From NCBI GenBank assembly GCA_013287545.1, contig JABDDQ010000013.1, forward strand, positions 1 to 45,703: a stretch of DNA of 45,703 nucleotides. The letters run 5' to 3'. Each line of letters begins with the position of its first letter. The first letter of the stretch is position 1. Below are positions 1 through 45,703 of the stretch, in pieces. Position numbers and translations under genes: made by a program. The notes below the pieces were generated by a model. That model worked only from the letters and a program-made list of their open reading frames with translations, searched no databases and was not told the DNA's origin. The stretch comes from Bacteroidota bacterium. GTDB taxonomy: Bacteria > Bacteroidota > Bacteroidia > B-17B0 > Aurantibacillaceae.

Positions 1-1
1 G

Positions 2-1108
2 GCAGATTTTGATGACGCCCGAGGCGGCATTAGTTATGGCTGGAAGTGGGGTTCGATTAGTTTGCTGAAAGATAATTTTGCATGGGGAAATAATTACAAT
101 GGCTCAAATATTTTTTCGGGCAGACAGCCTTCGTTTGCCTATTTACACTACAAACTAAAGCCTGCTAAGTGGCTTGAATATAATTATATACATGGCTCAC
201 TGATTTCGGAGATATTGGATTCTTCGAGAACATATGGGATGGGAAGTAGTCTGCGTCAGGACTTTATACCCAAATATATGGCAGCTAATTTGGCTACTAT
301 TCGATTTGCGAAAAAACTTTTTGTTTCGATAGGAAACTCAATTGTATATGCAGATAAATACATTCAGCCAATTTACTTAATTCCGTTTATGTTTTATCCC
401 TCGGCAGACCATACTCAAAGTGGCGCAGGTAGCAACGCTGTGGGAGAAAATTCACAAATGTTTTTAGATGTTAGTTGTCGTAGTATACCAAAAACACATT
501 TATACGGAACTGTTTTTGTGGATGAAATTAATCTATCTAACATGTTTAAGCCCAGTAAACAAACTAATTTCGTAAGTCTTAAGGCGGGAGTTAGGTTTAC
601 TAACCTAATTAAAAACACAGCTTTTACTTTTGAATATACAAGAACCAATCCGTGGGTTTATGTGCATCCTATAGCGAGTATAACGTTTGCATCAAATAAT
701 TATAATATGGGTAATTATTTAGGGCAAAATTCGGATGAGCTTTATGGGGGCATAAAAGTGAAACCTTTGCGTGGTGTAACGTTGGATGCCGGATTCAGTT
801 GGGCTAAGAAAGGCCAGGTTTTGGCTTACCAACAAATTAATGGTATAAATAATAATGCAGGCACGCCTTTTATGCAAAATATACAATGGCAAAACAAATC
901 GTTGCTTTTAAAGGCGCAGTTTGAGATAATTAATGATGTGTTTATTTTTGCATCGTGTACTGTTCAGGACATAACAGGAACTACTTATGGAATTGAAACC
1001 TATAGTCCGGCTTTTTATTACGGACATACTACTACCGTAAATGGGATTAAAGTACCATCAAACGGCACTACGGTTACTATGACCGGAGGATTAAACTGGG
1101 GGTTTTAA
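2..1108 (+). CDS. Outer-membrane beta-barrel protein, Wzi/RemB-like, 5'-truncated
   Basis: The reading frame is open to the first base of the window, so the gene is cut at its 5' end and the TTG at 62 is not its start; in-frame residues before it begin ADFDDARGG. The visible part (about 368 residues) is rich in aromatic and alternating polar/hydrophobic residues typical of outer-membrane strands, and ends in GGLNWGF, with the terminal aromatic usual for barrel proteins. The stretch DNFAWGNNYNGS followed by PSFAYLHYKL and the NYIHGSL block resembles capsule-assembly Wzi / gliding-motility RemB-type proteins of Bacteroidota, as far as I can recall. Wzi-like barrels hold or organise surface polysaccharide, which fits the polysaccharide locus 4 kb downstream. 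The family assignment is tentative; the outer-membrane barrel nature is more certain. Confidence 0.55.
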   Translation, partial: ADFDDARGGISYGWKWGSISLLKDNFAWGNNYNGSNIFSGRQPSFAYLHYKLKPAKWLEYNYIHGSLISEILDSSRTYGMGSSLRQDFIPKYMAANLATIRFAKKLFVSIGNSIVYADKYIQPIYLIPFMFYPSADHTQSGAGSNAVGENSQMFLDVSCRSIPKTHLYGTVFVDEINLSNMFKPSKQTNFVSLKAGVRFTNLIKNTAFTFEYTRTNPWVYVHPIASITFASNNYNMGNYLGQNSDELYGGIKVKPLRGVTLDAGFSWAKKGQVLAYQQINGINNNAGTPFMQNIQWQNKSLLLKAQFEIINDVFIFASCTVQDITGTTYGIETYSPAFYYGHTTTVNGIKVPSNGTTVTMTGGLNWGF

Positions 1109-1198
1109 TCTACAATAATAACAATTGCCTGTGTTAAACTTGTTTTAATTGGGGCTTTTCTTTTTGGTATAATTTTTACTTTTCCGTAAAGATTTTAG

Positions 1199-1819
1199 AT
1201 GCAGCGAATTTTATTTATACTATGTTTTATAATTTGTGTTATTGCTACAAAAGCGCAAACCATAGAAGGAAATAATGACTGTACCTACAGTAAAGAAATT
1301 ATTATACCTTTTAACTACTTAGATAACGCAACAACTAAAATCAAGCATCATTTAAACCAAACCGTATTTTATAGTTATAGAGACCAGTTTTCTTACTGGT
1401 ATAAGGTAATTGTAAAAGAAGATGATACGCTTAAATTTAAAGTAAGTGCTATTAATGATAGCGATGAGTATGCAGTTTATATTTACCAATACAACGAAAA
1501 AGATTTTTGTGAGAAAGTTTATTACAAGAAACTCAAATCTGTAAAGCCATCTTTTTTTATTGGAAATACATCGAAAGAAAATGACCCATATGATTTAAAA
1601 GAAAGAGCTTTTGCAGCGAAAAAGGGTAACACCTATTATATTTCGGTTTTAAATACATCGTTAAACAATTGCGGACATAACTTTTATTTAATAAATGATA
1701 AAGATACATTACGGGTTAAAGCGCTTCATTTACCCTGCAAACGCGATATAGTACACCTTTCGGTAAAAGAAATCTCTGTAAAAAGTCCTCAAAAAAAAAC
1801 AAGATACTATTATAGCTAA
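1199..1819 (+). CDS. OmpA-family protein, N-terminal fragment (frameshifted)
   Basis: This is the 5' part of a gene split by a frameshift. It starts with a clear signal peptide (MQRILFILCFIICVIATKAQ) and a beta-rich secreted domain (FSYWYKVIVKEDDTLKF; NTYYISVLNT) resembling prepeptidase-like sandwich domains placed before OmpA domains in Bacteroidota. After a run of nine A at 1791-1799 the frame ends within a few codons (KKTRYYYS stop). Removing one A would instead read QDTIIAKINAPIFIKKDS and run straight into the ORF at 1854, giving one protein of about 444 residues. So this and the next entry are best seen as one gene broken, phase-variable, or miscalled at the homopolymer. No separate function can be given for the fragment. 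Confidence 0.75.
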   Translation: MQRILFILCFIICVIATKAQTIEGNNDCTYSKEIIIPFNYLDNATTKIKHHLNQTVFYSYRDQFSYWYKVIVKEDDTLKFKVSAINDSDEYAVYIYQYNEKDFCEKVYYKKLKSVKPSFFIGNTSKENDPYDLKERAFAAKKGNTYYISVLNTSLNNCGHNFYLINDKDTLRVKALHLPCKRDIVHLSVKEISVKSPQKKTRYYYS

Positions 1820-1853
1820 AATTAATGCACCTATTTTTATAAAGAAAGATTCT

Positions 1854-2534
1854 GTGAAAACAGATAGCACTTTAACTACAAAAACTACCCTTGTTTGTAA
1901 AATAACAGATGCTAAAAAGAAAACACCAGTAGATGCTAACCTTATTGTTATTGATGAAGTAAGCAAAGAGGAACTTACTACTACACAAACAAACAATGGA
2001 GAACGAACATATACTGTTGAAAAAGGAAAAAAATATAAAATAAAATGTACAGTTTTTGGATATAAAAATTACGAGCAAAGTATATCCATAGTAAACCAAA
2101 CTAATGTGGTTGACGTTTTATTGGAACCCTTTAAGGAAGGTGATAACTTTGTGATGAAGAGCATTTATTTTTACCCTAATACTTATGCATTAAAAAAAGC
2201 TTCATCGGAAGAACTTCAAAAACTATCAGCCTATTTATTAAATAATGAAAATATAAGCATAGAAATACAAGGTCATACCAATGGTGACCATCATATTGCT
2301 AAAAATAAAGCATATAGCACACTTGGAGAGGAATGGAACTTTGAGGGGAGTGCAAAAGCACTTTCTCAAAAACGTGCCGAGGCTATAAAAAAATATTTAG
2401 AAAATAATGGGATTAAGCCTGAAAGACTTGAAGCTAAAGGTTATGGAGGAAAAAAACCTATTATTAGAGACCCTCAAACAAACGAAGAAGGGCAGTTGAA
2501 CATTAGGGTAGAAGTGGTTATTTTAAAAGATTAA
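1854..2534 (+). CDS. OmpA-family peptidoglycan-binding protein, C-terminal fragment
   Basis: This is the 3' part of the frameshifted gene; the frame is open upstream to the A9 tract at 1791-1799, so the GTG at 1854 is probably not a natural start. Residues 10-95 form a carboxypeptidase-regulatory/CNA-B-like beta-sandwich (KITDAKKKTPVDANLIV ... VFGYKNYEQSISI). Residues 100-226 are an OmpA C-terminal domain: IYFYPNTYALK, IEIQGHTNGD, then LSQKRAEAIKKYLENNGI and RLEAKGYGGKKPI, the usual peptidoglycan-binding signature. An insert (DHHIAKNKAYSTLGEEW) lies between GHTN and the helix, as often seen in Bacteroidota versions. Without the N-terminal fragment it lacks a signal peptide and would not be exported. 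It ends immediately before the convergent gene at 2535. Confidence 0.8.
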   Translation: MKTDSTLTTKTTLVCKITDAKKKTPVDANLIVIDEVSKEELTTTQTNNGERTYTVEKGKKYKIKCTVFGYKNYEQSISIVNQTNVVDVLLEPFKEGDNFVMKSIYFYPNTYALKKASSEELQKLSAYLLNNENISIEIQGHTNGDHHIAKNKAYSTLGEEWNFEGSAKALSQKRAEAIKKYLENNGIKPERLEAKGYGGKKPIIRDPQTNEEGQLNIRVEVVILKD

Positions 2535-3671
2535 TTACTTCTTTTCTAATTTAGCAGCTTCGGCTATGGTGATTTTTTTTCTATCGTAAGAAGCAATTAC
2601 AAAAGCATCCGTTAAACCAATACTTTTTACATAGTCTCTTGCTTGTTTTGCATCTGCCACCTTTTCGAACATGCCTATTGAATAAGAGATTCCACCGTTG
2701 GGCATAGTTTTGCCCATTATAGGAGTTAAACCTCTAAATATTTCGCTGGCGTTAAGCATTTTATAAAACCCAATTTGTACCTGATATACTAAACCCATTG
2801 GTAATTCAGCGTCTAACAAAACATCTTTATCCCATTGGTCAGCAGGTCGTTTCATACTTTTAGAAAAAACAGTTTCATCGGGCTTGGTACTTGTTTCTTT
2901 ATTTTTATCTCGCCTATCTATTTGAGCATTTATACTATCTAACTTCGCCTTCGCATTTTTATCTTTTGCGGCTAATGCGGTCTCTTCATTTTCTAATTTT
3001 TTAATTTCTGTTTTAATTTTTGCAATTTTTACAGGATCTTTTTCTGTTTTTAGTTCTTCTTCTAATTTTAAGATTTCTTTTCTATCTTCTTCTGTTTTTT
3101 GATGTAAACCTTCACCTAAAAGTGCAAATAGATTTTGATCCACGTCGAGTTTTGTAGGTTGTTTAGCAGCCGTTAAAGGAATTGCTTCGGCTATATTTTT
3201 TTTCTCTTCTTTAACTTTACAATTTTTAAAGTAAAAAGATGCGTGGTAGGCATCAGTAACCGCATTGGCAGCATAAAAAGTTGCTTGTTTGGCTAAATCT
3301 TTCTTTAAAGCTATATCTGTTGTTTGTTGCCAGGTTTTTAGTAGTTTGTAGGAGCGAGTAGCAAATTTTTTAGCAATATTGGCATAATCTAAAGCCATTA
3401 ACTCGGAGTCAGTTGCCAAAATAATGGCAGAATCAATGGCTGTAATTGATTGCTCTATATATATTATAGCGCTATCTATATTTTTTTCTGCTAAGTTTTT
3501 ACTGCTTACAAAATACGAAAGCTTAGAAAATGTATAGGATTGATTGGCAAGTTGGGCGCCATCGATTACAAATTGCCGAGAAAGGCATTCGTTCTTGCTT
3601 TGAGAATAACCATTAAAATGGATAAAAAGAGCAATAAAAGATGCTATAAATAAATAGAGATGCTTTTGCAT
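2535..3671 (-). CDS. Secreted coiled-coil protein with C-terminal SPOR-like domain
   Basis: The start is set at 3671 (MQKHLYLFIASFIALF), which gives a clean signal peptide; an upstream in-frame start at 3689 would add MYVTIT. After cleavage near GYSQS there is a helical region with TPR-like character, then a charged coiled coil around residues 200-260 (KLEEELKTEKD; IKTEIKKLENEE), and a C-terminal block around 293-365 with VYQVQIGFYKM, SYSIGMF, AKQARDYVKSIG and DAFVIASYD. That block matches the SPOR pattern, which binds denuded peptidoglycan glycan strands. It is therefore probably a periplasmic protein linked to cell wall or division. It converges with the OmpA-like gene (no gap) and is divergent from 3774; a TAAAGGTA sequence at 3698-3705 could be its -7 box read on the minus strand. 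Confidence 0.65.
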   Translation of the reverse strand: MQKHLYLFIASFIALFIHFNGYSQSKNECLSRQFVIDGAQLANQSYTFSKLSYFVSSKNLAEKNIDSAIIYIEQSITAIDSAIILATDSELMALDYANIAKKFATRSYKLLKTWQQTTDIALKKDLAKQATFYAANAVTDAYHASFYFKNCKVKEEKKNIAEAIPLTAAKQPTKLDVDQNLFALLGEGLHQKTEEDRKEILKLEEELKTEKDPVKIAKIKTEIKKLENEETALAAKDKNAKAKLDSINAQIDRRDKNKETSTKPDETVFSKSMKRPADQWDKDVLLDAELPMGLVYQVQIGFYKMLNASEIFRGLTPIMGKTMPNGGISYSIGMFEKVADAKQARDYVKSIGLTDAFVIASYDRKKITIAEAAKLEKK

Positions 3672-3773
3672 AGTTATAGTTACATACAATAAGGTTTTAA
3701 AGGTAGTAAAACATACTAAAACATGCGTAGTTTTAGAAAAAAGTTGTATCTTGCAAGGGTCATAAAATCTGAT

Positions 3774-4850
3774 ATGAATAAATTGATACTATCAAAAAGC
3801 ATAAGCCACTTAAAAATAATAGTTTTTTCATGTGTGTTTGCTTCAAGTTTTTCTGCACTTTCTCAATCAGCTTCAAATTCAGACTGGGTAAATTCAGATC
3901 ATAAGACAGAAAACCTGATGGGGTTAAAGCAAGGCTGGTTTGTGGGGGGCGATTTTGGGAGCACTTTACATTATGGAGCAATATCGTTGTATAACAGGTT
4001 CCCGAAAGTGAATGATTTTAGTAAAAGCTTTGGAAACGGGTATAGTTTATACGGCGGAAAAAAATTTAAATTTGGTTTAGCTGCAGAGGCACAAGTATTT
4101 AAAGGGAACATACTTGGATATAAAATATCGCCACCACTTTATGAAAGAAAGTTCACCGGGAATGTGTTAGGTTATTCGATAAACGCGAAATATAATTTAT
4201 CGCAGCTTTTTTTTAGAGAAAAAAATGACAGAAAGTTTTTTAACAGATTGGGCGTGTATCTTACAGCAGGTTTTGGTCAGGTTTATTACAGAAGCATTTT
4301 ATACAAATTAGCGAGTAATAACCAGTGGTATATAGAAAATGCTACAGGATACAAAACAAAAGGTGTTGATAGTGCCGGAATTAATAGTGCAGGCGGTGTT
4401 GTTACAACCAAAGCTGCTATGGCAAGTGCCTTTATTTTGCCAATTGGCGGAAAACTAAACTTTAAACTGAATAAGAAAACAGATATAGTTTTAGATATTT
4501 ATTATGCAACTGTATTTTCAAAATCAGTAGACTCGTGGGATAGAACCTGGACTAAGGACGATAAATATTTATATATGGGGCTTGGGTTATGTTATAATTT
4601 TGGAAGAGGAGATGAAGATGAAGTGCCAGACAGTCAACGGTTATTAAGACCACATGAAAGACATTCGAAAGCTGCATCAACAACAGATTCAAGTAATGAT
4701 GATATGACAGGATCTACAGGTAGTCCAGAAAAAAAAGGGTTATTTAAAAGAAAATCGTCATCGAAAAAAGAAGATAAAGACCTTGAAATAAAATTAAAAT
4801 TATACGAACTGCAATTGAAATTGTTTGAAATGCAGTTTCTTACCCAGTAA
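3774..4850 (+). CDS. Outer-membrane beta-barrel-like protein, charged C-terminal tail
   Basis: The frame is open from 3723, but the start at 3774 (MNKLILSKSISHLK) gives a normal signal peptide ending near ALSQS, and TATCTTGC at 3747-3754 resembles a Bacteroidota -7 box that would place the upstream ATG before the transcript. The mature part has alternating strands with many Gly/Tyr (GWFVGGDFG; GYSLYGGKKF; GVYLTAGFG; YMGLGLCYNFG), as in porin-family or outer-membrane insertion barrels. After about residue 280 the protein changes to a low-complexity, charged tail (SSKKEDKDLEIKLKLYELQLKLFEMQF) that should form a short amphipathic helix or coiled coil. Its function is unknown. It lies directly before the polysaccharide locus but is separated from it by a promoter. 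Confidence 0.6.
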   Translation: MNKLILSKSISHLKIIVFSCVFASSFSALSQSASNSDWVNSDHKTENLMGLKQGWFVGGDFGSTLHYGAISLYNRFPKVNDFSKSFGNGYSLYGGKKFKFGLAAEAQVFKGNILGYKISPPLYERKFTGNVLGYSINAKYNLSQLFFREKNDRKFFNRLGVYLTAGFGQVYYRSILYKLASNNQWYIENATGYKTKGVDSAGINSAGGVVTTKAAMASAFILPIGGKLNFKLNKKTDIVLDIYYATVFSKSVDSWDRTWTKDDKYLYMGLGLCYNFGRGDEDEVPDSQRLLRPHERHSKAASTTDSSNDDMTGSTGSPEKKGLFKRKSSSKKEDKDLEIKLKLYELQLKLFEMQFLTQ

Positions 4851-4882
4851 GTTTTTCCTTTATTTATCATTCGTATAATCAA

Positions 4883-4912
4883 TTGTTAGCTACCCGTTTT
4901 TTTATACCTTTA
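4883..4912 (+). promoter_or_regulatory. Candidate promoter of the polysaccharide operon
   Basis: TTG at 4883-4885, 19 bases, then TACCTTTA at 4905-4912. This fits the Bacteroidota sigma factor pattern TTG-N19-21-TAnnTTTG except for the last base, and lies 26 bases before the kinase start at 4939. No equally good site was seen inside the tightly packed downstream genes up to 16759. Confidence 0.55.
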
Positions 4913-4938
4913 TAGGGTTAATTATCTGTACATAAAAA

Positions 4939-7365
4939 ATGAGTAAAAACTCAGAGCAGCAGTCAGGATTAGAGATAGAACAAAGAAATTTTAACGTTAA
5001 ACGTTTTTTGTTTGGCTATTTAAAATACTGGTACTTATTTCTTATTTCGTTGGTTTTAGCCTTGCTTGTTGCACGTTACTATAATTGGTACGCCACACCT
5101 ATATACAGATCATCGTGCCGAATTATACTTGAAGATGAAAATGCTGGTGGTGAAAATATTTTAAAAGAACTGAACGATTATAAAAGAAACAGGAATTTAG
5201 AAAATGAGATGCAGATTTTAAAATCGGTATCGCTTATATCCAAAGCTGTAAAGCAATTAGAACAGGAAGAAACCTATATTTTACAGGGAAAAATAAAATC
5301 GACAGAACTATATACAAAATGTCCTTTTGTAATAAAAACCGATACGCTTAACGAATCAGCTTATTTTTCGGAATTAGATATTAAAGTTTTAAGCGAAGAT
5401 AAATTTGAACTTAGTAGCCATATTAGAAATAAAGAAGAACAGGTAAATACACAAGAGTATAGTTTTAATAAAAAAATTACCAATGAATTAGGAACATTTA
5501 AAGTAAGTATACGAAAAGGGTTTGATGAAAAACTGTTTAATGATCCTAAATATGATAAGAAAAATTTTAAAGTATTTTTTAATCCGATAGAAAATATAGC
5601 CAGTTACTATGCTGCCAACCTTACTATAGAAGTAGCGGCAAGCGGATCATCTATTTTACAACTTAGTGCCACGGATGTGGTGCCCGAGCAGTGCGCCGAT
5701 TTTTTGAATAAACTTACCGAAGTATATATACAAAATAGTATTGAACAGAAGAATTTATTGGCCAGTAACTCGCTTAAATTTATTGATACTCAGATTAAGC
5801 AAATTTCGGAGGAGCTAAAGCAAATAGAAGACGATATGCTTGACTTTAAAAGTGATAAAGGCATTACGGACGTAGACGCTCAATCAAAGCTATTTTTAGA
5901 GCAGGTAAAAGGATTTGATGAAAGAATATCGGAAAATAATGTTCAGTTAAGTTTTATAGATTATTTAGAAAAATACATTAAAGAAAATAAAAAAGTAAAT
6001 GATATAACACCCAGTAGTTTAGGAATTGCCGACCCTTTACTTATTAAACTGATTGCCACTTTAAGCGAGCTTGAAAACGAACGAGATAGGCGTAATTATG
6101 ACTCTAAATCTAACAACCCGCTTGTAGAAGCTCTTGACCAACAAATAAAGAAAGTAAAAACCTCTATTTTAGAAACACTTAATAGCATTAGGCAAGGTTA
6201 TAATATTGTTCAGAAAGAAGCCAGTCAGCAGCTTGGGAAAATTGAGAGCAAAATAAGAACTATGCCTAAAACTGAAATTGAGTTGATAAGCATTAAACGA
6301 CAGTTTACTATTAAAGAAGGGTTGTACGTTTATCTTTTACAAAAACGATCGGAAACCGCTATCCTTTTAGCATCAACTGTTTCAGATAACAGAATAATAG
6401 ATAAAGCGGAACCATCCTATAACCCTATTAAGCCGGTTAAAAGCAAAACAAATGCTATAGCTATTGTACTGGGTTTGCTTTTACCTGCACTTATTATTTC
6501 GGTAAGAAGTTTGTTAAATGATAAAGTTGCAGATAGAGAAGTATTAGAAAGCAATTCGAAAATTCCATTAATGGGCATTATTGGGTTTAATGATGATAAT
6601 AATAGCTTGTTTTCAGAACAAAAACCAAAGGCTATATTTTTGGAATCGTTACGAACTATACGAACTAACATTAATTATTTTATTGGTGAAAGTAAAAACA
6701 AAAAAAAACAAAATATCATTTTAGTTACATCATCTATAAGCGGCGAAGGGAAAACCTTTTGTGCTTATAATTTATCGGGTATTTTTGCTTTATCGGAAAA
6801 AAAGACAGTTTTGGTTTGTTTGGATATGCGCAAGCCTAAATTAGTTGAAGGCATAAAACTTAAACATGATAAGGGAATGAGTAATTACTTGGCTGGTATA
6901 TCAACTATTGAAGAAGTTACCCAACATGCCGATGCGTTGCCATACTTAGATATTATTTTTTCGGGCCCTATACCTCCTAATCCATCAGAACTTTTATATA
7001 AAGAAAAAATGGATGAATTGTTTGAGTATTTGAGTGAAAAATATGATTATGTAATTGTGGATACCCCTCCAATAGGGCTGGTAACAGATGGGATATTATT
7101 ATCAAAATATTCGGATGTAAATATTTATGTAGTAAGACAAAATGTAACACGTAAGCAGCATTTACAGTTTATTAACAAGTTATATGAAGAAGGGAAAATT
7201 AAAAATTTAGGCATTGTATTTAACGCTGTAAAAGATTCTTCATCGGGTTATGGATACGGATACGGATATGGTTACGGTTATGGAGGTTACGGTTATGGCG
7301 AAGAAAACGAAAGCAAGAAAAAAAATAAATTGCAACAAATATTCAGTAAAAAACCTTCAGCTTAA
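4939..7365 (+). CDS. Polysaccharide co-polymerase / tyrosine autokinase (Wzc-like)
   Basis: The 808-residue protein has the usual Wzc layout. A first membrane helix lies near residues 29-50, followed by a long periplasmic Wzz region with coiled coils (about 280-450) and a second helix near 505-527 (IAIVLGLLLPALII). A cytoplasmic BY-kinase domain follows: Walker A SSISGEGKT (about 598-606), Walker A' LDMRKPKL (about 627-634) and Walker B YVIVDTPPIG (about 704). The C-terminus carries a run of alternating Gly and Tyr (about 768-787, at least eight Tyr), the autophosphorylation cluster. Such proteins control chain length and export of capsule/EPS by cycles of Tyr phosphorylation. It is the first gene of the locus; a Wza-type outer-membrane export protein and a tyrosine phosphatase, its usual partners, are not in the window. 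Confidence 0.93.
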   Translation: MSKNSEQQSGLEIEQRNFNVKRFLFGYLKYWYLFLISLVLALLVARYYNWYATPIYRSSCRIILEDENAGGENILKELNDYKRNRNLENEMQILKSVSLISKAVKQLEQEETYILQGKIKSTELYTKCPFVIKTDTLNESAYFSELDIKVLSEDKFELSSHIRNKEEQVNTQEYSFNKKITNELGTFKVSIRKGFDEKLFNDPKYDKKNFKVFFNPIENIASYYAANLTIEVAASGSSILQLSATDVVPEQCADFLNKLTEVYIQNSIEQKNLLASNSLKFIDTQIKQISEELKQIEDDMLDFKSDKGITDVDAQSKLFLEQVKGFDERISENNVQLSFIDYLEKYIKENKKVNDITPSSLGIADPLLIKLIATLSELENERDRRNYDSKSNNPLVEALDQQIKKVKTSILETLNSIRQGYNIVQKEASQQLGKIESKIRTMPKTEIELISIKRQFTIKEGLYVYLLQKRSETAILLASTVSDNRIIDKAEPSYNPIKPVKSKTNAIAIVLGLLLPALIISVRSLLNDKVADREVLESNSKIPLMGIIGFNDDNNSLFSEQKPKAIFLESLRTIRTNINYFIGESKNKKKQNIILVTSSISGEGKTFCAYNLSGIFALSEKKTVLVCLDMRKPKLVEGIKLKHDKGMSNYLAGISTIEEVTQHADALPYLDIIFSGPIPPNPSELLYKEKMDELFEYLSEKYDYVIVDTPPIGLVTDGILLSKYSDVNIYVVRQNVTRKQHLQFINKLYEEGKIKNLGIVFNAVKDSSSGYGYGYGYGYGYGGYGYGEENESKKKNKLQQIFSKKPSA

Positions 7366-7382
7366 TTTATTTTAATTTTAAG

Positions 7383-8759
7383 ATGGAGCTGATTCATAAA
7401 ATCAAAGAATTTAATTTAAAAACTTATTTCACTGTAGGCCATAGTAGAAGTATTAAGGCTAAAAAAAATATACTGGCATCAGTTTTAATAAAAGGTATAA
7501 GTGTTTTAACAAGTTTTGTTTTAGTACCCCTTACCATTAATTATTTAACACCGGTTAATTATGGTATTTGGCTTACTTTATATAGCATTATTAGTTGGTT
7601 TGGATTACTGGATATTGGTTTAGGAAACGGTTTACGAAATAAATTTGCTGAATCGGTTGCAAGCGGAGATAAAAATGCTGCGCGTACTTATTTAAGTACT
7701 GCTTATGCTATGCTTGGCCTAATTATGGGAACAGCTTGCGTTTTATTTTTAGTTCTTAATCATTACTTAAACTGGGCTTATATATTAAATGTTAGCGAGG
7801 TAAAAGCCATAGAGTTAACAAGAGTAACTGCCATTATTTTCAGTTCGTTTTGTTTGCAACTGGTAGTTAAGTTAATTAGCGCAGTCTTTTTAGCAGACCA
7901 AAAAACGGCTATGTCGGGGGCGTTAAATACTGCTTGCAGTGTGTTATCGTTACTTGTAATATTTATACTTATCAAAACTACACAAGGTTCATTAGTTTAT
8001 TTAGCTATTACTATAGGTGTTATAAACGTTATTGTGCCTTTATTTACAGGTGCTTGGTTTTATAAAACTTATTATAAAGATTATGCGCCATCTTTTAAGT
8101 TTGTTGATTTTAGATATGCCAGAAAATTAATGACTGTGGGTGTCATGTTTTTCCTTTTTCAATCAACTGCATTAATTGTTGTGGCTACCGATAACATTAT
8201 TATTACCAGAATGTTTGGTGCGGAAGAAGTAACACCTTACAATATTGCTTTAAAATATTTTACTCCTATAACGCTTGTGTTTACTATTATATCAGCACCA
8301 TTATGGAGCGCTTATACTGAATCATACGCTAAAAAAGATATTGAGTGGATAAAACGAATTACAGGTAAAATGGTGCGAATTTGGTTTTTGATGATTTTAG
8401 CTGTTTTGCCAATGATTTTGTTATCGGGTTTTGCGTATGAACTTTGGGTTGGTAAGGAAATAAAAATATCGATTGGACTTACTTGTTGGATGGCTTTATA
8501 CACTTTATTGGCATCGTGGAACCAGATTTTTGGTAATTTTATTAATGGGGTTGGAAAGTTTAGAGTAGGTTTTTATATTTCTATATTTACGGCTATAATT
8601 AACATTCCGTTATGCATAGTGCTTGCAAAATATACCGATTGGGGCGTATCGGCCATTATTGCGGCTTCGTGTATTTCGCTTGTACCCGATATTATTTTAA
8701 TGCCTATTCAGTATTTAAAAATCATTCATAATAAAGCCACAGGTATCTGGGATAAATAA
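7383..8759 (+). CDS. Polysaccharide flippase (Wzx-like, MOP superfamily)
   Basis: A 458-residue integral membrane protein with about 12-14 hydrophobic segments, starting 17 bases after the kinase. The N-terminal block (LVPLTINYLTPVNYGIWLTL, then DIGLGNGLRNKFAE) is characteristic of oligosaccharide flippases of the MATE/MOP superfamily, which move undecaprenyl-linked repeat units across the inner membrane. It has a close paralogue in this window, the C-terminal half of the gene at 13436-15886, with the same blocks in the same order (GHSRS, KKNIL, YGIWLTL, DIGLGNGLRNK, EEVTPYNIA, EWIKRIT, GNF-GVGK). Two flippases in one locus suggest duplication and perhaps different substrates or a heteromeric role. 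Confidence 0.9.
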   Translation: MELIHKIKEFNLKTYFTVGHSRSIKAKKNILASVLIKGISVLTSFVLVPLTINYLTPVNYGIWLTLYSIISWFGLLDIGLGNGLRNKFAESVASGDKNAARTYLSTAYAMLGLIMGTACVLFLVLNHYLNWAYILNVSEVKAIELTRVTAIIFSSFCLQLVVKLISAVFLADQKTAMSGALNTACSVLSLLVIFILIKTTQGSLVYLAITIGVINVIVPLFTGAWFYKTYYKDYAPSFKFVDFRYARKLMTVGVMFFLFQSTALIVVATDNIIITRMFGAEEVTPYNIALKYFTPITLVFTIISAPLWSAYTESYAKKDIEWIKRITGKMVRIWFLMILAVLPMILLSGFAYELWVGKEIKISIGLTCWMALYTLLASWNQIFGNFINGVGKFRVGFYISIFTAIINIPLCIVLAKYTDWGVSAIIAASCISLVPDIILMPIQYLKIIHNKATGIWDK

Positions 8760-8762
8760 ATT

Positions 8763-9179
8763 ATGCAACATATAGAATATATAAAACATGGGGAGCAAAT
8801 TTTGGCAATTGTAATCAGCAATAAATTCAGTGAGAAAGGCATTCATTTTTTTACCCCTGATGAATTTTCGCAGCAATTGGCTTATATGAATCATCCGGCG
8901 GGAAAGATTATTGACCCACATTACCACAACCCTGTTGAACGGAATGTTGTTTACACGCAAGAGGTGTTGGTTATAAAAAGAGGGAAGTTGAAGGTTGACT
9001 TTTATGATGATAAACAACTATATATAAGTAGTAAGGTACTGGAAGGTGGCGATATTATTCTATTAGCATCGGGCGGGCACGGATTTGAAGTGCTGGAAGA
9101 TATAGAGATGGTGGAAGTAAAACAAGGTCCTTATAAAGGAGATGCCGATAAAACACGATTTATTGCAAAACAAAATTAA
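8763..9179 (+). CDS. Cupin-fold protein of a sugar-biosynthesis locus
   Basis: A 138-residue single-domain protein three bases after the flippase. Cupin motif 1 is seen as DPHYHNPVERNV...EVLVIKRGKLKVDFYD (about residues 54-87), with two His and a Glu able to bind a metal; motif 2 is GGDIILLASGGHGFEVLED (about 97-115) with one His. This arrangement resembles small cupins found in LPS/EPS clusters next to aminotransferases. Cupins there act as sugar isomerases, epimerases or binding proteins; the exact reaction cannot be read from the sequence. The neighbouring DegT aminotransferase (six bases downstream) suggests work on the same nucleotide sugar, but that is inference. Confidence 0.7.
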   Translation: MQHIEYIKHGEQILAIVISNKFSEKGIHFFTPDEFSQQLAYMNHPAGKIIDPHYHNPVERNVVYTQEVLVIKRGKLKVDFYDDKQLYISSKVLEGGDIILLASGGHGFEVLEDIEMVEVKQGPYKGDADKTRFIAKQN

Positions 9180-9185
9180 TCGAAG

Positions 9186-10289
9186 ATGATTCCTGTTAAC
9201 GAGCCATTATTAAATGGCAATGAAAAAAAATATTTAAACGAGTGCATTGATACCGGCTGGATAAGCTCTGAAGGTCCGTTTGTAAAAAAACTGGAAGAAC
9301 AGTTTGCTGCTAAAAACAATAGGGCGTACAGTGTTGCAGTTTGTAACGGAACAGCTGCTTTAGAAATTGCCGTAGAAGCTTTAGGTATTACAAAAGGCGA
9401 TGAAGTGATTATGCCTGCGTTTACTATTATATCATGCGCATCGGCTATTGTGAAGATGGGAGCCAGACCTGTTTTGGTTGATAGTGATTTGCAAACATGG
9501 AACATGGATGTAAATCAGATTGAAGCTAAAATAACACCGAGAACAAAAGCCATTATGGTAGTACATATATATGGCTTACCAGTTGACATGGGTGCCGTAT
9601 TAGACATTGCTAAGAAACACAATTTAAAAATTATTGAAGATGCCGCAGAAGCACATGGACAAACCTATAAAGGAAAAGCCTGTGGAAGCTTTGGAGATAT
9701 AAGTGTTTTTAGTTTTTACCCGAATAAATTGATTACAACAGGTGAGGGAGGGATGGTGTTGATGAATGATACCCAATTAGCAGAAAGGTGTAAATCGTTA
9801 CGTAACCTTTGCTTTTCGGCGAAAAGGTTTGTGCATGAAGAGCTGGGTTGGAACATGCGCATGACTAATTTACAAGCGGCACTTGGTGTGGCTCAATTAG
9901 AGCGTTGGGATGAATTTATTGGCATTAAAAAAAGAATGGGTAAGCTTTATACTTCTTTACTGAAAGATGAAAAAAGTATTTCGATTCCTTTAGAAAAAAC
10001 AACTTATGCCGAAAACATGTATTGGGTGTTTGGTGTGGTTTCGGAAAACAAGGATGTTACTGCAGAAGTGCTGATGAAACAATTGGCAGATAAACAAATA
10101 GGGACTCGTCCGTTTTTTTACCCGATGCACATGCAACCTGTATTTAAAAAAATGAATTTATTTGCCGGAGAAAGCTACCCTAATGCTGAAAAAATGTATA
10201 AATATGGGTTTTATTTGCCAAGTGGTTTAGCTTTAACAGAAGCTCAAATACAGGAAGTTGCTAAAACCTTAAAAAGCGTTTTAAACTAA
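9186..10289 (+). CDS. DegT/DnrJ/EryC1/StrS sugar aminotransferase (perosamine synthase-like)
   Basis: A 367-residue PLP enzyme of the nucleotide-sugar aminotransferase family. The N-terminus IPVNEPLLNGNEKKYL and TGWISSEGPFV are close to those of GDP-perosamine synthases. CNGTAALE binds the cofactor phosphate, EDAAEAHG (Asp152) contacts the pyridine nitrogen, and FSFYPNKLITTGEGGM carries the Schiff-base Lys181. It would transfer an amino group from glutamate to a 4-keto (or 3-keto) nucleotide sugar. No GDP-mannose dehydratase or other keto-sugar-forming dehydratase lies in the window, so the sugar substrate is unknown. It abuts the next methyltransferase gene with no gap. Confidence 0.88.
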   Translation: MIPVNEPLLNGNEKKYLNECIDTGWISSEGPFVKKLEEQFAAKNNRAYSVAVCNGTAALEIAVEALGITKGDEVIMPAFTIISCASAIVKMGARPVLVDSDLQTWNMDVNQIEAKITPRTKAIMVVHIYGLPVDMGAVLDIAKKHNLKIIEDAAEAHGQTYKGKACGSFGDISVFSFYPNKLITTGEGGMVLMNDTQLAERCKSLRNLCFSAKRFVHEELGWNMRMTNLQAALGVAQLERWDEFIGIKKRMGKLYTSLLKDEKSISIPLEKTTYAENMYWVFGVVSENKDVTAEVLMKQLADKQIGTRPFFYPMHMQPVFKKMNLFAGESYPNAEKMYKYGFYLPSGLALTEAQIQEVAKTLKSVLN

Positions 10290-11069
10290 ATGGAAACAAA
10301 GGTGTTTGATGCATATAGTCAGTATTACGATTTGCTTTATAAGGATAAAGATTATGATGCTGAAACCAATTATGTGGATACACTTATAAAATCGTTTTGT
10401 AAAAATGCAGGCTCTATTTTAGAACTGGGCAGTGGAACAGGGATACATGCTTGTTTGTTAGCTCAGATTGGTTATGAGGTAATTGGTGTAGACCAAAGCA
10501 TGACTATGCTTAACAAAGCGGAAGAAAGAAAAAATGAGCTGGATAAACCTGTTGCCGATAAATTATCTTTTTATGAGGGAGATATCCGCTCATATAAAAG
10601 TGATAAAAAGGTTGATGTGGTAATTTCTCTTTTTCATGTGATGAGTTATATGCAAACAAATGCTGATTTGAAAAAAGCGATACAAACAGCTAAACATCAC
10701 TTTAAAAAAGACGGCTTATTTATTTTTGATTGCTGGTACGGGCCAGGTGTGTTGTATGATAAACCTGTACAGAGAATCAAGAATTATGAGAATGAATTTA
10801 TTTCGGTTAAAAGAGAATCTACCCCTGAAATGTTTCCTGAAAAAGATTTAGTCGATGTTAATTTTAAAATTGAAATTAAAAATAAACGAACTAAAGAAGA
10901 AACTATATTACACGAAAAGCACACCATGCACTATTTGTTTACTGATAAACTGAATGTGCTATTACAAGAGTGCGGATTAAAAATAGTACATGCTGAAGAA
11001 TGGATGACCAAACAACCATTAACTGAAATCAGTTGGAATGCTTGCTATGTATGTAAACTAAACTCATAG
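10290..11069 (+). CDS. Class I SAM-dependent methyltransferase
   Basis: A 259-residue methyltransferase starting on the base after the aminotransferase stop. SAM-binding motif I is ILELGSGTGIHACLLA (about residues 43-58), followed by VIGVDQSMTML (motif II) and VISLFHVMSYM (motif IV). Length and motifs match Methyltransf_25/11-type enzymes in deoxysugar pathways. In this context it probably N- or O-methylates the amino sugar made by the aminotransferase, but the acceptor cannot be read from the sequence. There is no signal peptide or membrane segment. Confidence 0.85.
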   Translation: METKVFDAYSQYYDLLYKDKDYDAETNYVDTLIKSFCKNAGSILELGSGTGIHACLLAQIGYEVIGVDQSMTMLNKAEERKNELDKPVADKLSFYEGDIRSYKSDKKVDVVISLFHVMSYMQTNADLKKAIQTAKHHFKKDGLFIFDCWYGPGVLYDKPVQRIKNYENEFISVKRESTPEMFPEKDLVDVNFKIEIKNKRTKEETILHEKHTMHYLFTDKLNVLLQECGLKIVHAEEWMTKQPLTEISWNACYVCKLNS

Positions 11070-11076
11070 GATAAGC

Positions 11077-12489
11077 ATGTTATTTAATTCGTTTGAGTTT
11101 GCCTTATTTTTATCAATTGTTTTTTTATTGTATTGGTTTGTATTTAATAAGCAGGTAAAGTGGCAAAACCTGTTTCTTTTAATTGTAAGTTATATTTTTT
11201 ATGGGTGGTGGGATTGGCGTTTTCTTTTACTGATTGCTTTTAGTACTACATTAGATTATTGGGTTGGTGTGCAGCTTGGCAAAATTATGAATAGCAGGAG
11301 GCGTAAGCTTATTTTTAGTTTGAGCTGTTTGGTGAACTTTGGGTTTCTGGGATTTTTTAAATACTTCAATTTTTTTACAGAGAACTTTATAGCAGCTTTT
11401 GATAGTTTAGGTTACCATATACCTGCTATGCCCTTAAAAATTATACTACCGGTTGGAATTAGTTTTTACACCTTTCAGTCGATTAGCTACACAGCAGATG
11501 TGTATTTGAAAAAACTAAAACCAACTAGCGATTTTATTTTGTTTGCCGCTTTTATCAGCTTTTTTCCTCAATTAGTTGCAGGACCTATAGAAAGGGCTAT
11601 AAACTTATTGCCTCAGTTTGATAAGAAACGTCAGTTTAATTATGAAGAAGCAAAACAAGGCATGCAACAAATTTTATGGGGTCTTTTTAAAAAGATAGTT
11701 ATTGCAGACACTTTATCGGGCTATGTGGATCAAATATTTGCTAATTATCAAGTGTTACCGGGAAGCACTTTACTGTTAGGTGCTATTTATTTTGCCGTAC
11801 AGATTTATTGTGATTTTTCGGGCTACTCAAGCATTGCTATTGGTACAGCACATTTATTTGGGTTTACTTTAATGAAGAATTTTAATTACCCATATTTCTC
11901 GAAAAATGTAGCTGAATTTTGGCGCAACTGGCACATATCGCTTTCTACCTGGTTTAGAGATTATGTTTATATACCGTTAGGTGGGAGCCGTGGTACATTA
12001 GGCAGAGTTATTTTAAATACATTGATTGTTTTTGCTTTAAGCGGTTTTTGGCACGGAGCTAACTGGAAGTTTATTGCATGGGGGCTTTTAAATGGCTTGT
12101 TTATTATTCCGACTCTTATTTTCTCGAAAAATAAAAAACAAGGAACAGCTTCTTTTATATTGGAAACTTTACAAATTGGGTTTACGTTTTTTTTGATTAC
12201 GATGACGTGGATATTTTTTAGGTCGCAAAACATAGAACAAGCGTTTACGTATTTTAAAATTCTGTTTTCAAAATCATTGTTTACGTATCCAATTCAGCAT
12301 GGTATGGCTATGGCATTGCCTTTAATTATTATTCTATTTACAATAGAATGGATGAGGAAGAAACATATATCCATCTTTCAACCTAAAAAAATGCCTATGT
12401 ATGTAAGGTGGAGTGTTTATTTAATTATGGTGGTAACTTGTTTGGCTTTCTTTAAACAAAACCAGGCGTTTATTTATTTTCAGTTTTAA
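11077..12489 (+). CDS. MBOAT-family O-acyltransferase (AlgI/DltB-like)
   Basis: A 470-residue polytopic membrane protein. The MBOAT signatures are present in order: YIFYGWWDWRFL near residue 40, FFPQLVAGPIERA (about 160-175), FWRNWHISLSTWFRDYVYIP with the conserved His near 287, and LSGFWHGANW with the catalytic His near 326. Such proteins (AlgI, DltB, PatA type) move acyl groups, usually acetyl, across the membrane for polysaccharide O-acylation. The next gene (12492) codes for an SGNH-like anchored protein, the standard partner that places the acyl group on the glycan. Together they suggest an O-acylated surface polymer. Confidence 0.92.
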   Translation: MLFNSFEFALFLSIVFLLYWFVFNKQVKWQNLFLLIVSYIFYGWWDWRFLLLIAFSTTLDYWVGVQLGKIMNSRRRKLIFSLSCLVNFGFLGFFKYFNFFTENFIAAFDSLGYHIPAMPLKIILPVGISFYTFQSISYTADVYLKKLKPTSDFILFAAFISFFPQLVAGPIERAINLLPQFDKKRQFNYEEAKQGMQQILWGLFKKIVIADTLSGYVDQIFANYQVLPGSTLLLGAIYFAVQIYCDFSGYSSIAIGTAHLFGFTLMKNFNYPYFSKNVAEFWRNWHISLSTWFRDYVYIPLGGSRGTLGRVILNTLIVFALSGFWHGANWKFIAWGLLNGLFIIPTLIFSKNKKQGTASFILETLQIGFTFFLITMTWIFFRSQNIEQAFTYFKILFSKSLFTYPIQHGMAMALPLIIILFTIEWMRKKHISIFQPKKMPMYVRWSVYLIMVVTCLAFFKQNQAFIYFQF

Positions 12490-12491
12490 AG

Positions 12492-13436
12492 GTGAAAGGT
12501 TTTTTATATAGAATAATTGTTTTTTTTGCATTAGTTGTGTTAGTGCTTGCCCTATCATTATACTGTATACCCGATGTTGTTGCCAGAACCAGTATACTGG
12601 CTGCCATTATGGATAAACATGAAGCTTTACAGAAAATTAAAATAGAAAAAATTATTTTTGTGGGCGGGTCGAACTTGAGTTTTGGGTTGGATAGTAAGAA
12701 GATAATTGAAACATATAAAAAGCCCGTTATAAATATGGGAGTGCACGCAGGCATTGGTTTAGAATATATTATAAATGATGTGAAAGTATATGTAAATAGG
12801 GGAGATGTGGTTGTGCTGGTGCCTGAATACGAAAATTTTTATACGGATAATTTTTACGGAGAGATGGAGCTGGTGTCTGTATTATTTGATATAGACCCTG
12901 AGGGAAAAAAGTATTTAGATGCAAAACAATGGGAGCATCTTTTTAAATATATTCCTACCTATTCGGCTAAAAAGATTAAGAATTATATACCCACGTTGTT
13001 TCGTAAATCTACTTTAACAACAGAGATTGACATCTATGATAGGAGGTCGTTTAACGAGTTTGGGGATGCTTATATTCATTGGGCGTTGCCAAACCAAAAC
13101 TATATGCCAAGTAAAAGAAACTCGGGTGCTGAAAAAATTAACCCGGAAGTAATTGCGTTTATAAAGGATTTTAAAAAATATGTTGAGAATAAAGGAGCTA
13201 AATTGGTTATACTTCCTCCGGTTATCGAAAGGCAATTTTACAATAATCATGATAAAATGATTAATGAGATTGAAGCTGCGCTTGCGGAGAATAATATTGG
13301 TTTTATGGTGAAACCTGATACGTATAAATTTTCGAAGGATTATTTTTTTAATTCATACTATCACCTAAATAAAAAAGGAGTGGATAAGCGTACTGAAATG
13401 GTAATTGGTAATTTAGAGCCTGTATTAAGATATTAG
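12492..13436 (+). CDS. Membrane-anchored SGNH/DltD-like acyl-transfer partner of MBOAT
   Basis: A 314-residue protein starting with GTG two bases after the MBOAT stop. It has one N-terminal membrane anchor (about residues 5-27) and an extracytoplasmic domain with SGNH-like blocks: FVGGSNLSFG (nucleophile Ser, about 57-66), VINMGVHAG (about 77-85), and near the C-terminus SYYHLNKKGVDKRT, with His and Asp spaced as in the catalytic pair. Partners of MBOAT proteins (AlgJ/X, DltD) have this design and complete acyl transfer on the periplasmic side. The stop overlaps the GTG start of the next gene (TAGTG), so translation is probably coupled. The catalytic assignment is from motif positions only. 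Confidence 0.7.
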   Translation: MKGFLYRIIVFFALVVLVLALSLYCIPDVVARTSILAAIMDKHEALQKIKIEKIIFVGGSNLSFGLDSKKIIETYKKPVINMGVHAGIGLEYIINDVKVYVNRGDVVVLVPEYENFYTDNFYGEMELVSVLFDIDPEGKKYLDAKQWEHLFKYIPTYSAKKIKNYIPTLFRKSTLTTEIDIYDRRSFNEFGDAYIHWALPNQNYMPSKRNSGAEKINPEVIAFIKDFKKYVENKGAKLVILPPVIERQFYNNHDKMINEIEAALAENNIGFMVKPDTYKFSKDYFFNSYYHLNKKGVDKRTEMVIGNLEPVLRY

Positions 13437-15886
13437 TGAAAAAAGAAAAATCGATATTAATTGTTTTTCCGGATGAGTGGTTACAATACTCTCCTTCGGT
13501 TTTAAACTTATACCAATGTTGCAAAGAAAAGTTTGGCACCAAATTAGTTTATGTTGATAATGGTAAGTTTAACAATGAGGGGCTTGTAGAGAATTATACG
13601 AACATTAAGATTGGCAAGTTTGCCGCTTATTTTTGGCGTAAGACTTTAGGATATAAGTTTTATAAAGTACTAAGACTATTATTTACACTTTTATCTATTA
13701 AGCTATTTGATAAACGTTACGAGACTGTTATAGCGATTGATTCATCAGGTTATGTGGCGGCTAAATTGTTTTTCCCTTCAGCAATTTATTTTTCGTTGGA
13801 GACAGAAAAAGATGTTTATTATAGAATAAGTGAAGCTTTAGGAATAGATAACCTTATTATACAAAGCAAGGAGCGTAAGGAGTTTATGGTAGGGGATGAC
13901 TCTGCCACAAAGGTGTTTTATATACAGAATGCGCCTATACTTGAAGATAAACCTACTGTAATTGCAGAAAAGAAAGACAAGCGAATTCTCTACATGGGTA
14001 ATATAGATTTTGGATATGGCTTGGAACAGTTTATTGAGTGTATTAAAGATTTAGATAATAGCTACACCCTTACGTTGAAAGGAATTAAGAACGAAAAATA
14101 TTTTAATTGGCTACAAGAAAAGTATAGCAATATGATTTCTGAATGCAAATTGATTTTTGACTTTAATTATGTTGAACAATTAAAAGTTGTGGAGTACGTT
14201 TCGCAGTTTTATATTGGAATTACAGGTTATGACTTGACTCTTGCAAAACAAAGTTTTAATTATTTTTCTTCCCCGGCCGGGAAGCTATTTAACTATTATG
14301 CAGCCTCAGTTCCTGTAATAGGAATTGATATTATAGGTTTAAAAAGTGTAAAAGATTTTGATGCAGGAGTTTTGATAACTGAAGTAACCTCAATTGAAAT
14401 TGAAAATGCAATTTATACTATAGAGAAGGATTACAAAATATATTCGGAAAATTGCTTGCGAGCATCAAAAGAGTTTGATTTTAAAAAATCATTTGATTAT
14501 TTTATCAATCATGTAAATACAACAAAAAAAAACTACTTCAATCCAAAAACCTTCTTTACTAAAGGGCATGAGCGAAGTGTAAAAACAAAAAAGAATATAC
14601 TTACATCTATTGCTATAAAATGTGTGAGTATTGTAGTTAGTTTTTTATTGATCCCATTAGCACTTAATTATCTTAATCCTGTTAAGTATGGAATTTGGCT
14701 TACTTTATCATCAGTAATAGGTTGGTTTGCTTTTTTTGATATTGGTTTAGGTAATGGCTTAAGAAATAAATTGGCAGAGGCTTTAGCTAAAGATGATAAA
14801 GAATTAGCAAAAACCTATATTAGCACCTCCTATGCTATACTAAGCATAATAATTGGAATTGTTTATACAATATTTGTTTTGGTTTTTCCTTACGTTAATT
14901 GGACTAAAATACTAAATACGCCTGCAGAAATGAATGCTGAAATAAACAAACTGATATTTATTGTTTTTAGCTTTTTTAGTTTACAGTTTATTATAAAATT
15001 AATATCTATGATTTTAAAAGCTGATCAACGCTCAGCTATAAGCGGGGGCATTAATACATTAGCGAGCCTGCTTTCACTTATAATTGTTTTTATACTTACA
15101 AAAACTACACATGGGTCTTTATTGTGGTTAAGTGTTGGAGTTAGCGCGGCAAACATAATTGCACCATTAATTGCTACTATTTGGTTTTTTAGTAAGGACT
15201 ATAAGAATTTAATTCCTTCATTTAAGTATGTGAAATTCGCTATTGCAAAAGATTTAATGGGTATAGGTTTTTTGTTTTTTATAATGCAATTTGCGGCGCT
15301 TATTCTTTTTTCTACAGATAGTTTTATTATTGACCAGTTATATGGCCCGGAAGAAGTTACACCTTACAACATTGCGTTTAAATATTTTAGTTTGATAACG
15401 ATGGGCTTTGCTATTATAACTACTCCGTTTTGGACTGCCTATACAGATGCTTATCATAAACATGATTATGAATGGATAAAACGAATAACAAGAAAATTGC
15501 AATTGTTTTGGGGTGCATTAGTGTTTGCAGTTATTATAATGATTTTTTGTGCCGATTTCTTTTATGAAATATGGGTAGGTGATAAGGTGAAAATTCCGTT
15601 TATTTTATCTGTATCAATGGGGATATGGGTGCTTATATCAACCTGGACCAGCATATTTGGGAATTTTTTAAGCGGAGTGGGGAAGGTGAGATTAAGTTTA
15701 TATCACTCGTTTGCCATGATAATAATTAATATACCACTTTGTGTTTTTTTAGCTAAATACTTAAATTTGGGAAGTACAGGTGTTATTATAGGAACCTGTG
15801 TATGTGTGTTGCCTCAGGTTTTTTTACATCCAATTCAATATAAAAAAATAATTAATTTTAAAGCTAAAGGCATTTGGAATAAATAG
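13436..15886 (+). CDS. Fusion: glycosyltransferase-like domain + Wzx-type flippase
   Basis: One uninterrupted 816-residue frame with a GTG start. Residues 1 to about 365 are soluble and resemble a GT-B glycosyltransferase of the GT4 type: ILYMGNIDFGYGLEQF at the start of the C-terminal Rossmann half and SSPAGKLFNYYAASVPVIGID near the nucleotide-sugar site. From about residue 370 the protein is a complete MOP flippase with 12-14 membrane segments, paralogous to the gene at 7383-8759: KTFFTKGHERSVKTKKNIL, YGIWLTL, DIGLGNGLRNKLAE and EEVTPYNIA match. The joining point corresponds to the N-terminus of the free-standing flippase, as expected for loss of a stop between adjacent genes. I know of no common family with this architecture. 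The fusion may couple the last sugar addition to flipping. Confidence 0.85.
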   Translation: MKKEKSILIVFPDEWLQYSPSVLNLYQCCKEKFGTKLVYVDNGKFNNEGLVENYTNIKIGKFAAYFWRKTLGYKFYKVLRLLFTLLSIKLFDKRYETVIAIDSSGYVAAKLFFPSAIYFSLETEKDVYYRISEALGIDNLIIQSKERKEFMVGDDSATKVFYIQNAPILEDKPTVIAEKKDKRILYMGNIDFGYGLEQFIECIKDLDNSYTLTLKGIKNEKYFNWLQEKYSNMISECKLIFDFNYVEQLKVVEYVSQFYIGITGYDLTLAKQSFNYFSSPAGKLFNYYAASVPVIGIDIIGLKSVKDFDAGVLITEVTSIEIENAIYTIEKDYKIYSENCLRASKEFDFKKSFDYFINHVNTTKKNYFNPKTFFTKGHERSVKTKKNILTSIAIKCVSIVVSFLLIPLALNYLNPVKYGIWLTLSSVIGWFAFFDIGLGNGLRNKLAEALAKDDKELAKTYISTSYAILSIIIGIVYTIFVLVFPYVNWTKILNTPAEMNAEINKLIFIVFSFFSLQFIIKLISMILKADQRSAISGGINTLASLLSLIIVFILTKTTHGSLLWLSVGVSAANIIAPLIATIWFFSKDYKNLIPSFKYVKFAIAKDLMGIGFLFFIMQFAALILFSTDSFIIDQLYGPEEVTPYNIAFKYFSLITMGFAIITTPFWTAYTDAYHKHDYEWIKRITRKLQLFWGALVFAVIIMIFCADFFYEIWVGDKVKIPFILSVSMGIWVLISTWTSIFGNFLSGVGKVRLSLYHSFAMIIINIPLCVFLAKYLNLGSTGVIIGTCVCVLPQVFLHPIQYKKIINFKAKGIWNK

Positions 15887-15892
15887 ACTATT

Positions 15893-16759
15893 ATGACTCT
15901 ACTTAAATATGTAAAAAAAATAAGAACCCTTTTTAGAATTAGTTATTGGAAATTAATTGATGTTTTGTGGTTTTTTATTTCGAAGAAAAACAACAGCGTT
16001 GATAATAATAAATTCTCTATTGGCATTGTTACATATATAAACCGCTACGATAAATTATTTAAGCCTTTAATTAAAAATTTATGTAAAATATTTCCGGATA
16101 CGGAAATTGTAATTGCAATAAATGGGTACTATGATCAGGATAAACAGAAAAAGTATTTAGAAGAGATAAAAGCGTTGCTATCAAAATATACTAATATTAA
16201 ATACATAGAATATAATGAAGGGCAAAGCCTTAGTAAGTTATGGAATCAGTTAATTATTAATTCAAAAAATGAAAAAATATTTATATGTAACGATGATATA
16301 AAAATAGCCCCTTATTTTAGGGAAAATGTTGAAAAATCTGCCATTTTAAAAAAGGAATTGGGTTTACTTAATTGGAGTTGGAGTCATTTTTTGATTTCAA
16401 AAAAAATTATAAAAAACATAGGTTGGTTTGATGAACGATTTCCTGGCGTGGGAAATGAAGATGAGGATTATGAAACTCGATTAGTTTTAAATGGAATAAT
16501 TATTGAATCATTTGAGATAAATGGATTAAAAAATATTATTATTCAAACTCAAGATTTTTCGTACGGAAAGAATACAGAAACTGTTAATATAAAGTATGTA
16601 AAAGAGAACAAGGTGGTTTTTGATAGTAAATGGGATATGTTAGATGAGAAAAAAGAAGGTTATGTTTTTGTGCGTTTGTTAGGAAAGTATCTCAAGTTAA
16701 GAGAAGGAATGGAAACTCCTGATTTTTATCCTAAAATTGATTACAACCCATTAAAATAA
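15893..16759 (+). CDS. Glycosyltransferase, GT2-like (GT-A fold)
   Basis: A 288-residue protein six bases after the fusion gene. SIGIVTYINRYDKLFKPLI opens a GT-A nucleotide-binding fold at about residue 42, IFICNDDIKIAP holds the metal-binding acidic motif (about 125), and WFDERFPGVGNEDEDYETRL carries the ED residues usual for the acceptor/base region of GT2 enzymes. The first 35 residues are basic and hydrophobic and may touch the membrane. It would add one sugar to the lipid-linked repeat unit; donor and linkage are unknown. It is the last plus-strand gene before the minus-strand pair at 16779-18522. Confidence 0.75.
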   Translation: MTLLKYVKKIRTLFRISYWKLIDVLWFFISKKNNSVDNNKFSIGIVTYINRYDKLFKPLIKNLCKIFPDTEIVIAINGYYDQDKQKKYLEEIKALLSKYTNIKYIEYNEGQSLSKLWNQLIINSKNEKIFICNDDIKIAPYFRENVEKSAILKKELGLLNWSWSHFLISKKIIKNIGWFDERFPGVGNEDEDYETRLVLNGIIIESFEINGLKNIIIQTQDFSYGKNTETVNIKYVKENKVVFDSKWDMLDEKKEGYVFVRLLGKYLKLREGMETPDFYPKIDYNPLK

Positions 16760-16778
16760 AACGGTGTAGTAAAATAAA

Positions 16779-17861
16779 TTAATTCTTACTTATTAAATCT
16801 ACAACTTGTTTGGCAACATCAACGCAGGTAGTTAGCTTTCCGCTAAAAATGCTATATATATTATTTTCATTATTCATAATCAAGGTTGGGCGTGCATCAT
16901 CTATTTCCTGATTAGGAAGTACAATTCGAGTTGTTATCCATGTATCAATTAGTTTCATGTTTTCAATAATTGGATAATATTGAGTTGATTTTTCCATTAT
17001 TTCCATTTCAACTATATCTTCAATTGGAGTCCACTTTAAACTTTTTTCACCTATATGTTGCTGAATTACAGAATGTGTAACGTGGTATAAAATGAATTTA
17101 TCTTTTTCAAAACCTTTTGGCATTAATGAACAAAAAGGGCCATCCATAATGGTAACACCAAATGGGTTAACAGTTTTTTTTATCTCTAAAATAGGCATTA
17201 CACAAAGTTGAAATTTTGCTTTTATGGCATCTCTGCCAAATTGAACAAGCAGATCAGAAAGCCCAGAATAAGTAGCATTTATTATAAACTGGCACGAAAT
17301 TTTTATATAATTGCTTAAAGTTACTTCTTTATCACCTGTTGTTTCTTTAAGCGAAGTAACTTTTGTATTTCTAAATATTTTTACGTTTTTACATTTTAAT
17401 AATCTGTATGTAATCAGTTGTTTTAGTTTTTCAAAATCAAATATGGGTTCAGGTGTTAACCAGCAATTTTCTAATAAATCTCTATTTAAAATGCCATCCT
17501 GTGGCCATGCTTCTGTAAGTGGAAGATTTAATGAAATACAAAAATCTTTAAATTGTTGGGCATTTATGTGTGAATTATTTTTTGCAATGGCATAATATTT
17601 TTTAAAAGATGCATTTATTGCATCTCCATAAAATTCTTTAAAAGATAACAACCCTGCTAAAGATTCCTGGCAAGTCGCTTTACTTCTTGGATAATGATAA
17701 CCATAATGTATTCTATTTTGATTAACAAGAGAAGCTTCTTGCATTAAGTCATTGTTTTTTTCGATGACGGTGACCTGATATCCTTTTTCACCCAAAACAA
17801 TTGCAGTTGTCAGCCCAAAAATCCCCCCCCCAATAATTAAAATATGTTTATCAGGCACCAA
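16779..17861 (-). CDS. FAD-dependent oxidoreductase (DAO/GlpD-like)
   Basis: A 360-residue flavoprotein of the D-amino-acid oxidase fold. HILIIGGGIFGLTTAIVLGEKGYQVTVIEK (two parts of the Rossmann dinucleotide motif, residues 6-35) binds FAD, and the C-terminus has IYSIFSGKLTTCVDVA, like the second FAD contact in this family. The start is a TTG at 17861 or the following GTG at 17858; either overlaps the upstream SDR gene by about ten bases, so the two are coupled. The three consecutive Gly codons of the FAD motif are all GGG, giving a nine-G run (17823-17831) in a low-GC genome, a possible slippage site. The substrate is unknown; sugar or amino-acid oxidation for glycan modification is plausible. 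Confidence 0.8.
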   Translation of the reverse strand: MVPDKHILIIGGGIFGLTTAIVLGEKGYQVTVIEKNNDLMQEASLVNQNRIHYGYHYPRSKATCQESLAGLLSFKEFYGDAINASFKKYYAIAKNNSHINAQQFKDFCISLNLPLTEAWPQDGILNRDLLENCWLTPEPIFDFEKLKQLITYRLLKCKNVKIFRNTKVTSLKETTGDKEVTLSNYIKISCQFIINATYSGLSDLLVQFGRDAIKAKFQLCVMPILEIKKTVNPFGVTIMDGPFCSLMPKGFEKDKFILYHVTHSVIQQHIGEKSLKWTPIEDIVEMEIMEKSTQYYPIIENMKLIDTWITTRIVLPNQEIDDARPTLIMNNENNIYSIFSGKLTTCVDVAKQVVDLISKN

Positions 17862-18522
17862 AATATTGTCCTCCGTTTATATGAATAACCTGACCAGTTA
17901 TATGCTCCTGCGTTAATAAAAAATTAATTGTATTTGCACAATCATCAACTGTAGCAAGTTTTTTGTCTAATGTGTTATTAATGTGTTTTTCTCTAAAATC
18001 CTGGGTCATTCCTTTATATACAACACTATCTTCAACTAAACCTGGTGCTATACAGTTTACACGGATTTTATTTTTACTTAATTCTACAGCGAGTGTTTTA
18101 CAAAGAGAGTTTATTGCTCCTTTAACAGTTGCGTACATTGGGTCGTAACTTCCTTTATATGCTGCAATGGAGGAAATGAAAATAATAGAAGCGTTTTCTT
18201 TTAAGTTTTTTAATAAAACTTTTATTGTATTTAATGGCCCTGTTACATGTATTTGTATCATCTTATTTTGATGATCTAAACTCATTTCTTTTAAAGATTG
18301 TTTAGGTTCGTAACCGGAAGCAAAAATAATTCCATCAAGTGGTTGGTTATATTCAATTAACTTGCCAATAGTAGCATTATCTGTTAAATCAATATGTATA
18401 AAGTTTTCATTAGTGTGTTTTGCTGATGAACCCTTTATAACTTCGTGGTTGTTGTTTTTAAGCAATTCTGTTATTTTACTACCTATGCTTCCTGTAGCAC
18501 CAATTACTAAATATGTTTTCAA
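17851..18522 (-). CDS. Short-chain dehydrogenase/reductase (SDR)
   Basis: A 223-residue classical-type SDR. VIGATGSIGSKITELL is the TGxxxGxG-type NAD(P) motif at the N-terminus, IFASGYEP takes the place of NNAG, the Ser of SIIFISSIAA and YATVK (YxxxK, about residues 130-134) form the catalytic set, and IRVNCIAPGLVE follows. It would reduce or oxidise a keto/hydroxyl group, perhaps on a nucleotide sugar. It is the first gene of a two-gene minus-strand unit with the FAD oxidoreductase, opposite in direction to the surrounding polysaccharide genes. Confidence 0.88.
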   Translation of the reverse strand: MKTYLVIGATGSIGSKITELLKNNNHEVIKGSSAKHTNENFIHIDLTDNATIGKLIEYNQPLDGIIFASGYEPKQSLKEMSLDHQNKMIQIHVTGPLNTIKVLLKNLKENASIIFISSIAAYKGSYDPMYATVKGAINSLCKTLAVELSKNKIRVNCIAPGLVEDSVVYKGMTQDFREKHINNTLDKKLATVDDCANTINFLLTQEHITGQVIHINGGQYFGA

Positions 18523-18545
18523 ATTATAAGTGGCTGAGTTTGCGT

Positions 18546-18580
18546 CAAATATACTATAAATACTTAAAAAGGTTTTTCAA
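18546..18580 (-). promoter_or_regulatory. Candidate promoter for the SDR/FAD pair
   Basis: On the minus strand TATATTTG (plus-strand 18546-18553) is an exact TAnnTTTG match 23 bases before the SDR start. A TTG at 18578-18580 (minus strand) lies 24 bases further upstream, slightly longer than the usual spacing. This would give the pair its own transcription unit. Confidence 0.45.
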
Positions 18581-18655
18581 ATAGTTAATATTTTGATAGT
18601 ATATGAATTGATTTCTTTATCTTAATAACAATCCCTTTAAAGAGGTCTATTTTAT

Positions 18656-18663
18656 TAAATTTG
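18656..18663 (+). promoter_or_regulatory. Candidate -7 box for the second half of the polysaccharide locus
   Basis: TAAATTTG is an exact TAnnTTTG match 27 bases before the ATG at 18691. No TTG is visible at the right distance upstream, so support is weak. Plus-strand transcription must resume here after the inverted pair, which makes a promoter in 18523-18690 likely. Confidence 0.35.
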
Positions 18664-18690
18664 TACAAATTTAGATTGATATTTGTGCTT

Positions 18691-19860
18691 ATGCAGAAGA
18701 AAACGTTTGTAACCATATTTCCAATTTGTGAAAACGTTCATTTAACTACAGATATAGGGCAGATTCCGTTTTTTATGTATAAAAAGTATAATTACGATTC
18801 TACAATTGTTTCGTATAAAAACAGTGATATTTATCCAAATTTAGACCTTGAAGTAAAAGGATTAAAAATTGAATTTTTAGAGAAAAAGGGTAGAATAAGT
18901 TTTCTGGAAAAAGCTGTTTTACAATACATTAAGAAAAATGCGAAGAAAATTGATGTACTGGATTTATATCATTTTTCTAAATTTACTTTTGTATATGGGC
19001 TTTTATATAAAAAGTTAAATCCTAAAGGTTTTTTATTAATAAAATTAGATGCCTACAATGAAACTTTTGCTGAGGGAAATATAATTAAACACTCTACAAA
19101 TAAGATAAAAAACGTTTTCTTTAAATATTTAGAGCGTAAATTTTTAAAACAAGTTGATTTGTTATGTATTGAAAATAGTGAAGGAGAAAGGCTGTTGAAA
19201 AAAATGTATCCATCAGTTGCCTCAAAGGTTGTTTTTTTACCCGTTGGTGTAAATGATTTATTTTTAGAAGGTGCTTTTGTAAATACAATAAAAGATTTTA
19301 ATAAAAAAGAAAATATTATTCTTTCGCTTGGTAGAATTGGTGAAAAAATAAAAAACCATGAAATGATTTTGCGGGCGCTAACAAAAACCAATATAAAAGA
19401 ATGGAAGATGGTTTTTGTTGGGCCTGTTAACGAAAATTTTATAAAATATTTTAAAGAATTGAGCGAAGAATTTCCGATTTTGAAAGAAAAAGTAACTTTT
19501 ATTGGGAACGTAACTAATAGAATTGAGTTATACGAATGGTATAACAAGTCGAAAATATTTTGTATGACCTCTTGGCATGAATCTTTTTGTCACGCTATTG
19601 GTGAAGCTTTTTATTTTGGCAATTATATTATTGGCACCGAAGGCATTATGAGCATGAAGGATGTTACTGATAATGGGAAATATGGAGTAACTTTAAAATC
19701 GGATGATGATGTGGCTTTGGCTGCTACTTTAAAAAAATTAATAGATAATGATGCTCAACTATCAACTCTTTACCCTGAGATTGTAAATTTCTCACACAAA
19801 TATTTTGTTTGGTCTAACATTATAGGCAAAGTGCATGAGCAAATAGAAAACAGAAATTAA
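18691..19860 (+). CDS. Glycosyltransferase family 4-like
   Basis: The start is set at the ATG at 18691 (MQKKTFVTIFPICENVHL), because a TTG at 18661 would overlap the likely -7 box. About 389 residues with the GT-B pattern: an N-terminal half with HFSKFTFVYGLLY, then IILSLGRIGEKIKNHEMILRAL (start of the GT4 C-terminal domain), KMVFVGP, VTFIGNV, and the signature MTSWHESFCHAIGEA with an E-x7-type acidic pair (EAFYFGNYIIGTE). It transfers a sugar to the growing repeat unit; donor unknown. First gene of the run that continues to 32415. Confidence 0.85.
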   Translation: MQKKTFVTIFPICENVHLTTDIGQIPFFMYKKYNYDSTIVSYKNSDIYPNLDLEVKGLKIEFLEKKGRISFLEKAVLQYIKKNAKKIDVLDLYHFSKFTFVYGLLYKKLNPKGFLLIKLDAYNETFAEGNIIKHSTNKIKNVFFKYLERKFLKQVDLLCIENSEGERLLKKMYPSVASKVVFLPVGVNDLFLEGAFVNTIKDFNKKENIILSLGRIGEKIKNHEMILRALTKTNIKEWKMVFVGPVNENFIKYFKELSEEFPILKEKVTFIGNVTNRIELYEWYNKSKIFCMTSWHESFCHAIGEAFYFGNYIIGTEGIMSMKDVTDNGKYGVTLKSDDDVALAATLKKLIDNDAQLSTLYPEIVNFSHKYFVWSNIIGKVHEQIENRN

Positions 19861-19861
19861 G

Positions 19862-20653
19862 ATGCAAGGAGAGTTACGATTAAAAGGAGCAGAGAAACAA
19901 TCAGTAACTGATAATCCGTTGGTTAGTGTTATTACGGTTGTATATAATGGCGCCAAGCATTTAGAACAGACAATTACTAGTGTTTTAAGTCAATCATATA
20001 AAAATGTAGAGTACATTATTATTGATGGTGGGTCTACCGACGGCACGGTAGATATAATAAAACGTTACGAGGACAAGATAGATTATTGGCAAAGTGAACG
20101 CGATGGTGGAATTTATTTTGCCATGAACAAAGGCATTTTGTTAGCTAAAGGAGAATTGATTGGTATACTAAATGCCGATGATTTTTATTTGCCTGATACG
20201 ATAAAAAAAGTTGTTGACGCAGACATATCTGCTCGTGCAGATATATATCATGGCGATATGCAGTATATAACAGAGAATGCCCATGCGTTATCGGTTGCGA
20301 AACCTGATATAACAAAGATGAATGAGATGCCTGCTATTTTTCACCCGACTTGTTTTGTAAGGAAATCAGTGTATGATAAAGCGGGTGTGTTTGATACCCA
20401 ATACAAAATATCGGCTGATTATGATTTTTTATTACGCTGTTCAAAGAAAAATTTCTCTTTTTATTATGTACCGGAAGCACTTACTTGTTTTAGGTTAGGG
20501 GGTATGAGTGGCTCTTGTGCCAGTAATATAGAAGGGTATAAGATTATGAAAGTTCATAAGACGGGGCATCATAAGAAAATTATTTTCAGGGCTATAAAAT
20601 GTTACGTAAAGACTTTCATTAAAAAAATTATACATTTGAAAAGAAGCAAATGA
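19862..20653 (+). CDS. Glycosyltransferase family 2 (WcaA-type)
   Basis: A 263-residue GT-A enzyme. SVITVVYNGAKHLEQTI begins the fold, SYKNVEYIIIDGGSTDGT carries the first Asp pair, YWQSERDGGIYFAMNKGI and LIGILNADDFY hold the DxD-like metal site, and AIFHPTCFVRKSVY is typical of the repeat-unit GT2 group. Its start is one base after the previous stop and its stop overlaps the next start (ATGA), so translation is coupled. Confidence 0.92.
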   Translation: MQGELRLKGAEKQSVTDNPLVSVITVVYNGAKHLEQTITSVLSQSYKNVEYIIIDGGSTDGTVDIIKRYEDKIDYWQSERDGGIYFAMNKGILLAKGELIGILNADDFYLPDTIKKVVDADISARADIYHGDMQYITENAHALSVAKPDITKMNEMPAIFHPTCFVRKSVYDKAGVFDTQYKISADYDFLLRCSKKNFSFYYVPEALTCFRLGGMSGSCASNIEGYKIMKVHKTGHHKKIIFRAIKCYVKTFIKKIIHLKRSK

Positions 20654-21222
20654 TTTCTTTAATTACTTATATAGAAGCTGTATTCCGTAACCTATCTGCA
20701 AGATGGAAGGGTAGATTATTAAAACTTTATCTTGTTTTACATGGGTGTAAAGTGGGTAAGGGGTTAAAGTGTTCAGGCTTTCCGTATTTTAAAGGTTTTC
20801 CTAATAAGAATATATTTATTGGAGATTATGTTGATTTAGGCAGAAACAACACCTTTGAACTTGCTAAAGAAGGAAAAGTAATACTGGGAGATTATGTGCT
20901 TTTTCACCAAAATATTTTGATTAGTTGCAATAAGGAAATTAAAATTGGTAAATGGGCTGCTCTTGCAGAAAATGTAAGTGTTAGAGATGGTAACCATAAA
21001 TTTGCTAAAAATGAATATTACAGAAAACAAGACGGAGTTGCCGAAGCCATTGAAATAGGTGAAGATGCAGGAGTTTCAGCGGGATGTGTGGTGCTGATGG
21101 GAGCTAAAATTGCCAAAGGAGTTTTTATAGGTTCTAACTCAGTAGTTACCAGAAAAAGTGTAACTGAAGAGTATGGAATTTATGCAGGTAACCCGATAAA
21201 ATTAATTGCTAAAAGAGAATAA
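20650..21222 (+). CDS. Hexapeptide-repeat acyltransferase (WbbJ/LbH type)
   Basis: A 190-residue protein with left-handed beta-helix hexapeptide repeats, such as GDYVDLGRNNTF, GKVILGDYVLFHQNILIS and IGEDAGVSAGCVVLMGAKIAKGVFIGSNSVVT, and the usual ending GIYAGNPIKLIAKRE. RDGNHKF supplies the His expected in the active site. Such enzymes O- or N-acetylate sugars of LPS or capsule using acetyl-CoA. With the MBOAT/SGNH pair, the locus has two independent acylation routes, one cytoplasmic and one across the membrane. Confidence 0.9.
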   Translation: MISLITYIEAVFRNLSARWKGRLLKLYLVLHGCKVGKGLKCSGFPYFKGFPNKNIFIGDYVDLGRNNTFELAKEGKVILGDYVLFHQNILISCNKEIKIGKWAALAENVSVRDGNHKFAKNEYYRKQDGVAEAIEIGEDAGVSAGCVVLMGAKIAKGVFIGSNSVVTRKSVTEEYGIYAGNPIKLIAKRE

Positions 21223-21230
21223 TTTTCAAG

Positions 21231-21962
21231 ATGACGGATAAAAGTAAAGTGGTGAAGGAGCTTTTTGAAAATACTGAGCTCTATTTAACATACGATTATA
21301 ACTTACAAATACGCAAAGAAACTGTTGAAACATTTACTGCAGGAATGAATTTTAACCATGTATTAGATATGCCGTGCGGAACAGGAGCCATGTCGATTCC
21401 TTTATTAGATAGAACTGATAGGTTAAGTATGTTGGATATATCATCGAACATGATTGCTATTGCTAAAAAAAATATTCCAACAGAATACTTGGATAAAACG
21501 GATGCGGTTAATGCAGACTTTTTTGAACTTGATTTGCCAAAAAATTCCTACGATTTAATTATATGTTTAGGTTTATTGGCACATGTAAACTCGCCCGAAC
21601 AGTTAATTACTAAAATAGCAGGATTGCTTAAACCAGGGGGATTGCTTGTGATACAGAATACAGATTCATCACACTTTTATAGTTATTTGATACGCTTGTA
21701 TTTGGGAGCGAAAAATTTAATCAGAAAACAATCGTATAAACTAAACAATGTGCCTGCAAAATTTATAGAAGGGAAATTGCAGGAAAATAATTTGGAACTA
21801 CTGAAAAGCTACCGTTATAATCAATCGTTTCTTGGGTTTTCGAACCTGTTTAGTAATGAAAAGAAATATGAACTAACCTCTAATTTTTTTGGTAATGCAA
21901 GGCAACCAAAGAACCAATCTTTTGGAAGTGATTACACCTACTTGTTTAGAAAGAAGCAATAG
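21231..21962 (+). CDS. Class I SAM-dependent methyltransferase
   Basis: A 243-residue methyltransferase. Motif I is VLDMPCGTGAMSIPLLD (about residues 45-61), motif II LSMLDISSNMI, motif IV DLIICLGLLAHV, followed by LLKPGGLLVIQNTD, the usual post-motif strand. Similar enzymes methylate sugars in glycan clusters. It lies between an acetyltransferase and a glycosyltransferase in the same orientation, so methylation of a repeat-unit sugar is the simplest reading. Confidence 0.85.
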   Translation: MTDKSKVVKELFENTELYLTYDYNLQIRKETVETFTAGMNFNHVLDMPCGTGAMSIPLLDRTDRLSMLDISSNMIAIAKKNIPTEYLDKTDAVNADFFELDLPKNSYDLIICLGLLAHVNSPEQLITKIAGLLKPGGLLVIQNTDSSHFYSYLIRLYLGAKNLIRKQSYKLNNVPAKFIEGKLQENNLELLKSYRYNQSFLGFSNLFSNEKKYELTSNFFGNARQPKNQSFGSDYTYLFRKKQ

Positions 21963-21964
21963 AT

Positions 21965-23095
21965 TTGGATTCTAACAAAAAAATAAAACTTTTAGTTATA
22001 CCTGATCTCTTCCCAAAATTTGAAGGGGATGTACAAGGCATTTTTATTTTAGATTATTTAAAATCGGTAAAAAACTATTGCACTACAAATGTTTTGTTCT
22101 TAAGACTAGTAGGCAAAAAAGGATTTACAGTTGATGCCAATGACAATTATACAACTTATCGTTACTGCGTGTCTTCAAAAAAAATACCCACTTTATTAAA
22201 ACCCTTTGCGTATTTAATTTGGTTTATAAAGGGGTATCAGTTAGGTAAGAAATTTACCGATACAGATATTATTCATTCACACGGGAGTATTTTAAGCGGA
22301 ACACTTAGTTACCTATTAGCTAAAAAACTGAAAGTACCCTTTATTATAACAGAGCATCAGGGACCATTTTCGATGACATCGGAAAATTTTTGGAAATTTC
22401 GCTGGACAAGATTTATTATGCAAAAAGCAGATGCCGTGCTAACAGTAAGTGAGCATTTAAAGCAGGAGATTTTAAGCAGTAGCATTCATCCGAAAAAAAT
22501 AATTGTTACTTATAATCCGGTTGATACAGATTTATTTTCGCCAAAAACCAATACAGCGCCTACCAACAACATATTATTTACAGGAAGGTTAGATAATTTT
22601 AAAGGGGCTTTGCGCTGCGTGAAGGCATTTGAAAAGATTGCAGAAAAACATCCGCTATATACGTTTACTATAGTGGGAGATGGGGAAGATTACTTACCTA
22701 TAAAAAATTATATAGAGGGTAAATCTTTTAAAGAAAAGATTGTTTTAAAGGGAGGTTTATCGAAGGCTGAAATTGCTAAAGAAATGCAACAGGCTGATTT
22801 TTTTATTTTCCCCAGCAGACATGAAAGTTTTGGTTTGGTTATAGCAGAAGCTATTTCATGTGGGGTGCCGGTTATTGTGGGCAACCAAACAGCACCCAAA
22901 GAGTATGTAAATAAAGATTGTGGATTGCTTGTGCCGCCTGACGATGTGGATGCTATGGCAGAAGCTATGGAGCAATTAATAAGCACATTCTCTTTATATA
23001 ATACAAATATTATGCATAAGCAAATGGTAGTTGATTTTGGCTTTGATGCCTTTGGTAAAAAGCTGAAATTTATTTACGAAGAAGGGTACAAATAA
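21965..23095 (+). CDS. Glycosyltransferase family 4
   Basis: 376 residues with a TTG start two bases after the previous stop; no upstream ATG exists and the first internal Met would remove the N-terminal fold (KLLVIPDLFPKFEGDVQGIF). GT4 features: IIHSHGSILSGTLSYLLA, ITEHQGPFSM, ADAVLTVSEHLKQ, then VTYNPVDTDLFSP, NILFTGRLDNFKGALRCV, IVGDGEDY and the E-x7-E signature region FPSRHESFGLVIAEAISCGVPVI. A retaining sugar transferase on the repeat unit. About 80 bases of non-coding, AT-rich sequence follow before asnB-like gene 1. Confidence 0.93.
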   Translation: MDSNKKIKLLVIPDLFPKFEGDVQGIFILDYLKSVKNYCTTNVLFLRLVGKKGFTVDANDNYTTYRYCVSSKKIPTLLKPFAYLIWFIKGYQLGKKFTDTDIIHSHGSILSGTLSYLLAKKLKVPFIITEHQGPFSMTSENFWKFRWTRFIMQKADAVLTVSEHLKQEILSSSIHPKKIIVTYNPVDTDLFSPKTNTAPTNNILFTGRLDNFKGALRCVKAFEKIAEKHPLYTFTIVGDGEDYLPIKNYIEGKSFKEKIVLKGGLSKAEIAKEMQQADFFIFPSRHESFGLVIAEAISCGVPVIVGNQTAPKEYVNKDCGLLVPPDDVDAMAEAMEQLISTFSLYNTNIMHKQMVVDFGFDAFGKKLKFIYEEGYK

Positions 23096-23177
23096 ACATT
23101 TATGTGTTTGTATTTTTAGTATAGTTTTAATTGCTATAATCTGTTAAAATTGCTAATAAATGGTACTTTTATGCCAT

Positions 23178-25115
23178 ATGTGTGGCATTGCAGGACTTGT
23201 AAGTTTAGAAGGGGTAAATCCTATTGATTTACATAAAATGTCGAGCATTTTGCAGCACCGGGGACCTGATGATGAGGGTTTTTTACTATTAAATTCTGAT
23301 TCCAGATACTTTAAAGGAAAAGATACTATCAAAGAGCTTTCTGATTTACCACTTATACAAGATGCTAATTTTGAAGCGGATAATGTATTAGGATTAGTTC
23401 ATAGGCGTTTATCTATTTTAGATTTATCTCCTTCAGGCCATCAGCCAATGGGGTATGCTAATGGGAAATATCAGCTTGTTTTTAATGGAGAAGTTTACAA
23501 TTACAAAGAACTTAGAGAGGAATTAAAAAAGGCAGATTACCAATTTATATCTGATAGTGATACGGAGGTTATTTTAGCGGCTTACCAAAAATGGGGAAAA
23601 GATTGTGTATCTAAATTTGTTGGTATGTGGGCCTTTGCTTTGGTGGATGTTGAGAAAAGAGAGTTGTTTTTATCGCGCGACCGTTTTGGCATTAAACCAT
23701 TGTACTATGCAAGTGTAAAAAATAAAATAGCCTTTGCATCAGAAATAAAAGCTTTACTGGCTTTGGATTTTATTGAGCCAGAGGCTGATATGACTGCGGT
23801 ATTTGAATATGTAACCTTTGGTGCTACAGCCAACCCGGCATCTAACTTGTTTAAACAAATTAAGCCTTTACCGCCTGCACATAATTTGCTTATTAAGTTA
23901 GATACTTTGGATTTGAAGTTGGAGTGTTATTATGATTTAGAAAAACAAATTGAAGTATATAAACTTCCGGTTGAAAATCAGGTTCAAAAAACATACGAAG
24001 AGCTTTTACATAATTCTATCAACATTCACTTACGTGCTGATGTAGCCATTGGAGCAACTTTAAGTGGTGGGCTTGATTCGAGTACACTTACTGCCATAGC
24101 TGCCAGAGAAATGAATGGCAATATATTTAAAACATTTACGGCGGGTTATGATGAGAAAGAAATTGATGAATCGGATTTCGCGAGGAAAGTAATTGCCTCC
24201 CAAAAAAACATAGAAGGGCAATTTGCTTACCCAAATATTAAAACCTATTGGACGGATATAGATAAACTTATTTGGCATCAGGATTTGCCTATTAATTCGA
24301 CATCGATGTTTGCGCAATGGGAGGTAATGAAACTGGCTCATCAACAAAACATTAAAGTTTTATTAGGCGGACAAGGAGCAGATGAAACGTTGGGAGGCTA
24401 CTATAATTTTGCCGGACTTTATTTGATTGAAAAACTAAAACAGGGCAGAATTCCTTCTTTCTTATCAGAGAAAAAAGAGTTGAAGGATAAGTTTGCACCC
24501 AATATAAACAATGCTTTAGGCAGGGCTTTTTATTACTATTTACCTGAATTTACCCAACGTAACATTCGTAGTAAAAAGCGATTGGGAATGGGGTTTGTCT
24601 CTGAAAAATACCAGGATAGGTTGACCTATATAGATGTGCCTGCAAGAGGAGGAAAGACGTATAGGCAACAATCTTTACTAAGCACTCAGTTTGGGTTACA
24701 AGATTTGTTAAGATATGAAGACCGCAACTCGATGGCATTTTCGATTGAAAGTAGGGTGCCATTTTTAGACCACCGTTTAGTTGAGTTTTCGATCGCTCTG
24801 GATAACGATTGGAAAATAAAAAACGGCTGGACTAAGTATATTTTACGAAAAACAGCTGAACCTTTGCTGGATAAAGAGGTGGTTTGGCGCAAGTATAAAA
24901 TGGGTTTTTTAACCCCACAAAAGCTATGGAAGTTACAATCTAAAAAAGAATTAGATACCTTTGTAAATGAAGTAAATATGCCCGATTTTTTAGATAAAAA
25001 TTACTTATTGAAATTGAATAATGCTGATGTAAACGATAGCTCACATTTAAGTGAGTTTTGGAAAATGGTATCTTTTTTGAAATGGGCAGAAATATTTAAC
25101 GTTAGATTTAATTAA
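23178..25115 (+). CDS. asnB: Asparagine synthase (glutamine-hydrolysing)-like, copy 1
   Basis: The start is set at 23178, because the class II glutamine amidotransferase domain needs Cys directly after Met (MCGIAGLV); an upstream ATG at 23160 would bury it. About 645 residues: glutaminase domain 1 to about 210 (QHRGPDDEG, RRLSILDLSPSGHQPM, FNGEVYNYKELR), then a PP-loop synthetase domain with SGGLDSSTLTA (about 296) and GGQGADETLGGYY. In polysaccharide loci these enzymes may amidate a carboxylate (for example a uronic acid) instead of making free asparagine. The stop overlaps the next start (TAATGA), linking it with the WlbA-like dehydrogenase. Confidence 0.88.
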   Translation: MCGIAGLVSLEGVNPIDLHKMSSILQHRGPDDEGFLLLNSDSRYFKGKDTIKELSDLPLIQDANFEADNVLGLVHRRLSILDLSPSGHQPMGYANGKYQLVFNGEVYNYKELREELKKADYQFISDSDTEVILAAYQKWGKDCVSKFVGMWAFALVDVEKRELFLSRDRFGIKPLYYASVKNKIAFASEIKALLALDFIEPEADMTAVFEYVTFGATANPASNLFKQIKPLPPAHNLLIKLDTLDLKLECYYDLEKQIEVYKLPVENQVQKTYEELLHNSINIHLRADVAIGATLSGGLDSSTLTAIAAREMNGNIFKTFTAGYDEKEIDESDFARKVIASQKNIEGQFAYPNIKTYWTDIDKLIWHQDLPINSTSMFAQWEVMKLAHQQNIKVLLGGQGADETLGGYYNFAGLYLIEKLKQGRIPSFLSEKKELKDKFAPNINNALGRAFYYYLPEFTQRNIRSKKRLGMGFVSEKYQDRLTYIDVPARGGKTYRQQSLLSTQFGLQDLLRYEDRNSMAFSIESRVPFLDHRLVEFSIALDNDWKIKNGWTKYILRKTAEPLLDKEVVWRKYKMGFLTPQKLWKLQSKKELDTFVNEVNMPDFLDKNYLLKLNNADVNDSSHLSEFWKMVSFLKWAEIFNVRFN

Positions 25116-26140
25116 TGAAAGAGTTGAGATTTGCCCTGGTGGGCTGTGGAAGAATAGCGCAGAGACACGCTGAACATATTGTAAAGAAAGGAAAACTAAT
25201 AGCGGTTTGCGATACGGATAAAGAACGTAGAAATGAATTGGCGGAAAAATATGCCTGCAAAGCCTATGCAACTATAGATGAGCTTTTGCAGCAGGAAAAA
25301 GAGCTTGACCTTGTATCAGTTTGTACACCTAATGCGCTACATGCCGAACAAAGCATACAGGTTTTAGAAGCCGGTATACATGTGCTTTGTGAAAAACCAA
25401 TGGCTATTACGGTAGAAGATTGCGAACGAATGATAGCGGCGGCGGATAAAGCAAAAAAGCATTTGTTTGTTGTAAAGCAAAATCGCTTTAACGTACCTAT
25501 TGCAGAACTGAAGCAGATAATTGACAATGGACGTTTAGGGAAGATAATAGATGTGCAGTTAAACTGTTTTTGGAACCGTAATAATAAATATTATGAAAGC
25601 TCTGATTGGAAAGGTAGAAAAATACTTGACGGAGGAACGTTGTTTACTCAATTTAGTCATTTTATAGATTTGCTTTATTGGATGGTGGGTGATGTAAAAA
25701 ACATACATGCTATTACAAGAAATTTTATGCATCAGCATATTATTGATTTTGAAGATAGCGGGGTGATAACACTTGAGTTTGAAAATGGTGCTATTGGAAC
25801 TGTAAATTATACCGTTAACAGTTTTGAAAAAAATATGGAAGGCTCTATTACTGTGTTTGGTGAAAAGGGAACAGTTAAAGTGGGGGGCCAATATTTAAAC
25901 ACCTTAGAGTATCAGAATATAGAGAACTATAAAATGGAAACCGTTTTTGAAACTAAACCGGCCAATGATTATGGTTACTATCAAGGCTCAATGTCTAACC
26001 ACGATAAAGTATATGATAATGTGGTTGACGTGCTTAAAAATAATGGTACAGTTGCTACTAATGGGTTTGAAGGTTTGAAAACAGTTGAGATAATAGAAAG
26101 AATTTATAAAGTAGCACAAAAACAATTGCAGGTACAATGA
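25115..26140 (+). CDS. Gfo/Idh/MocA oxidoreductase, WlbA/WbpB-like
   Basis: 341 residues. RFALVGCGRIAQRHAEHI binds NAD, VSVCTPNALHAE and HVLCEKPMAITVEDC (EKP motif with the catalytic Lys) follow, and VVKQNRFNVPIAELKQII strongly recalls WlbA/WbpB, the UDP-GlcNAc-uronate 3-dehydrogenases that open the pathway to 2,3-diacetamido uronic acids. The C-terminal half is the alpha/beta substrate domain (DGGTLFTQFSHFIDLLYW). If the assignment is right, the partner aminotransferase (WlbC/WbpE type) could be the DegT protein at 9186, though that one looks more perosamine-synthase-like. It overlaps both neighbours. Confidence 0.85.
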   Translation: MKELRFALVGCGRIAQRHAEHIVKKGKLIAVCDTDKERRNELAEKYACKAYATIDELLQQEKELDLVSVCTPNALHAEQSIQVLEAGIHVLCEKPMAITVEDCERMIAAADKAKKHLFVVKQNRFNVPIAELKQIIDNGRLGKIIDVQLNCFWNRNNKYYESSDWKGRKILDGGTLFTQFSHFIDLLYWMVGDVKNIHAITRNFMHQHIIDFEDSGVITLEFENGAIGTVNYTVNSFEKNMEGSITVFGEKGTVKVGGQYLNTLEYQNIENYKMETVFETKPANDYGYYQGSMSNHDKVYDNVVDVLKNNGTVATNGFEGLKTVEIIERIYKVAQKQLQVQ

Positions 26141-27324
26141 GGGTTGGTATAATAACAGCTCATTATATGCCCGAAGTGGGGTATCAGGAGGTGCACCTCC
26201 CTAAAGCCTTTGCCAGAAACGGACACACGGTAAAAGTTTTTACATCTAATGCCTCGGTTAATTTGGGAGGAGAAATGAATAAACTTACTTATAAAAGTGG
26301 TTTATCTCATGATGAAAAATATGGGTTTGAGATTTTAAGATTGTCTGCTATATCGTACAAATCAAAAGCATACTCATTTGGCTTACGGAAAGCTGTAGAA
26401 GAATTTAAGCCTGATGTGCTCGTTATTTTAGGTGTTGCAAAAATATTTCCGATGCCATTGCTTAATGCAACTTTTGGAAAGAAGGTTAAAATGGTTTCGG
26501 TATATGGAGATGCAAAAGAGTATTTAGACAGAAATACGTTTAAACAAAAACTTAAGACTTCTTTATTTGAATTAGGTTATCGTTTTATTAAAGAACCACT
26601 TTATCGCAAAGCAGTAAGATATGGTGAAAGGCTGGTAATGAACATACCGGAAACAAATGATTTCTTTTTAAGTTTTTTAAAGGGTGACGATAAAAAAGTA
26701 TTTGAGCAAAAGCGATTGATGCTTACACTTGGTTTTAATCCTGATGAATATTTTTATAATGAAGCAGATAGACTTAAGAAACGTAAAGAACTGGGCATTT
26801 TGGATGATGAAGTTGTGCTAATGACATCTACCCGAGTGAATAAAAGAAAGAATTTAGAGGGCAATATAGAACTGGTATCTCGCCTTAGAAAAGAAGGCAA
26901 AAAACTAAAATATATTATTGTTGGTTTTTTAGGTGATGCTTATGAGAAGGAATTAAAAGCATTCATGCAATCTCAACCACAACCTGAAGCATTTATTTGT
27001 TTTCCGTTTTTAAATGCTGAGGAAATACGAAAAATGTATTGCGCCGCCGACGTTGGTATTTGGATAAAAGCAGCTATTTCTATACAAGAAGCCATGGGTA
27101 CAGGTTTGCCTATTATTTTAGAAAATAAACCCAGCGTAAACCACTTACTTAAAAACGAGGTAAATGGTTGGTTTTATAAAAAGGATAATTTTGATAGTGT
27201 TATAAAAAATGCAGTAACCGCCCTTCAGGAGAAAAAAATAGATAGAGAGAAACTGGCAAAGGAAAACGCTGCTGTACTATCTTATGACACCATTGCACAA
27301 AAAATGATTGAAAACTTAAATTAG
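26137..27324 (+). CDS. Glycosyltransferase family 4-like
   Basis: 395 residues, start overlapping the previous stop (ATGA). RVGIITAHYMPEVGYQEVHL opens the N-terminal GT-B half with LPKAFARNGHTVKVFTSN. The C-terminal half has MTSTRVNKRKNLEGNIELV, KYIIVGFLGDAYEKEL, FPFLNAEEIRKMYCAADVGIW and IQEAMGTGLPIILENKPSV, equivalent to the GT4 E-x7-E region. It is presumed to add a sugar to the lipid-linked repeat unit. Confidence 0.88.
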   Translation: MRVGIITAHYMPEVGYQEVHLPKAFARNGHTVKVFTSNASVNLGGEMNKLTYKSGLSHDEKYGFEILRLSAISYKSKAYSFGLRKAVEEFKPDVLVILGVAKIFPMPLLNATFGKKVKMVSVYGDAKEYLDRNTFKQKLKTSLFELGYRFIKEPLYRKAVRYGERLVMNIPETNDFFLSFLKGDDKKVFEQKRLMLTLGFNPDEYFYNEADRLKKRKELGILDDEVVLMTSTRVNKRKNLEGNIELVSRLRKEGKKLKYIIVGFLGDAYEKELKAFMQSQPQPEAFICFPFLNAEEIRKMYCAADVGIWIKAAISIQEAMGTGLPIILENKPSVNHLLKNEVNGWFYKKDNFDSVIKNAVTALQEKKIDREKLAKENAAVLSYDTIAQKMIENLN

Positions 27325-27325
27325 G

Positions 27326-28585
27326 TTGACGTATAACGAATGGAAATATTGGCTTAAGCAGCAACCCTGGCATCTACGCTGGTTTACTGTTTTGGTGCTT
27401 ATACGCCCCATAGTAGATAACTTTTATTACTTAAAAAACATTTCTCCTTTTTTATCTCCACTTTATTTAGTGGGAATTGCAACACCCATATTATGTGTTT
27501 ATGCTATTATATCTTTTAAGAGAAAGGATAGATCGGTTTTTGATTTTCTGTTTGGGTTATGGACTATACTTATACTGCTGTCTTTAACGTTTATGTTTAT
27601 TAACGACCCACTTTCAAAAACCTTCCTTGAGTATTTTTTAAAACTATCAATGCCAGTTTACTTGTTCTTTTTCTTGAGGCTTTATATTCGTTCTCAAAAA
27701 GATTTAGATGGACTTTTACAAACATTTATATATTCGTCTCTTTTTGTGGTGGGTGTTTTTTTATTTGAGTTAATAGTTAACCCAATTAAAGTGCAAAAAA
27801 CCCGTGACCTTGAGAGAATACAGGGTTATTATGGAGACGTGATGAATTATGCCATCTACCTTTCGCAAGGCTTTTTAATTATGTGTTATTTTTATTTCCG
27901 TAGAAAGAATACACAACCGATATCGGTGAGAATGAGAAATTTAATACTGGTTGTTGTTTTATGTATTGCTTGTTTGTTTAAAATAAGTCATACGGCTACT
28001 TATGGTGTATTTTTATGTGTTTTTCTGTTATTTATTCTGTTCAACCTAAAAACAAATAAAACAGCCGGTTTTCTTTTAATTATTGGCATTTCGATAATTG
28101 GTTATTTTTTTGGTAGTGAGGCTATTGAAAAAAATGTGGCCCCGCTGCTTAAAACAGATGTAGCTGTGTATGAAGGAAAAAAGGCTAATGAGCGTTTGTT
28201 ACATGGTAGGGTAGGGCGGTGGAAAGATATGATGGAACAGTATACTAATTTCCCGATTGCAGCTCAATTTGTTGGTATGCCATCTACCATACAAACCTCC
28301 TATGCCGAAGTAAGTACAGGGGCGCATAATGATTTTGTACGTATTTTATTTTTTACCGGTTATATAGGGTTAGTGGTTTACCTGCTAACCTTTATTTTTT
28401 TCTTTAGCAGGTTAAAATATCTTCCCCCCGATAAACACTTTTTAGCTTTAGGTACTTTAGCTATACTTATTATGTACTCCATAAGCACTTGCCCAACATT
28501 ATATGCCCCTATGTTGTATATATTGTATGCCGTACTGTGCTATTTGGCCTTGCCCACAAATGTTTTAACCAAGCAAAATGATTAA
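27326..28585 (+). CDS. Wzy-type polymerase / O-antigen ligase-family membrane protein
   Basis: 419 residues, TTG start one base after the previous stop. About ten or more membrane helices and a large periplasmic loop (about residues 265-335: ERLLHGRVGRWKDMMEQY ... FVGMPSTIQ ... STGAHNDFVRILFFTGYIGL). The loop with R-x-GRW and GAHNDFVRIL is typical of Wzy_C/O-antigen ligase (WaaL-like) proteins, which join undecaprenyl-linked repeats. As the only such protein in a Wzx/Wzc locus it is probably the polymerase Wzy; ligase activity cannot be excluded. Confidence 0.85.
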   Translation: MTYNEWKYWLKQQPWHLRWFTVLVLIRPIVDNFYYLKNISPFLSPLYLVGIATPILCVYAIISFKRKDRSVFDFLFGLWTILILLSLTFMFINDPLSKTFLEYFLKLSMPVYLFFFLRLYIRSQKDLDGLLQTFIYSSLFVVGVFLFELIVNPIKVQKTRDLERIQGYYGDVMNYAIYLSQGFLIMCYFYFRRKNTQPISVRMRNLILVVVLCIACLFKISHTATYGVFLCVFLLFILFNLKTNKTAGFLLIIGISIIGYFFGSEAIEKNVAPLLKTDVAVYEGKKANERLLHGRVGRWKDMMEQYTNFPIAAQFVGMPSTIQTSYAEVSTGAHNDFVRILFFTGYIGLVVYLLTFIFFFSRLKYLPPDKHFLALGTLAILIMYSISTCPTLYAPMLYILYAVLCYLALPTNVLTKQND

Positions 28586-29675
28586 ACAGAAAGTACTTTT
28601 ACTTGGTAAATTGCCCCCACCGTACATGGGGCCATCTATTGCTACGGAGATACTATTAAAATCGAGCTTGAAGGATAAATTCGAGTTAATTCATTTAGAT
28701 ACTAAGATTAATCATAAAATAAGTTCATTCGGAACCTTGAGTTTTGGTAAAGTGTTTAGGAATATATCTATCTACTTTAAAATGATAAGCCTTACCCAAA
28801 AAAAGAAGCCTGATATTGTGCTCATACCCATTAGTCAAACTACGATGGGTTTTTTAAAAGATTCTTTATTTATATTAATTGCTAAATTTTTCGGAAGAAA
28901 CGTTGTTCTTCAATTACGCGGCAGTAATTTTAAAACATGGGTAAATAAATCTTCTTCTTTAAACAAACAGTATGTAAAGTATATTTTAAAGAAAACACAA
29001 GGCGTAATTGTTTTGGGAAATAATCTTAAACACATTTTTGCAGACTATTATACTGACGATAAAATATTTGTAGTGCCTAATGGGGGAGATTACAATTTTC
29101 CTGAAAAGAATAAAACTGACGAAGTGAAAATTTTATACTTAGCTAATCTCCTCGAGTCAAAAGGCATAGAGGATGTTTTTAAAGCTATTGAGATAGTAAG
29201 TAAAAAAGTTGATGTGAAATTTTTGGTAGATGTTATAGGTTCGTGGCATAATAAGGATGAAGAAAAACGATGCGTTGCAATTAAGGATAATGGCAATCTT
29301 CCAATAAATATTCATTTACCCAAAGGGTTAAACGAAAAATTTCAATATTTAGCTGATGCAGACATATTTGTTTTTCCACCAAGAGAGCCTGAAGGTCATC
29401 CGTGGAGCATTGTAGAAGCTATGGCCGCAAGATTGCCTATTATATCGACTAATATGGGGGCTATAATAGAATCGGTTATTGATGGGGAGAATGGATTTAT
29501 TATTGAGCCAAAACACCCGAAACAAATTGCTGAAAAACTAGAATTATTAATTAAGAATGAATCGTTAAGAAAAAAAATGGGTGCTGCTGGCCGTAATTTA
29601 TATCTTGCTAATTTTACTGAAGCAAAAATGGTTGAAAAACTTACATATACTTTTAACAATATTATACAAAAGTGA
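28578..29675 (+). CDS. Glycosyltransferase family 4
   Basis: 365 residues, overlapping the wzy-like gene by eight bases. KVLLLGKLPPPYMGPSIATE is the N-terminal nucleotide-sugar fold of a common Bacteroidota GT4 group; VVLQLRGSNFKTW, GVIVLGNNLK, KIFVVPNGGDY, VKILYLANLLESKGIEDVF and FPPREPEGHPWSIVEAMAARLPII (E-x7-E region) follow in order. The last codons contain the GTG start of the next gene. Confidence 0.93.
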   Translation: MIKQKVLLLGKLPPPYMGPSIATEILLKSSLKDKFELIHLDTKINHKISSFGTLSFGKVFRNISIYFKMISLTQKKKPDIVLIPISQTTMGFLKDSLFILIAKFFGRNVVLQLRGSNFKTWVNKSSSLNKQYVKYILKKTQGVIVLGNNLKHIFADYYTDDKIFVVPNGGDYNFPEKNKTDEVKILYLANLLESKGIEDVFKAIEIVSKKVDVKFLVDVIGSWHNKDEEKRCVAIKDNGNLPINIHLPKGLNEKFQYLADADIFVFPPREPEGHPWSIVEAMAARLPIISTNMGAIIESVIDGENGFIIEPKHPKQIAEKLELLIKNESLRKKMGAAGRNLYLANFTEAKMVEKLTYTFNNIIQK

Positions 29676-30541
29676 TTACTGAAACAATACATAACGAAGA
29701 TTTAAAACAAGTAGAAGAATTTTGGAACACACATTTGTGTGGCAAACAATTTGTTGATGCTAAATTTCCATCGAAAGAATTTTTTGAATTATACAGAAAC
29801 TTCCGGTACAAGAAAACCCATCATTTAGATACCTACATTGATTGGAAAGGGGCTAAAGGAAAAGATGTATTAGAAATTGGTTTGGGTATAGGAGCAGATG
29901 GTAGCCGTTGGGCACAAAATGCACGAACCTATACAGGGGTTGATTTAACAGCAGAGGCAGTATATGCTACTAAAATACATTTAGACCATTTAGGTTTAAA
30001 AGGTCATATTGTACAGGGCAATGCTGAGGAATTAGTGCTCCCTTCTTCACATTTTGATATTGTTTATTCGCATGGGGTGTTGCACCACACTACCAATATT
30101 GAAAATACGTTTAGAGAAGTAAACCGAGTTTTAAAACCTGGTGGACAATTTATTGTAATGCTTTACTCTAAAGGTTCGTTTAATTATTGGGTTAGAATTC
30201 AATTTTATTTTAGATTGAGATTGTTGTTCGAGATTTTTAAAAATAAGCTTGGTGGATCATCAAAGGGAGATTGGGCTTTGCATGTAAAGAACTTTAAACA
30301 AGAGGGCTGGAAATATTTATCTTGGAATAATTTTCCGCATCGCTGTACAGATGGACCTGATTGTAAGATTGCCAATATTTATTGGCAAAGTGAAATGGTA
30401 AGCATGCTTGAGAACTCAGGATTTGATATAGAGAAAAAGAAGAAAGCACATTTCCCCATTGGCGGACATTTTCCAAAACTGGAAAGGTTTTTAGCCAATT
30501 TTATAGGATTTCATCAGCTTATTTGGGCTAAGAAAAGATAA
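29672..30541 (+). CDS. Class I SAM-dependent methyltransferase
   Basis: 289 residues with a GTG start embedded in the previous stop (GTGA), so translation is coupled. Motif I is VLEIGLGIGADGSRWAQ (about residues 66-82), then YTGVDLTAEAVYAT, FDIVYSHGVLHHTTN and VLKPGGQFIVMLYSKG. The N-terminal EEFWNTHLCGKQF and the Tyr/Arg-rich helix recall methyltransferases found beside asnB-like genes in glycan loci. The C-terminal region (FPHRCTDGPDCKIANIYW) contains two Cys and His of unknown role. The substrate is unknown; the next gene (two bases downstream) is the second asparagine synthase. Confidence 0.85.
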   Translation: MITETIHNEDLKQVEEFWNTHLCGKQFVDAKFPSKEFFELYRNFRYKKTHHLDTYIDWKGAKGKDVLEIGLGIGADGSRWAQNARTYTGVDLTAEAVYATKIHLDHLGLKGHIVQGNAEELVLPSSHFDIVYSHGVLHHTTNIENTFREVNRVLKPGGQFIVMLYSKGSFNYWVRIQFYFRLRLLFEIFKNKLGGSSKGDWALHVKNFKQEGWKYLSWNNFPHRCTDGPDCKIANIYWQSEMVSMLENSGFDIEKKKKAHFPIGGHFPKLERFLANFIGFHQLIWAKKR

Positions 30542-30543
30542 TT

Positions 30544-32415
30544 ATGTGTGGCATTGCCGGTTATATCTCTTCTAAAAAACTGCAAGATGCCGCTATGCTT
30601 AGTTGTTTGCATCACCGTGGCCCAGACCATGAAGGAAGCTATACCGATGCTTTACAAAACAAACAACTTTTTTTAGGACATACACGCCTTAGTATCCTTG
30701 ATTTATCAGCGGATGGTAACCAACCGATGTTTTCGGATAACAAACAAATTGTTATTGTGTTTAATGGAGAGATTTATAATTTTCAGGAGCTAAAGAAAAA
30801 GCATTTAGTTAAGGAAAATTTTCATTCGAAAACAGATACCGAAGTTGTTTTAAAACTGTATGAAAAATTAGGCATTGATTTTATTAGCGAATTGAATGGC
30901 GATTTTGCCATTAGTATTTTTGATAAACAAAAAGATAAGCTTTATTTAATAAGAGATAGAGTAGGGGTAAAACCGATTTATTATTTACATGATAGTGAAA
31001 AATTTATTTTTGCATCGGAAATAAAATCAATACTGGCAGCGGGTGCAGATACTGTTTTGAACGAAGATGAAATATTGAATTACTTTGTTTTTAAATACAG
31101 TCCGCAACAAAAAACGCTTTATAAAAATATATTCCGTTTACCACCTGCATCTTATTTAGAGTATACTGTTTCTAAAAATACATTATCTATAAATAATTAT
31201 TGGCAGGTACAAAAAAATAATGCCTATACTAACCTTTCTTATAGTGATGCTAAAGATTGCTTATTCGGGTTGATAAAAGATAGCTCAGAAATGCGACTGA
31301 TAGCTGATGTGCCCGTTGGTAATTTTCTCTCAGGAGGCTTGGATTCATCTATTATAGCGTACTTTATAAAAGACAGAAAAGATATTTTACATTATTGTGC
31401 CCGAAAATCAGAAAATGATTTAAAGAAAGAAGGAACAACATCTGATTACTATTATGCCGAAAAATTAGCGAAGAATTGGAACTTAAATTTTAGTCATATA
31501 GATATTGGAAGTGAAGAGGCAAGTGTAGAAATGATACGTAAAACTCTTTTCTATTCGGAAGATTTGATAGCCGATGGCTCTCAAATCCCATCTTACTTGA
31601 TTACTAAAGATGCAGCTAAAACATCAAAAGTTATTCTGTCAGGAATGGGAGCTGATGAATTGTTTTTGGGTTATGCTGGGCACATGCTCACACTTATATC
31701 ATCGCAGTATTTAGACAAGTTACCTAATATGCTATCTAATAGCATGGGTAGTTTAGCTGCCAAAGTAAACCAGGGCAAAGGCAAGTTTTTAGCTTATAGG
31801 CGTTATATACATAAAATGGGCAAGTATAGCAGGTATCCTGATTATAAATATGCTTTATTTAATATTGTTGGAGATTTTGATAATTCGTGTTCGGTTTATA
31901 ATGGGAACAGAGAAGGTGTGGAAGAAATGATGACGAATTATTTTCCTAAAGGAAAAGGCATATTTGATTCTCTATTCCATTTTGAGATGGAAAATTTTTT
32001 AGTTAAAAATTTACATTATACAGATAGAATGGCTATGGCTAATTCTGTAGAATGCCGTGTGCCTTTTTTAGACCATAGAATAATTGAGTTTGCTTATAGT
32101 ATACCTCGTAATTATAAATTAACTACCAGTGGAAAGTTTAAACGCATTTTAAAAGATACCTTTAAAACACAATTACCTGATTATATTGTAAACCGTAGAA
32201 AAGCCGGATTTGGTATGCCTTTACGAAGTATTTTTAGTAACCGAAAAACTATAGATGCTTTATTAGACCAAAACTTTTTTGCCGGGTTCACTAAATTTTC
32301 TATTGAGAATATAGATAAGATAATTGATAACCATATAGCAGGAAAAGAGGATAACTCTTCTATTATATATGCCTTAATTTCTTTTCAGGAATGGTATAAA
32401 ATGAATTTTAAGTAA
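30544..32415 (+). CDS. asnB: Asparagine synthase (glutamine-hydrolysing)-like, copy 2
   Basis: 623 residues beginning MCGIAGYIS, with the nucleophile Cys directly after Met. Glutaminase-domain motifs are HHRGPDHEGS, HTRLSILDLSADGNQPM and FNGEIYNFQELK; the synthetase domain has FLSGGLDSSIIAYF (about 262), LSGMGADELFLGY and VECRVPFLDHRIIEFA. It is only moderately similar to copy 1 (no long identical blocks), so the two are old paralogues or separately acquired rather than a recent duplication. Last gene of the plus-strand polysaccharide run. It could amidate a uronic acid or transfer an amino group to another carboxylate; real asparagine synthesis remains possible. Confidence 0.88.
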   Translation: MCGIAGYISSKKLQDAAMLSCLHHRGPDHEGSYTDALQNKQLFLGHTRLSILDLSADGNQPMFSDNKQIVIVFNGEIYNFQELKKKHLVKENFHSKTDTEVVLKLYEKLGIDFISELNGDFAISIFDKQKDKLYLIRDRVGVKPIYYLHDSEKFIFASEIKSILAAGADTVLNEDEILNYFVFKYSPQQKTLYKNIFRLPPASYLEYTVSKNTLSINNYWQVQKNNAYTNLSYSDAKDCLFGLIKDSSEMRLIADVPVGNFLSGGLDSSIIAYFIKDRKDILHYCARKSENDLKKEGTTSDYYYAEKLAKNWNLNFSHIDIGSEEASVEMIRKTLFYSEDLIADGSQIPSYLITKDAAKTSKVILSGMGADELFLGYAGHMLTLISSQYLDKLPNMLSNSMGSLAAKVNQGKGKFLAYRRYIHKMGKYSRYPDYKYALFNIVGDFDNSCSVYNGNREGVEEMMTNYFPKGKGIFDSLFHFEMENFLVKNLHYTDRMAMANSVECRVPFLDHRIIEFAYSIPRNYKLTTSGKFKRILKDTFKTQLPDYIVNRRKAGFGMPLRSIFSNRKTIDALLDQNFFAGFTKFSIENIDKIIDNHIAGKEDNSSIIYALISFQEWYKMNFK

Positions 32416-32553
32416 GCGAATATATTATTTTAAACTGTATCGAAACCGAACAGTGTGGTGATAAAATCGAACACTTATAATTGAAATTCTTCTTCGAAAG
32501 CCAAGTAAAACGATAGTTCCATAGATTGGCACGAACTTGGTATTTATAAAAAT

Positions 32554-33987
32554 ATGCGAAAAAATAAAATCCAGTTAATTTATCTATTTCTATTGTTTAT
32601 TTCAACAAGCTTTTTATTTGCGGGTTCACCCATAAATATCATAGCCATCATAGATGTCAATATTATTCCAATGAGTAAAGAAGAAGTATTGTTAAATCAA
32701 ACCATACTTATTGAAAATGGAAAGATTAAGCAATTTGGAAAAGTGACAGATATTAAAATTCCGCAGGGCTCGCAAGTAATTGATGGGAAAGGGAAATATT
32801 TATTACCTGGGTTCTTTGACATGCATGCTCATTTTTTTTACGAGCAGGGAGAAAATAGAAACACCTGTGAAGCTGAATTAAAAATGATGCTGGCTAATGG
32901 ATTGACAACAGTAAGAATAGAATGTGGAGACTCTGTTTATCTCGTGGCAAGAAAAAATGTGAATGAAAATAAATGGTTAGGTCCGCAGTTATTTGTTTCA
33001 AGCCCCCAGTTTGTTGGCAACTGGCCTTGGCCCGGAAAAATGTTTGCTGAAATCTGCAAAGAACCCAAAGATGCAATTGCTGCAGTTCGTAAATGTAAAC
33101 AGGAAGGATACGACGAGATAAAAATTACTTTTATGGTTAAGAGAGATGTTTATGATGCTATAATTAAAACGGCGAAAGAGGTGGGGATGAAAATTACAGG
33201 ACATGTGGGGCCATTTGTTAAACTTCCGGCAGCGCTTGAAGCAAAACAGCAAATTGAACATATGGATGAGTTTATAGAGATGTTGTTGCCCGATACGATC
33301 TATAATCATGGGCAAAGTGTTTCAGATATGAATATTTGGGAAAAAGAGGCATGGGCTACAGTTCCTTATTTGGATGAGAATAAAATACCGACTCTTGTTA
33401 AGATGGTTAAACAAGCGGGGATTTATGTGACGCCAACCAATTATTTTTTCTTTTCTTCCTTTGTAGATAGCCTTACAAAGGAAGAATGTATGCGAAAACC
33501 TGACTATGCTTTTATTCCCCCTAAGATCAGGGAAACACGATGGAAAGTGAGAGACTACTATTGGAAAAATGCTCCGCCAAAATCTAGCAGAGAAAAGTAC
33601 TTTCAAATAAAAAGTAAAATAACATACGAACTGGCTAAAGTAGGTGTTAAACTTATGGCCGGCTCTGATTCGCCGGAGTGGTTCCTCGTACAGGGATTTT
33701 CCATACATAATGAACTTGAGGCTTTTGCAAAAATAGGAATGAGTTTGTTTGAAGTATTAGAAACAGCTACTATTAATCCGGCTACTTATTTAGGCATTAA
33801 CAAAACAAAAGGCACGATTGATATTGGAAAGGATGCAGATTTGATTTTATTGGAAAAGAATCCGCTTGAAAATATATCTAATACCAAATCTATCTGCGGT
33901 GTAATGGCTGGTAATAAATGGTTTGATAAGGGGCATTTAAAACTTATGCTGAATGAGGCAAAATCTGAGTTATCTAAAAGCAATTAG
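32554..33987 (+). CDS. Secreted amidohydrolase (imidazolonepropionase-like)
   Basis: 477 residues with a signal peptide (hydrophobic 9-22, cleavage near FAG), so periplasmic or secreted. The metal-dependent hydrolase fold is seen in order: LLPGFFDMHAHF with the HxH pair His91/His93, EIKITF with a candidate bridging Lys, ITGHVG and IEHMDE with two further His, MAGSDSPEW with the catalytic Asp, and the ending GTIDIGKDADLILLEKNPL. This matches secreted dipeptidase/prolidase-type amidohydrolases. The substrate is unknown, and no tie to the polysaccharide locus is evident apart from position. The 138 bases before it hold no gene I can support. Confidence 0.85.
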   Translation: MRKNKIQLIYLFLLFISTSFLFAGSPINIIAIIDVNIIPMSKEEVLLNQTILIENGKIKQFGKVTDIKIPQGSQVIDGKGKYLLPGFFDMHAHFFYEQGENRNTCEAELKMMLANGLTTVRIECGDSVYLVARKNVNENKWLGPQLFVSSPQFVGNWPWPGKMFAEICKEPKDAIAAVRKCKQEGYDEIKITFMVKRDVYDAIIKTAKEVGMKITGHVGPFVKLPAALEAKQQIEHMDEFIEMLLPDTIYNHGQSVSDMNIWEKEAWATVPYLDENKIPTLVKMVKQAGIYVTPTNYFFFSSFVDSLTKEECMRKPDYAFIPPKIRETRWKVRDYYWKNAPPKSSREKYFQIKSKITYELAKVGVKLMAGSDSPEWFLVQGFSIHNELEAFAKIGMSLFEVLETATINPATYLGINKTKGTIDIGKDADLILLEKNPLENISNTKSICGVMAGNKWFDKGHLKLMLNEAKSELSKSN

Positions 33988-34055
33988 TTTTTAATATTTG
34001 ATATACTTAAATTCTTTACTTTATCAATTTTTAGAAGTAATTAGAAATGAAAAAT

Positions 34056-34085
34056 CCTTAAAGGGTAAGACTTTTAAGTTTTTTT
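34056..34085 (+). terminator. Rho-independent terminator after the amidohydrolase (possibly bidirectional)
   Basis: An inverted repeat CTTAAA (34057-34062) / TTTAAG (34073-34078) is followed by a run of seven T. On the minus strand the same stem is followed by GATTTTTC. So it may also have ended transcription of tRNA-Ser before the 2.5-kb insertion moved the tRNA away. Confidence 0.55.
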
Positions 34086-34089
34086 ATTG

Positions 34090-34141
34090 GCGGAGGCTGA
34101 GAGATTCGAACTCTCGATACAGTTACCCGTATACAACCTTT
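34090..34141 (-). repeat. Direct repeat (att-like): displaced 3' part of tRNA-Ser
   Basis: These 52 bases are identical to 36591-36642, covering tRNA-Ser from the third anticodon base through the variable arm and T arm to the discriminator base, plus one flanking base. The 5' half, including two anticodon bases and the D arm, is absent, so this is not a tRNA gene. It marks the far end of an element integrated at the tRNA. Confidence 0.9.
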
Positions 34142-34156
34142 TATATATGAGGTTTT

Positions 34157-34206
34157 TGTAGATACCCACACTTTAAACTTGCTACAGGTGTCTGTATAGG
34201 TATCCT
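34157..34206. repeat. TGTA-(GG)-TATCC repeats at left end of element
   Basis: TGTAGATACC at 34157-34166 and TGTATAGGTATCCT at 34193-34206 share a core with TTGTAGGTATCCT at 36499-36511 and AGGTATCT at 36516-36523 near the other end, all in the same direction. They could be arm-type recombinase sites; they are short and degenerate, so this is tentative. Confidence 0.35.
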
Positions 34207-34344
34207 TTAATTAGAGTCTGTGTTTTAGTGCCTAATCTGTATAAACTGTTTTCATGAGAAGTGTATTAGATATAGAGGAAACACATTAGAGGGAGGATAA
34301 GATATATCACAATTTTATTATCTTTACTAATAAACTTTCTTCCA

Positions 34345-36030
34345 ATGAAAAAACTCCTTCTAATAATTTTATTTTTTTGTATTAAACAGGTCAATTCTCA
34401 AACTACCGTACCAGGTGGATATGTATATGGAACATGGACTTTAGCTGGTTCACCTTACTTAATACAGGGTGGTATTCTTGTGCCAAATGATTCTACACTT
34501 ACTATTAATCCTGGGGTTGTTGTAGAATTTCAAGGGCATGATAAACTTTTTTGTAAGGGTAGAATACTTGCACTTGGAGCTGTTTCTGATAGTATAACTT
34601 TTACTATTGCTTCAAGCAGTAGTTCCACTGGTTGGTGGGGTATTAGATTTGATAGTACAGCAAATACAAACGACACCTCTAAATTCTTTTACTGTAAAGT
34701 TCAATATGGGAATGCAAATGCTTCTTCAGGTAATGATGCTCATGGTGGGGGATTTTTCTTTAATGATTTTTCAAAATGCATTATTAGTAATTGCAATATT
34801 TCTAATAATAATGCTATGTATGGTGGTGGAGCAATTTATTGCACTTCATCATCTCCTATTATTAAAAATAGTTCAATTACCAATTCATATTCATATAATG
34901 GTGGTGAAGGAATTGATTGTGAGAATAATTCCCATACAATAATTGACAATAATTTCATTAGTGGAGGTAATATCTATTTTGAAAACTCTTCTCTTACTAT
35001 AACAAATAATACTATTAGTAGTGGCAATACTGTATGTTCAATCTGTTGTTGGAATGCTTCTTCAATAATAAGTAACAATATTATTGAATCTAATATATGT
35101 ACAAATGGGGGAAATGGAGGTGCAATACTTCTTAATAACTCTTCCTCTACAATCACTTATAATAAAATTTGTAATAATTCTAGTGTAGGGATTTCTTATG
35201 GAAATCAAACTGGTGTTGTAACTAATGTAACTATATCAAACAATATAATAGCTAATAATACATCTGTTAATGGCTTTGGTGGTGGTGCTATATCATTATA
35301 TAATGCTTCCCCAACTTTAATCAATAACACCATTTGTTATAATAAAAGCAGTGGAAATGGCGGAGCATTATATTGTGATAATGGTTCAAAACCTTCAATT
35401 TATAATAGTATTTTATATGGAAATACTTCAGCATTAAGTGGAAATCAAATTTATTTAAATGACCAGTATAGCCAACCTCCAATTTATAATTGTAATATAC
35501 AAGGTGGTACATCGGCTTTTGGACTTAATGGGAATGTTTATGTGGGGACTTATAGTAATAATATTGATTTTAATCCATCATTTGTTGCCCCATCAGCAGG
35601 AAGTGGAAATAGTTTTAATGGACTAATAGCAAATTGGTCTTTACAATCAAATTCTCCATGCATAAATGCTGGTAATCCTACAGGTTCATATCCAGCAACT
35701 GACATTGCAGGAAATCCTCGTGTTTATGGTTCAATTATAGATATTGGGGCTTATGAGTATCAAGGTTTGGTAGGAATAAAACAATTATCAATAGAAAATA
35801 CTCAGATAAATATTTACCCAAACCCAACTAGTAGCAATTTTACTATAGAAACTATCAATATAGAAAAACAAACTCTACAAGTATTTGATGTAACAGGTAA
35901 AATGGTTTTAAATCAATCTGTAGAAGGTAAAACAACAATTGATGTAACTAGCTTAAGTGAAGGAGTTTATAATCTCAGTTTAATTAACTCAACTGGAGTT
36001 ATAAATAAAAAGTTGGTTATAGTAAGGTAA
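34345..36030 (+). CDS. T9SS-sorted right-handed beta-helix surface protein
   Basis: 561 residues. A signal peptide (MKKLLLIILFFCIKQVNSQ) is followed by GTWTLAGSPYLIQGG and LTINPGVVVEFQG, the start of a parallel beta-helix. Residues about 110-400 carry repeated turns rich in Asn/Ser (IISNCNISNNNAMYGGGAIY; LINNTICYNKSSGNGGALY). Next comes SPCINAGNP...DIAGNPRVYGSIIDIGAYEY, the choice-of-anchor Q pattern, and residues about 488-561 form a type A T9SS sorting domain (IYPNPTSSNFTIE ... DVTGKMV ... LSEGVYNLSL). It should be secreted through the outer membrane and held on the surface, perhaps as adhesin or glycan-binding protein. TATCTTTA at 34319-34326 is a possible -7 box. It is the main cargo of the tRNA-integrated element. 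Confidence 0.88.
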   Translation: MKKLLLIILFFCIKQVNSQTTVPGGYVYGTWTLAGSPYLIQGGILVPNDSTLTINPGVVVEFQGHDKLFCKGRILALGAVSDSITFTIASSSSSTGWWGIRFDSTANTNDTSKFFYCKVQYGNANASSGNDAHGGGFFFNDFSKCIISNCNISNNNAMYGGGAIYCTSSSPIIKNSSITNSYSYNGGEGIDCENNSHTIIDNNFISGGNIYFENSSLTITNNTISSGNTVCSICCWNASSIISNNIIESNICTNGGNGGAILLNNSSSTITYNKICNNSSVGISYGNQTGVVTNVTISNNIIANNTSVNGFGGGAISLYNASPTLINNTICYNKSSGNGGALYCDNGSKPSIYNSILYGNTSALSGNQIYLNDQYSQPPIYNCNIQGGTSAFGLNGNVYVGTYSNNIDFNPSFVAPSAGSGNSFNGLIANWSLQSNSPCINAGNPTGSYPATDIAGNPRVYGSIIDIGAYEYQGLVGIKQLSIENTQINIYPNPTSSNFTIETINIEKQTLQVFDVTGKMVLNQSVEGKTTIDVTSLSEGVYNLSLINSTGVINKKLVIVR

Positions 36031-36059
36031 TTAAAAATTTATTTGTACTTATTTAAAAG

Positions 36060-36155
36060 TTATTTCTTTTTACCATTACCTAAATTTTTTAGATAAATAG
36101 GAAGCCCAATTGACCATAAAGTCACTACAATTATAAGTACTACTGTTCCGTCCAT
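36060..36155 (-). CDS. Candidate 31-residue membrane microprotein
   Basis: A short ORF starting two bases after the stop of the 88-residue ORF on the same strand. It reads MDGTVVLIIVVTLWSIG and continues with PIYLKN and a KKK end, so it has one strongly hydrophobic helix and a positive tail, as in small membrane peptides. The tight spacing suggests co-translation. Nothing else supports it; its size means it could arise by chance in AT-rich DNA. Confidence 0.3.
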   Translation of the reverse strand: MDGTVVLIIVVTLWSIGLPIYLKNLGNGKKK

Positions 36156-36157
36156 AT

Positions 36158-36424
36158 CTAACGTGTCTTATGTAAGTAATAGATAGTTCCAGCTGTACCA
36201 GGGGAATTTGTGCTACCATACTGTAATACAAGATTAGTTGTACTCTGAGAAACAATAGTATACACATCTCCACCAAAATTTAGTGTAGTATTTGAATTAC
36301 ATATCCATTCTGTTGCTACTACAGTACCTGTTAAGCCATAATTACAAGCTAATTGGGTAGTACTAGTACCATTAAATGGGATAGAAAAGAACTGAAGCAT
36401 ACACTTATATAGAGGAGAATGCAT
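36158..36424 (-). CDS. Small Ser/Thr-rich beta-strand ORF, possibly frameshifted secreted protein
   Basis: 88 codons, unlike an antisense shadow in composition: STTQLACNYGLTGTVVATEW, TTLNFGGDVYTIVSQS and LVLQYGSTN look like alternating beta strands with two Cys. As it stands it has no signal peptide. Another frame starting at the ATG at 36438 encodes a typical one (MIKSLCILLYISVCFSS), and a one-base shift near 36380 would join it to this ORF at SIPFNG. It may therefore be a broken or slippage-prone secreted protein. I recognise no family. It lies inside the tRNA-integrated element, opposite to the beta-helix gene. Confidence 0.4.
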   Translation of the reverse strand: MHSPLYKCMLQFFSIPFNGTSTTQLACNYGLTGTVVATEWICNSNTTLNFGGDVYTIVSQSTTNLVLQYGSTNSPGTAGTIYYLHKTR

Positions 36425-36433
36425 AGTGATTTA

Positions 36434-36463
36434 ATCATGGTTTCTAGATTTCAAAACCATGAT
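36434..36463. other. Perfect 10-bp inverted repeat (hairpin)
   Basis: ATCATGGTTT (36434-36443) and AAACCATGAT (36454-36463) are perfect complements around a 10-base spacer. It overlaps the possible start codon (36438) of the small minus-strand ORF, and could be an RNA hairpin, an operator, or a recombination-related structure. No T tract follows on either strand, so it is not a typical terminator. Confidence 0.5.
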
Positions 36464-36540
36464 GGGATACTAGTAAAGACCTGTGATTTAGAAAAACCTT
36501 GTAGGTATCCTATTTAGGTATCTCAGAAGTGTTAAAAGTG

Positions 36541-36581
36541 ATAGGATTAAAAGAGAAATCCCCAGTAAATACTGAGGGTTT
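36541..36581 (-). terminator. Terminator-like hairpin downstream of tRNA-Ser
   Basis: On the minus strand, ACCCTCAGTA pairs with TACTGGGGAT (one mismatch and one GT pair; plus-strand 36556-36581), followed by TTTCTCTTTT. It begins ten bases after the tRNA 3' end and lies on the element side of the repeat, so it may replace the terminator at 34056-34085. Confidence 0.45.
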
Positions 36582-36590
36582 AATTTGATA

Positions 36591-36642
36591 GCGGAGGCTG
36601 AGAGATTCGAACTCTCGATACAGTTACCCGTATACAACCTTT
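36591..36642 (-). repeat. Direct repeat (att-like) within tRNA-Ser
   Basis: The second copy of the 52-bp repeat, identical to 34090-34141. Sequences diverge on one side inside the anticodon loop (TTCCAGGG here, TTTATATA there) and on the other just past the discriminator base. Confidence 0.9.
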
Positions 36643-36678
36643 CCAGGGTTGCTCATTCGACCACTCTGACAAACCTCC
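36592..36678 (-). tRNA. tRNA-Ser(GGA)
   Basis: 87 bases on the minus strand. Acceptor stem GGAGGTT/AGCCTCC closes with one GT pair. The D arm contains CAGAGTGG, the anticodon stem is CAACC/GGTTG around the loop CTGGAAA (anticodon GGA, read as Ser), a long class II variable arm follows, and GAGAG TTCGAAT CTCTC forms the T arm. The discriminator is G, as for tRNA-Ser, and CCA is not encoded (CTA follows). It is the integration target of the neighbouring element and still complete. Confidence 0.95.
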
Positions 36679-36684
36679 TGATTT

Positions 36685-37146
36685 TTAGTATTTCTTTTTT
36701 TGCGCTTTTTTATTTTTAGCAACGGCTTCTTTGTTTTGCTTTTTTTTAAGATTGTAGTTATAGCGCATACTGTCCCAATAGTCTTTAGTATAATCGGTGA
36801 AAATTTCTTCACCTGCTTTAATATCACGAGTGGCAACAATAAAACACTTATCATCAAAAATTTCGTACTGACTATTATTTTTTAAGCCTTTTACACGTAC
36901 AAATCCATTAGCATCATTTGCATAACGGGCTTTATATTGCGGTGTGTGAAAAGCATCTACACAACGGTTTTTATTAAAGTAAAACAAGTATCCATCTTCG
37001 TCACGGTCAACACGCTCTTTATAATCTTTCCACCCAATTACTTCTCCACGATATTCAATAATTTTGGTTTCTTTTTTTAAAGGTTTTGTAGTATATAAAC
37101 CTTTGCCCGAGCCCGGTATTTTCGATTTTTTTACAATTAATGCCAT
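36685..37146 (-). CDS. SET-domain protein-lysine methyltransferase
   Basis: 153 residues, almost only a SET domain. IPGSGKGLYTTKPLKKE carries the N-terminal GxG, IEYRGEVIGW the first SET strand, ARYANDANGFVRV the pseudoknot motif (in place of RYINHSCxPN), FIVATRDIKAGEEIFTDYTKDYW the second half with the conserved GEEI-DY. It ends with a Lys-rich tail (KKKQNKEAVAKNKKAQKKKY) that could bind nucleic acid. SET enzymes move methyl from SAM to protein Lys; small free-standing ones occur in several bacterial groups with mostly unknown targets. Its start is only eight bases from a TACTTTTG -7 box, so its mRNA may be nearly leaderless. It is divergent from the cobalamin riboswitch operon. Confidence 0.88.
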   Translation of the reverse strand: MALIVKKSKIPGSGKGLYTTKPLKKETKIIEYRGEVIGWKDYKERVDRDEDGYLFYFNKNRCVDAFHTPQYKARYANDANGFVRVKGLKNNSQYEIFDDKCFIVATRDIKAGEEIFTDYTKDYWDSMRYNYNLKKKQNKEAVAKNKKAQKKKY

Positions 37147-37149
37147 AGG

Positions 37150-37182
37150 TTTGCAAAAGTAAAAGGTTATTGCTTACATTTG
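37150..37182 (+). promoter_or_regulatory. Promoter of the cobalamin riboswitch operon
   Basis: TTTG at 37150-37153, 21 bases, then TACATTTG at 37175-37182, an exact match to the Bacteroidota TTG-N-TAnnTTTG promoter. It lies directly before the riboswitch. Confidence 0.65.
37154..37161 (-). promoter_or_regulatory. Candidate -7 box of the SET gene, overlapping the divergent promoter
   Basis: On the minus strand TACTTTTG matches TAnnTTTG exactly, eight bases before the SET start codon at 37146. It sits beside the TTTG of the plus-strand promoter at 37150-37153, so polymerase could not occupy both at once. No clear TTG element is seen upstream on the minus strand. Confidence 0.4.
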
Positions 37183-37189
37183 CGGCCGT

Positions 37190-37405
37190 GTTTGGTTTTT
37201 TACTGTTATTTATCAACAGAAAAAATTAAAAGGGAATGCCGTGAAAATCGGCAACAGTGCCCGCTGCTGTAATCTCGTTTGTTGTAAAAACAAATAAAAA
37301 CAACTACTACCACTAACGATTAAAACCGTTGGGAAGGATTTGAAGAGAGAGTCAGAAGACCTGCCATACACATTAACGTAAAAATCCTCGTGGACAAGGA
37401 TTTAA
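37190..37405 (+). ncRNA. Cobalamin (adenosylcobalamin-type) riboswitch
   Basis: Core elements are in order: AAAAGGGAATGCCGTGAAAATC then GGC-A-ACAG (37228-37257), the P5 arm with TGCCCGCTGCTGTAAT, the peripheral CCACTAACG...CGTTGGGAAGG arm (37310-37338), and the B12 box AGTCAGAAGACCTGCC (37350-37365). A downstream hairpin AAATCCT/AGGATTT (37382-37388, 37397-37403) has GTGG in its loop (37390-37393), able to pair with CCGC in L5 (37261-37264): the L5-L13 kissing interaction of this class. The hairpin sits just before the start codon at 37412, so control is probably by hiding the ribosome site when B12 is bound. The 5' boundary is approximate. Confidence 0.93.
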
Positions 37406-37411
37406 AACGAA

Positions 37412-39334
37412 ATGATGTTTAGAGTAAAATATAGTTTAGGAGTATTTTTTTTACTTATTTGTTCCTTTTGTTTTTCGCAGCAAAAGAGCGATACTTTGCT
37501 TCTAAACGAAGTTAATGTTACCGATTATCGCATAAAAAAATCTACCGAAAATTTTGTTCAGCTAAAAATAGATTCGGCATCGCAAAGCGCTTTTTTAACA
37601 TCAAACCTATCTCAATTACTTATACAGCAAAACGGAACATTGGTAAAAGCTTATGGGCCAGGTAACATAGCATCGCTTGGTATAAGAGGCAGCACAGCAC
37701 AGCAAACAGCTGTTATTTGGAATGGGATGAATATTAATAACCCTATGCTTGGGCAAGCAGATATATCTTTATTACCTATTGGTTTTTTTAACAATATGAG
37801 TTTGCAAAAAGGGGCACTCAGTGGTTATTGGGGCAGTGGGGCTATGGCAGGGGTTTTAAACTTGCAAAGTAGCCCGCAACAAACTAATGGGTTAATGGTA
37901 CAGGCATCTACCTCGTACTCGTCTCTACAAAATAGTGTACAATGGGCTTCGGTAAATTTTTCGGCAGGTAAATTAATTTCGTCTACTAAGCTACTGGTAG
38001 ATTTTTCGCAGAATAAATATCAATATTATAAAAACACCGATACATCTTTAGTTAAACAAACTCAACAGCATAGTCAAACAAATCAGTTAGCCTTGTTGCA
38101 AGATTTTATATACAACCTAAAACCTAACCAGCAATTAGGTTTACATATTTGGGTACAAAATGTAGATAGGCAGATACCCTATACAATAAGTGCTTTGCCA
38201 CAGGATGCTAACCAAACTGACAAGACTTTTAGAACCATGTTGGACTGGAAGGTGAGTCAGAAAAAAATCACCTTTAACACCAAGCTTGCCTTTTTTAACG
38301 AAGCCATTATTTATAACAATATAACCGATGCTATTTATAGCAACAATAACTTTAAAACTTTTGCTTTAGATGCAGATTTACAATATAAGGCAAACAAAGG
38401 TTTTACTATAAGTGGGGGAACAGGTAATATGTTATCATTAGGAAACTCGCCAAATTTTATAACACAAAAACAATTATTACGTGACGCTTTGTTTGAGAAT
38501 ATAAGCTGGAATAGTAAACGTAATCTTTTCATCGCTAACGTATATGCCCGACAAGAATTATTTAACTCAACCACATTTGTACCAACCGCAGGCGCAACAA
38601 CAACCTTAAATATTTTTAGTTGGCTTGCCTGGAAAGCAAATGCGGGCACCGTTTACCGTTATCCTACTTTAAACGATTTGTATTGGAACCCAGGTGGTAA
38701 CCCAAACTTAAAACCAGAGCAAGGATATAGTGAGGAAACATCGCTTTTAACAAAACATCAAATAAAAAATATTTCATTAAACTTCACTGGGACTATTTTT
38801 AGCAGAGATATACATAATTGGATTATGTGGCTACCGGGACAGGATGGAAACTGGAGTCCGGTAAATATTTTGCATGTGTGGAGCAGGGGATTAGAAACTA
38901 ATACGGAGGTAGTTTATAGAAAAAACAGATTTAAAACATCACTTAATGTACTTACAAACTACATTTTATCTACATCGTTACCCTCTACTAATAACCAGTA
39001 TACCCAAATGGTTTATGTACCCATGTATTCTGGCTCCGCTATTGTTTCGGTTGAATATAAAAACTGGATATTACGTACAGTTTGTACGTACACTGGCTAC
39101 CGCTATTTAAGTACAGATAATTATAACTATTTAACTCCTTATACTTTGTTAGACCTTCGTGTGGCACGTACTTTTGTTTGTAAAACCTTTTTATTGAATA
39201 TTTTTGCGGAGGTAAATAATGTATTGAATGAAAATTACCAGAGCATAACGCAATATGGCATGCCATTAAGAAATTATAAAGCAGGATTAATTATTCAATA
39301 TCATAAACCAATAAAAAATAAAATAACAATATGA
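37412..39334 (+). CDS. btuB: TonB-dependent cobalamin receptor (BtuB-like)
   Basis: 640 residues. A signal peptide (about 1-23, ending CFSQQ) is followed by a plug domain (about 30-150: LSQLLIQQNGTLVKAYGPG, SLGIRGSTAQQTAVIWNGM, GYWGSGAMAGVLNL) and a beta-barrel to the C-terminus (YPTLNDLYWNPGGNPNLKPE, the usual TonB-receptor NPxLKPE block). It would carry a corrinoid across the outer membrane with TonB energy. The riboswitch directly upstream makes cobalamin the likely substrate. ATG codons at 37412 and 37415 are both possible starts. Its stop overlaps the next ATG (ATGA). Confidence 0.92.
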   Translation: MMFRVKYSLGVFFLLICSFCFSQQKSDTLLLNEVNVTDYRIKKSTENFVQLKIDSASQSAFLTSNLSQLLIQQNGTLVKAYGPGNIASLGIRGSTAQQTAVIWNGMNINNPMLGQADISLLPIGFFNNMSLQKGALSGYWGSGAMAGVLNLQSSPQQTNGLMVQASTSYSSLQNSVQWASVNFSAGKLISSTKLLVDFSQNKYQYYKNTDTSLVKQTQQHSQTNQLALLQDFIYNLKPNQQLGLHIWVQNVDRQIPYTISALPQDANQTDKTFRTMLDWKVSQKKITFNTKLAFFNEAIIYNNITDAIYSNNNFKTFALDADLQYKANKGFTISGGTGNMLSLGNSPNFITQKQLLRDALFENISWNSKRNLFIANVYARQELFNSTTFVPTAGATTTLNIFSWLAWKANAGTVYRYPTLNDLYWNPGGNPNLKPEQGYSEETSLLTKHQIKNISLNFTGTIFSRDIHNWIMWLPGQDGNWSPVNILHVWSRGLETNTEVVYRKNRFKTSLNVLTNYILSTSLPSTNNQYTQMVYVPMYSGSAIVSVEYKNWILRTVCTYTGYRYLSTDNYNYLTPYTLLDLRVARTFVCKTFLLNIFAEVNNVLNENYQSITQYGMPLRNYKAGLIIQYHKPIKNKITI

Positions 39335-40347
39335 AAAAACAATTACTATCAATTGCCTTATCTATAGGTGTTATAGCTGTATCGGCACAAAGTACACCTA
39401 CTACACAAATTAGTGATTTTGAAAATGTTACTTTAACAAGTAACCACAATACTGTATATAATGATTCTACCGGTGGCGGCGGATTTACCAGTGGCAATGC
39501 CTATTTCCCTTCTCAGTGGGACCCACATTATGACTATTGGTCTGGTGGATGGGCTGCAAGTTCTGTAAGAGATTCTACCAACGCATATCCTAATTTATAT
39601 GGTTGCGCTGCTTATACAGGATATAATAGTTCTAATAAATACGCTGTAGGAACAACTTCTGGGAGTCTTATGATGTATATGACAGATAGTTTGATTGGTA
39701 AAACCGTTACCGGAATGTATATATGTAATAGCACTTACGCATATAAGAGTATGAAAAAAGGCGATTCTTATGAGCCGGCTTTTACAGCACGTAATAAAGA
39801 TTGGTTTAAACTTACCGCTAAAAAATATTTTGGAGGTGTTTTAACTAATGATAGTGTTGAAGTTTATTTAGCAGATTTCCGTTATTCAGATACTACTCAA
39901 AATTATATTTTAAAAACCTGGATGTGGGTAGGGTTTTCTGCCATTGGTAATGTAGATAGTTTATCATTTTCGCTTAGCTCATCACAAAATGGCACGTATG
40001 GAATGAACACACCTGCCTTTTTCTGTATAGATAATGTTACCCTTAGTACATATAGAGATACTGCTGCGACCACAGGAATTAAAAATTACTTTTCGGAAAA
40101 CAGCCTAAGTGTTTATCCTAACCCTGCAGTTACCGAAACAGAGATTGTATATAACACAAGTGCTTCGGTACCTGTTAATTTAAAATTAATTGATTTATTA
40201 GGTAATGAGTTAATTACACAAAAAGCACAATCGTTTTTAGGGTTAAATAAATTTAAAATAGATGTATCTACATTACCGGCAGGTGTTTATTATGTTACAC
40301 TTAATGCGGGAAGTAATTTGTTAACCAAAAAATTAATTAAACAGTAA
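39331..40347 (+). CDS. DUF4465-like secreted protein with T9SS sorting domain
   Basis: 338 residues, coupled to btuB by an ATGA overlap. A signal peptide (about 1-20, VIAVSAQ) leads to a beta-sandwich-like domain: ISDFENVTLTSNHNTVYNDS, FPSQWDPHYDYWSGGWAASS, YGCAAYTGYNSSNKYAVGT and, later, DSLSFSLSSSQNGTYGMNTPAFFCIDNVTL, which fit my memory of DUF4465 proteins coded beside B12 receptors in Bacteroidota. Residues about 262-338 are a type A T9SS sorting domain (SVYPNPAVTETEI ... DLLGNELI ... LPAGVYYVTL). It should be a surface-exposed cobalamin-binding or -trapping partner of the receptor; that role is inferred from the operon and riboswitch. Confidence 0.75.
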   Translation: MKKQLLSIALSIGVIAVSAQSTPTTQISDFENVTLTSNHNTVYNDSTGGGGFTSGNAYFPSQWDPHYDYWSGGWAASSVRDSTNAYPNLYGCAAYTGYNSSNKYAVGTTSGSLMMYMTDSLIGKTVTGMYICNSTYAYKSMKKGDSYEPAFTARNKDWFKLTAKKYFGGVLTNDSVEVYLADFRYSDTTQNYILKTWMWVGFSAIGNVDSLSFSLSSSQNGTYGMNTPAFFCIDNVTLSTYRDTAATTGIKNYFSENSLSVYPNPAVTETEIVYNTSASVPVNLKLIDLLGNELITQKAQSFLGLNKFKIDVSTLPAGVYYVTLNAGSNLLTKKLIKQ

Positions 40348-41330
40348 TGCGGTTTTTATTTGTTGTTTGTTTTATATCTCAGGTTGCCATTGCGCAGTTT
40401 GCTCCGCCTCAGGGGCAAACTGGCAGTACGGCCATGTATAAAGATAGTAGTGCTTTTGTAGCTTGGGCAAGTGCCTGTAAAATAACACGTGGCTTGCAAG
40501 ATATATCGAACACATCATCGGGTTATGCAACAGTGGGAGATAGCAGCAGTGCTATCAACATTGCTGATGGAAATGTAGTTAGCTTAGGTGATGGAGGGTC
40601 TGCCATTTGTACTTTTGCACATGAAATATACAATGGAATCGGGTACGATTTTGCTGTATTTGAAAATTCGTTTGATGGGGATTATTTGGAGTTTGGGTTT
40701 GTAGAAGTGAGTAGCGATGGGGTTAATTTTTTCCGTTTTCCGGCAACTTCAAACACTCAAGATACATTACAGACAGGAGCCTTTGGTGATAGTGATGCCA
40801 CTAAAGTAAATAACCTTGGTGGTAAATACATAGTGCAATATGGTACTCCGTTTGATTTGAATGAAATGCAAGGCATTAGTGGTTTAGACATTAATCACAT
40901 AACACATGTCAAAATAATTGATGTAGTTGGTAGCATAAATACAACTTATGCAACTCACGATAAAAATAATAATAAAGTTAATGACCCATGGCCAACTCCT
41001 TACGCATCGTGTGGATTTGATTTAGATGCTGTGGGTGTTATTAACCAGCAAAGCAATAACGCTATTAAAAAAATAGACGACAACATATCTGTTTCTGTTT
41101 ATCCGAATCCTGCAAGTACTAATTTATGTATTAGTTTAAATAATGCTTTAGCTAATGATGCAATTATTTACATAACCGATATAAATGGAAAAACTGTTAT
41201 TCAGAAAGAACTTGAGTCTACTGAAAATATACTAAATATAGATGTTGCCATGCTTGATAATGGCTTTTATTTTCTTCAATTAAAAAGTAACTCAATATGT
41301 GTTACAAAAAAAATCAGCATAACTAAATAA
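40347..41330 (+). CDS. Secreted surface protein with T9SS sorting domain (B12 operon)
   Basis: 327 residues, start overlapping the previous stop (TAATG). A short signal peptide ends near AIAQ. The main domain has SSAINIADGNVVSLGDGG, FAHEIYNGIGYDFAVFENSF, YLEFGFVEVSSDGVNFFRFP and PYASCGFDLDAVGVIN. These resemble concanavalin/discoidin-like cell-surface modules that recur in Bacteroidota B12 loci; I cannot name the family with certainty. Residues about 250-327 form a T9SS type A sorting domain (SVYPNPASTNLCI ... DINGKTVI ... LDNGFYFLQL). It probably works on the cell surface with the receptor. Confidence 0.72.
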   Translation: MRFLFVVCFISQVAIAQFAPPQGQTGSTAMYKDSSAFVAWASACKITRGLQDISNTSSGYATVGDSSSAINIADGNVVSLGDGGSAICTFAHEIYNGIGYDFAVFENSFDGDYLEFGFVEVSSDGVNFFRFPATSNTQDTLQTGAFGDSDATKVNNLGGKYIVQYGTPFDLNEMQGISGLDINHITHVKIIDVVGSINTTYATHDKNNNKVNDPWPTPYASCGFDLDAVGVINQQSNNAIKKIDDNISVSVYPNPASTNLCISLNNALANDAIIYITDINGKTVIQKELESTENILNIDVAMLDNGFYFLQLKSNSICVTKKISITK

Positions 41331-42394
41331 TGGCGAATAGATTTAAATTATACTTTTTGTTTATAACAATAAGTATGGCAGTTGTTTCATGTAGAAAAGA
41401 TACGCCGCCATCACTTTCTCAGCAACAAGGAAGTATAACTTCGGGTAAATGCTTATTAGTTTGCGACGAAGGTGGTTTTGGAAATAATAATGCAAGTGTT
41501 TCTGTTTATGACCCAACAAATAATTCAACGGTTATAAATGCGTATACAGCTGCAAATTCAAACCAAAGTTTAGGAGATGTACTGCAATCGGTAACAGCAT
41601 TTAATGAAAAATATTATTTAGTAGTAAATAACTCAGGTAAAGTAGTTGTATGCGATAAAAACTTTGTAAGGCTTACTACCGTTAGTGGCTTTATATCGCC
41701 AAGATATATGCAAGTTGTAAGAGATAATAAAGCTTATGTAAGTAATCTTGTGTTACCAACTAATTCTAATCAAACAAATTATATACAGGTACTGGACATT
41801 ACAACAAATACGATAAGTAAATCTATTCGTGTGGATGGATGGACAGAGCAAATGGCACAAGCTTACGACAATGTTTATATCACTAATCAGAATAAAAACT
41901 ATGTATATGTTATAAATGCTTCAAATGATGCATTGGATAGCATTTATGTAGGAGCTACAAGTGCCTGTATTGTAAAAGATGTAAACGAAAAATTATGGGT
42001 AAGCTGTAATGCTAATGCTACCAATAATATATCCGCTAAATTAGTTAGAATAAATCCAGTTTCTAATTCGGTAGATACTGCAATTTCTTTACAAACTACA
42101 CAAAACTCTATTAGTAGGTTATCTATAAATGGCGATGGTACTACTTTATACTACTTAATGAATGATGTTTATAGAATGAGTATTACTGCTACTACTTGTC
42201 CTACAACAGCTATTATAACGCAAGGCACGCATACTTTTTATGGCTTATGTATAGACCCTGCAGATGAAACTATTTATATAAGCGACGCTGTTGATTATAA
42301 CTCAAATGGCAAACTATATCGCTACCAATCAAATTTAAGTTATGTAGGAGGTTATACGGTTGGTATAATTCCAGGCTTTATGTTGATGAATTAA
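41330..42394 (+). CDS. YncE/DUF5074-like beta-propeller lipoprotein (BtuG-like)
   Basis: 354 residues, start overlapping the previous stop (TAATG). The N-terminus is a lipoprotein signal with the lipobox VVSC, Cys21, followed by RKD. The rest is propeller-like, with repeated short blades (CLLVCDEGGFGNNNASVSVY; YLVVNNSGKVVVCDKNF; NKAYVSNLVLP; DNVYITNQNKNYVYVINAS; KLWVSCNANA). This fits BtuG of Bacteroides, a surface lipoprotein that binds B12 very tightly and hands it to BtuB, and supports the same role here. It is the last gene of the operon; purA converges from the other side five bases away. Confidence 0.82.
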   Translation: MANRFKLYFLFITISMAVVSCRKDTPPSLSQQQGSITSGKCLLVCDEGGFGNNNASVSVYDPTNNSTVINAYTAANSNQSLGDVLQSVTAFNEKYYLVVNNSGKVVVCDKNFVRLTTVSGFISPRYMQVVRDNKAYVSNLVLPTNSNQTNYIQVLDITTNTISKSIRVDGWTEQMAQAYDNVYITNQNKNYVYVINASNDALDSIYVGATSACIVKDVNEKLWVSCNANATNNISAKLVRINPVSNSVDTAISLQTTQNSISRLSINGDGTTLYYLMNDVYRMSITATTCPTTAIITQGTHTFYGLCIDPADETIYISDAVDYNSNGKLYRYQSNLSYVGGYTVGIIPGFMLMN

Positions 42395-42399
42395 GAAAG

Positions 42400-43674
42400 C
42401 TAAGCTACTTGCTTTTTAAGCACAATAGTTTGTTTTCTATCAGGCCCAACTGATACTATGCTGATAGGCACACCTGTATTTTCTTCAATAAAAGAAATGT
42501 AGTTATGTAACTCTTCAGGTAAGTTAGTAGCAGCCGTAATATTTTGTTTCCAACCTTTCATTTCTTTATAAACTGGGGTTATGTCAGCATTTATAACATC
42601 AAACGGAAGAATTTCGGTTTTTTCACCATTTATTAAGTAATGGGTACAAACTTTTATGGTATCAAAATCATCCATTACATCTGCTTTCATCATAGTAAGT
42701 TCAGAAACACCGTTAATCATAATAGCATATTTAAGAGCCGGTAAATCTAACCAGCCACAACGACGTGCACGCCCTGTAGTAGAACCATATTCGTTACCAA
42801 TTTTGCGCATGGTTTCTCCAGTTTCATCATTCAATTCAGTAGGAAAAGGACCACTACCTACACGTGTACAATAAGCTTTAAAAATACCAATTACATTGCC
42901 AACCGAACGAGGAGAAATGCCTAAACCGGTGCAGCAACCTGCAGTCATAGTATTTGAAGAAGTTACAAAAGGGTAGGTACCAAAATCAATATCGAGCATA
43001 GAACCTTGAGCGCCTTCTGCCAGTACTTTTTTACCGGCTTTTAAAGCTTGGTTTATATAATATTCGCTATCGATAAGAGTCAATTGCTTTAGCTCATCTA
43101 TGGCTTGAAACCAAACAGGTTCTAGTTCACCTAAATTATATTCGAAATTATGGAATGCTAAAAGCTGTTTGTGTTTTTCAACTAAAGAATTGTATTTTTC
43201 TTTAAAATTAATTGAAGTAATATCGCCCACACGTAAACCATTACGTCCGGTTTTATCCATATAGGTTGGGCCAATGCCTTTTAAGGTAGAGCCAATTTTT
43301 TCTTTTCCTTTTGATGCCTCAGAAGCAGCGTCTAACAAACGATGAGTCGGTAGAATTAAATGTGCTCGTTTACTAACCAATAATTGCTTTTTTATATCGA
43401 CACCCATTTTTATAAGGGCATCAATTTCTCTTTTTAAAATAACCGGATCGATAACAACACCGTTGCCAATAACGTTGGTGCAATGTTTATGAAAAATACC
43501 GCTTGGAATTGTATTAAGCACATGCTTAATGCCATTAAACTCTAATGTGTGGCCTGCATTTGGCCCTCCTTGAAAACGACATATCATATCGTAAGATGGG
43601 GTTAGCACATCAACTACTTTGCCTTTACCTTCATCGCCCCATTGTAGGCCTAACAATACATCTGCTTTGTTCAT
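42400..43674 (-). CDS. purA: Adenylosuccinate synthetase
   Basis: 424 residues, full family length. It joins IMP and aspartate with GTP in the first step to AMP. The N-terminal VLLGLQWGDEGKGKVVDVL is the GTP P-loop with catalytic Asp and the later His (GPNAGHTLEF). GSTLKGIGPTYMDKTGRNGLRVGD, AEGAQGSMLDIDFGTYPFVT, and GSTTGRARRCGWLD (IMP/Asp-binding) are all present and intact. A TAATTTTG sequence (minus strand, 43692-43699) 18 bases before the start is a likely -7 box. Confidence 0.98.
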   Translation of the reverse strand: MNKADVLLGLQWGDEGKGKVVDVLTPSYDMICRFQGGPNAGHTLEFNGIKHVLNTIPSGIFHKHCTNVIGNGVVIDPVILKREIDALIKMGVDIKKQLLVSKRAHLILPTHRLLDAASEASKGKEKIGSTLKGIGPTYMDKTGRNGLRVGDITSINFKEKYNSLVEKHKQLLAFHNFEYNLGELEPVWFQAIDELKQLTLIDSEYYINQALKAGKKVLAEGAQGSMLDIDFGTYPFVTSSNTMTAGCCTGLGISPRSVGNVIGIFKAYCTRVGSGPFPTELNDETGETMRKIGNEYGSTTGRARRCGWLDLPALKYAIMINGVSELTMMKADVMDDFDTIKVCTHYLINGEKTEILPFDVINADITPVYKEMKGWKQNITAATNLPEELHNYISFIEENTGVPISIVSVGPDRKQTIVLKKQVA

Positions 43675-43691
43675 ATTTGAAAATTAAGACC

Positions 43692-43699
43692 CAAAATTA
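43692..43699 (-). promoter_or_regulatory. Candidate -7 box of purA
   Basis: TAATTTTG on the minus strand, an exact TAnnTTTG match 18 bases upstream of the purA ATG. No clear TTG element at the usual distance. Confidence 0.4.
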
Positions 43700-43781
43700 C
43701 GTTAAATACAGGCGTTGAAATGGTAATTTAATAATTTGTTGATAAAGAATTTTTTACACAGATTTTTATATTTTTACATAT

Positions 43782-44642
43782 ATGTTCAGATACTTACTTC
43801 TATTATTTTTTCCTACCCTTGTTTATACTCAGACAAAATTTGAGTTAGTGAAAAAAATATCATCGTTTAAACACCCCGAGAATGTTTACATTATTGATGC
43901 TAATAAAGTTTTAATTGCTGATATAGGTAAAACGTTTAAATCGACCGAACGGGATAGTGATGGTGTGGTATACCAATGTGTTATGGGTAACATTAATGCT
44001 AAAAACAAACTAAATAAAACCTTTAAATTAAATGCTCCAAAAGGGATGATGGTAAACGGTACTACACTTTTTATTGCCGATATAGATAGAATTGTAATAG
44101 CCAATGTTGAAACGGGCACAAAAATAGATGAGATAGTTTTTACGGATACGACGGTATCTTTAAACGATATTTTTTTATTGGATGATAACACTTTATTGGT
44201 TTCGGTTACCAATAAGCATGAATTATTTGCGGTTACTTTATCATCGAAAGAAATTATAAACCTTTCAAATAGCAGTGTAGAGGGGGCTAATGGCTTATGT
44301 AAGAATGAAAAGAAAATTTATGTATGTGGATTTGCATCGAAAGAAAAAAAGAAAGGAAGCCTTTATGAATATGATTTAGAAAGCAATAAAGTAAGCACTA
44401 TTGTAAGAGAATTAGGGCATTTAGATGGCATGAAATTATACAACAATAAATTATTGGTAAGTGATTGGGGCGCGGACTATAACCACGGTAAAATTTGGGA
44501 GATAGATTTAGAGACCAAAAAGCCCAGTATTGTTTTAGAAGATGAAATGCTTAAAAGCCCTTCTGGGTTTGATTTGCTGGAAAATACTTTAATTATGCCT
44601 TGTTTAGATAGCGGAAATATTTTGGTATATAAACTCAAATAG
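43782..44642 (+). CDS. Secreted SMP-30/gluconolactonase-like beta-propeller protein
   Basis: 286 residues with a signal peptide (MFRYLLLLFFPTLVYTQ). The mature part has recurring propeller blades: HPENVYIIDANKVLIADIG, APKGMMVNGTTLFIADIDRI, GANGLCKNEKKIYVCGF, GHLDGMKLYNNKLLVSDWG and SPSGFDLLENTLIMPCL. The pattern of G-x-DGM and LLVSDWG resembles SMP-30/gluconolactonase/NHL-type proteins in the periplasm. Substrate unknown; whether the metal-binding Glu/Asn/Asp set of true lactonases is complete cannot be judged by eye. Its last eight bases overlap the end of waaA on the other strand. Confidence 0.7.
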   Translation: MFRYLLLLFFPTLVYTQTKFELVKKISSFKHPENVYIIDANKVLIADIGKTFKSTERDSDGVVYQCVMGNINAKNKLNKTFKLNAPKGMMVNGTTLFIADIDRIVIANVETGTKIDEIVFTDTTVSLNDIFLLDDNTLLVSVTNKHELFAVTLSSKEIINLSNSSVEGANGLCKNEKKIYVCGFASKEKKKGSLYEYDLESNKVSTIVRELGHLDGMKLYNNKLLVSDWGADYNHGKIWEIDLETKKPSIVLEDEMLKSPSGFDLLENTLIMPCLDSGNILVYKLK

Positions 44643-45703
44643 CTTTTAGTTCTCCCAGTATTTTTTCCGTAGCACCTGATTTGTTTTGCATGTAGTTTTT
44701 TATCTCAGTACTTAATTTATTGCGATAATTTTCGTCTGCAATAATTTTATCGAAGAATAAAAACAAGTCACCTTCATTAGAAACTACTTTTGAAATGCCA
44801 AACTGTAAAGTTTCTGTTGCTTCTACAAATTTATGATGATTTGTACCAAATGCCACAGGTACATTATATACCAAGGTTTCTAATATATTGTGTATGCCAT
44901 CGTTAAAGCCTCCACCAATATAAGTAGCTGTTGCGTAACGATAAAGCTGGGAAAGTACGCCTATAGTATCTATAATTAAAACATCAGCCTTATCTATATT
45001 TATAGGGTTTGTATAAAGTGTATAGTTTACAGTGCCAATTAATTTTTCGATATTGGCTACCGATGCTTTATTTACTTCGTGCGGAGCAATTATTAGCTTT
45101 AAATTATTGTGTTTTACTTTCAGTTTGTTAAAAGCCTCTATTACAATTTGTTCTTCTTTAGGCCATGAGCTACCTACAACTAATATTTTATTGTTGGCAC
45201 AAAAACTATCAATAAGCGGTAGTTCTTTTTTTGTTTTAAGTATGTCAAAAACTCTATCAAAACGAGTGTCGCCAACAACTTTATAGTTTTTAATATGTAT
45301 GGTTTCTAATAATTTACCCGAAGCTTCATCCTGAATGAGTAGAAGTTTATAAGTGCTTAAAGCTTTTTTGAAAATGCCACCGTACCATTTAAAAAAAGGT
45401 TGATGGGGTTTAAATACAGCTGAAATTAAAAAGGTTGGGATTGCCTTTTTATGTAACTGAAATAAAAAATTAAGCCAAAATTCGTACTTGATAAAAATGG
45501 CTATGCTTGGGTTTACAATATTCAAAAAATCGGTAGCGTTTTGCTTGGTATCTAAAGGCAGGTAACAAACTACATCAGCACCATCCCAATTTTTGAAGGC
45601 CTCGTATCCGCTTGGCGAAAAAAAACTTAGTACAATTTTAACAGTTGGATGTTGTTTTTTAAAGGCTTCGATAACTGGTCTGCCTTGTTCAAACTCACCA
45701 TAC
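44635..45703 (-). CDS. waaA: 3-deoxy-D-manno-octulosonic acid (Kdo) transferase, 5'-truncated by window end
   Basis: The frame is open to the window edge; in-frame residues before the TTG at 45525 read YGEFEQGRPVIEAFK, LSFFSPSGYEAFKNW and VVCYLPLDTKQNA, the normal N-terminal half of WaaA. So about 356 residues are visible. The second half has IKYEFWLNFL, ISAVFKPHQPFFKWYGG, VVGDTRFDRV, VVGSSWPKEE, LIIAPHEVNK and YIGGGFNDGIHNILETLVYNVPVAFG, the CMP-Kdo-binding end of this GT30 GT-B enzyme. It adds Kdo to lipid A precursor at the inner membrane, showing that the organism makes Kdo-containing LPS. Confidence 0.95.
   Translation of the reverse strand, partial: YGEFEQGRPVIEAFKKQHPTVKIVLSFFSPSGYEAFKNWDGADVVCYLPLDTKQNATDFLNIVNPSIAIFIKYEFWLNFLFQLHKKAIPTFLISAVFKPHQPFFKWYGGIFKKALSTYKLLLIQDEASGKLLETIHIKNYKVVGDTRFDRVFDILKTKKELPLIDSFCANNKILVVGSSWPKEEQIVIEAFNKLKVKHNNLKLIIAPHEVNKASVANIEKLIGTVNYTLYTNPINIDKADVLIIDTIGVLSQLYRYATATYIGGGFNDGIHNILETLVYNVPVAFGTNHHKFVEATETLQFGISKVVSNEGDLFLFFDKIIADENYRNKLSTEIKNYMQNKSGATEKILGELKAI

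Follow-up and report, generated by a model that had tools for sequence, protein, structure and literature searches.

The analysed stretch (hereafter the window, 45.7 kb; positions 1 to 45,703 of contig JABDDQ010000013.1, from a member of the Aurantibacillaceae) harbors a 2.5-kb element at tRNA-Ser(GGA), the only tRNA gene that ARAGORN finds in it. The element is real, was correctly described in an initial annotation of the sequence, and is mostly ordinary: it is a decayed tRNA-Ser island with a retained surface-protein cargo gene. Comparison with relatives makes it most likely that the element is an old remnant, passed on vertically and resembling the CIMEs, which are decayed ICE/IME remnants keeping attL and attR (PMC5704250). 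We hold with considerable confidence the whole account, in which an island would have been inserted, would have undergone an internal deletion, and would have been inherited as a CIME-like remnant at tRNA-Ser(GGA). The sole unusual part is a difference in the passenger portion of the cargo gene, seen in two genomes.

Two direct copies of a 52-bp sequence (34090–34141 and 36591–36642; 52/52 identity, spacing 2,501 bp) enclose 2,449 bp, in full agreement with the perfect tRNA 3' repeats reported in the initial annotation. The right copy is the 3' part of the intact tRNA gene, spanning it from the third base of the anticodon onward, and is read as an att core supplied by the element; the left copy is read as the displaced 3' end of the host gene (Table 1). 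No third copy occurs in the window. When the flanks are joined at the repeat in silico and the insert is removed, a complete tRNA-Ser(GGA) is obtained. The arrangement is the one sought by Islander, i.e., an intact tRNA gene with a displaced 3' fragment downstream on the same strand, within 2–200 kb. As for the integrase that Islander looks for inside, only its codons 1–11 are present, so the window element is a remnant and not an Islander-grade island. Both att sites are retained as in a CIME, with the 52/52 core and arm-like repeats at each end. An assembly artefact is ruled out because a related species (G002), represented by a separate MAG, has the same architecture. The encoded CCA (GCCA) on the displaced fragment might have marked the end native to the host, but it was dropped as evidence, since the relatives mostly lack CCA.

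Table 1. Features of the tRNA-Ser(GGA) element and its borders (window positions).
Feature	Position	Strand	Basis or remark
Displaced host tRNA-Ser 3' fragment (distal att core)	34090–34141	−	52/52 identical to tRNA; flank joining
Left-end arm-like repeats	34160–34204	+	AGATACC 34160–34166 (inverted copy), AGGTGTC 34186–34192, AGGTATC 34198–34204
Cargo gene, 561-aa beta-helix protein with T9SS type A sorting domain	34345–36030	+	PF13229, PF18962, TIGR04183, NF041518
88-aa ORF, no family	36158–36424	−	Overlaps integrase stub in another frame
Integrase gene stub, codons 1–11 (MIKSLCILLYI)	36406–36438	−	Homology to G001 integrase
Right-end arm-like repeats AGGTATC	36503–36509 and 36516–36522	+	Counterpart in G001
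Terminator hairpin behind tRNA, read as element-supplied	36560–36577	−	18 bases identical in G001
tRNA-Ser(GGA), intact	36591–36678	−	ARAGORN; Rfam RF00005; repeat comparison

The interior carries a gene for a 561-aa protein whose C-terminal sorting domain (residues about 475–561, 35767–36027) scores over the curated cut-off for T9SS type A cargo. The protein matches Beta_helix PF13229 (2e-22), PF18962 (9.4e-14), and TIGR04183 (9.5e-13), all above curated cut-offs, which bears out the earlier description of a beta-helix adhesin-like T9SS gene. At the N-terminus, a hydrophobic stretch ahead of VNSQ can be recognised by eye. No recombinase ORF lies between the two repeat copies. The 88-aa ORF gives weak matches only, to stretches of large proteins; it may be spurious or may be a truncated gene at the deletion junction. 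Outside the element, two adjacent ORFs of the window (39331–40347 and 40347–41330) also have T9SS sorting domains, and a cobalamin riboswitch (RF00174, 89 bits, 37176–37382) lies directly upstream of an outer-membrane receptor-like ORF (37412–39334).

The right end of the element is shared with an integrase-bearing island. Another species of the genus, G001 (contig CAIXZI010000606.1), has the same tRNA-Ser and SET-domain neighbour as the window. In the direction of the tRNA, the order there is tRNA-Ser, a 416-aa tyrosine integrase with arm-binding, SAM-like, and catalytic domains, RadC, a type I methyltransferase, and the contig end; the island is known for 4.5 kb, its distal end lying beyond the contig. 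Window positions 36404–36697 are 78% identical to this island end, and the non-coding part alone is 76% identical. The homology ends at about 36404, just past codon 11 of the integrase gene, the start of which reads MIKSLCILLYI in the window vs. MIKSLKILFYI in G001. The earlier statement that there is no integrase inside holds for recombinase ORFs, but it overlooked these first ~11 codons at the right end. On the simplest reading, an internal deletion would have taken out the integrase and whatever lay behind it. The initial annotation had offered two options, mobilisation in trans or a deletion remnant. The integrase stub together with its G001 homologue favours the remnant over the trans route; mobilisation in trans may be possible, both ends being kept.

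The second species, G002 (contig JABDCR010000012.1), has a 2.5-kb insert at the same locus, with a displaced tRNA fragment and a period of 2,512 bp. A search for same-ended inserts at tRNA-Ser(GGA) had been proposed together with the original description. The left 260 bases of this insert are 81% identical to those of the window, the AGGTRTC pair included. When all seven genomes of the genus compared here were searched for the 25-bp pair, three mismatches being allowed, it turned up only three times: at the left end in the window, at the left end in G002, and at the right end in the G001 island. The single motif AGGTRTC has 10 occurrences across the 45.7-kb window, 4 of them in the two element ends (~320 bp); the corresponding Poisson figure of about 1e-6 is optimistic, as the motif was picked after looking. 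These repeats are putative arm-type binding sites of a G001-type integrase. The right end of the G002 insert is further eroded: the right-end repeats and the integrase start are absent, and the terminator is disrupted less than about 20 bases from the tRNA. The displaced fragment of G002 mismatches the 5' acceptor strand of the tRNA (C against A at one pair), and since it no longer fits that strand, the insertion there is probably not recent. An empty site in a close relative had also been proposed for comparison; no native one with the same neighbours was found among the relatives. Uninserted tRNA-Ser(GGA) genes are present in them; that of G003 has different neighbours, and the surroundings of the SET gene in G003, G005, and G006 yielded no tRNA.

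The closest relatives of the G001 integrase adjoin tRNA-Ser genes in other genera (G096, 55% identity, tRNA-Ser(TGA); G060, 47%, tRNA-Ser(GCT)), and more distant ones are located at tRNA-Pro, Asp, Lys, Phe, and Leu. In a quick tree, the Ser-site integrases separate from the Pro group, and the inner nodes are well supported. G096 contains a complete 6.5-kb island (integrase, RadC, AAA_24, DUF3871) with a 67-bp tRNA-Ser repeat up to the anticodon arm. The repeats of the more distant islands in G027, G098, and G018 are apparently about 15 bp long and cover the extreme tRNA 3' end. The core in the window, being long and reaching the anticodon, therefore fits the G001/G096 clade. The displaced fragment, the restored site, the G096 repeat, and the arm-like repeats support the tyrosine-recombinase-type crossover at the anticodon loop that had been suggested at the outset, and with it a predicted site-specific integration at tRNA-Ser with exchange in or near that loop.

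The window's own genome (G000), which is 57% complete, has nine tyrosine-recombinase matches, the best having 31% identity to the G001 integrase along its length, and a 135-aa fragment that is 46–47% identical. No helper integrase with matching arm repeats was found in this incomplete genome, and the contig of the fragment is without a tRNA. Two short contigs (C62 and C84; L004 and L005) each have a 194-aa tyrosine recombinase ORF with a catalytic domain and similar scores. On contig C11, a peptidase C10 (L164:1205–4827) and an NHL-repeat protein (L164:7828–9024), both with T9SS sorting domains, are encoded a few kb from a tyrosine integrase. In G092, a member of the same family (L169:8062–8548), the 3' 53 bases of tRNA-Ser(GGA) have an 87%-identical copy about 350 bp downstream, which is either an additional tRNA or an insert of very small size. 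A phage origin was rejected: no DNA match was obtained in the phage collection, and one distant integrase (28%) was found among viral contigs.

The flanks of the element are about 82–85% identical between G000 and G002, and the left ends are 81% identical. Third codon positions diverge by 31% in the sorting domain and by 34–41% in the flanking genes. The mini-element was found only at the tRNA-Ser(GGA) locus, in two sister species. An end divergence close to that of the flanks, a single locus, and two sister species are what is expected of one inherited insertion; on the same grounds, the idea of surface-protein cassettes moving between tRNA sites, put forward in the initial annotation, is not sustained. 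The displaced core is identical in the two genomes over 50 bases, whereas the adjoining end differs by 19% (Fisher p = 2e-4). This does not fit well a silent inherited fossil without gene conversion; possible explanations are gene conversion with the tRNA and ongoing recombination. Gene content immediately outside the displaced fragment is not shared by the two genomes, although both outer flanks are syntenic: between an asparagine-synthase-like gene and the fragment (window 32416–34089 vs. L059:8860–12213) there are unrelated genes (amidohydrolase; AsmA and a small lipoprotein).

The cargo gene of G002 shares its leader with the window gene as far as the start codon, but its passenger consists of NHL repeats and Ig/PKD-like domains vs. 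the beta-helix in the window. The sorting domains of the two genes show 79% nucleotide identity, the best nucleotide match among the relatives searched. These genomes contain many similar T9SS sorting domains, among them one in G005 with 67% protein identity, so recombination from one to another would offer an easy path. G005 and G018 also have relatives of the entire beta-helix gene, with no tRNA in the surrounding stretches examined, so this gene is not tied to the window element. Nor is T9SS cargo on tRNA islands unique to the window, since a laminin-G T9SS protein (G098, L150:11940–13577) is part of a probable 21-kb island at tRNA-Ser(TGA) whose integrase is 36% identical to that of G001. 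One may speculate, at rather long odds, that the tRNA-Ser(GGA) site is an exchange locus with fixed att ends, leader, and sorting domain, where passengers would be swapped between species by visiting islands or by sorting-domain recombination.

We assume the following sequence of events. In an ancestor, an integrase-carrying island would have entered tRNA-Ser(GGA) in the region of its anticodon loop, pushing the host's own tRNA 3' end to 34090–34141 and bringing a replacement 3' end and a terminator. An internal deletion would then have stripped almost the whole integrase gene together with the sequence behind it, so that both att cores, the arm-like repeats at both ends, the 11-codon stub, and the T9SS beta-helix gene remained. 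The insertion is most likely older than the split from G002, to judge from the same left end, the similar sorting domain, the different passenger, and the more eroded right end. Excision would occur only with a related integrase from elsewhere; otherwise, the surface-protein gene would stay chromosomal. The core repeat, the restored empty site, the integrase stub, the shared ends, and the element-specific repeats are observed, and we infer the deletion event, its age, and any mobilisation capacity. Against this account stand the identity of the displaced core in G000 and G002 and the differing genes just beyond it; moreover, since the G001 contig ends before the distal end, T9SS cargo on the parent island is putative.

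The presence of both cores and both arm regions in the window would also suit a living recombinase-less cassette, with functional ends, which a related integrase in trans would excise and re-insert, with surface proteins being exchanged among strains or species. The unusually conserved displaced core, the fact that these ends frame another passenger in G002, and the frequency of related integrases in the family agree with this. However, the right-end repeats and the terminator are lost in G002, the end divergence matches the flank divergence, the mini-element was found at one locus only, and the own genome (57% complete) has no integrase with matching arm repeats; we regard a living cassette as unlikely. 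Alternatively, the T9SS gene could never have been island cargo and could have joined an already integrase-less remnant via homologous recombination between sorting domains, given how abundant and alike these domains are, the beta-helix relatives away from tRNAs in G005 and G018, and the other passenger in G002. We give this very little credence: the T9SS leader is continuous with the left att end in both species, so a T9SS gene was present before the split, and a T9SS protein is also found inside the probable 21-kb tRNA-Ser island of G098.

A tRNA 3' fragment near a full gene might, in principle, be a leftover of a second tRNA-Ser gene that has decayed, or of a tRNA segment duplicated without a mobile element. 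The initial annotation had raised the former case, with a 5' half still recognisable. Beside the distal copy there is no recognisable 5' half; the homology breaks sharply at the anticodon, the 3' half being perfect, and the right border has the integrase start and terminator common to an integrase island. The sharp anticodon break, the integrase stub, and arm repeats in common with the related elements rule out a decayed second gene, and the chance that a duplication of either kind accounts for the locus is negligible.

Among the known systems, CIME is the best category for the inherited remnant. The likeness consists in the kept att cores, the lost integration genes, the kept cargo, and the tRNA 3' end, but no intact element is found in tandem with it, and the integrase loss is seen while the ICE/IME parentage is putative. 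We prefer the term CIME-like, as transfer genes in the parent and excision are both hypothetical. The ssrA islands of Dehalococcoides offer a close parallel: they are small, have RNA-gene direct repeats, no integration module, and adaptive cargo, and were suggested to be CIMEs (PMC3146451). The window element is likewise small, bounded by RNA-gene repeats, and integrase-less; it is a single tRNA-Ser insert with a tyrosine-integrase stub, in contrast to tandem ssrA arrays with a serine recombinase and reductive dehalogenase cargo. In Bacteroidota, NBU1 targets tRNA-Leu and NBU2 targets tRNA-Ser (PMC5704250), and the Riemerella 10K island is located at tRNA-Arg (PMC6764341). Likened to the window element by description, all three share with it the tyrosine integrase, the tRNA 3' part, and perfect direct repeats, but they have a working integrase, whereas the window has only 11 codons. 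Islands formed by exchange in the anticodon loop make up a common class at tRNA genes (PMC4383910), and the element has in common with Islander-type islands the restored tRNA, the displaced 3' fragment in the same orientation, a length of >2 kb, and exchange in subsite A. Islander discards candidates without an integrase (PMC4383910) and would exclude the window element, which is one reason why such remnants are little described. In Porphyromonas gingivalis, surface-protein domains vary at fixed loci among strains by domain rearrangement and allelic exchange (PMC5266723); the variation at the window site is between two species, inside an old tRNA island, and in two genomes only.

The locus shows how cargo can survive the decay of the island that carried it, the integrase being lost while the tRNA ends and the secreted surface protein are kept. 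Three states of one site in one genus (integrase-bearing, deleted, and further eroded) document the decay path. Remnants of this type are probably under-counted, since Islander rejects candidates that lack an integrase. If the passenger difference recurs in more genomes, tRNA islands would be tied to surface-protein variation in Bacteroidota.
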